64,000 nucleotides of DNA. Source: Cladocopium goreaui (Eukaryota > Sar > Dinophyceae > Suessiales > Symbiodiniaceae). Under the pieces are notes generated by a model. The model searched no databases and was not told the origin of the DNA. It saw nothing but the letters and a program-made list of their open reading frames with translations. The stretch covers positions 371,723-435,722 of the forward strand of contig CAMXCT020006445.1 of NCBI GenBank assembly GCA_947184155.2, read 5' to 3'. Shown here one piece after another: positions 1 through 64,000 of the stretch. How positions within the stretch are numbered: the first letter of the stretch is position 1; every line of letters begins with the position of its first letter. Position numbers and translations under genes: made by a program.

Positions 1-148
1 GGCAAAATTTCCCCATAGGTATCATACATTGGCAGCCATGGGAACATCATCAACAGGCTTGCTAGGCCATAGAAAGTGGTCGAAACCCATCAGCAATCGG
101 TCCAAAGAGGTGAAAAAACCGAATTTCCACGCCTTGTGGCTATGATTT

Positions 149-256
149 CCCCTCTGGTAATTTGTTACATAGCTGGAAAATTGCACATTTATAGTTGATT
201 TACCGAACTTAAAGATGGTGATTTTCCATCGCTTTTTGTATGTTTACCAGAGGGTA
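149..256. mobile_element. Family D introner-like element D1
   Basis: CCCCTCTG|GTAATTTG at the left; GTTTACCAG|AGGGTACC at the right; interior gatggtgattttccat shared with other copies. The flanks are GC-moderate; a coding frame was not settled. Confidence 0.65.
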
Positions 257-540
257 CCTGGGGGTCAGGGGGTAAGTCCCGCAATTTTTTGAGGCTCACC
301 CGAACTGACGTGTTTTGGTGCCACGAAATCCATGGGTTTATCACAGATGGGAACCCTGGTTTATCTTGCCATAAAAGCCCAGGGGCAGCCTATTTCTGGA
401 CTCCACATATTCATTTCCGTGGATCTGGATATTGCACATGGTTGGTTAGCAAAAAAAATGGGCCATGGCCAAAAAATAAACGATTCAACTTGTGCGTCTG
501 GTGGATATCTACACCTTCTACATCTAGTTGTATAAACCCC

Positions 541-668
541 TATAATGTGGGTAAAACAATGTCATAAACCATCCCCCAGTCATCACCATCTTTAAAGATG
601 GTATAAACTTACCATTCCTAGTCATGGGTGGTACAAATGGCATTGTTTTATCATGTTTTATCCACATG
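541..668. mobile_element. Family B element B1
   Basis: TATAATGTGGGTAAAACAATG to CATTGTTTTATCATG and TCCACAT; interior aaccatcccccagtcatcac is the reverse complement of the B2/B3 interior. Confidence 0.65.
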
Positions 669-1729
669 ATTTCTTTATAAACATGGCGATGGAGTTCCAG
701 GGCTCCACACCATTACATCCAGCAAAGGTGCTAAGATCCGTTTCCGTCCCTGGCAATGCGCTGGCGGCGGAACCCCAAAAAAATCCCTCTGTTCCAAAGA
801 GAAATATCATGAAATATCGATGTGTGCAGCACTTGTGGTAGTCAATATTCTCATATATTCTCTACATTCCAGCTTCTGAGATATTCTCTACATTGGGTCA
901 AAATGAGACTACCCAAGGGATGATAAATACGCGAAATAAGGATGTATAGGACTAAAAACCTGTGTTCCCTTGGGTCTCAAAGTTAAACCCCGACACTGCC
1001 CTACACAAAGAAAATCCCAAATGGTCCGTGATGGTGTTCTAGATTGTCCACAGAACCAATAAACATCAATGAACAAAAATGGCGGAGGAAAACCACCAGT
1101 TCTTTATGGTTCCTTCACCCAGTTGGTGACATGACTCCGTCAAAGAAACCTTTGGACAACCAAAATGATGGACTCCAGGCCGTCTCCCACAGGCTGGATG
1201 CTTAAGCAATTCTGTTTTTTTTTTATCAATCGAAGCATCGAGTTTTAATACGTAGATATGTATGTCCATATTAATGTACATCCATGTGTATATATATATA
1301 TATGATATGTATGTGTAAATCAACTGTCTGATACACCATAGATTGCTCAACATGGAACCAGGAGACCGGAGACCGGAGACCGGGGATGCCGGCCCAAGTG
1401 GAGGCCATCTTGGAGCTCACCATGTTGTGCTGCCTAAGAACCAAAGAAATCACCGGAGAGTCAGACTGAGTCGAGTCCAAATCATCAAGTGATCCAACAA
1501 AAGCCGGTTTGATGTCACCAAAAGAATGATTTTGGCGCAAGTTTTTAGGCAACAACAAATCATGTATTGATTGCAATCCCCTTGTAACTTTGCAAATTTG
1601 CAATGAAGTACATGGTTTCTTGGAGAATTTTCACGTATGCCAGCTCGATGCTTCTTGCCCTGGGTATCCTATAAACATGATGACAATGGGGCTGAACCCT
1701 CCTGCGGGGACAGCAAATGATATTTAGCA

Positions 1730-2690
1730 AAACAGAAGTAATATATATATAATACAACCCAAAACAATGATATTGCACGATAAATGAGGCAATTGTATAT
1801 AAATAAAATTGCATATTGAATCCTATATCATACTATTATGAATTAAACGATTACACTGTATACATTGTATGAAACATAAACACTATTTGAAATGCTAATT
1901 AATATATTAAATACCAAATAACATATAGAATGAATACACAACATATGACATATATATATAGATATGTATATTTGATAATATCATGACAGAAAACTATTTG
2001 AAACATATGTATATTGAAAAAAGAAAAAGGACATACGAAAACATGAGTCAGACATACCGGGAAACACATAATATGTAGTGAACATGATACACATATGTAT
2101 ATTTATATGTAAATAAATAAATAAATATATATCTAATGATAATTTGAAAATGATATTATATAGCTCTTAACGCACAATATTAACCAAATTAAATGTGTAA
2201 ACATGAGAATTATTTTTATAGCAAAAAATGAGACGTGATCACGTGGTCATACAATATTCAATATGACATGAAATCATACGATACAAAATGAACTACAACC
2301 TATATGAAACACATTCACACCATATAAATGTAACATATACGTATATAATGAATTCAAAAACTATACACCACCACGCATTCAATTATGCATATGCCTACCC
2401 TGTAAAAACATGTACATACAACAGCAGCAACAACACAGAACATGCAACAAACCAGATGATATATAATATCAAAATAATACCCTATATATATACACATGTG
2501 TTTATATGCACACCAAATAGCATATGCTACAAATACAATATATCAAATACGATGTTGCATGTAAAAACTGGCAAAACATATCATATCAAACATATAGCAA
2601 ATAAATGTACTGCACGATATATACATATATTTATAAATAAGTCCAAAATTGGAAATGCTTTATATTTCTCTCTGCCTGGCTGATGAAATT
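1730..2690. other. AT-rich stretch without a recognisable gene
   Basis: About 75-80 percent A/T by eye, full of atatgt/acatat and long runs lacking GC islands. A 131-codon plus frame (2288-2683) consists of biased Asn/His/Tyr/Ile codons and is not convincing. Confidence 0.6.
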
Positions 2691-2699
2691 AAAAATTGA

Positions 2700-4250
2700 A
2701 TTTGACATCTTTGTTCAAAAGAAACGTTGACTGCCGTGCTGAATAGTGAGAAGAGTTCTGGAAAACAGGTTTGAAAAATCATACATGTGCAATTTCTGAT
2801 CACTTTTTTGGAAAAGATCTTGCATTAGAAAGCACAAACACCTTCAAGAATTTAGATGATTAATGTTTTTGGTATAGTCATGTGCAATATTTTCGATGCC
2901 AATTCCATGTTTTCCACGTCTTCTTTGTTTTTTGATTTACGCATTGCCACCCTCCTCCATAGCAGCAGCTGTGCATTGACCCCGTTACCCAAGGTGACAA
3001 AGGTGGCAAAGCACAGCAAAGAACCCGGCAAATAAACATCTTCAAAGCATAAGTGTTTTATTGATTTTTGATCAAATACAAACTTAAACACATACACATA
3101 CACACACACACACGCACTTCTATGACCCGACAGCCAAGCCATACGTGATTTTTCTTCAGCAGAGCAGCCTGCCCAAAAAAAGCAATTTGAAGACATCAAG
3201 AATTTTTCAACACTTCCAAGACATATAAAAGTTGACAAGCCACAGATGAAGAAGTGGCACAGCCGATGGGTTGCAAAGAATCCGGTCTTACTATGCCGGT
3301 GCCATGGATGGAAAAGTTGACACCCTTAAATTAAAAATTCTTTGGGCTGAACTTTGCACCAAACAGAATTGGCAACAACTTGCTGCTTCAAAACTTATCA
3401 TTGAACGACAAGCATGTTTGCCAAACAGGAAAGTCAGCACCGAACATTGTTCTTCTGACACAACGACTGAATACCATTCAAGGGAAAATTCCTTATCAGC
3501 AGAAACTACTTGAAACTTGAAACAGACTAACTCTTTGACCCCTTCGACCCCTTTAACCCGCTTAACCGTTTGTTAGGCCCTTGTGAACCCTTTGACCTCT
3601 TTCGACCCTTTTGCCCCTCGGTGAGACATCCTTTTCGAAAAAAACTTGCGAAACAATTGAAAAAACGGTCAGAGGATTGTTCATTGTTACCTGAAAACAC
3701 GGTGACAAAGTACCCGAACAACAAAATTTAGGAAGTTGATCAATGAAAAATCCTCTAAAATATCTTCCAAGCTCTTCGGTCTTATTACACGTTTGAAACC
3801 ACAAACGACTAAATAAACTCTGCCTTGGTACCCCTTTCTGCAAACAACTTGGTAACACCCTCTCTCTACCAACGTCCCCTTTGGTGGAAAACTTAAAACG
3901 ACCCTGTCTTCAACCCTGTTCGTGAAACATAGACTTAGAAGAACAAAACCTTTGTCCTTAACCGGTGGTCCAAAGTTGTTGTTCCCTAAACTTACAAGTG
4001 AGAAACACAAGTCAACCGTTAACACCTGTCCCCACTCCGTCCTACACCCGAGGCCCTTCGCACTCCAGCACTGTTTTTCAAAGGCGTCGGACGCCGAGTA
4101 ATGGAAAACTGCCCCGCTTATGGGGGGGGGTTGTTCTCCACCGATCTTAAAAATCCCCTCTTATGGGGGATAGCATGCAAGGAACTCAGTTACACTATGA
4201 GTTGCACCTCACGTGTGTAACTGAGCTCCACCCAAAAGTCCCCCATCGTC
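2700..4250. other. No confident gene
   Basis: Mixed composition with short frames on both strands, a (ca)n run near 3086-3113 and the pyrimidine repeat at 3530-3620. Nothing stands out as an exon. Confidence 0.4.
3530..3620 (+). repeat. Degenerate 9-10 bp repeat (ccctttgac)n
   Basis: ctttgaccccttcgacccct, then taacccgcttaacc, then gaaccctttgacctctttcg. The minus frame would read Gly-Ser-Lys-rich repeats; treated as DNA repeat. Confidence 0.6.
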
Positions 4251-4261
4251 GTTTGAAGTGC

Positions 4262-4470
4262 CCCACGTAAGACTTGCCGCTGACGCGTGACGCCAGCCCT
4301 ACGCGGGGGCCACTGCAGCTGGCGTCGTTCCAGGCTGTGCAAATTGGCCCGTGCCAAGGCTTCGCCGCCACCGCCAAAGGCACCGAGTACGGCTGCCGGG
4401 TGCAACCGGCTCCAATTTGCACAAAACTCCTCCCAGGCTGCGCCGTACCAGCCTCGCACCCTTACCTTGG
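4262..4470. other. GC-rich island with several open frames
   Basis: A strongly GC-rich block with open frames on both strands; the longest are about 90 codons. It contains an inverted pair tgtgcaaattgg / ccaatttgcaca about 70 nt apart. The flanks resemble splice sites on the minus strand (AG|GTAAGG). It may be an exon, but strand and frame cannot be decided by eye. Confidence 0.3.
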
Positions 4471-4904
4471 AAGCAGCAAGCAAATTTTAAAAAAACCACC
4501 TATATTTGTACATACAACAAGAAGTGCAACCATCTCCCGCGCATAGAAACATGTTCGTCACCAACAAATACGCATAACTATGTCTTATTATCACGATCTT
4601 TCCATAGGGATAAAAAATCAAAACCCTCCCGAAAAACCAAAAACTACCGAAAAGCCGAAAAGCCAAAAGGAGAAAGCTTGACCAAAAATGCCAAGGCACA
4701 GCTGCAGCCGGAACTTGGAGAAAACCAAGTTCGGCTATAAAACGAAATGGTTGCGGCAGCCGGAATCGTCTGCCAAGGGCAACCTAAAGCAGGGTTGGCG
4801 CTACAACAAAAACACCCAAACGTTTCTTGAACTCACTTTAAAGCTTTAGTCAAAAGAACCACCTTTGTAAACAACAACTTCAAAAATGCTGCGTCCTGTC
4901 TAGC

Positions 4905-5003
4905 CTGCAGCTGATGAGGGTCCCAGGGAGTGAGCAGCTGGAGAAGTGCTGAGGTATGAGCCACCAGCGCCAAAGCCGCGTTCAAAACAACCATGCGCAT
5001 CAT
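4905..5003 (-). CDS. Candidate first exon with signal-peptide-like start
   Basis: ATG frame MMRMVVLNAALALVAHTSAL, then LQLLTPWDPHQLQ, up to CTGCAG|GCTAGA, a possible GC donor. The hydrophobic run followed by AHTSA resembles a cleavable signal peptide. The frame stays open beyond the donor. No downstream exon was tied to it with confidence. Confidence 0.38.
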
Positions 5004-5479
5004 GGCTGCCAAAAAAAACGAAGGCGGGACGAAACAAACGAATTAGCCAAAAGATAAAACAAACATTGAACATATGAAACCTATTTTAAACATTCTATAT
5101 TTATATATATGCATATGTATGAGTAAATATACGCAACATAAATAAAGCATGTGCACGATTTACATATATATCATACAAAATAAATAAACTAAATAACATA
5201 TATGCACCATGTAGTATGCATACGTATAATGTAAACATACATTGTTCGATCTTTTGATGGCGTTTGAAGTACAGTACCCACGACTTGGGTTACGTATCGT
5301 ACTGAATTCATTGAGATGAACATGTGAAAGACCCTTCCAACACCCATTCAAAACAGAAAACAAGTAAACATTATTGTCTTTTTTATTGTTGAGATTCAAC
5401 TTACTGGTTCAACCCACGATTTCATGAAAAATATCCATTGTATTTCCATGTCATATTGTTGAAGGCTCTTCGAATCATT

Positions 5480-5600
5480 TCCCATGGTGGCCATGGTGGC
5501 CATGGTGGATCTCCTGGATCTCCTGGTGCCCTTGGCTCGCGAACCAGAGATCTAAGGAACTTTGGATCATGGCCAATCGAATCTGGCAAGGCTGCGAAAA
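5480..5600 (+). other. Collagen-like Gly-X-Y island
   Basis: Tandem gtggccatg and ctcctggat repeats encode GHGGHGGSPGSPGALGS in one frame, with Gly every third residue, followed by RTRDLRNFGSWPIESGKAAK. Other frames give no such pattern. It may be part of a collagen-like coding exon or just a short DNA repeat. Confidence 0.28.
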
Positions 5601-5655
5601 AGGTCATTTCTGGTCCCCTCTGGAAACGACTCGATTTTGAACTTCGCGACTATTT

Positions 5656-5752
5656 ACGCCATGGCCCATAGAAATAGTTGATTTACCATGATTTACCTAC
5701 TATTTTGATGGTGATTTTCCAGTTTGCAAACTGTTATAGTTTACCAGAGGGT
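5656..5752. mobile_element. Family D element D2 (left end decayed)
   Basis: Interior ggcccatagaaatagttgat and right end GTTTACCAGAGGGTA are clear; the left CCCTCTGGTAA border is missing. Confidence 0.55.
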
Positions 5753-6491
5753 AATCCCTTTTCCTAGAAGTTATACCCCAATACGAGACCACCTGGGACC
5801 TGGTTTGAGTGCATTTTGGAGTCTGGGGTGTTTTTCAAAATTAGTGGGATGGGATGGTCAAAAGTGCCTGGGCCTGCGAAAAATGGAGCGCCGAAAACCA
5901 CTTTCGGAAACCACAAATTGGTAAACGGGGTCAACACTAAGTCAAGTGACATCCCTGACAATTTCAATTGGCACCTCTAGAAGGATTGGCGCATGGCAGG
6001 GCCATATTCCGATTTGGATTCCAGGACATCTTTGGACCCTATGGGGGATTCCATGCTACATCTGGTTGGAGGTTGTTGACAAATTTCCCTGCTGACTTGA
6101 TTTTATTTGGTTCAGTTATATTCCGGATTTTGCCAGTGATTCATTTCCATACATCATGGTTCTCACTGCTTCTGCTTGCTTCATCTAGCTTCCTTTTCCC
6201 ATTATTGCTGGTCTTTCAGCATCATCCACCACCGTTTTGGTTGGTCATAATTATAAATGAATCCACACCTGTTACAGTATTGGTTCCTATGTTTAATGTT
6301 GAGAGTGGGATATACCCCCAAATACCGCAATTTTATCAACGTTTTTCATCTGCAAAAATCGTGATCATTCGTTGGAATTGGAGATATATCCCACTTTCAA
6401 ACTTCAATGTCATATAACCCAAAAATACATGGAGATAGATAGTCGCCAAGTTCCATCAAATTCCATTCAATTCCCATGTATCATCATGTAT

Positions 6492-6622
6492 CAAGCAAAT
6501 CCATCATGCTCTCTCCCATGGAACCATGGATGAATCCCCTGTCCGCGTAGAAAAACGCCTCCTCCGAATCCACCACTGCGGATTTGGGGCTCAACGTTGA
6601 CGCCCTTGGCCGAGCTGTCACT
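6492..6622 (-). CDS. Candidate exon, two competing frames
   Basis: GC island in AT-rich DNA, after ACCAAG. One frame reads DSSAKGVNVEPQIRSGGFGG, Gly-rich. Another reads RASTLSPKSAVVDSEEAFFY, then ADRGFIHGSMGESMMDLLDT and TGA. Either looks coding; no matching neighbour exon was found. Confidence 0.4.
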
Positions 6623-7515
6623 TGGTAAGCATATGTAAACATAACAAGAGTAACTGGTGATTGATTATAATGATGTTTAATGTGATTAGTCACAAGTTAT
6701 GAGTTGTGATTCATCACTTAATTAAGTTTAATTAATGGGATGTTTTATGGTGATTAGACTTGATTATTAATTGAATTGATTATAAAGCTCAACGAGGTTG
6801 ATGAAACGAACCATTGGTCCTGCCATGCATCCTGAGTTGAAGTTGCACACCCGGACACCGTTGTGAGTTAGATAACTCTCCGGCCCCTCATGTTCCGTTG
6901 GTTTAAGGCGAAAAATTACCGGACCCGAACCGAAATGTTTCACAGCACTTCGAAGGGCAGAGCCGTGTTTGAGCCTTAGGGGATGCCATGGGCAGTCTGA
7001 CATTCAATGGTCAACGGTAAAAAATCACCAAAACTTGCCGAAAAAAGCAACGCCATCAATGCCAAGCCCGGATTCTTATTCACCCCTGGGCCGTTGATCA
7101 TCGATATCTTTTTCGTCGCAAATGATGAGTTGGGATGAAAATCAACCAATGATCATTCATGATCTTAGTTTGGTAGTCACTGAAATCACATCTCCGTGGC
7201 AACAACTACTGAACTACTTGGTGAACCCCCAAATTTTAAACCAATCCTCAATGATGGCTGATAGCCATGGAACCATCCTCAACAGCCTTGATTGTCACCT
7301 GCAATATTGCAACCACAACAAAAAACTACAACATACTACCACCGACCCCATTCACACACACACAAAAAGAACAAAGGAAACCAACAAAAAACCAACACCG
7401 AAAAAAACATCCGTAATTCATTGCGGTTTCAATCTCAACACATCCCAACAAAAGCCGAATTTTGATCATGATCCGATCAATCACCAATAAAAACAGTGAG
7501 TTACTTGAACCCACC

Positions 7516-7645
7516 AACCAGATCAAGAGATTCATTAGGCTTTCGCGCTTGGATGCCTTTGGCGACGCCATCCGGACTGCAGCAATCCGCGCGGGGTGAT
7601 TGAAACCGGCCATCGTTGTGTTGTGGGACAATGGTGAAAAACAAA
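7516..7645 (-). CDS. Candidate exon ending at a family A-like left border
   Basis: ATG frame MAGFNHPARIAAVRMASPKA, then SKRESLMNLLI, up to GATCTG|GTTGGTGGG, which matches the left border of family A elements. Two other frames are open. The matching right border was not found nearby, so it may be a decayed element. Confidence 0.33.
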
Positions 7646-8657
7646 CACCACAGCACCGACAACAAATTAATGAAGGCAGGGTCGACACCACCCAGAGGGA
7701 AACACCTAGGCACTTTTGAATGGCCTATGCTGCGACCATTTTTTTTAAAACCTGACCGGCCATAGATGGTTTCGGCTACAAGACATGTAGCACCAAACCA
7801 CATGGTTTATCATGGGTACTGTACATCTCTGAGTTCTCAGGCGGAGAAATAAACAAATGATGAATTACAGGTTTTTTGGGTCCTGTCTTTGGGCAAAACC
7901 ACAAAAAATTCAATTGGGATCCATCAAAACAAATAATTATAGGGTCAAATCACAACTTTGTAACTTGAATATTATTGGGTTCCAGCACCGACTGACAGAA
8001 AAAAACTGGTTCCCACTTATTGTTTTTGGTCCTTCGTACCAAACATGTCAACAACAACGTCACGACCGGAAATCATGATAATCATGTGGTTGAAAATTGA
8101 AAACAAAATTCGAGCAAATTGAGACCAACACGGATTTCGAAGAGACCAAGGCAAAAACGTATGCTGGTCATCAAACCAGTGCAATTTGAACACACGAAAC
8201 CTTGCAATTCACTAGACAAAATTGTTTTTTTTCTGAAAAACTAAGGAACTGGCGAATTTCCGATGGTTTGTCACCATTTTCCCTATGCAAATGCAATTTA
8301 AGGGGGCATACCCATACCACACATGAACCTTAACAGGTTGCTGCAAGATCTTTCGGCGCAAAAAAACATGCAAATGTTAGTGGCACATATTGGCACATGA
8401 AACATTGACTGTACAGTATCGTACGTTCAACACCATTGCTGCAACAACCACAATTGAGTCATGACCCACAAGGGGGCTGCCTGTGGAATATTATATAATC
8501 CTTTCCCTTAAATATCCAATTTCCCCTGGACAGGCTGGTTAAATATTGTATAAATACTGTATTTCCGTTTTGGGGTCCGGGTTCTTTTCTTTCTTCGGGT
8601 TCGACAGTTAGATTGGAACCATACTGAGTCAGAACCGCCCCTTTTCAGCTCACGGGA

Positions 8658-8772
8658 GGCAGATCAGGCAGATCAGGCAGCAGCGCAGCGAGCGGCACCT
8701 GTGGCGCACAAAGGTGGGCAGCCCAAGAGCCGTAACTGGTGCTTCGCACTTTTATTGGCAATCACCGTGATC
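8658..8772 (+). CDS. Candidate terminal exon, Ala/Gln-rich with hydrophobic tail
   Basis: After CCCCTTTTCAG the frame reads SREADQADQAAAQRAAPVAH, then KGGQPKSRNWCFALLLAITV, and TGA. The tandem gcagatcag encodes the DQA repeats. A GT donor at AAAG|GTGGGC is an alternative end. The final hydrophobic stretch could be a tail anchor. Confidence 0.38.
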
Positions 8773-9002
8773 TGATAACTGCTGTGTTCACCACACTACA
8801 TGGTTAAGTTGGTGAGCTGAAAATTACCGCATTGATATTTGTAATTGTGGAAAGTTTCTAATCTCAACTTCCGTTGACCGCTGGTAGGAACCTATGCTTG
8901 CAGCAATCGGTGCACACGCAGCTTGACAAGGGTTCTGGGGCACAACAAACACGACACTCCCTGCGATTGACTAATCATCCTTAGGGCCACACAATAAAGT
9001 GT

Positions 9003-9312
9003 TTGATTTCAAAATTCTCAAAATTCCTGCAGAAAGCTCAGATACGCCACGGGCAGAACTCAACCCTTCTCATCAAGGTTTTCCCCGAAGACATAAAAGG
9101 CCAAGTGAACACTCAGCACCAACAGGTTGTTCCCAAGTTTTTGGATGTGATGAGACCGCCTTCTGCAAAAGGAAAGCTGGCACATGCTGTTGCGCATCTG
9201 CCGCCCCAACAACAGTGAACAGATTGAGGTGGCCTGCCTATTTTCTGCTTCGACTCATGCTCCTGCTGCAGCTCCTAAGCAGAAAGTCTTGAAGGCAAGC
9301 AAAAGCTGCAAG
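9003..9312 (+). pseudogene. Frame-broken coding remnant
   Basis: One frame reads LIKVFPEDIKGQVNTQHQQV, then PKFLDVMRPPSAKGKLAHAV and stops at TGA. A second frame takes over near 9177: LRICRPNNSEQIEVACLFSA, then PAAAPKQKVLKASKSCKQAM and TGA. Two coding-like halves in different frames without a clear intron suggest a pseudogene or an unresolved splice. Confidence 0.35.
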
Positions 9313-9477
9313 CAGGCCATGTGATATTCTCATCTGCAGGTAAGTTTTACGCCGAATATGAAATCAGGCTTGCTTGCGCAATGAGCGATTCGTCAAATTT
9401 CGGTCTGCGTCCCCTCCTCCCCGCACTGCTGCCGCCGCCTGCCTTTGAAAAGAGCAAATCCTCTAGCGAAGCGCATG

Positions 9478-9479
9478 AG

Positions 9480-9510
<31 letters not shown>

Positions 9511-9592
9511 GAGAGAGAGAGAGACAGAGAGACATAGAGAGAGAGAGACAGAGAGACAGAGAGACAGGGAGACAGAGAGACAGAGAGACAGT
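9478..9592 (+). repeat. (GA)n / (GAGACA)n microsatellite
   Basis: Pure purine-rich array on the plus strand with periodic C. Any frame through it is low complexity. Confidence 0.9.
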
Positions 9593-9805
9593 CCCCAGCA
9601 GTTCGCTGTTGAAAGCCTTGAAACTGCGTTTGCTTCTCTCCACTTCCACTGAGTTTGCGGCCAGGTTGTGCCATTGACTTGGTGTTCATTTTTTGTCTGG
9701 TAATATATTGCGGGATGGCTGAGCTGTTGGTTCTTTGGTTCTGCCTGACCACTTACGCTTGCCTGTCCAAAAATGGTGTGTACCCTTAAAACTCAGTTGC
9801 GTACC

Positions 9806-11226
9806 CGTAGTACCGCACAAGGCGCTGGCGGAAGTTTCACAGATAGGAAACTATAGGAGAGGTGAGTTGTTGTGATGCATGGATGGCAGAGCTTGCTGAT
9901 AGACAGATAGATAAACAGAACAGATATATAGATAGACAGATAGATAGACAACTGCAACTACACTACAGCTACAACTACAATTTCAACGACACTTCCACTA
10001 AAACAGCTACAACTTCAACTACAATTACAATTACACAACGCTACAGCTACAACTACCACTACAACTGCAACATTACAACTTCAACAACATCAACTACAGT
10101 ACAACTATAATTGCAACTGCAACTACAACTACAAATACATTGCACTTCGCTACACCACACTACATCCTGCAGTTGTCGGTGAGGTGACCACTGCAACCAC
10201 TCCAAAAATCACAACCACCTTTCGGTCCATCTGCGAGACTTCCAAAGTTTTTGAACTTTACAACATCAAAAACACAGCAATTCTGCCAGACTTCCTCAAC
10301 TTTTGAACTTGATAACGTCACAAGCGAAGCAATGCTGCGAGACTTCCTCAACTTTTGAAGTTGGCAACATCAAAAACGAACCAATTCTGCGAGACTTCCT
10401 TCAATAATGGAAAATTGAGTGCAGAGCTGACGACCTCGTGCCAATGCGTTTTGCGATTCTTCCAGTCCATATCTCTAAAGTATGGCGCCTGCCACGAAAA
10501 AGTGAGGCCGGGTCATACGAACTGCTGCACCTGTCACACAAACTCATCTTCCCCAAACTGAAGATCTGATGCCCCAAAATGCAACCTGTCTCAGGAAATC
10601 AGCGCAAAAAGTGGTCCGAACATGCCCGGACATGTGGTGTTTTTAACATGTTGACTTGGAAATGTGCTTCGCGACACAACAGCGTACACTTTTTCAAGCT
10701 GAAGTTTTTTTGCACATTTTGACTTCAAAACGTGCTTCGCGCCACGATGAGGTGCACTTTTTCGACATCTCAACTTCCAAAAGTGGTCCGAACATGAGGT
10801 GCTTTGTGCATTTTGACTTCGAAATGTGCTTCGCGCCGCAACGCCCTGCACTTTTCAAAATCTCAACTTCGAAAAGGTTCGAGACGGTCAGTTTTTAACA
10901 CTTTTCACTTCGAAATGTGCTTCGCGCCACAACGGCGTGCAATTTTTCATCTCTCATCTGGTCAGATGGCTCCGCACCCGCCGCTTTAGCGAGCCTACTT
11001 TTTGACCCTCCGAACTCCGGTCCGGAGCCACAAATCATTGCAAAAACGCAGTGAATCGCAACTTTTCTACCTTTTCGCGCGCCTGCATCTTCTTTCCTCT
11101 GACTCTTTCTCTTCTCTGATCTTTTTTCTTCTTCTCTTCTCTTCTCTGACTCTTCCCACCTCTGCTTTTCCGTCTGTCCATATTGTTAGAAGTTTGACTT
11201 CTAAACTTCCTTCGATCATCATGTAA
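9806..11226 (+). repeat. Large dispersed repeat, copy 1
   Basis: Starts near gtagtaccgcacaaggcgctgg, includes an expanded GATA/CAACTA microsatellite, tandem ~55-60 bp units with gcgagacttcctcaacttttg, and a core with recurrent gtgcttcgcgccacaacg motifs, ending in a C/T-rich stretch and gacttctaaacttccttcgatc. The second copy at 18838-20370 matches in order and strand. Core translations (MCFAPQRRAIFHLSSGQ) recur in both copies. Confidence 0.8.
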
Positions 11227-11393
11227 TGTTGGTAAAACAAAAAATTACCCCCTAAATCACTATAAATGGGTTCTATAAACCATCAACATATAGGTGGTTT
11301 ATTATTGCTTTACCAACATGATCATCATAGGCACAACTTTCGAGGCATCTCCTTTCTGACACACCCACCTCCTTGAGCTTTTCTGTTGACAGA

Positions 11394-11640
11394 ATCTTCC
11401 ATGGTTATCTCGAGAGAGTCATCGAACGAGAGGCGCAGAACCATAGAACCCCTAGTCATCTTTTACCTAAAATGGAGCAAACTTAGAGTTAAACGTTGCC
11501 AACATCTTAGTATTGACATCAGATTCGAAAATATTGTTGTCTATGGATGTCTTCACAAAAAAGATACATCGACTAGTGGATTGAGAATACAGCACCCAAA
11601 CAATGCATTCCTACGGGCAGGGTGCCCTACTGTTGTGTGA
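11394..11640 (+). CDS. Open frame after a splice-like acceptor, hypothetical
   Basis: After TCTGTTGACAG the frame runs 81 codons to TGA (SRESSNERRRTIEPLVIFYL, later GCLHKKDTSTSGLRIQHPNN). Moderately AT-rich. It could be an exon or a retroelement remnant; no hallmark motif seen. Confidence 0.28.
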
Positions 11641-12129
11641 TTTCAACCCACCTTATCATTATTCAATTATTGGTCACTGAGGATTATAAGTCCAAATATG
11701 GAGGAAAATCAACAAACCGCCACTTCATCGAACATGGCCAAACTTAGACACCCTGCAAGAAAAAAAGCTGAATGTGGCATGTCTATGGCTAAACAGGAAA
11801 AGGTATAAAAATCTATATCCTTCATTAATCGGTTTACCTCGGGGTGGCAGTGGAGGGTGATATACACGACATGTAGTGTCAATAGCCGGCTTCAAAATCC
11901 TCACTGATGGGGAAAGGTCATTGAGTTATAGATATCTAATTTATATTCATATGGAAGTTTCCTAAACTAGAGGGTACCCCAAATCATCCAAGTAATTCGA
12001 CGATGACGACTAGTAGCGAAACTCAGAAAGTGACGACTTGGGATCCCCTAACTTTCCTCGGTGGGGCTAAACTCAGAAAATGGACCCCCAAATCCAATGG
12101 GTCTCGTCATGGTTCCCCGAACTCATTTT

Positions 12130-12445
12130 TTGGACCCATATACATATACATATACATTTAAAATTACACATCTACACACACATATACACATACACATACA
12201 TATACATATACATATACATATACACACATACACATATACATATACATATACATATACCTATACATATACATACACATACACATACACATATACATACATA
12301 TATACATATACATATATAATTACACATATACACATACATACACACATACACATACAAATACATATACAGACACATACACAGATACATATACATAAAAAAT
12401 TACACATATACCTATACACATATACACATATACATATACATGCGC
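12130..12445 (+). repeat. (CATATA/CACATA)n microsatellite
   Basis: Over 300 bp of alternating purine-pyrimidine hexamer repeats; long His/Ile/Tyr frames here are artefacts. Confidence 0.92.
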
Positions 12446-12996
12446 ATGCACAGTGTATCTAACAACTGCATCTAGATGTTACAATCCCTTTTTGAAATAC
12501 TCATGCTGTTTGGGCCAAGCCTTTGTGCATGTCTGGATTCCCATTCATGCTATACGTTTTTTCTACCAAGCTAGTATAGTATGAGTGGACAAAACCATGA
12601 TTTTCTGGTTTGCTTGGTCTACTAGCCGTTCTAGGGCGCTGAACTCATCTTCAATCACAAGCCAGCACAAAGAAACTTGTGGATATTCATCTAGTGTTTG
12701 TTTCAACCACCCAGGGATGATGAACCTTTAAACAAACACCTTGTAGACGATATCCGCAACTCTATTGCTTGTATTTCTATGCAATTATTATATGTCGTCA
12801 TGTTGGTTGGAAAAAAATCAAACCACTATTCTTGTTTTCTATTCCCATAGTATGTCCGTTCTTCATGAGTTCGAGATCACCAGTTTCTACATCTGTTCTT
12901 GGATACGCTTCAAAAAAAGGCCAGTTTCAGCTACAAGTAGAACTATCAATCTTCCCTCTCAAAATGACAGCTTCAAAAAATAACGTCGAACATAAT

Positions 12997-13113
12997 TGGT
13001 TGGTGGTTTCAACCCCTCTCAAAAATATTAGTCAGTTGGGATTATTATTCTCAATATATATATACATATATATATATGGAAACATAAAATTCATGCTCCA
13101 AACCACCATCCAG
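12997..13113. mobile_element. Family A introner-like element A1
   Basis: Left end TTGGTTGGTGGTTTCAACCCC, right end AACCACCATCCAG, flanked by ataat on both sides (candidate target duplication). Followed by a 55-65 bp stretch, also present after element A6, that ends cacctacagaacccctccgg. Confidence 0.7.
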
Positions 13114-13146
13114 ATAATCATCCATCACATGTCCAATGAAGTTCAC

Positions 13147-16100
13147 CTACAGAACCCCTCCGGTTGAACTTCGGCAGCGATGCTGCGCCTGCTGCGCCTG
13201 CGCCTTCGGCTACGACTTGGAGCAGGGCCGGCGTGGCGGCTGTCCTGGTGATGGTTTAGGATGGTTTATTGCCGTAATCCTAGTCCTACCAGGTCCTACC
13301 ATTTGTTTCATCCTAGTTTTCATGTAGCGAATCTACAAAACAACTAGTCGAATCCAGGATCTATCATATCTATCATATCTCAGAAGGATTCAACAGGATT
13401 TAAGCATGCGATGATTTTTCAGCACGGAAAGTTTCGAGATCAACGTGGCATCTCTGTGGCTTCGGAAGTTTTGTCTAGGGCCTCCAGACATCACTCGACC
13501 AGAGTGGACAGGATGGGGTCCCAGCTCGTTAGCTAAGTTGGTGCAAATGACTACAATTAACAAGTAATAGTGTATGATACTTATAATATCTTATAATTAT
13601 ATTCAGATAGGGTTATACGCCAACTTATGACAGTGGGGCACCATCCTGTGATTATTGTGGCTTCAAGCCGCGTTCAAATTCAGTAGCTGGACATGAGTCA
13701 CCAGTGTAAATTTGACCTTTCGAACTGGAGGAACTGGAGCAGAAATGGTGACAGCACCAAAGAATAGAGCATCAATCAATGCGTTTCACAGAAACTCAGA
13801 ACCATCTACTACACCCACTGAGGTAGCCCCAACGCCCAAATTGGTGTTTCTGGTGGGTATACTCCCAGCAAGGCGCAGTATCCCCATGGAAAGCCCCCAG
13901 GTCTGGCCTCAGGCCCCTTGCCTTGGCCTTTGCGCTGGAGCATCTCCTCGCGAGTTTTCAAGGGTCTGGAAAAACAAAGGTGCTGGTGATGATGTAATAG
14001 GTTTATGATGGTTTGTGATGGTTTATAAACGTTTATGATGGTTTATAACAGGTTTATAATGGTTAATCATGATATCATGGCAAATGGTCTTTAATCGCTA
14101 AAATATACAGTAGGTGGTACACCACTGGCTGCGGCCATCGAGCCAAGTCAGACTCAGTCTCATCTGGTTTCTGGTTTGAACCCATTCTCAAAAACGCATT
14201 GACACACAATAAATATATATAATAGTATAATATAGTATATACATATAGCTTTTAACTTAGTTTTAACCCATCCCCCAAAAAAATCATTGAAAACATATTG
14301 AAACACAATAGATGTTTGAAAACCCTGGCCAGTCATAACCTTTCATGCCGCCTTCGCTCCTTGGGTCGTCCAGATTCCCTCTCGATGGTACGGATGCGAT
14401 TGATGGCCATTCCGATGGGATTCTGTGCCCGCTTGATATTGTCGACCTGGCCGCAAGAAATGAACTAGATCATTTGAAGTTCATAGATAGATACAGATAG
14501 ATCAAGCTTTGGATCTAGATTCAGATCTAGATTTTCAGTTTCAGAAACTAGCGGATCTAGCGGATCGATCAAAATGGAGGTTTCCTGAAATAGGGCTACC
14601 CCCCCCTTATCATCCATTTTAGATTGGTTTTTTTTTCCTCATAAACCATCCATTTTGCTCGTGGAAATCCCCATGGAAATCCCCTTGAGCGAAAACCACC
14701 TCCGCTGGCTCCAGAAGCCGCTCAAGGTCTTCGCGGTGCATGTTCCTCAGGGTCTGGGAGATTTCTGAACATCAACTGGACAACTCAACAACCTGCAGGA
14801 AAGAACCAAGGGGAAGAACTTGCAGAGCGTATGAATCAACCATGAACTTAATTCAGATGATCATTGAAAGTCATGTTGGTATGATGATCATGTTGGTAAT
14901 TCTAAGTATTATGGCTAGAAATGAATGATGAATGGCAGACTAACATTCTCATTTGAGCACCTCATGGCTCGGTCGACCACCTTAGAACTACTTCCTTCAC
15001 CTAGGCTTTGACATGTGTGCCAGAGAGCGTTCATACTGTGACATACCATCAGTGGAGGTAACACTGTAACGTTACATTTTGGAAATCGCAAAGTTGCATT
15101 CTTGGAAATGGTCACGTTATATCCTTGACTGATGCGCCATTTTCAGTGGCCTTCTGTTTCTGTTGCCAGCAGAGTTGCTGCCGCGCAATGTGTGGCCTTG
15201 AAATCTCCATCCGTCACAGTTGGCCACCACACGTCGTCACAGAACATTTCACCTCTGGTAATGACTGTAACAGTTTGCTATTGAAAATGGCTCATTCACA
15301 GGGCATGACCTATTCCAAACGGTGATAGCAACCAGTTCGCAAACTGTAAGCGTTTACCAGAGGGTAATGCTTTTCTGTGACCTTACAATCCTGACATTTT
15401 CGGAGGACCACCAAACAGCACTGCACTGAGGGGTGTCATGACACCACTTGCGGACATGCTACGCTGGGAGGAGGTGGGGGGAGGGTGAAGAAAATGTAAA
15501 AAAAGCATCTTTCTGATATAGAATAATATATAGTATATATAATATATCATATATCATGATATACCGTCCTTTTCCCTAGAAAGTTCCTGCAAGTTACACG
15601 TTTGACTCCGGTGATTTTTAATTATGTCTTGAACCTAAGGGATTTCCAGCATATTTGGGATGATGGCCATACCTGGTGGTGTTTTTGCCCATTTGACCCA
15701 CCATCATTTTCCCAGCAAAATCGACAGGGCGCTGCATCATTCCGCGAATCTTTGCAATGAGTCCTGGGGCGAATCCCACAGGCACTGAATGCACTGAATC
15801 CTGAAATTCATTGCTGGGCTGACTCCTGGGTGTCTGACTGGAAAATCGATCAATCGTCCAAAATTTCACAGGAACCGCAGCATTTCCATCTGGTTGGTGG
15901 TTTCAAAACCCCTCTGAAAAATATGAGAGTCAGTTGGATTTGTTATTTCAACATATGGAAACATAAAAATGTTCCAAACCATCAACCAACCATAAATCAT
16001 CTTAAATCATCTTAAATCATCAGTGACATTATCTTCGGTCTGTCAGAAGACTCAGCTTGTGAAGTCAACTGGAAATGGGTTGTGGCTTTGCCATTCTCTA

Positions 16101-19100
16101 CAGAATGGGGAACTCTTTGAGATGCTGACAGCAGGTCAGTGACAGCTTTGAAATCCTTTGAATTTCTCCTTCTCCCAATTTAGCTTTTAATTTGAGAAAG
16201 GGCTGAAAACCAAATGGCATGCGGCCTTTCAACCTACGATTGCCATCTCCCTTGGTAAGTGGCTAATATCTACATGGCATTAATATCGCCCCAGTTGACC
16301 TCAAGTGAAAGACTGTTGCTTCAAACCGGCACCTTCCGAGGCTTACGAACTAATTGGACGATCCGAAAAAGTCTTCAAAATACTGCTGGCTTTCATCCCT
16401 AGTGACCAGGGTAACCAGGGTACATTGGGAGTTGGGATGCACCAAACAAAGTTGTACTATACACTACTAATTAACTTAATCTAGATTGTTGGTAAATTCA
16501 GAGATGACAATTTGTCCCAGCAAGGTCAGAGCCCGACGCAAAACCATGCATCCAAGTCGCGACCCTTGATGCCCACCTTCGCTTGAGAAGGGTGGAAGGT
16601 TTCAAGTGTTCAATCCAAAGGAATCTTTGTAAGTCTGGATTAAGAAGGGTGATTCAACATGTTCTCAAACGCACCTGCAGGAAAACAGGATGTGCCTTCT
16701 GAACTCATTGACTGTTATGGTTTGTTGCATTCGAAATTGTCCGGTCCCAGTGCATTGTCTCAAGAAAAGAGCGCACAAACTACGCAAAAAAACAACCAAA
16801 TTTGATGCTAGCTAAAACATATTTGACCAGTTCGTGATTTCCAATAATTAACTAAGTTCCAATAATGTATCAATTTCTCACAATTTTCCCAACAAATACA
16901 CATGTTCTAGCCCTTTTGAATACACGTTTCCAGTCATTTACCGCAACAAAAAAATGGGGGTTCCAGGTGCAGCAGCCGCGCCGTCTCGCAGAAGTCGTTG
17001 TAAACGTCTAAATCATCCTACGTCTTGCAGAAGCCACGCCAAATCACCAAAAACAGCAATAATACTGTATATCAGTTATCATATTATGCATATATGATGT
17101 TTATCTATGTATATATCATATTATGATATAATTAATCATATCACAGTTATCAAATATTTAATATAGTATAATTATACGTGTGTATATATATATGTTTTTT
17201 ATATATATATATATAGTATAACTATATATAATTATATTCAAAATTTGCCTACAACAATGCATATCAGTGCATGACTTCCTCCAATCTTTGCCTTGAACGA
17301 AGTGAAGCTAGAGATATGAAGATGTCTTGTCTGCTTTTGTTGTACCGTCATGATTGTTGATGAATGTAAGACTGTAAGAAATTGATTGCTGTTGAATATG
17401 TCCGGTCCCACTTCTTACTCATGGATCCGTATATATTTCTTGTCAATCTATCTCTTTTGTTTTTGGGAATGTGGAAGATTCTTCCATCAATTTCGCTTCA
17501 ATCCTATAATCATAGATCATTCCATCACTCAATTTGTGCATGTTTCTTCCCAGCGACAGCCACCAGCAGCACGGGGTCCTTGCTTCGATAGGCCAAATCC
17601 GTGAAGAGTGGCTTCTCCCGAGCTGGCGAATGCAACGCATGGCGGCGGCGTAAAAACCATCGTCCACGACTCAAAATGAAGCCGTCATTTACCTTCTGGT
17701 TATTTATTACATAGCCATGGTATAGATGGCCCATAGAAATAGATGGTTTACCGTTCTTAAAAATGGTGGATCTTTCTATGGCAAACTGTTAAATAACCAG
17801 ATGGTACTCCTCATTTACCCCTCATTTCCCCCCAGATCTTGATATCTGGCACTGAAATTGACCAATTGGATAAAAGAATGACAGTGGTTTAATGGTGGTT
17901 TAACCATGAAACATGCTGGTTTAATGGGATTCAAAAAACATGAGGATTTCAACGGGATTTGTATATGATTAATGTGGGTAAGTTAGAATGCAATTTTTAC
18001 TTACCACCCAGTCGACTGGGAATGGTAAGTGGAAATACCACCTTTTTTATGGTGATGACTGGGGGATGGTTTATGATTGTTTTACCAACATTATCCAATA
18101 TTATCCACTTATGGGCAATTCTCAATATTATTATCCAGTTGTAATTATCCAATAATTGGGTTAGTATGATATTAATTAACCATTATATTGGAACCGTTAC
18201 TTACCCACATTAATTGCGTCGTGTCATCGGATGAAACTGGGCCCACCTGGCCGCGAGCGCGAGCGGGAACGACGCAAGGCGCCCCGGCTGCGACTGGCGA
18301 GCGAGATCTGGCTGGGTTTGAGAACCTGGTTTTAAGAGGTCTCAAGAACTTTGACATCAAGTCAACCCAGAAATTCTTGACAGAAAATCTCGAAACGTGA
18401 GATGAGTCACTTGGAATACCCACGGGGGGATGAAACATCAAAGTTATCATTCATCCCTCCAAAGGTTCGCCCACACGAAAAAACAACACATCCAAACAAT
18501 ATGATATACTTATCACCAGAGGATGAATGAAAACACTGGCTATAGGCAGTGATTTTGACTTTGGGTTTTTAGGATTTAGGGTCTTAATTTTGGGTGGTTT
18601 AGGTTTTTAGGTTTTTAGGGTTCTAGGGTTTTAGGTTTTGGAAAGTAAAAAAAACGCTAGCCTTCGCGGGGATTTGAGCATGCCAAAGCATATGCAGGAT
18701 CCGATGCGGGCAAACGTGGGGTTTGCAGCGTCATTCATCCATTCTTGTTGATGGTTATCCCATGATTTGCCATGATTTTCCTATGATTAATCATGATTAA
18801 TAAGTATTAACCACTACTTACCATGTATATATATATATACCAGTAGTACCGCACAAGGCCGTGGCCGAAGTTTCAAAAATAGGAAGGAAACCTATGAGAG
18901 GTTGGTTGTTGTGAACCACGGATGGCAGAGCGAAGCCACTGATGGATCGAAAGGTGGTTGATGTCTCCTCTCTTTCTCTCTCTTTCTCTCTCTTTCTGTC
19001 TCTTTCTCTGACTATCTACCTACCTACCCACCTATCTATCTATCTATCCATCTAGCTGTCTATCTATCCATCTATCCATCTATCCATCTATCCATCTATC

Positions 19101-22100
19101 CATCTATCTATCTACCTACCTACCTATCTATCTATCTATCTATCTGTCTCTCTGTCTGTCTGTCTGTCTGTCTATCTACCTGTCTATCTGCAAGCTTGAA
19201 ACCGAAGCTATCCTGCAAGACTTCCGCAATGTTTGAACTTGACAACGTCAAAAACGAAGCAATTCTGCGAGACTTCGTCATTTTTCAAAGTTGACACTTC
19301 CGCAATGTTTGAACTTGACAACGTCAAAAACGAAGCAATTCTGCGAGAATTCGTCATTTTTCAAAGTTGACAACATCAAAAACGAAGCAATTCTGCGAGA
19401 CTTCGTCATTTTTCAAAGTTGACAACGTCAAAAACGACGCAATTCTGCGAGACTTCGTCATTTTTCAAAGTTGACAACATCAAAAACAAAGCAATTCTGC
19501 GAGACTTCCTCAATTTTCGAAGTTGACAACATCAAAAACGGAAGAATTCTGCGAGACGTCCTTCAAAAGTGGAAAGTTGAGTGCAGAGCTGACGGCCTCG
19601 TACCAATGCGTTTTGCGATTTTTCCGCTCGATCTGTCTAAACTACTGCGCCTGCCACGAAAAAGTGATGCCAGGTCATACGAAGCTGCACCTGTAGCGCA
19701 AAATCATCTCAGCAAACCTGAAGATCTAATGCTCCAAAATGCAACCCCTCTCAGGACATCAGCGCCCGGACCTCCTAACAGCTCTGATGAACATGTCTCT
19801 TGTACTGCGCCTGCCACGGAAAATGCATCTTTGCAGATCCTCTTCAAATGTCCCACGCCTGCCATCGTTTTTGGAAATGCTACAAAGCCCTCACCTTTTC
19901 ACTTTTGAGAAGGTGCCTCATACCTTGCGCCTGCCACGCGAAACGACATCTGAACCTCCAAAAGTGGCGCGAACATGTGGTGTTTTGTACATTTTGACTT
20001 CGAAATGTGCTTCGCGCCACAACGGCGTGCACCTTTTCGACAGCCCAACTCCTAAAAGTGCTCCGAAGCTGAGGTGCTTTGTACATTTTGACTTGGAAAT
20101 GTGCTTCACGCCACAACGGCGTGCAATTTTTCATCTCTCATCTGGCCAGCTGGCTCCGCACCCCCCGCTTTAGCGAGCCTACTTTTCGACCCTCCGGAGC
20201 CACAAATCATTGGAAAAACAATGTTTCGCGACTTTCCTACCTTTTCGCGCACCTGGATCTTCTTTCTTCTGACTCTTTCTCTTCTCTTCTCTCTAACTCT
20301 TCCCGTCTCTGCTTTTCATCTGTCAATGTTGTCGGAAGTTTGACTTCTAAACTTCCTTTGATAATTATATATATATATATTGATAGTATTATTAGTATTG
20401 TTGATGATTTTCCCTTTCTTAACCATTATTAACCAGATCCACAACATTCAAACTGGCTTTCTACAGCAGGTACTGTTTCATGTTGGGGGAAAGGACTACC
20501 AAAGCCTGTCCCCACATCTATCCTCTCCATTTCCAACGAAAAACAAGCCTGTCAAAATTCAGTTGGCTGATGATCAGTTAGGGATACCCTTCACATTTTT
20601 TGGGGATCATCGCCATATGAAAATCAGATGGCTTGGTCCCGTCATGCGCCTCGATCGCCTGTCGAAATCATCACCTTCACAAGTCATCCAACGGCTGTAC
20701 AAACTAACTCTCAGACAAAACTGATCAAGAGATTGGTTGAAGGCAGAAACTACCAGAAACTACCAAAAATCAATAGAATCATGGATTTCCCATGATTTTC
20801 CCATGAACCAATGGATTGATGTTTACCGTACCAATCTTGGTATATGTGAAACATATGGAAATACCACCAACAAAGAATGGGTAACATATACATATATAGT
20901 GCAGATTGAAGCAAACATGTTTGTTGATGTTTGTTGTTTTGTTTTACGGTTTTCTGCATTGATCACATTTTAAATCCTGGCCAAATCACATCATTTAGCT
21001 GGTGGGATGGATGCTTATCCCCTATGATGTGGCAAAAAATGATGATATATACAGTATATATATATATATATATATACTGTAGTAGCGGACAAAATTATTT
21101 GTTAAATTTAATGCCATGCACAAATTAGGGTCGTCCCCTATCGGTTGTGAGGATTTCGGTGCTCCCGGAGGTATCACAAATGGGGAAAGGGTATAGGGTC
21201 GTCCCCTATCGGTTGTGAAGGTTTTGTGCAACCTCAGAAAGGCCATTGCGAAGCAAAACTAAATTAGTATTACAATAATTTTGTCGGTTCCTCATATAAT
21301 GTTATATATACATCTCAATGACTGGCATGAGTTGGAGTATACACCCAACGATGTCTCACAATACAACATTCCATTTGCAAAACCAACTTAGGAAACTAGC
21401 ATAACTATGGGCCGTCAAAACAAGACCAACAACACTTTTTCTTTTTTTGTTCTAAGGTTTCCTAAAATAGGGGTTAACCCCAAATATCAAATCATCTATT
21501 GAAAAACAGGTTTTTCCAATACACAACCATTCGTTTAGGATGCCCCTGACCAAATCCGTGACCAACTGTTGAGGTTCCGACCTGAAACCACAACAAAAAA
21601 CCTAGGGTTTTTTCGAACATGACTTCCCTGCTGAAAGTAGTGGAAACACATATCAGGTGTGGTATGTTTTTTTTTGAAATTCCAATGATGCTTCTGAGTT
21701 TCTGCGACAGCATGGGAAGATCCAAAGGACAATGTAACATATAGCAACTCCCTAAAAAATAGAACAATCCAAACCATTCAAAACCCGTAAAATCATATCA
21801 AGATAATGCTAAATTATATTTCTGTTTTTTTTTGGGGGTTATATACTGTATATAACACAAGATATCTGAAAATAGGTTGCAACCCAAATGGATGGGTTAT
21901 CATCACACTCCCTATCAGAAACCACATTTTTGTTGGTTAAAACTCCTTTTTTGGTATGTGTGTGTGTGTCCAAAAGTTGGTATACTGTACACCTCAAAAT
22001 GGTCCAATCAAAGGAAACTATGAAATTCTCAACCAGGGGCTCTTGCAGTATCTCCCCGTCGGAATAAACATGTGAGCAGTGTTCAAAACCATTTGTCATT

Positions 22101-23599
22101 CCAGTATACCGGTTTGTTAAGCATGGGCTTCGCAGTTCATGGATACTCACAAATCGTAAAAAATGAATCAAGGGTAATGTAACCCCTGATCTAGTCATCT
22201 ACCATCACGGATCAACATCCTCAGCCATATTCCCATCTGTTGGTCCTCCTTTAGATCATATTTAAATCATTCTAAATCACCATCAAACAGCATTACAAAG
22301 CGCCAATATCTCCCATTCAATCCCCACAAAATCCCAAAATCCAGCAGTCCCAGCTGGGGCTCGAACGGCTCGAACGGCGCGAACGTCCTCTAGGGCGGCC
22401 ACGGTGCCTGCGGCGATGTCACTGGGCTGTAGTGGGGATATGTCAATTTCCTGAAATGGAAAGTGGAGAAATGTGTTTCTTCTGTAGCCTAAGATTACAG
22501 TAGATCTAAGATGTGAGCAGAAACACCCTGACTATCGCGAGCCGCGAGCCATTTAAGGTTGCTATCTGGGATACATGACTAATGGTGGATTTAATCATGA
22601 AAGGGAATGAAATGGTGGATTTAACCACCGGAACTGGGTATCCAATTTTCAGACAAACTACATATCCATATCCATATATCCATTGAGGACTTCCAGAAAT
22701 AAAAAACGTCACCTTTTTTTTTCCATTGACGTATCAGGCCACCCACCGCTTTGAGAATCGTTTGCATCGAGCTTCGACTCACTGTGTTCACGTGTGATGG
22801 ACATTTGCGGTTCGATACAGCAGGAACCCCAACCAGAAATCACCAGAAATCACATACGAAAATTCCTTGGGATGATGACGATGTCAGTGATAAATGCGAC
22901 TAGCCACACATTCAGTTTCCGACCCGGCTGGATATCTATCTTATCTGTCGATTGATTGATATAATAGTATGTCCATTACGGTGGTCATTCGAAATCAGGA
23001 GTTTTTATTTCCAGGCTACATCCGGATGTGCATTGAGAAAAATCGCAAATAGCTCTGTAAGCCATGCGTTGTATAGGACAATCTCGGGAATTGACCTGCA
23101 AACTGGTTAGCATCCGAGTAGCCTGGCAGTTTTTTTGGGCTCATTCTTAGAACGGTAAAATCCGGAAAATCATCTACAAATGCCATATTTTTCCCATTGA
23201 AGAAAATCGGATTTCACCACGACCATGCAACATGTCGCAGAGATATTTTCTTTGATTCGGCTCTAACGGTGAAAAATGGGAAATGTCCGTGAAAAACATC
23301 GTTCAACAAACAGTTTCAGCTTCCTTAGAGTTGATACGACTGAATGGTACAAGATTCGTATTTTAATGTTTTATAACTTGCAGTAAATGTTGTTTGCTGC
23401 TTGACCTGCGAGTTGCTGGTTCGTTCAAATCCAAATTCCTTTTACCCACAGCAAACAGCTCCAACCTCTTCTAATAATTAATAAAAAATGACCTCTGGCT
23501 GGTTTACACACCCCCCTGCTTCCGAACCCAGCGACCACACCTTGGAACCCTGGAGTCTCTGCGCCGTGCTCGGGAGTCGCGACGTGACCCGCGCGGCAT
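13147..23599 (-). CDS. Multi-exon gene with Arg/Ser-rich segments (hand-built model)
   Basis: Proposed exons, 5' to 3' on the minus strand: 23599-23541 (ATG; Arg/Ser-rich, MPRGSRRDSRARRRDS), 22781-22747, 22565-22525, 22450-22328, 18307-18247 (SRSRGALRRSRSRSRP), 17622-17529, 17307-17253, 17017-16942, 16779-16675, 16624-16538, 16398-16351, 15837-15673, 15458-15387, 15196-15130, 14764-14700, 14446-14340, 13965-13863, 13244-13147 (PSRSRRRRRSRRS). Phase agrees at every junction except 16942/16779 and 15130/14764, where a small exon or another splice site is probably missing. The intron after 22328 holds the second copy of the large dispersed repeat. RS-rich stretches are typical of splicing or nuclear-speckle proteins, so an RNA-processing role is possible. 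No catalytic domain was recognised. The 3' end is open; the last exon runs into a dispersed repeat, and the true stop was not found. Confidence 0.45.
13863..13965 (-). CDS. Internal exon of the RS-rich gene
   Basis: Acceptor TTTTTCCAG. The frame reads PLKTREEMLQRKGQGKGPEA and then a Gly/Pro stretch, ending at CTGGGA|GTATAC in phase 0. The next island downstream (13244-13147) is Arg/Ser-rich in the matching phase. Lys/Gly-rich linker composition suggests an unstructured region. Confidence 0.55.
14340..14446 (-). CDS. Internal exon of the RS-rich gene
   Basis: 107 nt exon. After GCGGCCAG the frame reads VDNIKRAQNPIGMAINRIR and continues through a basic segment (RPKERRRHE) to AAAG|GTTATG. The two leftover bases AG join the first A of exon 13965-13863 to make an Arg codon, so phase holds on both sides. 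Function unknown. Confidence 0.62.
14578..14690. mobile_element. Family E element E1 (degenerate)
   Basis: GAGGTTTCCTGAAATAGGGC at the left, then accatccattttgctcg and GGAAATCC at the right. It lies in the intron after RS-rich gene exon 14764-14700. Confidence 0.45.
14700..14764 (-). CDS. Internal exon of the RS-rich gene
   Basis: After an AG acceptor the frame reads ISQTLRNMHREDLERLLEPA, charged and helix-like, and ends at GAG|GTGGTT in phase 0. The next island, 14446-14340, starts in phase 0 after CCAG. A degenerate family E element lies just downstream in the intron. This and the next two exons are the best-supported part of the model. Confidence 0.6.
15251..15366. mobile_element. Family D element D3 in an intron of the RS-rich gene
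   Basis: ACCTCTGGTAATGACTG to GTTTACCAGAGGGTAA. It lies between the proposed exons 15458-15387 and 15196-15130, and could itself be the original intron. Confidence 0.65.
15673..15837 (-). CDS. Internal exon of the RS-rich gene
   Basis: Acceptor GATTTTCCAG. The frame includes VPVGFAPGLIAKIRGMMQRP and GKMMVGQMGKNTT, ending at ACCAG|GTATGG in phase 2. The frame also stays open past the donor to a TAA, so a retained or alternative end is possible. The following polypyrimidine-preceded island (15458-15387) fits in phase. There is a faint resemblance to a hydrophobic segment of SURP-family splicing proteins, too weak to name it. Confidence 0.5.
15890..15990. mobile_element. Family A introner-like element A2
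   Basis: Left end CTGGTTGGTGGTTTCAAAACC; interior contains cccctctgaaaaatatgag; right end degenerate (AACCATCAACCAACC). Followed by a short tandem of cttaaatcat. Confidence 0.65.
16538..16779 (-). CDS. Two adjacent exons of the RS-rich gene
   Basis: Exon 16779-16675 follows a T-rich tract and TAG; it reads TITVNEFRRHILFSC near its end and stops at CTGCAG|GTGCGT. Exon 16624-16538 begins one base into an Arg codon, reads FLWIEHLKPSTLLKRRW, and ends at TTTTGC|GTCGGG. The phase match across the short intron is exact. The following 48 nt exon (16398-16351, DESQQYFEDFFGSSN) also matches. Confidence 0.48.
17253..17622 (-). CDS. Two exons of the RS-rich gene
   Basis: Exon 17622-17529 reads REKPLFTDLAYRSKDPVLLV and then VAGKKHAQI to GA|GTGATG. 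Exon 17307-17253 completes that Asp codon and reads FTSFKAKIGGSHALICIV to GTT|GTAGGC. Both junctions are in phase with their neighbours (18307-18247 and 17017-16942). Alternative frames are open in the GC-rich part of the first exon. Confidence 0.45.
17691..17806. mobile_element. Family D element D4
   Basis: ACCTTCTGGTTATTTATTAC to AAATAACCAGATGGTA, interior ggcccatagaaatagatgg. It lies just upstream of RS-rich gene exon 17622-17529. Confidence 0.65.
17966..18214. mobile_element. Family B element B2, nested
   Basis: Outer inverted termini ATTAATGTGGGTAAGT / ACTTACCCACATTAAT enclose a B-type core (gatgactgggggatggttta) plus an AT-rich insert. Upstream 17881-17965 (ggtttaaccatgaaacatgc) is also shared with B3. 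Confidence 0.7.
18545..18645 (+). repeat. Telomere-like TTTAGGG tract (degenerate)
   Basis: Repeated tttaggg/ttttagg variants: gggtttttaggatttagggt, then ggtttaggtttttaggtttt, then tagggttctagggttttagg. The pattern matches the plant-type telomere repeat that is also reported for dinoflagellates. Confidence 0.55.
18838..20370 (+). repeat. Large dispersed repeat, copy 2
   Basis: Same order of parts as copy 1: gtagtaccgcacaaggccgtgg head, variable TCTT/TCTA/TGTC microsatellite (18961-19190), about six tandem ~55-60 bp gcgagacttcgtcatttttcaaag units (19205-19560), the gtgcttcgcgccacaacggcgtgc core, and the gacttctaaacttcctttgat end. It lies inside a proposed intron of the RS-rich gene. Confidence 0.8.
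20440..20724 (+). CDS. Candidate exon, hypothetical
   Basis: Open to TGA. Reads VGGKDYQSLSPHLSSPFPTK, then KPVKIQLADDQLGIPFTFFG, then RWLGPVMRLDRLSKSSPSQV. It lies immediately downstream of the second large dispersed repeat and opposite in strand to the RS-rich gene, so it may be a separate gene or a mobile-element remnant. Confidence 0.33.
   Translation, partial: HNIQTGFLQQVLFHVGGKDYQSLSPHLSSPFPTKNKPVKIQLADDQLGIPFTFFGDHRHMKIRWLGPVMRLDRLSKSSPSQVIQRLYKLTLRQN
20980..22240. other. No confident gene; AT-rich
   Basis: Contains an AT microsatellite (21047-21077), a duplicated tagggtcgtcccctatcggt motif (21127 and 21197) and a partial family E-like tract near 21458. Frames here are short and low quality. 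Confidence 0.45.
22328..22450 (-). CDS. Exon of the RS-rich gene, Ala/Val-rich
   Basis: Follows a pyrimidine-rich tract ending TTTCAG. 41 codons read EIDISPLQPSDIAAGTVAAL and continue through two tandem RAV tripeptides to TTT|GTGGGG, phase 0 at both ends. The imperfect tandem DNA (cgaacggctcgaacggcgcgaacg) underlies the RAV repeats. Confidence 0.45.
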
Positions 23600-24095
23600 G
23601 GCGTTCACATCATCCGAGTGTTTTGCGGCTGGTTATGTTTTTCTTACAAAACATACTGACCTACCCAAGCAAGGTTTGCCCACAAGGCCGACAAAGAGTG
23701 AATGTCTACCACCCTTGGATGGTATCAGACAATGCCAAAACACACTTGGCTTTGAATGATTTTGAATGTATAGCAATGGTGTATCTCCAAAGAGGTATGA
23801 ATCAGGATATATATATATATATACATACAAATATGATCAAATATGTGTATAAGTTATAAGGCATACATCAACTACTGAGTATCCTACCGTTCTGCTCAGT
23901 GGCTCCCTGTTCTACATGTCTATCATAGTCTTTTCCTCAGAGGTGCTCACAGGTATGCACAGCTTCGGGCAAGGTGTCCAGAGTAGTCGCTGTATATCCA
24001 CCAGAAAACAACATTGCAACCATCTCCATTCACACAGCAGATTATTGTCTATTTATATTATTTATACAACAGTTGTCTGATGATTTCCGATTCAG

Positions 24096-24240
24096 GGGCT
24101 TCCCAGCTACGTTTGAAGCTACGTTTGAAGCACCAATGGACACCTTCAACGAAAATCCATCCAGGATGGATGGGGACCCATTGCCATTTGGCACCATTTG
24201 TTGGGCGTCAATCCGAACAGTTTCGATCATACCCCCATAC
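24096..24240. other. Coding-like island, strand ambiguous
   Basis: Plus frame after CGATTCAG reads GFPATFEATFEAPMDTFNEN; the minus frame reads DAQQMVPNGNGSPSILDGFS up to TTGAAG|GTGTCC. A 12 bp tandem duplication (gctacgtttgaa) is present. Either strand may be an exon. Confidence 0.3.
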
Positions 24241-24287
24241 TACCATACGCTTCCATGATCTTATTGCATATAATTGGCTGTAGGATT

Positions 24288-24400
24288 CTAATATAATCTA
24301 ATATCATCCAATATCATCCAATATCATCTATATAATATCACCTAATATCATCTAATATCATCTAATATAATCTAATATAATCTAATATCATCTAAAATCA
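24288..24400 (+). repeat. 10 bp tandem repeat (tctaatatca)n
   Basis: About eleven imperfect copies of tctaatatca/tccaatatca. No coding content. Confidence 0.85.
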
Positions 24401-24536
24401 AACCACCCACTTTTTGTTTCATATCCAATCTAGCCATTGATTTTCCGATCACCGGCGCCTGGCTGGCTGAGTCTTCGCTGCCTGGCGTCTTGGAATTGCA
24501 GCTTCAACATGGCCCAAGTTTAGGGGCTATTGATGG

Positions 24537-24664
24537 CTGGTTGGTGGTGCTGGCTGTGCCCATCTTTAAAAATGATGGACTTCGTCAAAGGGAAGGATAA
24601 TTATCCCATATATTAATATATTAATATATATATATTATGGAAAGTGTTTGAAACCACCAACCAG
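24537..24664. mobile_element. Family A introner-like element A3
   Basis: CTGGTTGGTGGTGC to AAACCACCAACCAG, flanked by gatgg / atgga. On the minus strand, removal joins an open frame in phase 0 (INIHL then PSIAPKLG); the plus-strand join makes a stop. Confidence 0.7.
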
Positions 24665-25172
24665 ATGGATATTGATATGGCCTGTTTCTGGCTTCCTTCT
24701 TGCAATGCACGTGAAGCTTGATCCGTACAGACGCTAAAAAAGCCATTGTTTCACACAAGAGAATCAAACAAAAAACTGTCTATCAAGTCAATGAGTTGTC
24801 GCTTCAACATAATTCAGATAAATCATTCCTGGCTTATCTGGAATCATATTTATAACAACCATGGAATTCGTACAATAAGCCAAGTCAATGAGTGCTTCCG
24901 TCATCAATCCATGTCTGAGCCAAAATCCAAACAGGCAAAAACCCGTCGTTCCCCTACAAACTAAGGGGCCCCCATAAACGAAATCGCGTTCAGTTGGGGG
25001 CCACAGAACTCCAAGAACTATGGTTTATGGTACGCAAATAACTATGGTTATCTATAGTTACTGGGGCGAATCTAAACCAACAAACATAATTGGGGGGCCC
25101 CACTTTGTACGAAGTTTCCCGTGAATTTCCTCCTCAAACCTGCCTTTGCACCGAATCTACTCCAGCTCCACC

Positions 25173-25290
25173 GCAGGCCGTGGCTGTGGCAGCCGCTGAT
25201 GAACCAGGTCAAGCTGCGAAAAAAAGGCGGCCCGAAAATGTGTTACAGATGTTACATGCCCAACAGCTAAAAAAGCTGGCATTCAAATAG
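25173..25290 (+). CDS. Terminal exon, Ala-rich with basic motif
   Basis: After CGAATCTACTCCAG the frame reads PPQAVAVAAADEPGQAAKKR, then RPENVLQMLHAQQLKKLAFK and TAG. AKKRRPE looks like a nuclear localisation cluster. Upstream plus-strand islands at 24.09-24.22 kb and 24.44-24.54 kb could belong to the same gene, but strand is ambiguous there. Confidence 0.5.
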
Positions 25291-26420
25291 AACCAGAGAT
25301 TTTTATATAGACAAATATATGATGCGCGATATATCTTTGTAATATATTATTCTCAATATGATATATAGCCACAGATTCAGATAGAACCACTATCTTTGTG
25401 ATTCTGGGCGAACGAACAATTCAAAACTTGGGAGCTGACTGTGTCATGGGAGCTGGGAACTGTCCCTCTTCCAGCAGTGGATTCGACTCGGACTCTCATG
25501 CTTCACCCCAACACTCCAAAATGTTATCTTTGGAGTATGGTGGAAGACCCACCATGTTATCTTTGAGGGTTAGGGTTATTACAAAGATATCTATTACGAA
25601 GAGTCCCACACTTCGAGGGTTTTCGACCATATGGTTTCTGTATGGCCAGTTTTCCACAGCTGGGCAAATCTCTATAAATCTTCAATCTCTAAAATACCAT
25701 ATGCAGAGAATACCATCAACCCACACTCAACATTTCCATGTCGAGCACCTTGGAATGGTTTTACTGTTACAAGTTACAGGAACCTCATATGGTTTCCTGC
25801 AAACGTCGCCCACGCTCGGCGACGTGACGATTGTAACTTCCCCAGTGACCATCGACTTGGGGACCAAAACCCACATCAGATTCTTCAGAAAACCATCAAA
25901 GAAAAGGCAAAAAAAATCGAAAAACCACATCTTATTCATGATATATCTCTGCCACCTATTCCTAGCATACATACGCATATATTATCATATATGCAGGAAT
26001 GATGCAAATTTATGCAAATTTACTATAGTTTGGCATAGCATAGATTGTGCGCATCGGAGTTGCCGCCCATTTTCTGCTTAAGCAGATGAGTTGCTGCTGC
26101 AGAACAGGCCCACTGAATGGGTGTCCAACTGAGCAATGCTGGAAGATCTGACCCCACTCTGAGCGACACGTGAATTTAGGAGAGCCAGTACAATAAAATA
26201 TATACATGCACATACATAAATATAATTCATCATTAATCTCTTCACCCCACTACTAAAACTCCCCCAGTTAATAAAAATAGGAAAGATGGGCAATTTCGTG
26301 TTTTTGGTGGGTTACAATTGCGTTCTTAATTGTGGTAATTGAACATCAATAGGAGAACAGGATGGTGAAATAATGGTCTGTAGCCCCTGTTCATAAAAAT
26401 AGAATGGTACCTGGAGGTTT

Positions 26421-26652
26421 TTTCTTCGAAATCCACTTTTTGGCAATATTTCAAACAGATTTTAATAAGGGATTTAATCAAATTTGAAATCGAGTTTTTT
26501 TTATTATTAAGGTTTTCATTGGAATATTAGAGGAAAGCTTCGACATCCATTTGTTGGCAATATTCTATATAGATTTTAAAAAGGGATTTAATCAAAATTG
26601 AACTCGAGCGTTTTTATTTTCATTATTAGGGTTTTCATTGCAATATTAGGGG
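26421..26652 (+). repeat. Tandem duplication of a ~115 bp unit
   Basis: Copy 1 (26421-26535) and copy 2 (26536-26652) share cttcga-atccatttttggcaata, then gattttaa-aagggatttaatcaaa, then ggttttcattg-aatattag. About 85 percent identical by eye. Confidence 0.8.
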
Positions 26653-26916
26653 CACCATAATGCAAAATACCCCTTTATAGTAAAAATAGATCAACGTGTT
26701 TACCATTTGGGGGGTGTTTTAGTATTAGGGAGCAGAGATTATATCTATTACATATTTAGGATTTGTATGTTCTTCTTAAGCAAAATAATTTACATAGATG
26801 CAGTAGGAAGTTCACTCTTTTCGGTAGACGGATAGTTTTCATGATCTCCCACAGTGACCTTTTCGCATCGTTTTTCGCATCGTTTGGAGTGTGTGGCTTG
26901 ATCCTCCGAGCTCTAG

Positions 26917-27088
26917 TTCTTACATTGACTCTACATGGTCTGATCTTTCAGATGAGACCATTTTCAAAATGGAACAGGCGGGAACGCCTCACCATTTGCG
27001 CACACCATTTTGGGAATGGGTCAAGTTGTGGGAATACACGGACGCCAAAGCTTTTGGCTTTTCATTGGACATCTTGAGATATCTTGAG
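26917..27088 (+). CDS. Candidate exon, Trp-rich hypothetical
   Basis: After CTCTAG the frame reads SYIDSTWSDLSDETIFKMEQ, then includes PFWEWVKLWEYTDAKAFGFS and DILRYLE. A GA donor at CTTGAG|GACCTG is proposed; the frame stays open beyond it into an AT-rich tract. An upstream frame on the same strand is also open (ends SFGVCGLILRAL). Codon use and composition look coding. Product unknown. Confidence 0.45.
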
Positions 27089-27196
27089 GACCTGAAACGA
27101 TACATATATTATTTATATATATATACACCAGTTATATACCAATTATATACCCGTTTTGGGGTCCAATATGTGTTTCATCTTAGTATTGCTCCCCAG

Positions 27197-27687
27197 TTTT
27201 ACACACCGCGTAATCTCTGCGTCTCGCAGATCCAGATCTCAAACGCCTGGGCGACAACAGCCAAAGATCTCAGCTCCAAGTGATTCCATTCCCATATGCT
27301 CCATGTATGGTATATTTACCTACATTTGGGTGTTTCTTGGGGCAAATGTTGGTAAATATTCCATGCATGGAGCATATGGGAATGGCTTTTAGATGCTTTT
27401 AGACTGTGGTGGAACAAGACTGGATCATACAGACATATACAGACTGTTGGACTACTCTAAAACCATTCCAAAACCACCCGTGATCTCAGTTCATCTGGCC
27501 AGTTCTCTCATCATCCGCAAGGGGGTTCTTAACACAATGGTAGACCTCCAATTGAGAATGGTTCCAAGTGTTACTGTAAAATTCTGTGGATTTTTGGGGA
27601 TGCTTTGGAATTGCTTGGCTATACAGCGGTGTGGCCTTCATCGACCCATTGGTTCCAAGGGAAGCCGGTGTGGCTCGGACCTGCTAG
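27197..27687 (+). CDS. Two candidate exons downstream of the 26.9 kb exon
   Basis: Exon 27197-27279 follows CTCCCCAG and reads FYTPRNLCVSQIQISNAWAT to CCAA|GTGATT (phase 2). Exon 27627-27687 follows ATACAG, takes one base, and reads GVAFIDPLVPREAGVART before a TAG stop. A family C element lies just inside the intron. Whether these belong with 26917-27088 is inference from phase (0/0 and 2/1). Confidence 0.4.
27289..27382. mobile_element. Family C inverted-repeat element C1
   Basis: TTCCCATATGCTCCATG to CATGGAGCATATGGGAA, with ggtatatttacctacattt and aatgttggtaaatattcc inside. Near-perfect inverted termini of 17 bp. Confidence 0.75.
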
Positions 27688-27741
27688 TCCTCCCGCTGCC
27701 GACTGGCTCGTGACGCAGGATGTCAACATTCGGATTGGAAT

Positions 27742-27973
27742 AATGGTGATTTAACCATGAAAAAATGGTGGTTTAAGGGTGGTTTAACCATGAAAAATGC
27801 TGGTTTAATGGGATTTAACCAAAACACATGAGGATTTGAACGGGATTTGTATATGATTAATGTGGGTAAAACAATGCCATTTTTACCACTCATGACTGTG
27901 AATGGTAAGTTTATACCACCTATACTGGTGATGACTGGGGGATGGTTCATGATTGTTTTACCCACATTATATT
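27742..27973. mobile_element. Family B element B3 with shared upstream segment
   Basis: The core 27854-27973 has termini ATTAATGTGGGTAAAACAATG / CATGATTGTTTTACCCACAT. The preceding aaccatgaaaaatgctggtt to gaacgggatttgtatatg segment is shared with the B2 copy. Confidence 0.7.
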
Positions 27974-28086
27974 GGAACCACCGTGGTAAACCCAGATAAA
28001 AAAAACCGACTGAAAAATTCTTTCTCAACCAGACCATCCGTGGTTGGCCCCATAGGAGAGGAGGTTAAACATGATTAGATGTAATT

Positions 28087-28195
28087 CCCATATGCTCCAT
28101 GTATAGTATATATATATATTTACATATATTTACCCACATTTGGGGCCATTTGTGGGGTAAATGTAGGTAAATATTCCATACATGGAGCATATGGG
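28087..28195. mobile_element. Family C inverted-repeat element C2
   Basis: CCCATATGCTCCATGTATAG to CATACATGGAGCATATGGG; the same internal taaatgtaggtaaatattcc. Confidence 0.75.
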
Positions 28196-28419
28196 ACTAG
28201 ATTCAGATTCAATAATTCTTAAATCTGAATTCCGGCCCTGTCCATGAGTTAGATAAAATATGGGAAAACTAACGAGAAAAATGGGGATTGAGCTTAGAAC
28301 CCCTAATAGAAATGGAACTGCTAGTGGGTTTAACCAACAAGAACGAGGCTTTCAACCAGCTCTTGTGGTGGCTCAAAGACTTGGGTACTCCAAAAATGGG
28401 TTGATCAAACAAAGATGGT

Positions 28420-29735
28420 ATGAATGACGAGCCTGACCTACTTCTCTGGTCCCTGAAGACTAAAGAAACATGCTGCTACCAAAGCATCATATACGCCCGT
28501 TCAACCCTAATGCCAATACAATCGAAGCCCTGGTCTAGTATATCCAGTATTAGATCTATGAATTTTGAAGGACCATGTGGGTGGACTTCAATATGGGGTG
28601 ATGAGACTATACCTGGTTAGTGGTGCAATAACCATCTTGAAAAATATGAAAGTCAATGGGAAGGATTATCCCATATATTATGGAACATAGAACATGTTTG
28701 AAACCACCAACCAGTATATAATTGGGATACCCTCCGGCAATCAGACGTGGCAATTGAAAATCCCCCACTTGATGTTCGAAGATTTTCCCCTGAACACCTC
28801 CATTTCCAGAGGATTTTCGCCACGTTTCGTTGCCTAGAGGGTGCCCCAAGCAATGGTTTTATCCCTATATCCCAGTATATATCCAAATATCCACATAGAA
28901 TTGTTGCATATTGTTGCCTCATGATGCGCCCATTTTTGAAATACCTGTGCTTCTCAAGTTATTGGGGTACCCTTGGACCTTGGAACTGCACCGATTGATT
29001 CCCCCAGGACCAAGGACTTGGATGAGTGCGGGTGTGCCATGGTCATTTGACCTACCGGGTAGTTGGCTGTACAAATATGTCACAAGACGGACAAAACGTT
29101 GCAGAAAAACAGGGGCTGGTTGGTGGTGCAATGTGCCCATCTTGAAAAATATGAGTCAATGGGGAGGATGATATGAACAAATATGAAATGGAAAATAACA
29201 GCCATATTTGAAACCACCAACCAGGGGGTCATCCCACTTTCACGGACTATTCCAATCCCATTGGCTTTTTCTACGTCAATCCCTGTACTTCGAGAACCAT
29301 CCCCGAACTTGCGGATGCCTCATGTTCAGAGCCATATGAAGGCGACTGCTTGTGGATCTCATGAAATATCATATTATAATATATAAAAATCCTTACATAT
29401 CCCGTGAAATGGTGGAATCCACCATTCTTAGCTTTAGTATATAATATATTTATATATGTATATACTGTATTTGTTATCCCATATAATTCTACATTAATAT
29501 ATATATATCATAATATATCCTTATCTTAGTTAATTAGGTAATCCACCATTATTAGCTATATATATATACCCAAATTAACTATTGTATAGCCAAATATATA
29601 ATTATCCATTATAGCTAATATTTGGGATAATTAGCTATTATCTTCTCCAGCAATGATCCCCTGCGTCCTCTGTGCGGCGTCAATGCCCCCATCACTGGGA
29701 CGTGGAGCGTGGCTCAACGGACTCCTGGTGCAGCT
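28420..29735 (+). CDS. Five-exon gene interrupted by two family A introners
   Basis: Exons 28420-28615, 28715-28840, 29008-29118, 29225-29351 and 29651-29735. Intron 1 (28616-28714) and intron 3 (29119-29224) are each exactly one family A element: donor CTG|GTT, acceptor CCAACCAG. Phase is kept at all four junctions (1/2, 1/2, 1/2, 2/1). Readable pieces include NWDTLRQSDVAIENPPLDV, PRTWMSAGVPWSFDLPGSW, TFTDYSNPIGFFYVNP and NDPLRPLCGVNAPITGTWS. The C-terminal part is Cys-rich. A possible start ATG is at 28420, but upstream exons cannot be excluded. The model ends at GCT|GTGACG, so the 3' end is missing. The second exon could instead run on to about 28990 with a shorter intron. No family recognised. 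Confidence 0.5.
28613..28714 (+). mobile_element. Family A introner A4 (forms intron 28616-28714)
   Basis: CTG|GTTAGTGG at the left and ACCACCAACCAG| at the right, flanked by tatac / tatat. Removing 99 nt joins DETIP to YNWDTLRQ through one codon (phase 1/2). Confidence 0.75.
29116..29224 (+). mobile_element. Family A introner A5 (forms intron 29119-29224)
   Basis: CTG|GTTGGTGG to CCACCAACCAG|, flanked by gggg on both sides. Removing 106 nt joins RKTGA to GHPTFTDYS in phase. One of the two clearest examples. Confidence 0.78.
29651..29735 (+). CDS. Exon after a strong polypyrimidine acceptor
   Basis: Acceptor TATCTTCTCCAG, then a frame reading NDPLRPLCGVNAPITGTWS and ending at GCAGCT|GTGACG. 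It takes the two bases left by exon 29225-29351 to form a Phe codon. It is GC-rich between AT-rich flanks. Likely the fifth exon of the 28.4 kb gene. Confidence 0.5.
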
Positions 29736-30542
29736 GTGACGAAATGGTGGTTGAACAAATCGCCATGTCATGGTCGTTTTAACATTTTCAACTGGTCAAA
29801 TAGTTATTTAATATGTCATTAACCATAGTATTAACCGTAGTATGTCATGGTTGTAAAAAATACTTATTAATAGCTATTCATACTATGTCAAGTGAACACA
29901 TACTCAATATATGTTGCTCAAGAACTCATCTTAGCAGATTTGACTCATCTGCGTACACAGCTTTCAGCCTCTATTTGTATGATATAAATACTAAGAAAAC
30001 ATATCAACAGATCAATAAATAGACAAGTGAATGAATTAACTGATAAATATACGCAAGGTTTCCAGTAGGAACATGATGAATATTGTGCTTTATATTGCTT
30101 TATGAATATGTGTATAACATTATGTATATGAACTTCCACTCCCAACTGCTCATTGGCGGGATTCCACATTTGCAGGTGTATGCATGATGACGAGGGTGAT
30201 GACCATGGAGTCCCCAGCTTCCATTTTTTCCATGGCCCAAATATCCGGACATATCCGGACTCATATTCTGGAAATAGATTGCAATGAAAAATTGACTTTG
30301 ATATGTTTTACCTGTGCCTGAACGAAATTCACAAATCGGCAATGCAGCACACACATCGATGTGGTATGGTGTGGTGAGCTTTCCAAAGGTCTGCATCTAC
30401 AGTAATCCCCAAAATCGCACACATTTGCAGAGGATCAATCCAAAATTCTGCGGAATTATCATACTTGACTCACTTGACAAGTCAAACATTGGGTTACTTC
30501 TAAATCCTACAAGCATATGGTGGGGTTGATCAAATCCACTTT

Positions 30543-30640
30543 GATCAGATCCTGGCGCCCCAACAAAAAAGCCCAGCTGTACCGAAGCCCAGCTTCGTCG
30601 GCGTTTTTGAACATGGACCATGGACACTGTGGCCCATGTC
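30543..30640 (+). CDS. Candidate exon, Pro-rich
   Basis: Frame reads LAPQQKSPAVPKPSFVGVFE, then HGPWTLWPMS. GC-rich island between AT-rich flanks. The antisense frame is open as well. No donor or acceptor stands out. Confidence 0.28.
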
Positions 30641-31040
30641 CAAAAAAAAGATTTACCAATTAAACACGGTGGCTATGTGAGATTACATGAAGCTATGGGA
30701 ATGGCTAAATATTGTCAGAAGCTATTAATAGTAATATAGCCACAATATTATTAATATTATCCATATTCCCATGGCTATGAAGCTATATGGGAATAATGGG
30801 AATATGTGTTTGTCTGACAATTGACTACCCCATTCCACCCCATTCCATCCGCTACTGAATCATAATTTTCCCACGGAACTAGCTATTTGATGAGGATACC
30901 GTATACCCCATTTCCAGACACATCCGAATCAGATTGTCGCGAACAGTATGTCTCATCAATCATACCATATCCCAATGATAGTCCATGAAATCCCTCTTCT
31001 TGATGGTCATAGATCCACCATTATCAATGGATATTAATAG

Positions 31041-31147
31041 CTGGTTGGTGGTTGAGCCTACCCCTCAGAAAAATATGAGTTCGTCAGTTGGGGTTATTCT
31101 TCCCAACATATGGAAAAATAAAATTCATGTTCCAAACCACCAACCAG
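31041..31147. mobile_element. Family A introner-like element A6
   Basis: CTGGTTGGTGGTTGAGCC to AAACCACCAACCAG. Followed by the same extension as A1 (ataatcatcaatcacatgtcc to cctccggttgaa). Flanks are AT-rich and not clearly coding. Confidence 0.7.
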
Positions 31148-31377
31148 ATAATCATCAATCACATGTCCAATCAAGTTCACCTACAGAACCCCTCCGGTTG
31201 AAAATCAACTAGTCTTCTATATCACCAACCAGTCTTCCATAGGAAAACCTCCCGCCGCCCCATCGCATCCCTCCAGAAAACCTGACCCGTCCCTGTCGTC
31301 CTACTGCTGGAAGACACTGCCTGGAGCGAACTTGGAATGGCACCAAGCAAAATATCGTAGCTCCCCAAATGGTAAAT

Positions 31378-31466
31378 TTGGGATTGCACCCAAAAAAACC
31401 CAGAAAACTTGGGATTACACCACAAAAAACTAGAAAAAATGGGATTACACCAAAAAAACCTAGAAA
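31378..31466 (+). repeat. Tandem ~28 bp repeat
   Basis: Three imperfect units of gggattacaccaaaaaaacc-tagaaaa. Confidence 0.75.
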
Positions 31467-31929
31467 AGTACAATCCTACAAATTGTAAATTGCATGTCCA
31501 TCTTCCTGGGGGGTCCCAAAAACAGCGCGCACCGTGCTGCTGCGCGTCACAGTGGCGTTGGTCACACGGACCTGCAGAACTGGTGGCACCACTCATGGCT
31601 GGTTTATGGATAAAGCCGCCATAGAAACAGAAACCTCAACTGGGGATGTAGTGAAGAAATATAGGGATATTGATATGGATAAGTTTCAATAATTCAGTAA
31701 TTCACTATTTTTGTTCTTTCCCGTTGGGTAATGAGTTCTCACCCTGGCCTCTTCGTTCATGAAATAAATGGTGCTTGGTTACATTCGGCAGACCAGACAA
31801 TGTGCTACCGCCAAGTTATGTTAGTTACAAGTTGTAAGTTAGTTGCGGTGATTGAATCACTTAAAAATAAGTTATACGTAAGTTGATTCTGCAAGTCAGA
31901 GATATAGAAGTTGCAAGTGAAGGCATGGA

Positions 31930-32110
31930 CATTATAACAGTATGGCTTAGGAAACGAACCGTGAACCGGGAACCGAACCGTTCAGGAACCGGCAGGCTAA
32001 GAACCGGCACGAACCGAACCGCCAATTATTCTTACGCAAACCGAATCGGCACGAACCGAACCGCCAATTATTCTTACGCAAACCGAATGGAACCGAACCG
32101 GTTCCACATT
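31930..32110 (+). repeat. Tandem cgaaccgaaccg-rich repeat
   Basis: A 42-44 bp unit (cacgaaccgaaccgccaatt...acgcaaaccgaat) occurs twice in tandem, embedded in aaccg-rich sequence. Similar aaccgaaccg-rich tandem DNA recurs at 35716-35865 with a gccatgtcac-containing unit. Confidence 0.75.
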
Positions 32111-32254
32111 CTCAAAAAAATTATTTTGTCAGCTTCCGGGGGTTCCGAAAATGATTTTCGCGAATTGAAAATCAAATTGGAAAGAGGAATCAACTGTAAT
32201 GAATGGATTCCTGCGCAACATAATCTGCCAAAGTGCTGCAGGAATTGCAAATGA

Positions 32255-32325
32255 TCAGTGCTGGCTGCTACTACTGCTACTACTGAAACTACTGCTACTA
32301 CTGCTACTAAGAACTGTTGCTATTA
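32255..32325 (+). repeat. CTACTG-type microsatellite
   Basis: Imperfect (ctgcta/ctactg)n. A longer related array is at 35085-35225. Confidence 0.8.
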
Positions 32326-32997
32326 CTATTACTGTTTCGCGCATCCCCCTTGCAATTCGGGCTCCGACCCTGACCCCTGAATCTTTAAGGGACCACTGGT
32401 AGCCTCTTAAAGAATGCGAACCAGGGAAAATTTCAGCCTTAAAGAATCTAACCCCAATGAACCAAGATTGCAACACAGTAGCCAGGTATGTCCCTTTAAA
32501 GGATTGGAGACCCAAGTTGCACACCAAGGGGTGCCCCTTTAAAGACCTTTAAAGAATTGGATACCCAAGTTGCAGTCGAATGGACGACGGCGCAGTCAAG
32601 CATCATCAATAAGATGCGCATGCAATCACATGAGAACATATAGACTTATTTATTTGTGTCCATATTAGGATTATTATAATTCATTAAACATTTTCAGGTG
32701 AACTTTGAAAGCACATCTTTAACATTCTTCAACTCTGGAAGGTGTTTTAACAGATTTTAACACAAATTCTTGCATGTACAATTCTCCTTGGAATTATCCT
32801 GCTCACATGGACTCCAGCATTCTTTAGACAAAAAACGGAGGTCCACCTTGTACTACTGAAATGGCACATCTAAAGAATGCCTACCTAGGATGCAAGGGGT
32901 CTAAGACCATCTAAGACTAAGAAATCATGGCCCAGGCAACCAACTACAACAAATACAAAAAATACACAAAAAACAAATACAAAAGTAAACCTCTAAA

Positions 32998-33240
32998 AAA
33001 TAGGGCGTCCATGTTAGCCATGTGGACATCAACAAACATAAAAAACACCAAACGTACCCAAATGATTCCTTTGCACACCGGAGATGAAATTTGCCCTTCT
33101 TTTGCCCATGCCAGATTAGCGGCTTCTGTTTTTGTCATGGCAGAAGCTTCTGCCAAAGCATTGTCTTTGGCTGCCTCCTCTTGTTTCATTTTTCTGGTTT
33201 GATCAAAATTGATTGTAAACAACATATCCCCCTTTGTATT
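32998..33240 (-). CDS. Candidate exon, Ala/Lys/Glu-rich helix
   Basis: Minus frame includes KMKQEEAAKDNALAEASAMT, then KTEAANLAWAKEGQISSP. Strong helical, coding-like composition. It sits at the edge of the tandem-repeat block and may be part of a repeat family. Confidence 0.35.
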
Positions 33241-33900
33241 CAGTCTTTGACCCGGGTGTCCGGTTCTTTGGTGGAGGGTGCCATTGAAGAATGATAAAGA
33301 ATGAAGTCCTGCCTCCGGACACAATGAGTTTTGATGGATCTTCTAAAGACAACTGGTGTTATGCCTGGGGATCTTGGAGATTTCCTGGGGACGTCTGGAT
33401 TTGAGACCTGGACTGGGTTTGAGCTGGTGTTTTGATTCTTTAGAGGCTCAAGCCTGTCGACCCTACAACTTGGGATATTTTGGGGAGGGTGCCACAAAAA
33501 AGAATCAGGTCCTGCCTCCCGACACAGGGAAGGGTGTCCTTAAAGAATCAGGTCCTGCCAAAACACTGTTTTTTTCGAGCTGTTGTTTTGATTCTTTGGA
33601 AGCTCAGGGCGTGTCGACCCTGCAAAACCTGGTTTTTTTCGAGCTGTTGTTTTGATTCTTTGGAAGCTCAGGGCGTGTCGACCCTGCAAAACCTGGCAAT
33701 TTTTCACAGTTTGGGGTATTTTTTGGGAGGGTGCCATTAAAAAATAAGGTCCTACCTCCGGACACAGTGGGTCTCGACTAGAGACAATTGGTGTTATGCC
33801 TGGGGATCTTGGGGATTTCCGGGGACGTCTGGATATGAGAACTGGACTGGGTTCGAGCTGGTGTCTGATTCTTTAGAGCTATACCCTGCAAAACGATAAA
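33240..33900 (+). repeat. Higher-order tandem repeat block
   Basis: A long unit with cctccggacaca, gttatgcctggggatcttgg, gacgtctggat and gattctttagag occurs at about 33309-33494 and 33753-33895. Between them a ~65 bp unit (tttttttcgagctgttgttt ... gtcgaccctgcaaaacctg) is duplicated at 33567-33695. Confidence 0.72.
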
Positions 33901-34019
33901 CATATTTATTTGTATAAATCAATATATGCAATTTGCTGCTTTTATCATATCTAGTCTCAGTTTGATTGCGTTTATTGAGCCATGTTTTGGCCAGCACTTT
34001 AAACATTGACAAACTCAAC

Positions 34020-34860
34020 TTAGGGTTCCAAATTAAATCTCTAAAGAATCAAAGGGGAACTGATAACCCGGGTTGACTTATGTTTTAGCCAGCCAAAATT
34101 CCAAGAGGGATAGCACCATATGATTTTCAAACGCTCTGTTTTCAAACGCTCATAAATGTGCAATAGTGCGGCGTCCCTGAAGAATGTCCTTGTTGAAAAA
34201 TCAGTTGAAATGTGTTGTCAATATTGAAACTTGTTTGGCTCATCTGCGATACAAACGATGGCCGGCGCACAACAGCAGTTTTAGCAAATCGCAAAAATTC
34301 AAAGAGCTTGTCTATTGCCCCTCAAAATGCTCTCTCTAAAAAATCATGACCTAGGAAACCTTTGCAAAAAATGGGGACTCCGGGTTAGCCATGTGGAAAA
34401 ATAATCTGTTTTTGCATTAAAAAAAAACGTTTTTTTGCGACAACCCGGGTTGTTGCATTTTTAAAGTGGAAATTCCAAGGGGGATCATTTACATGCAATC
34501 TCTCATCACGTTTTCATCTTCCATCTCACCTTCACGTCTTCTGCTTGTGAGCATCTGTTCAAGCGGCAGGCAACTTGGTTTTCATTTGACACACAATCCC
34601 AAAAACATTGATGAACATACCAAAAAAATCCAAAAACAAGTTCCTAGAATCTTCCTAGGAAGGCCTCTTAAAGAATAGGAGACCGTTAAACAACAGGATT
34701 TCCTTAAAAAATAGAAACTGTTTTTTTTTGCCGGCCAGGTATGTCCCTTAAAAAATACAGTTTTTTAAAGACATCATGTCCTGAACTCTTTAGGCTAAAT
34801 TCCCAGGAGGATTTTCGCGCAGTGAAAATCAAGTTAAGGAAAACATCTAATAGTATTCGT
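34020..34860. other. Repeat-associated DNA without a gene
   Basis: Recurrent cttaaagaat / tttaaagaat motifs and gattttcgcNNNNtgaaaat motifs link this stretch to 32.1-32.6 kb and 35.2-35.45 kb. No exon was identified. Confidence 0.45.
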
Positions 34861-35084
34861 CCTAGTACGGCTAGACTACTACTGCTGCGACTATTACTCT
34901 TCCTGTTGCTATCACCACCCCTACTGTTGTATATTATATTGCTACCTCTATTACTAGCCTCTCTGCCCGTTCCTGTTCGGCAAAGCCCGGTCGGGACCCA
35001 TACCTGCTGGGGAACCGCTTACGAGAGGCTACTATTTTTCTTACTCGTAGTCTTACTAGAACTAGTATTACTTCTTTACTACTA

Positions 35085-35134
35085 TAGTACTAATTCTACT
35101 TATATTGCTGCTACTGCTACTGCTACTGCTACTG

Positions 35135-35169
<35 letters not shown>

Positions 35170-35225
35170 GCTACTACTACTACTACTACTACTACCACTA
35201 CTACTGCTACTACAACTGTTTTCCA
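35085..35225 (+). repeat. (CTACTG)n / (CTA)n microsatellite
   Basis: Near-perfect trinucleotide array. It creates long artificial frames of polyThr, polyTyr/Leu and polySer on the two strands. Confidence 0.9.
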
Positions 35226-35715
35226 CTTTTTGCCAAAACAACTCCGAAACTGATTTTCGCACAATGAAAATGATGTTTGGCTAATGTTTGGGTTTTGCAG
35301 GCACTGCCTCAATTTCGATGCCTGAAAACGACTTTCGCCATATGAAAATGGCATTTGGCTGCTGATTTAACCTCTGCCGGCCACGACTGGATTTCGACAG
35401 CTGAAAGTGATTTTCGCAAAATGAAAATGCCGTTGGCAATGGATCTGTCAATTTCACTGTACACTGGTTAGATGTACGAATTCTAATAGTTGATGATGAT
35501 AATCATTACCCCCAATCCAAGAAACAGCATACGCAATTTAGTCATCAAAAAACCGTGGTTTTGGACACTGCTTACTTAGATGCTGCAAACACTCGGCCCC
35601 ACCACCAGTTTCAAACATTCAAAAACCAAATCCCTCTGCTGCAACATAACATTACTATTTGCTATTCATCCACACCCATTCTGTCAAAGACCTCTCGTCC
35701 TGCAACACTACACAA

Positions 35716-35865
35716 CACGAACCGAACCGAACCGAACCGCCATGTCACACGAACCGAACCGAACCGAACCGCCATGTCACGCGAACCGAAACGAACCGGC
35801 CTGCTGATGAACCGAACCGCCCCTATTTGAGGTTTCCACGAACCGAAACGAACCTAAACGAACCG
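35716..35865 (+). repeat. Tandem cgaaccgaaccg-rich repeat, second cluster
   Basis: Unit cacgaaccgaaccgaaccgc-catgtca repeats with decay. Shares the aaccg core with 31930-32110. Confidence 0.75.
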
Positions 35866-36208
35866 AAGCCTTCCTGTTATAAGTTCCGCAACTTCCAAAG
35901 GAGGTGAGCAACTGTGTTCCTGTTGCATTGTTATATGATGCTATATTTGCGTTTTTGGTGGGGATGGACAATCATCATCAATGATCTATAACATCAGAAA
36001 CAAGTGCACATTTGTGTTGCAAATAAGGCATCGGGCTGTTGAAACATGTTGAACCCATGGCGTGACAAGATGCCTATTTTGGTGACATCCATTGTTGACT
36101 TTTGTTGATTTGCTTCAAATCCTTACTGAAATGTTGAACGATGGTGACATGCCAATGGTATTGAATGGTTTTTCCATCATGTTAAAAACACCATTTGAAT
36201 TGTTAAAT

Positions 36209-36313
36209 CAGTTAGATCCCTGACGAAATCCAGCCACGAAATCCCTGGAGCGAACTGCGATGAAGCGAAGCCACCGCTCGAGCCGAAGGTTTCTCACCCG
36301 GCTGGACCTGTCG
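36209..36313 (+). CDS. Candidate exon
   Basis: After ATCAGTTAG the frame reads SLTKSSHEIPGANCDEAKPP, then LEPKVSHPAGPVGQ, to CAGAG|GTTGGA. GC-rich. A second plus island at 36589-36684 ends in TAG (TQFRDYLSALFESRSDPQAR, after TTTCTGTCTTTAG). They may be exons of one gene. Confidence 0.42.
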
Positions 36314-36609
36314 GTCAGAGGTTGGAAAGGAATGGCCATTCATTAAGCATCAGTTTATTACGGCAGATAGGGAGTAGCAGCAATTTTAAACATTTTAAAC
36401 CCTGAGTTTACTACTGTAGGGAGTGCCCCGGGGTACCCATTTTAAGACTATGACTACGATTAGTCACGGTCCATCTGGCATCCGGGATGACGCTGTCAAG
36501 CAGCTGTAGGGCTGTTAATTTCATGAAATTTCCACACTGGCATGAGATTTTCATGTCGATTTCCCTTAGTTTCAAGGGGGTTCCCGCAGGTTCTTTTCTG
36601 TCTTTAGTT

Positions 36610-36684
36610 TGGACACAGTTTCGAGACTATCTTTCTGCACTCTTCGAGTCACGGAGTGATCCACAAGCTCGAGAAATTGCATAG
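36610..36684 (+). CDS. Candidate terminal exon
   Basis: Strong acceptor TTTTCTGTCTTTAG. Frame WTQFRDYLSALFESRSDPQA, then REIA and TAG. Same strand and about 300 nt downstream of the exon ending at 36313; phase allows a link but does not prove it. Confidence 0.42.
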   Translation, partial: WTQFRDYLSALFESRSDPQAREIA

Positions 36685-37004
36685 ATTTAGCATGTTCAAT
36701 CCAGGATCACTGGCATATCTCTGTCAAATGCCAATCCAACAATGATCATGTGATCTGAACATGGCACAGAGGATAATTATATACATTCCATTGGAAAATA
36801 GCTCTCCCTGACCACCATGAGGCCAGCCATGGCTGTCGTACATTCTACCCAATTTTTTTTACATCGCTATGGGTCAAAACCCTGGCGCCTGCATTCACAC
36901 CAAAATAGCTGGTAGTTATACATGGATGCTCATGACCCAATATTTTACAATGTATTGCTGGTACTGATCTATCCATATTTCCCGTGTTTGTCGGTCAGAT
37001 TTCC

Positions 37005-37332
37005 TTTTTCGTCTTGAAACAGAAATGTTCGTTGGTCAAAAGCCAAATTTCCCATATGCAACCCATGGTGCTGGTATATTTACCTACATGACTAGGTGGT
37101 TTTGTTCGGGCAAATGTTGGTAAATATTCCAGCACCATGGAGCATATGGGTTTTGGTGAACACCGTTTCACAGCCTTTTTTTAAAATGAGGTCAGCCTGC
37201 TTAAACCCAGCCGAGCAACCACCCGCACTTGCAGTGAAGTGGGTCGCACTCTCTCCTGCATCCAGAACGGGAGAAACTTCGCTGAATTTTCTACGCGAGG
37301 AAGAAAAGAACATATCTGAAATCTCGGGTTGA
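37005..37332 (+). CDS. Coding segment split by a family C element
   Basis: Upstream frame RNVRWSKAKFPICNP reaches CCATG|GTGCTGG inside the left end of a family C element. After CATGGAG at its right end the frame resumes in phase: WVLVNTVSQPFFKMRSACLN, then PAEQPPALAVKWVALSPASR, then LNFLREEEKNISEISG and TGA. The minus strand is also open over 37.1-37.3 kb, so strand is not certain. Confidence 0.38.
37051..37150. mobile_element. Family C element C3 with divergent left end
   Basis: CCCATATGCAACCCATGG to CCATGGAGCATATGGG, inner arms tgctggtatatttacc / ggtaaatattccagca. Flanked by open frames that can join across it. Confidence 0.72.
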
Positions 37333-38047
37333 AGGAAACTGAGATAAGGGCATGCGGCATGCGCAATGATTTCGATGCTATCAAACGTCTATGTTTGGAC
37401 CCCTAAGGCTTGATTGTAATCACTTTTCCAGGGATCCACAGTGCGTACAACAGTAAAATAATGTTTCAATGTCCGTTTTCAAGGGACATTTCACTCAGGT
37501 GAATGCCAAATCAAAATGATAGAAAACGGCATCTTTTGTGCAAGAAAACACCCAAAATCAGGTCCATGTAGGGTGAATTTCCTTTCAACATCTTTCTATG
37601 GTTTCTGATCATGTCCTTACAACATACAGTATACTAACACAATAAGCAGCAGCAACGCAAACAGCAAGAGAGTATACAACATCAACAAAAATGGACAAAT
37701 TCAATTTCTTGCACAGATTTTATTCTGTACTTGGTACTTTGACCTCATTCTACTATGTATAAATAATTATTATATATTATATATAATTATATATATATAT
37801 TATTTCTATTATATTCTACTATTATATCTGGGACCATTCCCATAAATTGGGATCGAAGTTGATTCCTAATCCCAGGTCTCTCCTTCATTTCATTTGCCTC
37901 TTCAGTCACTGCTTCCGCCATTCGCTCGCTTCCGGCATTCGATGCATTCGATGCATTCGATGCGCGCGGCTCTGGCACCACCTGCAGCAAGAGCTGTTTG
38001 GTCAAGCAGTACGGCAGCAAAATTGGTTAATGTAAGTATGGTTAATA

Positions 38048-38118
38048 TATGTACTAATAGTGGTTAATAGTGGTTAATAGTGGTTAATAGTGGTTAATAG
38101 TGGTTATTAGTGATTAAT
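38048..38118 (+). repeat. 10 bp tandem repeat (tagtggttaa)n
   Basis: About six copies immediately before element A7. Confidence 0.9.
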
Positions 38119-38141
38119 ACCTGATCTAATAAACAATATAT

Positions 38142-38245
38142 CTGGTTGGTGGTATACCTACCCCTCTGAACAATGTGAAAGTCAATGGGAAGGATTATTC
38201 CCAATATATGGAAAAATAAAATTCATGTTCCAAACCACCAACCAG
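38142..38245. mobile_element. Family A introner-like element A7
   Basis: CTGGTTGGTGGTATACC to AAACCACCAACCAG with the family interior (tcaatgggaaggattattccc, ggaaaaataaaattcatgtt). Flanks are AT-rich tandem DNA. Confidence 0.7.
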
Positions 38246-38532
38246 TTGTACTATTCAATTACCCTTCACCACTCGGTTTGGCTGGAAATTGGACCCTCTG
38301 GTCATGGTCATTTCACCCTCAATTCGATGTCAATCTTCGACAAATCCCATGAAACATCATCCTGAAATGGATCTACAGTTTTTACACCATGAAAATCATT
38401 GAACATCATCGATAACATGGATGCTACAGGGAATCTTGGTCTCATCCATAGAATTGATCTATCTAGAATCTATCCATCCATCTAGGATTTTCTCGGGAAT
38501 TTTCCAGGCTATCCCGGGGTTTCCCGGATGAC

Positions 38533-38689
38533 TCCTCGCAACCATCGCAACCGCCAGCATCGTCGCCTTCCTGGCTTCCACTGGCAACGTCAAAGTCGGC
38601 TTAGTGGCATCAGCCGAGGCCGAGGCAGCGTGCCTGGCCACGTTCTTTTTTAACGCGTCGCTGCTGAACTCGAAGAATGACGAAATTGG
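38533..38689 (-). CDS. Ala/Lys-rich exon
   Basis: After AAGTGCAAG the frame reads PISSFFEFSSDALKKNVARH, then AASASADATKPTLTLPVEAR, then KATMLAVAMVA, ending near GCGAGGA|GTCATC. 52 open codons with clean composition; the plus frames are interrupted. Function unknown. Confidence 0.5.
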
Positions 38690-38699
38690 CTTGCACTTA

Positions 38700-38905
38700 A
38701 GGGGACTAATAGGGTAAATAAATATTGGTGAACATTGGTGAATATTGGGGACTAATGGTAAATAATGGTAAATATTTATTTGATACAGGTAATGGTGAAT
38801 ATTGGTGAATATTGGTGAATCTTGCTAGTCACAATAATAACTCCAATCAAGGTGAATGTTGGTGATTTTTTTTATTCAGCAGGTAATGGTGAATAGTGGT
38901 GAATA
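38700..38905 (+). repeat. ggtgaatatt tandem-rich stretch
   Basis: Recurrent ggtgaatattggtgaat and ggtaaataat motifs, AT-rich, no gene seen. Confidence 0.7.
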
Positions 38906-39141
38906 TTGCTAGTAATGGCTCTCATATGCTTTCACTACCATCCTCAGTCTTCCAACCCCTTTTTTGGCAGGGTCTATGTGAGTCGGGAGATACACTGAGG
39001 AAATCTTAAATCTTTCGGGATATTGGGGATGGTTTACAAGTTGCCACCCAAAAGACCCATCTTTGTTGCGATAAACCCACTGAAAGCTCCAATAACCGGG
39101 ACAGTTTATACTGCGTACGTACCCATTTCTTGTACGTACTT

Positions 39142-39231
39142 CCCATAGGATCCATGTATGGTATATAAGCTAACATTGGGGGTATATTGATGGTAAATGT
39201 TACCATATATAGCATACATGGATCCTATGGG
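39142..39231. mobile_element. Family C element C4 with altered ends
   Basis: CCCATAGGATCCATGTATGG to CATACATGGATCCTATGGG: the paired ends changed together relative to C1, keeping the inverted match. Confidence 0.7.
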
Positions 39232-39362
39232 ATTTGTGATAGTGTTTGGTCTTGCTTTTTTTGCGATAGCCAGATTGACTGGAAAGGCAATGAGACTCTA
39301 CCGGCTAAAATACAGAACAAATGTATACAAATGTGATGTGAAGCACAGACTGCTTGTTGAAC

Positions 39363-39670
39363 GATGAATCACGAACATGGTGAAATCCACAAATGGATAT
39401 GGATCAAGTCATTTGGTGTCAATGAGGTTGTGTCAGGTGTCTTCAAATGGGTTGTCTACATTCTACACATGACCAGTCCGTGGCCACACTACGTATGACG
39501 ACCATGTGGCGACCTGGAATGGGGAGTTGACTAATGATCTAATTAGGCTGGCTACACATGTTGAGGAAATGGCCGGCAGCGACTATTGTCAACCGGGCGG
39601 AGAGATTTGTGTGACCAAGAGTGTGGATGCAGTCGGAAAATCGATGAACATGGAGTTTATGTATACATGA
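39363..39670 (+). CDS. Two overlapping coding-like frames
   Basis: An ATG frame from 39365 reads EIHKWIWIKSFGVNEVVSGV, then FKWVVYILHMT and ends TGA at 39499. A second frame after GACCAG reads TTYDDHVATWNGELTNDLIR, then LATHVEEMAGSDYCQPGGEI, to TGA at 39670. Both look coding; an intron or a frameshift separates them. It could be a decayed mobile-element gene. Confidence 0.4.
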
Positions 39671-39699
39671 GTTTTGGAGAATGTGGAAAATAGGAAAAC

Positions 39700-39998
39700 T
39701 TAAAGTTTTGGATACATATTACACACTGTCAAAGTCGGAAAATAGATGTCTCCGTTTTTTCCCAGGCAATCGAAGTGGGGAAACTGCTGATCACCCATCA
39801 CACCGGCATTTCACGGGTCCCTGGGATGCACATCGTGCTACTGAGTTTCCGCAAGATGTACCTGGTAAACGTTTACAAAAATACGATGGAAAATCACCAT
39901 GGATATGTTCATGGGTAAATCAACAAATTTTCTATGGCATATGGCCATTTTCAAGTTCGCAAACTCTTACATTACCAGGCCGGGTAGATCTGTAGCAC
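39700..39998 (+). CDS. Coding segment split by a family D element
   Basis: Frame GETADHPSHRHFTGPWDAHR, then ATEFPQDVP, meets CCTG|GTAAAC. After ATTACCAG at the right end it resumes in phase as GRVDL and TAG. This gives a 114 nt intron that is the whole element. Confidence 0.36.
39859..39983 (+). mobile_element. Family D introner D8
   Basis: TACCTG|GTAAACG to ACATTACCAG|GCCGGG; interior gatggaaaatcaccatgg and ggccattttcaag. Removal keeps the plus frame open (phase 1/2). Confidence 0.6.
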
Positions 39999-40147
39999 TG
40001 TAGCACAAGGCAACTCCATCTTTCAGGGTTCCGAATCCAAGTACTTTTCCCAACATCGAGGGATCAGCGATGCCAACAAAAAAACAGGTCATTTCCCATA
40101 TGTTTTCCTAAGATGTCCAATATTAGAAAAGATCTTTACCATATTTA

Positions 40148-40268
40148 CTGCTTGGTGGTTTTTCGCCTACCCCTCTGAAAAATATTAACTATATAGTCAG
40201 TTGGGATTATGAAATTCCCAATTAATATGGCAAGTCATAAAATTCCATGGTTCCAAACCACCAACCAG
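40148..40268 (+). mobile_element. Family A introner-like element A8
   Basis: Left end degenerate (CTGCTTGGTGG) but still carries CTTG|GTGG; right end ACCACCAACCAG|. Plus frames stay open across removal. It lies just upstream of the 40.38 kb gene. Confidence 0.62.
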
Positions 40269-40379
40269 TTTATGTGAAACTTATCATGTGGGGAAACTCA
40301 ATGCCCCAACTGACTCCCTGGATCCAGTGGTTGATCATCATTTTCCCATTGCCATTTGGGTGGCCCCCGGACCCACCTC

Positions 40380-41539
40380 ATGGCACTTACCGCCGCAGGG
40401 GAAGCGCCTACGTGGGACTACGTGATGTATTCGAAAGCTGGTTCGATCTTCGTACGTTTCCTTAAGTGCATATTACAATACATTACATAATCCATTACAT
40501 AATCTCAACTGGATTGTTTGAGATACTTACACTCTTTAGCTTTCCAAAATGAAGACCCCTTTACTTGACTTGCTTTTTGGGGCGGCTCCAAATGCAGAAA
40601 CATGCAGAAACAACTTCAGCATGGGCATGGCTCAAATATATAGGGTACATGAACTAACACAACTTGGTCCGAATACATCTTATTGCCACTTTATGCCACT
40701 TTGATGAAGACATGACAAGTTCAGGAAAAAAGTCCTTTGTTTTTCTACCATTTCTCAAAAATTATTGATTCAACAAGGCTGACATCGACGCCGCCGCGCC
40801 TCCCTTGGGCGATTTCAAAGATTCACCTGAAAGAAATTTCCACCAAGGAACCCGGGAACCCGGCCAACAAAAACCATGCTTACCGCACCCTGGCATGTTC
40901 ACTTCATCTGGAAAAGCCATTGGTAAAACCCCAAGAAAATGATCGACTTGCAAATGGTGCGAGTACTTCATGCTTCCACATCTATATAAACGTTGAAAAG
41001 GAGGCTTTTCAGTGGTTTTCCAGCCTTATCATTCCAGAGTTCCTGCAGATCCATGTTTTGGGGATACCCATGAGATAGCGGAAACCAACGACTCGCCGAC
41101 TCGGTCCGTTTTGTGGGGATGGCTTCCCTTCGTTGTGGCGCCGAGGTCGCGATTGAATTCACCCAAATATCATAATTCCACATTAGTTGATGCTGAACAT
41201 GATGCTGAACATCATCTTTTATATGTTTTATGCTACTTCAATCTCCCCTGATCAGTTTCTGGTTTAGTTTTTGACCATGTTACACCAGAATTGAATCCTT
41301 AAATCCCAGTCGTGTTTTCTGGTGAAATCTTGATGCATGAAATCTTGATGCAAATGGTTTTGTCTGCAATCTGGCTTTCCAACCCTAAAATACAACTGTT
41401 TATAATTTATTATCATTTCCCGATTTTTGAGTTGGTCAATTTAGGGTATCACCCCAGTTGCAGGTCCACCCCTATGGTATCTATGGATTTTAAGCCATCC
41501 AATTCGGGGAATATCAATCCATCCGCAAGAGAATCCTAA
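40380..41539 (+). CDS. Complete small four-exon gene model (143 aa)
   Basis: Exons 40380-40451 (MALTAAGEAPTWDYVMYSKA), 40778-40922 (starts ADIDAAAPPLGDFKDSPERN), 41013-41145 (starts VFQPYHSRVPADPCFGDTHE) and 41458-41539 (CRSTPMVSMDFKPSNSGNIN, then TAA). Donors are TTC|GTACGT, ATTG|GTAAAA and CCGAG|GTCGCG; acceptors are ACAAG, TTTTCAG and CACCCCAG. All phases agree. A family A element ends about 110 nt upstream of the ATG. Longer competing frames exist over exon 2 on both strands. Function unknown. The stop lies about 16 bp from the stop of the facing minus-strand gene. Confidence 0.42.
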
Positions 41540-41555
41540 TCAGATCTAATCATAT

Positions 41556-42264
41556 TCAATCCAGCAGCTTTTTTCTCCGTTTCTTGGGGTTGCTCCCAAC
41601 ACCCCAGTTATAAGAAAACGGGTAAACTGGATGAATAACGAGGTAAGAGCAGAAATTGTCCACCCTTGCATCATTAGTTGGAGCAACCCTGTTTGTTGCT
41701 GAATTCCCATGACATTGATCTGGGTAAATTGTAATATTTCACTGACCTGAATCTTGCGGCCATGAATGGGGATGATTTCCCTAAAATAAACCATGATTCC
41801 CAGTGAGGGAGCACAGGGTTCGGTCGCGATCAAATTTACCCAGATTGATGGTTAAACCGTGTCAAATCACACGAAAAAAATCACCATCTCTTTGCTTGTT
41901 TTGAACTACCCAGGCCTGGAGCTTGTGGGCAGGGCGATGTGGGCATCTGCAACTTGGGACTTTGAGGCACCACTGTGGCGCCAACTCTTTGCCTTAGCTT
42001 CAGCTTGGAGAATGGTGGCTTACCCTCTGCTAAACTGACATAGTCATGGAAAATCACCATATGTTTAATATGTAAATCAACGAACTTTTTATGGCCATTG
42101 AAACAGCAAACTCTTAGTTTACCAGATGGGATTGAAACCCATTGGAGCCCAATGAATGGGGATATCAACGCTCCCGGGGTTTGGTGGATTTCATCATCTA
42201 ATGGGTTCACCAACAGTGGGGGACATGATGAGATATACGTCACCGATATGATCTTTGGATGCGC
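41556..42264 (-). CDS. Three-exon gene end using family D and F elements as intron borders
   Basis: Exons 42264-42123, 42026-41910 and 41719-41556 (TGA). Exon 1 starts after CATCTTCAG in phase 0 and includes DDEIHQTPGALISPFIGLQW. Intron 42122-42027 is a family D element (CATCTG|GTAAAC to AGCAG|AGGG). Exon 2 reads GKPPFSKLKLRQRVGATVV. The next intron starts CTGG|GTAGTT and ends at the right border of a family F element, TTTACCCAG. Exon 3 reads DQCHGNSATNRVAP and ends with a basic tail, PKKRRKKLLD. All phases agree (1/2, 1/2). The basic tail could be a nuclear signal. Upstream exons were not resolved. Confidence 0.52.
41718..41845 (-). mobile_element. Family F element F1 with 6 bp target duplication
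   Basis: Plus-strand CTGGGTAAATTGTAATA to CAAATTTACCCAG, flanked on both sides by attgat. Its interior tgatttccctaaaataaacc and cacagggttcggtcg match F2. On the minus strand its border supplies the acceptor of exon 41719-41556. Confidence 0.75.
42021..42129 (-). mobile_element. Family D introner D5 (forms intron 42027-42122)
   Basis: On the minus strand CATCTG|GTAAACTAAG to TTTAGCAG|AGGG. Removing 96 nt joins LQWVSIPS to EGKPPFSKLK through a split Glu codon. The clearest family D example. Confidence 0.75.
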
Positions 42265-43215
42265 CTGAAGATGGAGGCAGCGCTGCTAATGAGGGTCCAT
42301 CCCAAACTCTTGGTCTTTTCCGGCTAGGATCAACCGGAAGGCAAGATGTAACACTATATAATTGTTTTACCACATTTTTTTGGTATTGAACCATGACCAA
42401 AAAGGATCAAAAAGGAATATTATAAATGATTTTGCGTACCCAGATAGCCATGGATCTCCACCAGAGATGATGAAGCGCGGCATCTCTTGCGCGCCTGAGC
42501 TTCCTGCAATTGGATGTCCGCAATGCAGGAGCTCTCCCTCTGCACAAGAATAACCACGAAGAACAACCACAAGAAGCACAAAGCCTCATCTTTTCCTCTC
42601 AGGAAGTTTCACGCACTTGCCTCCTTTTCAACTTTCCCCTGGAAAAAAACTTGTTGACCGCTGGCATTTTTCGGGATACACGTCCAATAGCCAATCGCCA
42701 TTCCCTCAGTAACTGTCCGAAAAAATTAGACATTTACTGAGTCACTGAGTCTGGGATCAATCACACAATTTCATTCAGCCAAAATGATGAGAAAGGGATT
42801 GGGGCCGATTGGGCCCTTTTTCCAACCGATTTCCTCAATACCACTAATCAACGTGTGGGAAGAATCACCACGAATCAACTGCTATTTCAAGTGGTGTTCA
42901 AATCCCCAAAATTGAAACACATGCACTATTCATGATCTTGTTCTCCCCTGTCCAAAAAGGTCAAAAGGTCAGCTTCCAGTATAGGGACACCGCATAATCA
43001 TCTGAACGGTGCAAGAGTGTTTCGGATGTTCTTAGATGCTTGGGTCTTGCAAATTGTGATGCGTTTTACTATACCGCTTCTGTATAAATACTTTTAAGTT
43101 TTAGACCATCCTGACTCCCCCACGGGAACTTAAACACAACTGCCTGCGGTTAAGGTCTTTATGGAGATCGCCGATGAACATTTCAGCTGAGTGACCATCG
43201 CCAGCAATACAACGC

Positions 43216-43450
43216 CTAGGGAGTGGTTTTGTTGGGAAAATCTACGGGAAATCTTTGTTTTAACCCCAAGTTTATACTGGGAATGTACAACTGGGGCAAA
43301 CATCCCGTTACGGATGAATATCCAGGAATAAGCCGTTTCAGTTGGACGGATTTTGATCTGAAGTCATGATGGTCATGACATTGGAAATTGGCCAAAACAA
43401 CGACGGTGAAGACGAAACCCAAAAGAAACCTGAGTGATGAGTGTTGAGGT
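43216..43450 (-). CDS. Candidate terminal exon next to a family D element
   Basis: Open frame of about 78 codons: VPQHSSLRFLLGFVFTVVVL, then ANFQCHDHHDFRSKSVQLKR, ending PVDFPNKTTP and TAG. It begins at the right border of a family D element on this strand. A hydrophobic segment (LLGFVFTVVVLA) may be a membrane helix. The junction phase to an upstream exon was not resolved. Confidence 0.35.
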
Positions 43451-43528
43451 ACCCTCAGGTAATTTAACATAGCTACGTATGGAAAATCACCATTTTTAAT
43501 AGGTAAACCATCTATAAATGGGCCATTT

Positions 43529-43560
<32 letters not shown>
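43451..43560. mobile_element. Family D element D6
   Basis: ACCCTCAGGTAATTTAAC to TTAGTTTACCAGAGGGTA; interior gtatggaaaatcaccat and gggccattttccatagc, nearly a perfect inverted repeat. Confidence 0.72.
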
Positions 43561-44154
43561 TGTCTTCATGAGTCTTCCCGCATATATTCATTGTTCATAG
43601 GGGACGGTTCCAATCCTGACATGGCGATTCCAATCGGAATACCGTCTTCCATCTTACAAATCCAGGTTGTGAGTGAACTAAGAAAATTTGTTTGTCAAAT
43701 AAAAATAAGAAAAAAACACGATGAAACAGTCAACACACAGTCAAAACTCCAAACAATTCCTCGGAACATATTAAACAACACTTAAACAACTTCGTCTTTT
43801 GATGGGACATGGGCCCCAAGCAGCAGTACCATCAAACTTCGCCATCAAAAAATCATCCCTGATCATCCGCACACAACCAGCAAACATGAGGATCTAAAAT
43901 GCGCATACGCAAGACACACACACATTGTATGTGTATATATATGTAAGTATGTATGATGTGCTACCACACCATCCCCCTAGTATTAAACACCACTCAAATG
44001 GTCCCGAATAAACGTAAATCCCCACTAAACCATGGTTTATGCGGGCTCTTTAATATTAGGGGCATGGGATTATATTATATATATATCATGTATCATCATG
44101 CATCATCATGCATCATTTATTATTATCACACACACACACATATATATAAAAACA

Positions 44155-44265
44155 AAAATGTACTATCATATATATTCATATATGATATATGATATATGAA
44201 TATATATGATATATGATATATGATAAATGATATATGATATATGATATATAATATATGATTATATA
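44155..44265 (+). repeat. AT-rich palindromic satellite (atatgatat)n
   Basis: Repeated tatatgatatatga, self-complementary over most of its length, can form cruciforms. Flanked by (ca)n. Confidence 0.8.
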
Positions 44266-45586
44266 TTACCAGGAGCTTCAAAGACCCAAAAAAATGTAGG
44301 TCCAGTGAAAAAAAACCTAGTTTTTTCGAGAAAACCGGGTTTTTGGTAAAGAGCCCATATTTTGGTTTTTGTTGGATTTGCACAATTTTGTCCAAATCGG
44401 GTGGACCTGTATCAAATTTCTCCTCGTTACATGTAGCAATTTCATACTGACAACTTGTGAAATCTGTCAGACAGAACGCGCGATCGAAACCGAAGCAAGC
44501 GTTATCAGACACGATGCGCGCTTTCTCCACCAGCTGCAGTTACCTCCTATGCTGCGAACTTTCCCTTCAGCGAAACTGGAGGTAGCCAAAAAGTCACAAT
44601 GGATATGCATGGCATTTCAAAAGTCAGCTTTTCAGATATGAACCCAGTAAATTGACAATAGCTCCGGTAATCTGCGTTGCTTTCTTTTTGTCTGGATCGG
44701 GCAATTACCGGTTCGATCTTAAAACCCGACGGAGCCTTAAAACTCGACGTCGCGCCGTCAATTCGCAGAGGCAAAAAACCAATATTTTGTGTACGGGTTA
44801 GTATGGGTTAAATATGAGTTAAATATGGTTTAAATATGGGTTCCAAAAAAACGTTTTGTTTTTTACTATATCAGAATATGGGTTTAGTAAGGGTTAAATA
44901 TATTTAAATATGGGTTTAGTATGGCTTAGTACGGCTTAAATATGGGTTTTAAGCCTTTTTTGGGTACAGACCCTAAAATTGTCATCCGAAATAATTAAAA
45001 ACTGAAAATTCCGATTGATTTTTCATGATTTTGTTTTTTTTTCGATACTTTTGTTCGACTGTTTGTTGGACTTTGGCAATCCAGAATCATTCTTTTCCCA
45101 ATGAAAAAATACAGCCATGTTTCAATTTATGCTTCTAGGGGTGGTTCTTGGGGAAAAATCATCCAACGACTCCAGATTGACTGTGATCACACTTAATGTT
45201 GTCCGACATGTTCCAAGAGCATCGGGCCCTTTCTTGTGAGAACTGCCAGCCAAAGCCAGCGGGGTGGAAGTACAATCAACATGAAGGGTACTGAGAGGGA
45301 TAGATCCAAGGCTGGTATCAATAAAGGGGTTTGAATCGTCTGAGTGAACGAATCATGAGAAGTCATGACACCAAGTGTGAGAAAAAGTAGTTTTTTTTCC
45401 CTAGTTAGTAAAGAAAAAACAACATATCTTCTGAGAAAAACATTTTTTTCACAACTGAAGAAAAAACCGGGTTTTTGGAAAAAGACCTACAAATTTGTGG
45501 GTCCTTGATGCGCTAGGTAGTATATATATATTATATTATATTATATTATATTATATTATCAAATGTTATATTGTATTGTAAATGAG

Positions 45587-45858
45587 CTTTGGTGAGTGGT
45601 TATTATAGTTACCCTCTGGTAAACTAACATAACTATGGAAAATCACAATTTTTAATGGGAAAACTCACTATAAATCACCATTTTCAATAGCTATGTTAAA
45701 TTACCAGAGGGTATACCATGGTTATACCACTTGGTTTCGTAGCCAGGCCGCTCCAGCAACTGCCGAGCACAACAAGGTGCAGACCACCACCACCTGCGCG
45801 CCATTTTCCGAGCACGGCGATAGTTACACCCGATCAACAGAAAAACATAGGGAGTCAA
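45587..45858 (+). CDS. Coding segment split by a family D element
   Basis: A short upstream frame (VSGYYSYPL) reaches CTCTG|GTAAAC; after TTACCAG at 45707 the frame continues in phase RVYHGYTTWFRSQAAPATAE, then HNKVQTTTTCAPFSEHGDSY. The minus strand is also in frame across the element. The coding-like GC island is 45730-45850. Confidence 0.36.
45611..45713. mobile_element. Family D introner D7 (possible intron 45619-45707)
   Basis: ACCCTCTG|GTAAACTAAC to AAATTACCAG|AGGGTA. Removing 89 nt leaves both strands open in phase 0. Confidence 0.68.
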
Positions 45859-46859
45859 CAAAGGAATATGTGACTTTAATGGTGGTTAATGGTGATTAAC
45901 ATAATGATTTAACATCTATGATGATTCATATGTATCAATATATCGTTTTTGTTTTTTAAATAGTGATTTAACATAATGAACCCAACAGTTCAGCGGTTTT
46001 ACCAACCGAGGATTTCAGCAGGATGCCTCTGTGATACAGCGAAACACCACCTGCATTTTACCAACAAAAAATCAGTTTTTTCGCAAGAAAACGGCAGATA
46101 GAAAACAAAGCAACCTTGTGATTCTAACATATTCTAATCAACAGACATGGAGATGTCACTGGAAAAATGATAAAAAATGGTCCCAGCACCAAGCAGAAGT
46201 TGCCATTCCCATTCGATAGTCCTGGCAGTTACCCTGCCTTTTTTGGGTAGTTTTAACATTTTTTAACCCATCTTAAAACTATGAGTCAATTGGGACCGAT
46301 ATTATCTTGTGCAGAGGCTTTGGACTATGAAAAACTTTCTTGAGATCACACATGATCACACACCAGCTATCTACAAGGAGGTGCCCCTTAGTTCTAAGTT
46401 TATGTATCTGTCTAACTATAGATAGATCTACAATAAACCAGACTTAACCAGACAGCAACTTCGCTTTTCAGCGGGCACCGCTTTGTGCAACTTCGGACAT
46501 CCCCACACAGTTGCCACCAAGTAGCTAAGACCGCTAGATTTGAGACATTTGGAGGTTGCTCAACTGCAGATTCGCTCCTAGGCATGGAGCAAAAACAATG
46601 GCATTGGCAGCAGCCACTTGTTTACTCGCTCTATTAGGATATTTCAGGATGCTGGGATCTCTTTACCCTTTAGCTTCTGCAAATCCTCCCTGTCTTCGGG
46701 CCTTTGATTGAGACATGTTGATCAAGCTTCCAATGTTTTCATGATTCTCCCTCGATTCTAGAGGACCCCTTTACTTTGGTCGAATCGCATCTTTGGCTCA
46801 ACATTTCCATGGCCAGCAAAAGCTCCATTTCTACTCCTTAAATGTTGATATTTCCCCAG

Positions 46860-47645
46860 GTGCTGAAAGAACGATGTTGTGCCAACTGGCCACAGACCTG
46901 AGTTTTTCTGCCTTCTCTGGCCCAAAAGAAACCACTCTTCAAAACCCAGCATCGGAGCTTGCGTCGTTTCTTGAGTCTCGGTTTCTACAGAACTCACCAG
47001 CACCTCGGCAATGGGTTTGAAACGGTTTTCAGTCCAACATTCCAACATGATTCAACATTTGCTATAATATATATATATAAATAAATATATAAATATTATA
47101 CAACATATTTATACATATATATATATAATATTCTCTTTGAAGCAATCGTACTGGTGGGATCTACCACTTTGGGCAAATCTATGTTCCGGCATTGAAAATT
47201 GGCTTTTTTGAGCTACCCACCGGAGGTATGCCTTGACTTTTGGACGCTTTTAAAATCTTTTAAAAGGGATATAACATGCGATAATCATATGTATCACTGA
47301 TAGTTCAATAGGCTACCTATCTTGGATGTCCTGGACATGGTCGCAATATGTCACAATAATATCTTTTGAGGAATGAATGTTCATCCCCCAGTTATACTAA
47401 CAATGCTGTCAGTAGCTCACACGTTTCAGCTGTTTGCACAAAACCTGAAAGTGCTGTGGTCTTTTGCCCGAAGATTCCTCTGCTTCGAGGTCAGATGGAT
47501 AATCCGAACCTTCTGTTGGCCCTCCCTGGCAGCCTCATACACCTCCTGGGTCACATTGGCCGTTCATCGCGAGAAATATCCGAGGGACCAGATCAGATTA
47601 CTTGGGAGGATGTACCTCCACGATCTTGCATCATTTTTGGATTGC
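46860..47645 (+). CDS. Two-exon coding segment
   Basis: Exon 46860-47014 has acceptor GATATTTCCCCAG and reads AERTMLCQLATDLSFSAFSG, later NPASELASFLESRFL, to CAATGG|GTTTGA. Exon 47430-47645 follows ACGTTTCAG and holds 72 open codons, including LFAQNLKVLWSFARRFLCFE and HREKYPRDQIRLLGRMYLHD, ending TGC|GTCGGC. Phase 0 matches. A minus-strand frame over the first exon (about 46.76-47.05 kb) is also long and open. Aromatic, partly hydrophobic second exon; function unknown. Confidence 0.42.
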
Positions 47646-47865
47646 GTCGGCGGTTTTTAGGCTTCCTTTTTTCATCACTTCTACAAACATGACCAAAAGC
47701 AGGAGTTCACTCAATTCATGTGAAAAAGAATCCCAAAGGCGATATTTAACTATATTTAACTCCTATAGGGGAACCTGTTTTGGACGCATAGTGTGACCCA
47801 CACGAAAGATCCTGGACATTCCCACTGAATCCCAAAAAAAAAACCTAAACAAATTAAGTTGCAAA

Positions 47866-48021
47866 TTATACAGAGGTTTCCCTTTCGTCATGGTATCCCC
47901 ATTTAGCTGCTTCCCTTTCGCCTCGGCGCGGCTTCTTTTTTTTGGGCCCAGCTACACTGAAGTCCTCCAGAGGTAAGCCTTTCTCATCCCAGGTTTCCAA
48001 GAGCTCAGTGTGCAGCATCTC
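47866..48021 (-). CDS. Terminal exon with lysine/arginine cluster
   Basis: Very clear coding composition: acidic/amphipathic LFKEMLHTELLETWDEKG, then a basic PKKKKPRRGEREAAK, then GYHDERETSV and TAA. Acceptor TTCAAG|GAG. This is the most convincing exon of the 49.6-47.9 kb gene. A donor at TCT|GTATAA just before the stop cannot be excluded. Confidence 0.68.
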   Translation of the reverse strand, partial: EMLHTELLETWDEKGLPLEDFSVAGPKKKKPRRGEREAAKWGYHDERETSV

Positions 48022-49558
48022 CTTGAACAAGTTCAGTTACCAGCGGTTACCATAGTTCTCCCATGGCTTAACAGCTTGCATGGAACATCAACATTTCTAA
48101 TAGATAAATTAATATGTAAAAAAACAGGTAAATCCAAAATTGGACCATTTTCCATAGCTGTGAACTATGTGAAATTACTGGGTATAACGGATTTAATTTA
48201 TAGATGGGTTAACCCACTTAGGGGACTTACTAATCAGCGTTATTAACCAGTTAGGATTCGCGAGGAGGTTCTCAAAGTATGCCAGTGGTGGCTGTAGCAA
48301 TATACCCACCCAAATGGTGATGGCGGTTGATCACTCATGGCATCTAATTATGGACCATAACTCACTTCATGTTTTTTCGTTTTTTTCAACCAGAGAACTT
48401 AGAGAACTTGAAAAGTCTTCAATGTGAACTATGTTTGGGTTTACTATTTGGAGGAATGAGACCCGTTGAGGCTTCAGACGACCAACTCAAGAGGTGTCTA
48501 GTTGGGTCTAGTTTGGACCAGGATCGCCACCGTTTTGCCTAAACCGCCAGTTTAGACAAATGCATACAAATACAAAATACATCACTGTTTTTTTGGATGC
48601 TGGTGGATTCTTCTCTCACCACAGCTGTGATTTTGGTTCCTTTTCTGTAGCAGGGTTTCGAACGAGGCTGCAACATGTGGGTTTGTCTTAAGGGCACCCC
48701 CAAATCCCATCGTTGATTGTCATATTGGACAATTATCATCAGCATTCCAGGAACATATTCGAACATGATGATCAACATTGTCTGGTTGGTGGTTGAGCCT
48801 ACCCCTCTGAAAAATATGAGTTCGTCAGTTGGGATCATGACATTCCCAATTAATATGGCAATATGGAAAGTCATAAAATTCCATGGTTCCAAACCACCAA
48901 CCAGTATATCTCTAATACCATCTGGTTATTTAGCATAGCTGGCGGGAAAATCCATTCTAAATGGAGGTTTCTAGCTGGGAAAATCATCTGTAAATGGGCC
49001 ATTTTCCATAGCATCATCATCCCATTGGCGTCCTTGCCCAGCTCTGAGGACAACATGGCAACACTTCCGGCCGAGCTTACCACTTCCACCTGCCAAAAAA
49101 AGCAACGCGAAAGCCGCGAAGTCCATCAGAAAAGCATGGAAAAATGGAGGGTTGAACGGTCCATGGGTTTTTACAATGGGCTAAGCATGGTTTGAACATG
49201 ATTTGAACGTGGTTTTGAAGCAGCCTAAAATGGGAACAAGACCTGGTGGAAATGGCCATCTTTGGCCATCTTAGGGATTTCACCAATTTTCAGGCTCTGA
49301 ACATGACATTCATGCACTCATATAATAAAGCAAAAACACCCATTGCTTAATCATCATAGTCCCTTCTAGACTTCCACAGACTCACTTTCTGGGTAAAACA
49401 AACTGTAATGTGGTAAACCCATGTAAACCCAATAACAAACTCTCCAAGGTATCAACCAGCGATCCCCCAGCGACAGCGGGACAGCCCGCCCCCTCCTCCA
49501 ATTTCAGGCGGACGCTCAACCGTCGTCGTGTCCGTGCGGTCTCATTCACCACCCTGAC
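47866..49558 (-). CDS. Four-exon gene with basic C-terminal motif
   Basis: Exons 49558-49457 (VRVVNETARTRRRLSVRLKL), 49089 to about 49021 (VEVVSSAGSVAMLSSELGKD), 48781-48620 (TMLIIMFEYVPGMLMIIVQY, later SKPCYRKGTKITAV) and 48021-47866 (EMLHTELLETWDEKGLPLED, then SVAGPKKKKPRRGEREAAK and TAA). Exon 2 has a strong acceptor, GCTTTTTTTGGCAG. Exon 3 begins exactly where a family A element ends (CCAACCAG). Phase 0 throughout, apart from an unresolved junction between exons 2 and 3, where a degenerate family D element and a 20 nt mini-exon may intervene. The KKKKPRR cluster looks like a nuclear localisation signal. Product unknown. Confidence 0.55.
48782..48904 (-). mobile_element. Family A introner A9
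   Basis: Both ends intact. On the minus strand its right border CCAACCAG is the acceptor of exon 48781-48620, and its left border gives ATACTG|GTTGGTGG, phase 0. The interior resembles A6 and A8. Confidence 0.72.
48914..49013. mobile_element. Family D element D9 (degenerate)
   Basis: ACCATCTGGTTATTTAGCAT at the left and gggccattttccatagcat near the right; the right border has decayed. It sits 10 bp from element A9, so only about 20 nt of possible exon lies between them. Confidence 0.5.
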
Positions 49559-50483
49559 CTAGCGTAATGGGGGGTTGAACCCCATCCTTTAAAAAAAAGG
49601 GTCGGATAAGCCCATTTTTTATCAACCAATAGGGAAAATGAACACTGGTCAAATATCAATAGAGTCGTGTTAAAATAGAGAGACCTTTTTGGCATACGGT
49701 TTCATTATCTAAGAATGAAGGTTGTTGAACCAAGTAGCGGGAAAAGAGCATCCATGGCTCATACATTTTGATCACTGGGAAAGCGATGATGAACATTGAT
49801 GAACTGATTTTTTACAATTCAACAGGGATTTTAATATTTCACTACAGGCTTAACTTGGGGAACCAATCGGCCCACACAAAACGGGCAAGTGCTATTGAGC
49901 CCCCCAGGACCCAGGAAAGCTCCGACGAGTTTCTTCAAATGGGGGGATCCCCATTTGACCATGGGTGTCAATACTAAACGTCAATTGTTTTGGATGATTT
50001 GGGATACCCCTGATTTTAGGAATGTTACATATATTATCATATATTCTATTCTCTGACTCCCGCAAATTGGAAGTGTGCAAAGATCAGGAGAATTCAAAAC
50101 AAAGATGAACAAACCATCATTGGGATGAGGAAAGGAGGTAGCACGAGCTTCTCAGAATTGAAATCCAGTCACAGCGAGCGTTCAACCAACCTGGAAAAAA
50201 GCTGGAACAAATTGAATAGTATATAGAATATTATATAGTAACTAAGTGTATATATATATATACATACATATATATATATATATATCATGTAAACAATTGA
50301 GACATGAATTCGCCAATCCCCCTGCATGGCAGTTGAAATGGAACCATCACTTTACATACTGGTTGTTCAATGATGTTCAATGGATATGGCCCAAACATAT
50401 TCAAGTGTCATCACAATTGACCTTGGATATGCAAACAATTCATTCTTACTTTGCCTGTACATTTCTGCCTGCCTTTTCAGCTA

Positions 50484-50573
50484 CCCAAAGGAAACATTAT
50501 GCTTTCAAACTAGAAAGCTTAGCAAAAGAAACGTTTGTGATAGTCACTGATGGTCGAGTTCAAGAGGTCCCCC
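50484..50573 (+). CDS. Candidate exon
   Basis: Very strong acceptor TTTCTGCCTGCCTTTTCAG. Frame TQRKHYAFKLESLAKETFVI, then VTDGRVQE, to GAG|GTCCCC. It lies upstream of the 51.2 kb gene on the same strand, but its phase does not match the first proposed exon there, so an exon may be missing. Confidence 0.42.
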
Positions 50574-50671
50574 CGTGGCCAACAGCCTAGCCCTGTGCAT
50601 GTGAACACGCAGAACATGAATAGCACAGAAGACAGTGGAGACAGTAATGTTGTAAACAAAATCATAGACCT

Positions 50672-50767
50672 AATTGGTGGTTTCAACCCCCCTGAAAAAT
50701 ATTAGTCAGATTGGATCATCATCCCAACTATTGGGGAAAATAAAACATGTTCCAAACCACCAACCAG
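50672..50767. mobile_element. Family A introner-like element A10
   Basis: Left end AATTGGTGGTTTCAACCCCCC, interior ctgaaaaatattagtcag, right end AAACCACCAACCAG. Shortest copy. Confidence 0.65.
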
Positions 50768-50941
50768 AGACCTACTTAAGAGCCACCAACCAAAATAACA
50801 CAAATAACCTTCCCCAAATGATGGATTCAGGCCTGGGAAATAACATATAACCTTAAACAAATCAAAGGAATTGAGCTGTGTTCGAAACCCCTGTTGGTTG
50901 ATGATTATAGGGAACTACCCAATATATTGGGTATTATATAT

Positions 50942-51062
50942 CTGGGTAAATTATAATATTTCACTAACCTGAATAGTTCAGCTATTTAGGGATGATTTCC
51001 CTAAAATAAACCATGATTCCAGGGGTCGGGAGAACAGGGTTCGGTCGTTATAATTTACCCAG
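50942..51062. mobile_element. Family F element F2
   Basis: TCTGGGTAAATTATAATA to TATAATTTACCCAGA, flanked by atatat / atatat. Same interior as F1. No coding flank seen. Confidence 0.72.
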
Positions 51063-51171
51063 ATATATAATATATTGTAAATAATTGAATAGGGGAATCC
51101 CCATTGACCAGCTGGGTTTCCTTAGATATTTCAAGTTGTTCACGACGATAGCGTCACCTGTACATCTGCAG

Positions 51172-52251
51172 GAGAAACTTGTAACATCTCCGCCACGGCC
51201 TGGCGCGGTGTCGTTGGATGTCTTGAGTTGATGTCTTGGTCCCTCGTGGTTTCATACGGAATGGGGCCATTGGCCAAAAAAACGTATCTGTCTGAAATGC
51301 TTGCTGTAGATGAAGATTCTGAATATGGGGGTTTCCATAAATGGAGGATACCCAAAATGGATAGTTTACAATGGACAATCCATCTATAAATGGCTGATTC
51401 AGGGGGTACCCCAGTTTAGGAACCTCCATATTACTATGGGTCCTTGATTCCATAAGAGTGACCAATTTTGTTGCTCCGTTGGTGCCCAAAATTTCTACCA
51501 GACCACGAAGAGCGGAACATAGTTCTGACCAGCGACAAAGAAAACACATGGAATGTTTGATGTTTAGATGGATCTTGTTGTTTTGGTCAACGTGGTCTTA
51601 TTGGGACTTTTATGTTCCGACTTGATTTCAATACATATATATATATAGTATATAGTATGTCTGTTATTTTAGACTCCTCCATTGACGGCTGATAATGAAA
51701 GGATGTCCTCTCTACAAGTGGGCTAGGGCAGCTAGGGATGTGTGCCTTACAACCAGGCAAGTCATGCAATCCTTCCCCCCAAAAAAACAATCAGCAGCTT
51801 CCCCAAATTTCCAAAGATGCTGGTCTGAACGAAAATTACCTCGCAGCTTACCTCCAAAAGCCTCGAACAAGTTTTGTCAGAAGGCCATGGTCTGATGATT
51901 CTCCTTGCAAACCATCATTTATGGCGACATATCTGATCAAAATAACTTCTATCGGCGGTCATTAAAACCAACTAAATAACATCAATAATAATTTCCTGGT
52001 TTTATTATGATTTATTCACGATACCAGTACTTGCCATTTTCCAACATGATGAAATATCTTAAATGATCTGAATGACATCGAAAAAACGGTGTGTTTCATC
52101 TCCCCCGTCCCTTCAGCCCGTTTCAGATTTTCTTTGCAGTTCGCCCCATGCGGCAGTTTGCCCCACGGAAAATCGCGAGGCCGCTCGGGACTGGATGGCA
52201 AAAGTTGCATATGCTGAGATCACGGATATAGATACACCACAAAAACCCTAG
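51172..52251 (+). CDS. Five-exon gene with a family E element as intron 1
   Basis: Exons 51172-51330 (includes SYGMGPLAKKTYLSEMLAVD), 51420-51613 (TSILLWVLDSIRVTNFVAPL, later RPRRAEHSSDQRQRKHM), 51673-51717 (TPPLTADNERMSSLQ), 51795-51889 (QLPQISKDAGLNENYLAAYL) and 52140-52251 (SPHAAVCPTENREAARDWMA, then KVAYAEITDIDTPQKP, TAG). Intron 51331-51419 is essentially one family E element (GGGG|GTTTCC to CAGTTTAG). Later acceptors are TGTTATTTTAG, CAATCAG and TTTTCTTTGCAG. All four junction phases agree (1/2, 0/0, 0/0, 2/1). A competing minus-strand reading exists over the first two exons. Upstream exon(s) not resolved; function unknown. Confidence 0.5.
51329..51427 (+). mobile_element. Family E introner E2 (forms intron 51331-51419)
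   Basis: GGG|GTTTCCATAAATGG to CCCCAGTTTAG|GAACCTCC; interior gggatacccaaaat-type and ggacaatccatctataaatgg. Removing 89 nt keeps a plus frame open through about 115 codons. Confidence 0.65.
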
Positions 52252-52977
52252 GGCCCTAGGGTAGACGTGGAAAGAAAACCATTAGGTAATTCATCCATAA
52301 ATGGGTCATTTTCCCACGTCTACGTTAGTTTATGCGTTTGGGTCGTTTCCTTCCACTGAAAAAAAGAAGCACCCAGAAAGCATGGTGGATGTAGGGGCTG
52401 AACTTCACTGAAAGCACCATCTTTGGGACCATACGATAGGGCGTTTGATATGGGGGATGGGGTGTTGAAACACGGAAAGGGGATGCCAATGGGCGCTGTG
52501 TTTGTAACCTTTGTCGGGTCGATTCCAAAGTGTGAGATTTTTTCATACTGAGACATTCACTTGCGCACTTGCGAGATCGTTCTGTTTGGTTTGTAGATGC
52601 TTGTTTTCCACTCCTCACTTTTTGTCAACAGAAACACCCATCTCAGCTTCACTGATCATACCCCGAAGCTCTCCAACAGAGTGGCACATGACAAAATCGT
52701 CTACCCATCAAAAAAAAGTAGCACCACTTAAAACAAGTGACCGGAAACTTGGGGAGTGGCATCATCGCATTTCCCACTATTGGCCAAGGCCCCCTAAAAA
52801 ACCAGGACCATTTATTGCGATATCGCAGCCTTGATGGGGAATCCACCTCTACAGGGAAAATTCATTCACTGGTTCCGCTGGTTCTGGTTCCATGTTCGGC
52901 AACCTCCGATTTGAATCTTTCCTTTCTATGCTAAGATATGTTAAGGCATTTATTCAGTATCAAATGTTATCATTTGG

Positions 52978-53092
52978 GGGTTTCCTAAAAAGGGGGTACC
53001 CCGAGTTATCATCCATTTATATCGTTTATAGATGGATTTTCCATGAAATAAACCATCCAGCTATTGGAGTACCTCCCATTTATGGAAACCAC
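52978..53092. mobile_element. Family E element E3
   Basis: GGGTTTCCTAAAAAGGGGGTACC to CCATTTATGGAAACC; interior atagatggattttccatgaa. Flanks not clearly coding. Confidence 0.6.
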
Positions 53093-53626
53093 CATATCTC
53101 TAAGTGTTTTTTTCGTTTTAAGATTGAACCTTTAGTTTCCACTGAACCTGAAAACAATTCGCATGTCGCCACCTCCAAGTCCTGTGGACCCAAGACTTTG
53201 ACCCACAGGTTGCATTGTTCATGGTGCTGAGACGAAACATATACTATTAATGACTAAGATGATTGAACTCATTCTATATGTCCTGTTGAAACCTATAAGA
53301 TTGAAACCATGGTATCAATAGTTGATAATTGGTAGACGCTTGAAACCTTTCTATGTGACTTGGATATACCCTGATCCACCATTCATAGTGAAATTGAAAC
53401 ATATTGAAACCATTTTAGGATCCTTCCATGAAATCATTCAGCATTCTACAGTACATCTTAGTGGAATTCTTCCTGCTGAAACTGACAAATAATCATGGGG
53501 GGTAAATATTACCCTCAAAGACACGTGACTCATTTTACCCTCCATAATATTGATAAACCATTTTGGTTTTATGGGTAATGTAGAACACAATGAATTAAAA
53601 TCAACACTGTAAATGGGATTCTGTGG

Positions 53627-53769
53627 CTAAGACTCTATTGGGGCATATTGGGGCACTAATGGACTCACACCCCATTTCTTGGGGTCACCCGAGCCATACA
53701 CAGCACCCAGTGCGCACAGGTAGTCCCCGATGCGCTGCAGCTCTTCGCCAGGTGAAAATTCGCAAAAAC
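53627..53769 (-). CDS. Terminal exon of an unrecognised gene
   Basis: Frame reads SFCEFSPGEELQRIGDYLCA, then LGAVYGSGDPKKWGVSPLVP, then QYAPIES and TAG. Possible acceptor TCCTAAG. Composition is clearly protein-like. Upstream exons not located. A tandem ATATTGGGGC(A) sits next to the stop. Confidence 0.58.
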
Positions 53770-54123
53770 TTAGGACCAAAACGCCGCTGCTGCAGTCTGG
53801 TGACGTTTTACGTGTTTCTAGGGTTTCCTACATCAGACTTCGTCCTTCAAACCTTCCCATTTTGACCCTAGTGGACACCAAAGGCTTGTAGATTTTGTTG
53901 GTCGTTCATCCCAGTTAGTCCAGCTATAACTGGGGTTATCATCCACTTACTACCTGAATTATTGCAAACTACATCAAACTACAATAAATGGACAACATAT
54001 CCAAACCCTACAACACACGTTATGTTGAACCCCTGCACCCCCAAATCTCACTGTTTCAGCCCGCGTGTTAACAAAACTGATGTTAGGCGTTTGATTTTTT
54101 CCTTGAACTTTGGGGGCGAGTGA

Positions 54124-54950
54124 CCTTATTCCAAGCTGTGCAAAACATTACCGTTTCACAAGCAAATGCCTCCTGTCTGTCTCCCGCCCCACTTTTTTCT
54201 TTTCCCTAATTCGCAACTTATTCCAAACTGCACAAAACATTTGTGTTTTCACAGGTTAGTGCAGCATTTGTGTTTCCCCTCTCATTTTTTCCTATTCCCT
54301 TATTCGCATTTTTTTCCAAACTGCACAAAACATTGTGTTTTCACAGGCAGTGCAGCCTTTGTGCTTCCCATCCCATTTTTTCTATTCCCTAGTTTGCAAC
54401 TTATACAAAAATGCACAAAAACATTGTTTTCACAGGTAAATCCTGCATGTGTCTCTGGTCCCTTCTTGTTCTATTCCCTAATTCACGACTAATTCGTTTG
54501 ACGTGGCCCTGCCAATGGATTTTGCAATTTGCGATGTGCAAGGTTTTTAGAAAAGGACAAACATGGTTCAGAACAGTCTCATGCCGTGCAAGCTGCAAAT
54601 CAATTGGCACGGCCACGCCAAACGAATTAGTCGTAAATAGGGAATGAGACAAAATGGGACCAGAGACCCATGCAGCATTTTCCTGTGAAAACACAATATT
54701 TTGTGCATTTTGGAATAAGTCGTGAATTAGGGAATAGAAAAAAAAGGGACCAGAGACACATACAGCATTTACGCGTGAAAACAATGTTTTGTGCAGTTTG
54801 GAATAAGTTGCGAATAAGGGAATAGGAAAAAATGCGACGGGAAGCACAAGTTGCACTTACCTGTCAAAACACAAGGTTTTGCGCAGGTTGGAATAAGTTG
54901 CGAATTAGGGAAAAATTGGAGGTAATGTTTTGGACAGCTTGGAATAAGGT
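54124..54950. repeat. Large palindrome built from tandem ~100 bp units
   Basis: Left arm (54124-54480) has about four units, each with aactgcacaaaacattgtg, ttttcacagg and ttcccta. The right arm (54630-54950) carries the same units in reverse complement. The centre pairs gactaattcgtttgacgtgg with ccacgccaaacgaattagtc around an unpaired core near 54560. The outermost bases also pair (tgaccttattccaagc / gcttggaataaggtca). Foldback-element-like. Confidence 0.8.
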
Positions 54951-55299
54951 CAGCAGCATGCAGAGTGATGTTTTCACAACAGAGTTTGGATACCAAAAGA
55001 CGTGAAAACGTCAGAGAGCGAGACAATAAGACCAGTGGATAAGACATTGGCAAGTAGTAAAGCGGAAAAACCCAAATAGCTGGTAAGTGGGGTTCATTCC
55101 CGAAAAATATGGCAGAGTAGCTTTTGATCCATTCCTTGTAGTTGTTAGTGGCAAAGTGATGTAGTATGAAATCAAGTTATGATGGACTGAGATCCTTCTG
55201 TGCCAGACATGCAGACAACAAAACCAGATCTCTCCAATGTGGTTTTGAACCTGAAAGGTCTTGGGCATCCGGAAAAAGACAGGTATACATTTGATCTAA

Positions 55300-55581
55300 A
55301 TGATGGAAGGAACTTTGGCTGCATGTAAGAAGATGCCAAATGCCATCAAACACAAGATTTTTCCAATGCCCAACGTTTCAGAAATGCCACTCTCAGACTG
55401 GTTTGACCATCGGAGAGGAAACGGCGCGGAAGTGGTTTCCTGCAGAGACAGTGCCAGTGTGATTCCGTACGGTACCCACAAACGCCTGGCTTTGCCTGGC
55501 ATCCGATTGGCTATGCCATTATCCTTGGCTGACCAATCTTGGATACCCTGCACAAAATCTCAAACTTTTTGCTTGCTATAG
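55300..55581 (+). CDS. 93-codon ORF, hypothetical
   Basis: ATG to TAG. Includes FPMPNVSEMPLSDWFDHRRG and YGTHKRLALPGIRLAMPLS. An 85-codon antisense frame covers the same DNA, so strand is uncertain. It lies just outside the large palindrome and next to a family E element. Confidence 0.3.
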   Translation: MMEGTLAACKKMPNAIKHKIFPMPNVSEMPLSDWFDHRRGNGAEVVSCRDSASVIPYGTHKRLALPGIRLAMPLSLADQSWIPCTKSQTFCLL

Positions 55582-55602
55582 TGTAGATATATATATATAT
55601 GT

Positions 55603-55719
55603 GGGGATTTCCATAAATGTGGGATCCCAAAATGGTTGGTTTATAATGGAAAATCATATTCAAATGGATGATTGAAGGGTGCTACCATCTCAGGAATTTC
55701 AAGAATTGGGAAACCTCCA
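55603..55719. mobile_element. Family E element E4
   Basis: GGGATTTCCATAAATGTGGG to GGGAAACCTCC; interior ataatggaaaatcatattc. It carries the same motif order as E2. Confidence 0.58.
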
Positions 55720-55885
55720 TATATATATATATTGTTCACCATTTAAGGCCGCAAAGGCATTAAAGCAACCAATGTTTCCCGAGCTAAAACCGACCCAAAA
55801 GTCTTGTTTTCTTACCCCACAGAAGAATTTTACAGGAGACAGAAACAACAAAAACATGGTGGAAGTGGAAGACATGCAAAATATA

Positions 55886-56287
55886 TCACGATGACCGAAA
55901 CTTGTGGGACTCCTGAATGCAATGATTCATCACTGCTCCACCCAGATTTATATTCAAGACACATTTTTCCAGAAAGAAACCAAACAGATTCAAAACAGTG
56001 CCCCCTTGCTCCCCTTCTTGCTTGATACCATTTTGCAGGTGCAATGTTCGCTGCCGAGCATTGCAAAACCAAGAAACCGTCTCCCAAATACAAAAAATGA
56101 TAGTTTGCAGCATAGACTCTGGCATGCCAGCCCATACAAAAGGTACTCCCAACCCCACCGCCAGATTGGCAATGCATACCCAAAAACATCTGTTTCTTGT
56201 TGCAAAGGCATCACACCGGAAAGTTAAACACATTACCCTGCAGAACAACTGAAACCATACCAACAAGCAAAAGGGGCGTGGGAACAT
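55886..56287 (-). CDS. 133-codon open frame, probable membrane segment
   Basis: Long uninterrupted frame with hydrophobic stretches (WVCIANLAVGLGVPFVWAGM and LQTIIFCIWETVSWF), then NARQRTLHLQNGIKQEGEQG. It could encode one or two membrane helices. Other frames on both strands over the same DNA are also long, so strand assignment is uncertain. Confidence 0.33.
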   Translation of the reverse strand: MFPRPFCLLVWFQLFCRVMCLTFRCDAFATRNRCFWVCIANLAVGLGVPFVWAGMPESMLQTIIFCIWETVSWFCNARQRTLHLQNGIKQEGEQGGTVLNLFGFFLEKCVLNINLGGAVMNHCIQESHKFRSS

Positions 56288-56548
56288 GTGGGAACAACAA
56301 CTTGTTGAAGGGGAGGGGCTCGTCTCCAGGTAATGCAGCGAACCCTAGTAATGTGCAAATTCAGAATGCAAATCAATGGTAGCAACCATCGTTTCCTGTA
56401 GGTTTTCCCTTCCGCAAATTCATTGACATTCAGGCAAATACAATCTTTTCCACTAAAACATCCATTAACTTTGGGTTTCTCCATATTTTCTCATGCTTTC
56501 CTACGATTTTCCAATATTTCCTCTAAGATTTCCCAGCCATTGCCAGCC

Positions 56549-56692
56549 ATGACCGTTTCGTGGCCTGCTGTACGCCGCTACACCGCGCCGGCTTTCGGCG
56601 TCTCTGCGGTATCCAACTTTCTCCAGCCGCCTTGGCAAGGTGAAGAGTGGAGGGAGTTAGCTGAATCAAAATTGGGCGTAATAATCATTTAA
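56549..56692 (+). CDS. Candidate first exon / short ORF with transit-like N-terminus
   Basis: ATG with frame MTVSWPAVRRYTAPAFGVSA, then VSNFLQPPWQGEEWRELAES, then KLGVIII and stop. Possible donors are CAAG|GTGAAG or GGC|GTAATA. The Arg/Ala/Tyr-rich, acid-free start resembles an organelle transit peptide or an N-terminal segment of a small membrane-associated protein; this is inference only. Confidence 0.5.
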   Translation: MTVSWPAVRRYTAPAFGVSAVSNFLQPPWQGEEWRELAESKLGVIII

Positions 56693-56699
56693 AAAATAC

Positions 56700-57290
56700 T
56701 ATGGTATTATAATGGATTATGGTTTATTAGAATGGATTCTTGGATAACAATGGTTAATAACCATTAAAATAACCATTCTAAATAATGATGGTTTATTGGG
56801 TATTAGGACGGGCTCTTGGCTCTAAATATAAAAAATATTGAATTTAATACGGATATTCTAATAATCATTTCAATCAAAATAATTCTACAACATCTTTGGG
56901 ACAATCTATAGATCTTATACCGATATATAATTACTATTACGAGATACTAGATTAACAATGAAAAGTAGATTAACTACACGATGAGGTCCTCCAGGTGTAA
57001 GTTGGTTTACAACCACATACCCCGCATAAACCCAGAGTTCACCAAATTGTGTGCGTCAACTTAGCTATCTAAGGGACCTCACCTTTTATTTTATGTATAT
57101 GTACATGTATATAATCGTAGTTTTACACATATGTAAATGTATTATATACTGTGTATATTCTCTGTATCTTCAAATATGTACATATGTATATATATATGTA
57201 AAAGTATATGCCTGATATATTGTATGTGTATGTATATGTACAGAATGTGGCCGCACATGTATATGGTCTCTGTATTTGTATACATTGTTT
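56700..57290. other. AT-rich, no gene seen
   Basis: taataaccatta-type repeats and tatgtatatg microsatellite; no GC island. Confidence 0.5.
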
Positions 57291-57299
57291 GGATTCCAC

Positions 57300-57568
57300 A
57301 CAATTGTTTGGCAACTTTTGATTTATCTCGTGGCCATTGTTTGACCAATGGTTTTGTAGGCACCAACCGCTTTGGAGTGCTTCAATGCCGGAATCTGAAA
57401 GCCATCAATGTGGTACTCAGGGGTAATTTGAAGGTTTGCGAGCTGGAAAATGATCCCAGAATGTCGATTTTCAACAGCAGCCTTTTGAATTTCCAGAGTG
57501 TAAACCCAATGGGTGGCAGAACCCACCGCCCAACTGGAGGCTTGCACTGGGTGAAGCTGCAGGTTTGA
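57300..57568 (+). CDS. Candidate exon, hypothetical
   Basis: Open frame in a GC-balanced island: FDLSRGHCLTNGFVGTNRFG, then VLQCRNLKAINVVLRGNLKV, then CELENDPRMSIFN. An antisense frame is equally open. Downstream, 57657-57771 has another plus frame (SARGPQTIAGGNLRNHLATM, then KFNKWDLKDETCG, TGA). Confidence 0.33.
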
Positions 57569-58309
57569 AGAATGTGTGCCTCTGCATACCTTATATATCC
57601 TTATATCATATCATATACCTCTCAATACACGGAGATCTGGGACGGCATTTGTTTTCGTTGTCTATTGTTTCCGCAAGAGGCCCCCAAACAATTGCAGGTG
57701 GGAATCTTAGAAATCACTTAGCAACAATGAAATTCAACAAATGGGACTTGAAGGATGAGACTTGTGGTTGAAATGAGACAAAAACAGAGATCAACAAACC
57801 ACTGTCTATACCACTGTGTAATATATGTATATGTGTGTGTAAATGTTTATTGTACATATAATCAAAGTCAGTGTGTATATGTAAATGCAGGTGTATATAT
57901 GTGCATATAGACAACAAACTCATATTAATCTAAATACACACACACACATATGTATATATATATATATATATATCAAACCTACAGTAGATAGCAAAACACT
58001 TGGGCTTACAATGCGCCCAAGACACTTGGTTATGTGCCAAATACATGGTAACAAACTAACAATGAATCCCCCAAATTGCTATTGTAACGGAACATTTCAT
58101 AACAAAATTGCCATTGATATTACCCATTCCACTTGGCACATTTTGAGATGGCCGTCACCAAAGTCGAACCCCCATCTGGATATGCAACCCATGGCTTTCC
58201 AGTTATGTAGTTGTAGCATATAGGAAATACCAGGTGTGCATATTACATATGCCTATATAAATAAATAAATATATATATATATATACACGTATGTCTTGTT
58301 TTTTATGGC

Positions 58310-58572
58310 GGCGAAGAAAATGCACAGGTCATTGTCGCCCATACAACATGTCTATAGAGTTTGCTTGTAGAGATTATTTTCCAATCACCAAGGTGGATGC
58401 ATATCCTATACCTCCCAGCTCCCAGCAACCAAACAAAGTGACAACACCTGTCCCAGAGGATGTGGGTCAAAAGGCAAGTCAACCCACCTCACAGCGACGA
58501 TTCACCCAATGTGTGGGGATACAGCTCTTGATGGCACCCGCCCCTCCAACAATAAGGGCTATAACAGTTTAG
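58310..58572 (+). CDS. Candidate exon, hypothetical
   Basis: Open to TAG; reads EFACRDYFPITKVDAYPIPP, then SSQQPNKVTTPVPEDVGQKA, then a Pro-rich tail. A minus frame overlaps the end. The motif TKVDAYPIP faintly recalls polyprotein RT linkers of LTR elements, but nothing else supports that. Confidence 0.33.
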
Positions 58573-58764
58573 AAACCACCTAATAAGGGTTGATGATGGG
58601 TAATCATCCGCCGAACCACAAGGATATAACCAATGCACTGCATTAATTGTTTCATAACTCACCAAACTGACAACTTCGGAAACTTCCACTGACGTCGCTG
58701 TAAAGCCGTTATTAAAATACCATTCACGCAAAATAGAAGACTGGGTAGTTAAAAGTCAGCAATA

Positions 58765-59083
58765 ATGTGGTACAGTCCATACACTGCCGCCGGAAAGAAA
58801 AGTTTAGTAGCATCCAACAAGAATGCAGACAATACAGTGGTAAATTCATGTTCCATCTTTTGGGGGGTTACGCAAGGCTGCAATGGAGGCGGGCTGATGT
58901 GGGGTTGTCGAGAAAGGAAGGATTTACTCCGAAGTGCAAGCCATGTTAAATGGGGAAAATGAGGTTCCAAACCGCACCGGGTTTTGGGATGCCATGTTTC
59001 AACCAAAGGAAACCCACGGGGGAGATCACCTTTTGTCAATTTATGCTGATATCAGTTACAAAAAGAATTTTCGTCCTGACTGA
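58765..59083 (+). CDS. Two-exon small gene model
   Basis: Exon 58765-58839 begins ATG and reads MWYSPYTAAGKKSLVASNKN to GTG|GTAAAT. Exon 58913-59083 after GTCGAG reads KGRIYSEVQAMLNGENEVPN, then RTGFWDAMFQPKETHGGDHL, then SIYADISYKKNFRPD and TGA. Phase 0 at the junction. The second exon has very convincing coding composition. Whether 58765 is the true start is uncertain, since an AG precedes it. Confidence 0.52.
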
Positions 59084-59381
59084 TCACCGAACTACTTTAC
59101 TTCGAGTGATCCCCACCAACGGCTACATATTCCGGCATTTTATCTGGAATATCAAAATTCTATAAAATTCTGAAATTCTATCTGACATGTGTTTTGGCAC
59201 TTACGTCGCATATCGTGGCATTAATATCTTTTCATTTTTCTGGCATCCTATCCGGAAATCTGATCTAGCATTCTACCTAACGTATGAGCAATCGGCAAAA
59301 CCTGAACAAATCGGCAACGCGGCGTTCGGCCAGGGTTATCTTTTTGGGAATGCACTTTATCTGTTTGCAATAAATCCTAAC

Positions 59382-60564
59382 CAATCGCAAACTGCGAAGC
59401 CACTTGGCAAAATGGGTGCGGCAAGACTTTAAGATCTCCACTTTACCATCTGCAGCTTCTTTCACTGCCATGCGCTTTCTCCCGCAGAGCTCGAACGCTT
59501 CGGCCAGCCTTTCCTCATCTCGAGCACACAGATTATCAAACTGCGGCTGTCCATGAAATTGGCCCATGTGCGTTCTGCATTTTCTGATGATCTATACAAT
59601 TGACTTGGCGGGTTGCATGGGTGGTTGGCGCCATGTGGACGGTTCTTAATATCCATGGCGCTATTCTTTCTCTTCCGGGGGCAAATCTTGGACTCTGAAG
59701 TGGCCCTTTGCTTCACTGTACTGTTGCCTTGCAGGGATAGGAGTGAAGGGGAAGATGTTGGAAATAAACAGGAACAACCAAGACTTTCGTGCATTTTGGT
59801 TGTGTTTGGCAATGAAATGTGATAACTAATTGATCTGGGATGCTGAAAACACAGTTGGAATTTCACAAGAGATCGAGTCAGGTTTGTGGGCCCTGGTTCG
59901 CAAGAATATAGCTGCGAGCGATTGTAAGCGATCAAACATAGGGTGCATGCGATGTGTGAGGCTTGGCAGGCTGTTAGATTTTGATGGTAAACGATTGACT
60001 CGGTGCCATCTTGGCTTTGCTTGTCCCCTCTCTTTGTGCGCGCCCTTCAAAACTTTCACCGCTTCAAGCTCCCCATCGCAGAAGGCCTCTGGGCTGAGCA
60101 GAAACTCGGACAGCCACCCACATATCGGCGCAAATACTTCCGAATCTGCATTACACATGGATTTTGCATGTTTCTCACCACAAAAGGCAATATTATTGCA
60201 TGCTCTCGTAACTCCGAAGATGCCTGTGTCAAAACCCAGGTGCAACAGCCCTCAGTGAGTCAATGCCACTCACATGCCTGCATGAGGCATTCTAAGACAT
60301 AGATCCAAACAAAGATCAAAGCCCAGTGATCTCGGAAACAGGAATCACAGCAGTCACAGCGAGGTCACCTCGGGCCTTGCATTCCATGCCGTATGCAGTG
60401 GAGACAGACCATTCTGTCCTTTGACTCCGACGGAGCTGGTCAGTGGAGAACCTGAGATGGGTATGGGCAACTTCTCCGTGAAATCAGTGAACATAGGCCT
60501 AATTGCGCTCCAGCTTGTTCACTAGTTCTCTCACGGTTGACTGATCCATTTTTGCAGCAGCCAT
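59382..60564 (-). CDS. Gene start plus two helical exons
   Basis: Exon 60564-60507 starts MAAAKMDQSTVRELVNKLE and needs a GC donor at GAGC|GCAATT. Exon 60145-60060 (acceptor AATGCAG) reads SEVFAPICGWLSEFLLSPEA, then FCDGELEA, to GCG|GTGAAA; the frame also continues with KVLKGAHKERGQAKPRW. Exon 59540-59382 (acceptor GCCGCAG) reads FDNLCARDEERLAEAFELCG, then RKRMAVKEAADGKVEILK, to TTG|GTTAGG. Phases match (1/2, 0/0). Strongly charged helical composition. An additional exon between 59.6 and 59.9 kb is possible. No family recognised. Confidence 0.58.
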
Positions 60565-60754
60565 GTGAAAGTCCCAGCATACCTTCACACATGCAGCAAC
60601 TCCCATGTCATGGTTTTTGGTGGGTTATGGTGGGTTCAATACATCGTTTTACATGTCAAGAGGCATGCTTTTGCATCAAACATCTCTCTTCTCTGTTCGC
60701 TGGAGAGTTCAATCTCTGTCTCATATACTATCGGACATGTAATTCTGTCTTTTG

Positions 60755-60965
60755 TTTAGCAGGCATTTTTCTGGCACTCCATCTGACATTCTACCTGGTT
60801 TTCTATTTTGACATTTGATCAGACATATATGCTGCGATCTCATCTGACGCATATTCTGACATATGACATTCTGTCTGGCATGTATTCTGACAGTTTATCA
60901 GACATTCTATCAAGCATGTATTCTGACACTTTTATCTGTCATTCAACCTGACATGTATTTTTAAC
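60755..60965 (+). repeat. Degenerate ~20 bp repeat with tctgacatgtattctgaca
   Basis: About nine diverged copies of tctgaca-t and catgtattctgaca. Related sequence with atctgacatg and tctggcatcc is at 59130-59270. Confidence 0.6.
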
Positions 60966-61240
60966 TTTATCTTGCATAGTGCTCGGGCCCGGCGAGGCCC
61001 CAAAGAGCCTGCTAGCTCATAATAGTTCAAACTCTACCTTCCCTATTCCCAATAGCTGACCCTACTTGTGCCATTTTTGGGTGTAACAACTGCAGGAACT
61101 GTCGACATCCGAGAACAACAAAGTGGACATCACTCAGGCAGATGCATTTTCTCTTCCCTTTCCAGACCATCTAAGATGGGAATGTCGGTTTCAATCATTT
61201 TGACCGTAATGTTGTCTAGCCAATAGTGATATCTTGTCAA

Positions 61241-61470
61241 TAGTAGAAACATTTTTCCGCAACTCCAATTTTTCTCCAATACTAAAAGTCAATTAGCTCC
61301 ATTTACTTTTAGTATTGCCAAAAGAGTCATGTTCAGACCTTGTCCAGAGGGCATGGCCAATAGTGGACCCAACATGGCAACAGTGGAAACTGTTTTCCCA
61401 ACTCCAATTTTTTCTCCAATACTAAAAGTCAATTAGCTCCATTTACTTTTAGTATTGCCAAAAGAGTCAA
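61241..61470 (+). repeat. Direct repeats each containing a 13 bp-stem hairpin
   Basis: A ~90 bp unit at 61246-61330 and 61380-61470: aactccaatttttctccaat, then the stem caatactaaaagt / acttttagtattg around a 15 nt loop, then ccaaaagagtca. A third partial unit (gtggaaact..ccgcaactccaatttt) is at 61665-61697. Confidence 0.8.
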
Positions 61471-61697
61471 GTAAAGCAAATCCGTTTCGAAGCAGCCTTC
61501 ACTTTTGATTAGCAAAAGCTTAGATTCCAGAAATCTGATCCAATTACCAAACAGCTGATTTCCTTATAAAACCCTTATTAAAAAAGCAAGAAAACAGGTC
61601 CACAAAGGGTACCCCCTTTGCAAGCCCCAGAATAGCAATAACAAACCTGCACCAGGCATGGCAATAGTGGAAACTTTTTTCCGCAACTCCAATTTTG

Positions 61698-61800
61698 TTG
61701 TCCTCCTTCTCCTTCTCCTTCTTCTCCTTCTTCTCCTCCTCCACGTCCTCCTCCTTCGCCTCCACCACCTCTGCCCCCACTTCCATGTCCACTTCCGCTA
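61698..61800 (+). repeat. CTCCTT-type pyrimidine microsatellite
   Basis: ctccttctccttctcctt array. The minus strand reads Glu/Lys- or Gly-rich low-complexity frames; not treated as a gene. Confidence 0.8.
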
Positions 61801-61899
61801 TAAGGTTCCAAAATTTTAAAAAATTGGAATGCTGACCCCCCCTATTTTTTTTAAAAAAATATTTTATTTAGGGGGGGATTTACTATTAGGCAGCCTACA

Positions 61900-62133
61900 T
61901 TAATTCATATCCTTATATTTTGCCAGCAATATCGCCACTTTGGCCTGTAAGACCAGGCAGCCCATGTGGCCGGATCCAATCGCGACCGTTGGCGGGGGTC
62001 GAAGCGGTGCCACCTCATGGGCAGGCGGGCGCTCGGCCACCACAATTGCCGGCGGTGCCGCTTCAGGAAGAGGTGGACGCTCACCACAACTGCCGGCGGT
62101 GGTACGTGGTTCAGAAACTTTCTTCTCACCCGC
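61900..62133 (-). CDS. Pro/Ala-rich exon
   Basis: Acceptor TTTCATTTCATCTGAG. 77 open codons to TAA: EKKVSEPRTTAGSCGERP, then LPEAAPPAIVVAERPPAHEV, then LRPPPTVAIGSGHMGCLVLQ. A GC donor at TTACAG|GCCAAA could end it early; otherwise it reads on as AKVAILLAKYKDMN to the stop. Internal near-repeat DNA (ccaccacaa-tgccggcggt, twice) underlies the Pro/Ala pattern. Likely an unstructured region of a larger protein. Confidence 0.62.
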   Translation of the reverse strand, partial: AGEKKVSEPRTTAGSCGERPPLPEAAPPAIVVAERPPAHEVAPLRPPPTVAIGSGHMGCLVLQAKVAILLAKYKDMN

Positions 62134-62577
62134 CTCAGATGAAATGAAAGGTTGAAGGGTGAAGTTGGGGGAGTCTTTTCGTATCTTTACAGCAACACCC
62201 TATGGCGAAAAATTGCCAAGAAGAGAAAAAATCCTCACTGTACCCGTTCGAGAAGCAATTGTTGCCTTGGACCAATGGCATGAGAACCGTTTCCACAGAC
62301 TGAGAATGATTCCGCATCCTAATGTGGTGAAATGATGCCTGCAGTGAGAACGATTCCTGACCCCGATGTGATGAGAACGATCTGACCAATGTGATAAGAA
62401 AGATTCCAGAATTAATTCCTCCGTCCTGAAGCCAGTTCCTGAACCTATTGATCAATCGTAGGGTGAAGAACCCCTTTGATAGGTTCCGATTCATCCGAAT
62501 TCAATGACTCGACTTGTGCAAGAAAATGCCTGCAAGGCACCACGTTTCATCCAACTGAAGTCGCAGGAGCATCACAA

Positions 62578-62731
62578 TCACCGTTTTTCTTGTTTGGTTA
62601 AATTTTGCAGTTTTGCGTAAATTTCAGGATCTGGAGTAGGATCATTCTCAAGCATGCGAATGTCAGAATAGAACGGGCAAGTCAACGTTGGAAGTGTTTG
62701 GGTTGCGAGGCCCAGAGAGGGTTCTTGCTGT
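62578..62731 (-). CDS. Terminal exon behind a very strong polypyrimidine tract
   Basis: A roughly 70 nt C/T-rich stretch (tctgcactgctccgctacag at its end) precedes the exon. The frame reads QEPSLGLATQTLPTLTCPFY, then SDIRMLENDPTPDPEIYAKL, then QNLTKQEKR and TGA. The upstream pyrimidine tract is itself open and would translate to a leucine-rich signal-like segment, but it starts at a CAG|GTGAGG donor-like site, so I read it as intron. Confidence 0.55.
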
Positions 62732-63493
62732 AGCGGAGCAGTGCAGAGGAGGCGCAAAGGAGGCGCAGAGGAGCGGAAGAAGAGGAGCAAAGGAGCGAGG
62801 AGCAAAACTGTGGCCCAAAATCTAGAGACCCTCACCTGGCAGGTGGGGAACGGTGGATGGTCAGAATATGTTAGAATTATCAGACTCCCAATGCGGGCCT
62901 ATTGGTGCCGAATTTTGGACCCATGGACCCCATACCCCAAGAAAAAGCGAACCAGACTTACAAACATCCATGGCGACTTAGCACAGAACACATTCAAGGC
63001 ACTCAGACTGCGAGAATTGTCATATCGGCTGTATGTTCCGTTCCCCAATCTTGCTGTACCTTCTGGCAATCAAATATGGCCAAAGAAATCGAAGTTTTAG
63101 TTTTAATGGAAAAGCATCTATGCCATGTTTGGTCGCCAGATAGTGTTTTCACGACTTTTTGGATATAAGCCAAGCGGGTCAAGCGGTGTAGTTGGGGGCT
63201 TCTACATTGGGAAGCCAAGCCAAATGGGCCTGCCTCAACAAATGGTGGATACCCCACCAACATGGCAATTTTTGAGACGCACCCATGTCCCATTTACCCT
63301 TTGCTACAAGTTCGGGAGGGGTCAAAATCTCTTGTTTTATCCACCTGTGAATACCTTTTAAGTTTTGTTTTGGGGGGTTCCCAACAAGATCCGGAAACCC
63401 CAAAATCCCGGGATTTATGGTGGCTCATCCCAGTAAGTGGATTATAACCCCAGTAACCAACCAAGTACATGATGCTTCCCCCATTATTTCCAG

Positions 63494-63576
63494 CTTTCCC
63501 GCGGATGCAGCCTGAGAAGGTGCCCCAGATCGTGTCCAACACCGGCGTCCACCAATTCAATCTGAGACGGGCCCGG
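63494..63576 (+). CDS. Internal exon
   Basis: Acceptor CTTCCCCCATTATTTCCAG, then a frame FPRMQPEKVPQIVSNTGVHQ, then FNLRRAR, to CGG|GTGATG, phase 0. GC-rich island between AT-richer flanks. The antisense frame is also open, but the acceptor and donor favour plus. Confidence 0.52.
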
Positions 63577-64000
63577 GTGATGTCTGGGACTGGTAAAAGG
63601 ACATCCTCATGTTGGAATATCTGGGGCTGTAACTATGATGAATTAGTGTGACATATATCCAACTGAGAACTGGAACTGCGCCCGCAAGTTACTTGAAGTA
63701 GGGTTTTAAAGAACCTCTGGGATGCAAACCAACATTGCTTCAGTGGTAAACGGAACAAGCTTCCTTTACCCACTTTATGTACCCTACACATGTCCTAGTC
63801 TCAGAAATCCATGCTACCCATTGCTACCCAAAATCTTTGGCTCGTTTCTCCGATTTTTCTCGTTTTGTTCGGGGATACCCCAAATCTCATGGTTATGATT
63901 GCTTTCCAACAAAAAGTGCAATGCAGGGATATCCATTATTATATGTATATTTGGACAAACTGCCATATGTGCCGACATGACTGGATAATTTGGTGGGGTC

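Follow-up and report, generated by a model that had tools for sequence, protein, structure and literature searches.

Introners are a leading explanation for bursts of intron gain, and ordinary MITEs are short, non-coding elements with terminal inverted repeats (TIRs), target-site duplications (TSDs), and very many copies. The closest described counterparts of the repeat studied here are the introners of Symbiodinium microadriaticum, which have TIRs and a 4-bp TSD, carry the 3′ splice site within the element, and take the 5′ splice site from the TSD (Gozashti et al., 2022; PMC9860276). According to excerpts of that survey, most S. microadriaticum introner families leave mRNA length unchanged, copy number ranges from 5 to more than 2,000 per family, and the analysis tests for enrichment in genes and allows insertion in both orientations. 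An excerpted review (PMC11453091) describes introner families from five dinoflagellate genomes (Roy et al., 2023) and gives 12,253 recently inserted introner introns for Polarella glacialis. In excerpts of the respective reports, the introner elements of Amoebophrya carry inverted repeats where the intron begins and ends, are bounded by short direct repeats, and have the potential to form hairpins (Farhat et al., 2021; PMC7789003), and Prorocentrum cordatum has inverted-repeat introns with short direct repeats at their boundaries (PMC10666404).

We compared these systems with family A, a repeat present in the window, that is, the whole 64-kb stretch of Cladocopium goreaui DNA analyzed here. 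Family A has in common with the S. microadriaticum introners the TIRs, the 4-bp TSD, the 3′ splice site within the element, and the TSD-derived donor. By comparison of descriptions, it differs in its number of at least 16,954 copies, in the position of 59 of 60 examined copies outside exons, and in an orientation that is locked in blocks. The families of Roy et al. (2023) and family A would all be recent dinoflagellate introners; the former are represented here by the excerpted review, so family A or its lock could be among them. As excerpted, the Amoebophrya introns are largely non-canonical and lack family-specific inverted repeats, whereas the family A intron described below is GT-AG and has a fixed TIR. 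An earlier sequence-only reading of the window had taken introners in dinoflagellates as established and had suggested that the family and its terminal design might be undescribed. For the type of design this does not hold: TIR introners with 4-bp TSDs and TSD-derived donors are already known (PMC9860276). What is unexpected here is that family A is locked in orientation over long blocks, non-exonic copies included; in excerpts of the open-licence PubMed Central literature, we found no description of introner copies outside exons that are locked in orientation.

The assembly scanned comprises 1.17 Gb in 6,202 contigs. The core of the dinoflagellate spliced leader (SL) had 172 exact matches in it and none in a reversed control, so the host is a dinoflagellate. 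In the window, nhmmer found ten family A copies (E below 1e-15), all on the plus strand in the orientation of the sequence-only reading, which had correctly related two of them to eight more. We give strand as the splice-competent orientation (see below), in which these same copies lie on the minus strand. TSDs flank copy 2 (29116–29224; GGGG at 29112–29115 and 29225–29228) and the copies at 12996–13113 (ATAA), 15890–15989 (CCAT), 24537–24664 (ATGG), 40148–40268 (TTTA), and 50670–50767 (AGAC), and the copy at 31041–31147 has a TSD that matches in three of four positions (ATAG/ATAA). No clean TSD was seen at 38142–38245, at 48782–48904 (a copy with a counterpart in L018, a duplicate locus that is nearly identical), or at copy 1 (28613 or 28614 to 28714), where by eye TATA stands on both sides with one extra base. 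Copies 1 and 2 had been placed at 28616–28714 and 29119–29224; both elements are there, but their TIRs include the preceding CTG and begin at 28613/28614 and 29116. Both start with CTGGTT and finish with CCAACCAG, as had been noted. The weaker nhmmer matches in the window were a 42-base fragment at 46265–46306 and hits in reverse to these palindromic ends.

Two copies of family F lie on the minus strand, in the same orientation as family A, at 41716–41847 (TIR CTGGGTAAATT..AATTTACCCAG) and 50938–51065 (TSD ATAT, by eye). The family F TIR can also be given as CTGGGTAAATTATAA..TTATAATTTACCCAG, with GGTAAAT at the start and TTCAGGTTAGT inside, and the family was found in loci L008, L034, L029, L049, and L076 as well. 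Family B, a palindromic repeat (22,554 exact 18-mers) that served as the orientation control and is listed with no strand, occurs at 45609–45713, 43449–43560, 17690–17807, and 149–257, and family C, a long near-palindrome, at 27287–27380, 28084–28195, 37048–37150, and 39139–39231. The window also contains 52-bp tandem repeats at 10183–10450 and 19241–19612, 9 kb apart within a larger duplicated stretch of ∼84% identity, and a cluster of nested inverted repeats at 54178–54914 with arms of 42–79 nt and complementarity of up to 93%. A search of part of the window ORFs found no clear gene to confirm the direction of the block.

The element was characterized on 60 full copies, obtained from 69 matches after nine that were not full length had been set aside. 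Duplicate loci had been taken out first: L001 and L017 for a related reading-frame count on 56 copies, and L007, L018, L061, and L067 additionally for the 60-copy set. Family A is 85–128 bp long with ends CTGGTTGGTGGT...ACCACCAACCAG; a CTGG start was present in 47/60 copies and a CCAG end in 52/60. We found a perfect 4-bp TSD at 22/60 copies, against 1.5 expected from shuffled flanks, and perfect duplications numbered 0–1 at other offsets and 0–6 at other lengths; the remaining 38/60 copies had no perfect TSD. Together, the symmetric CTGG...CCAG ends and the 4-bp TSD indicate that family A inserted at the DNA level, by a staggered cut. The 22 perfect TSDs comprise 20 different sequences, and across these intact sites we found no strand-asymmetric target motif, at most a weak and roughly symmetric NTAN; such a motif was therefore rejected as the cause of orientation. 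As RNA, four of the four copies tested folded better than every one of 200 shuffles (z −3.2 to −5.2), and their ends were paired. One internal 16-mer occurred exactly 16,954 times genome-wide and not once in a reversed control, a lower bound on the number of copies given that it counts one exact 16-mer. Since this 16-mer is present in three of nine full window copies, the genome total may, as a rough figure, be around fifty thousand. Judged by its sequence features, family A is a non-autonomous TIR element, probably a DNA transposon (MITE) of introner type.

A kinesin-domain search gave 24 loci, which were then scanned for family A. One copy, common to three overlapping loci (contig C3546; L063/L067), fills the gap between two kinesin exons, with the junction sequence ...AACAAGA/GTTT-CTGGTTGG...ACCACCAACCAG/GTTTGAGTGCC... 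(slashes mark the cuts). GTTT, the target copy on the upstream side, supplies the donor GT with its first two bases, and the last AG of the element serves as acceptor. Removing GTTT and the element restores INKSLSALGN (join ...GANINKSLSALGNVI...) and leaves a spliced exon identical to the empty site, with no net coding change. The joined peptide matched 155 PDB sequences (best E 4.8e-42), with kinesins among the matches listed (60 of 155), and in two alignments, both to KIF4, the junction was crossed without a gap. In the splice-competent orientation, coding scores across the junction were positive for this copy alone out of 60 (13.2 bits; the next scored −0.2); opposite to the splice-competent strand, two other copies scored 3.2 and 2.5 bits. 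From the conserved protein we infer that the kinesin copy is spliced as a GT-AG intron, which supports the idea that family A can be an introner.

Kinesin is the one gene in which family A was found as an intron between exons, with no second gene among the fetched loci. With one of 60 copies scoring above zero across the junction, family A copies appear to lie almost only outside exons. Furthermore, GT or GA follows the element in at most 8/60 copies, so most could not be spliced in the manner of the kinesin copy. The genome search suggested alongside the sequence-only reading gave copies in great number, one of the 60 examined coinciding with an intron between exons. By eye, an intron of ∼119 nt in the kinesin gene of L055 (contig C5891) has a possible introner form with a repeated target GTGA; its ends, CTTGG...TTCCAG, are unlike those of family A.

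The kinesin copy runs in the reverse of the orientation in which the sequence-only reading had taken family A. In this splice-competent orientation, the family A consensus has CTGAC and then TCATATTTTTCAG. A branch-like CTRAC within the last 70 bases was present in 41/60 copies, as against 0/60 when reversed, and a T-rich AG within the last 50 bases in 40/60, as against 0/60; these signals are inherited by descent, so the 40 copies are not independent events.

We then returned to copies 1 and 2, which had been read as precise, in-phase introns of one plus-strand gene, cut at CTG/GTT and CAG/, whose removal joins coding-like frames. After removal of both elements, the plus strand does hold open frames, of 164 codons over junction 1 and 119 codons over junction 2. 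The first of these (492 nt) is longer than the frames at all 1,097 control positions (maximum 453 nt), a comparison in which the controls were drawn from shorter stretches, which caps their length, and in which junction 1 was one of ten window copies to choose from. However, neither frame is coding-like: they scored −40.6 bits (−0.25 per codon) and −18.4 bits (−0.16 per codon) in a codon model fitted to kinesin exons from the same genome, in which 21 of 23 kinesin ORFs (some share a gene), each left out in turn, scored above zero. The two differ in frame, and each comes to a stop short of the other's junction; none spans both. The proposed cut would, moreover, leave CTG and the second target copy in the RNA, which at copy 2, with its target GGGG, amounts to 7 nt and a frameshift; in the demonstrated case, the donor GT comes from the target duplication and not from CTG/GTT; and CTRAC and T-rich AG are absent from that orientation in 60/60 copies. 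A plus-strand gene with these two introns is hardly credible, and we rejected it on the coding scores, the frames, and the missing splice signals.

On the minus strand, the target CCCC of copy 2 gives no GT, GC, or GA donor, and at copy 1 a GT follows the element with no matching target copy and a junction score of −22.0 bits. Across the 56 copies, the mean joined frame was 206 nt with the cut of the sequence-only reading, 216 nt for the empty site, 187 nt antisense, and 195 nt in controls. L034 (528 nt) was the only other copy to exceed all controls, and a general surplus of open frames at family A copies was rejected (206 versus 195 nt). The interpretation as an introner therefore stands for family A, with its TIR, its 4-bp TSD, and one exact kinesin intron, and falls for copies 1 and 2, neither of which interrupts an exon by its negative coding scores and differing frames. 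We regard both as ordinary family A copies outside exons, in a block where genes are predicted to lie on the minus strand.

To map orientation, we used four pattern searches over contigs C2–C115, taking the matches listed, merging places closer than 125 bp, and dropping by eye those that repeated earlier lists. Among the matches listed, neighboring family A copies agreed in 244/254 pairs (324 copies on 70 contigs): 65/66 below 10 kb, 115/116 at 10–50 kb, 53/56 at 50–150 kb, and 11/16 beyond, or 180/182 within 50 kb. No copy disagreed with both of its neighbors in 197 triples among the matches listed. The first list for family A (C2–C6, C8) gave agreement of 91/94 adjacent copies (p 1.4e-23) and the family B control (C2–C6) 51/95, in both cases among the matches listed. 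We scanned the fetched loci at E 1e-6 and found none with both family A orientations; a sub-threshold fragment at the C6 switch (37 bases, 19 bits) differs in orientation from the copy at the far end of the same locus. Rather than being inserted in either orientation, as a MITE might be, family A is locked in blocks. To the features of ordinary MITEs it adds this orientation lock and the capacity to form an intron, and family B, which is unlocked, resembles an ordinary MITE-like repeat. We conclude that the examined family A copies keep one orientation within blocks that can reach hundreds of kilobases, non-coding-like DNA included.

The lock is not shared by every repeat. In the fetched loci, agreement with the orientation of family A was 9/9 for family F (7 loci), 10/10 for family C (5 loci), and 30/65 for family B. 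A looser scan gave 10 to 1 for family C, and orientation was mixed for families B (26 versus 34), D (4 versus 9), and G (4 versus 2). Orientation as a trait of all repeats was rejected on these mixed families, and the lock is therefore specific to some repeat families. Family C is a near-palindrome with two nearly equal ends, yet it keeps the same orientation as family A. In their locked orientation, families C and F carry few of the family A splice signals, with 0/11 for both CTRAC and T-rich AG in family C, and 0/10 for CTRAC and 1/10 for T-rich AG in family F, so that the lock is not accounted for by splice signals alone. Four pairs of loci on different contigs are near-identical (98.7–100%; L017/L018, L006/L007, L064/L065, and L077/L081). 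They are either uncollapsed haplotypes or recent duplications, and would be useful for finding polymorphic insertions.

Genes in this genome are unidirectional. Neighboring genes of different type on one contig were on the same strand in 18/19 pairs (one of the 18, on C2380, perhaps bacterial). Same-type pairs were left uncounted; of three SL pairs among them, those on C41 and C385 agree and the one on C459 disagrees. An excerpt of a published study describes unidirectional genes in S. microadriaticum (PMC8110479). As gene landmarks we used kinesin, ion channel, AAA, and kinase genes and SL relics (the first 100 of 172 listed). Among the matches listed, the nearest family A copy, read in the orientation of the sequence-only reading (A+), was opposite to the gene on 11/12 contigs (p 0.006), where a gene or SL relic had to lie within 70 kb, a limit chosen after seeing the list, or be bracketed by agreeing copies. 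On contigs beyond 70 kb and unbracketed, 5/10 were opposite, again among the matches listed. The contrary contig among the 12 is C586 (32 kb, a weak match with stops); C86 (112 kb) and C18 (153 kb) are contrary as well. Within the 11, the landmarks of C518 and C5618 are kinases found on several contigs with an ORF length and score that are identical or nearly so, and those of C781 and of the nearest point of C102 are SL relics; relics on C180, C224, and C2446, at 0.7–1.4 Mb from a family A copy, were counted as far. The count drew on some of the listed family A copies (block ends for C2–C8, a selection elsewhere, and C1 left out as bacterial-like), and positions of in-gene copies were rounded, so some distances are possibly overstated.

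Within kinesin genes, the family A copies (one on C3546, two on C274, and one, partial, on C2146) and both family F copies, taken in the sense of the sequence-only reading, point against the gene. A contrary case is a weak family C copy (L073, 35 bits) that runs with its kinesin gene. Family B is an imperfect control here, since it leans one way relative to kinesin genes in 15/19 rows, or about 12 versus 4 distinct copies; the lean was seen in loci L058, L061, L073, L074, L076–L079, L081, and L082. The AAA search added one gene beside a known family A copy, on C3546, and eight SL-relic loci contained no family A copy. A Pfam search of 20 coding-like ORFs near family A copies gave no match over the cut-off. 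The best match below it, MFS_1 (E 0.0016, L039), lies on the strand opposite A+, and of three more weak matches (E 0.017–0.091) one (L005) lies on the A+ strand; none of these four enters the 11/12 count. Coding-like ORFs numbered 33 on the opposite strand versus 21 on the A+ strand, a non-significant difference by our own reckoning. Overall, the splice-competent orientation appears to run with nearby genes, as the nearest-gene count supports, which predicts minus-strand genes for the block that holds the window.

Two further observations concern the landmarks. Contig C1 (at least 7.28 Mb) is dense in long single-ORF kinase, AAA, and ion-channel genes on both strands, is missing from the family A and B lists, and looks like a bacterial chromosome within the assembly. 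A kinase ORF of 446 codons recurs with nearly equal score on nine contigs (C1298, C4657, C1535, C1247, C518, C779, C2657, C2890, and C557) and, judged by ORF length and score, is a multi-copy gene, perhaps mobile or retroposed.

Taking these results together, we regard an introner-type MITE that is splice-competent one way, with its orientation locked along gene direction, as the probable and best overall explanation. A transposase acting in trans would move family A, as the TIR and TSD suggest, and a staggered cut at insertion would duplicate the 4-bp target. In an exon, the upstream target copy would lend the GT donor and the element the AG acceptor, and the exon would be restored. The lock could be set at insertion if the integration machinery senses which way a unidirectional gene block is transcribed (or replicated), and insertion polarized in this way would leave nearly every copy pre-set to be spliceable. 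We put such polarized insertion, with transcription or replication as the cue, just short of an even chance; that it places almost every family A insertion, exonic or not, in an orientation removable by the spliceosome is a tentative proposal that we put somewhat below even. Polarized insertion would explain the near absence of exceptions outside exons, whereas selection would explain why it is the splice-competent orientation, with its branch-like and T-rich AG signals, that survives. Under selection, the element would land both ways and antisense copies would be purged because whole gene blocks are transcribed, an account that we find possible but somewhat below an even chance, as we do the harm it would entail, namely cryptic splice or poly(A) sites or double-stranded RNA formed with sense copies. 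That family B, with different ends, is unlocked in the same DNA speaks for selection, though family B leans in the kinesin loci (15/19 rows). Against it, there were no isolated exceptions in 197 triples among the matches listed; 59/60 copies are without a coding junction in the splice-competent orientation, where near-complete purging needs antisense harm almost everywhere; and families C and F are locked without the branch-like and T-rich AG signals, which argues slightly against selection for splicing alone.

The pattern might also follow gene direction merely by correlation, with integration sensing the direction of the replication fork. Either replication or transcription fits blocks that measure hundreds of kilobases, and either fits the weak GC skew, which averages −0.04 and is negative for the A+ strand in 28/37 loci (near-duplicate loci included), but under replication the match between genes and the splice-competent orientation would be a coincidence, and we consider this unlikely. 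A skew this small was rejected as the sole cause of orientation. Duplication of whole stretches, in place of separate insertions, could in principle produce the pattern, since four pairs of loci are near-identical and L002 and L037 each contain two copies with a common downstream flank; most listed copies, however, differ in their flanks, those pairs being the only exceptions among the copies listed, the 22 perfect TSDs are of 20 sequences, and duplication would have locked family B equally, which makes it very improbable as the source of the orientation pattern.

A family of at least 16,954 copies that appears to obey gene direction even outside exons makes the question of why transposons become introns testable, and a comparison of young with old copies could tell polarized insertion from selection. 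If insertion is polarized, family A would integrate in a way that is unusual among DNA transposons. Under either cause, its copies could be a cheap means of marking the strand of transcription blocks in dinoflagellate genomes that lack annotation, and, if the lock holds as proposed, copy orientation would provide a sequence-only map of the direction of dinoflagellate gene blocks. Polarized integration, if true, would be a general reason for the success of introners in dinoflagellates.
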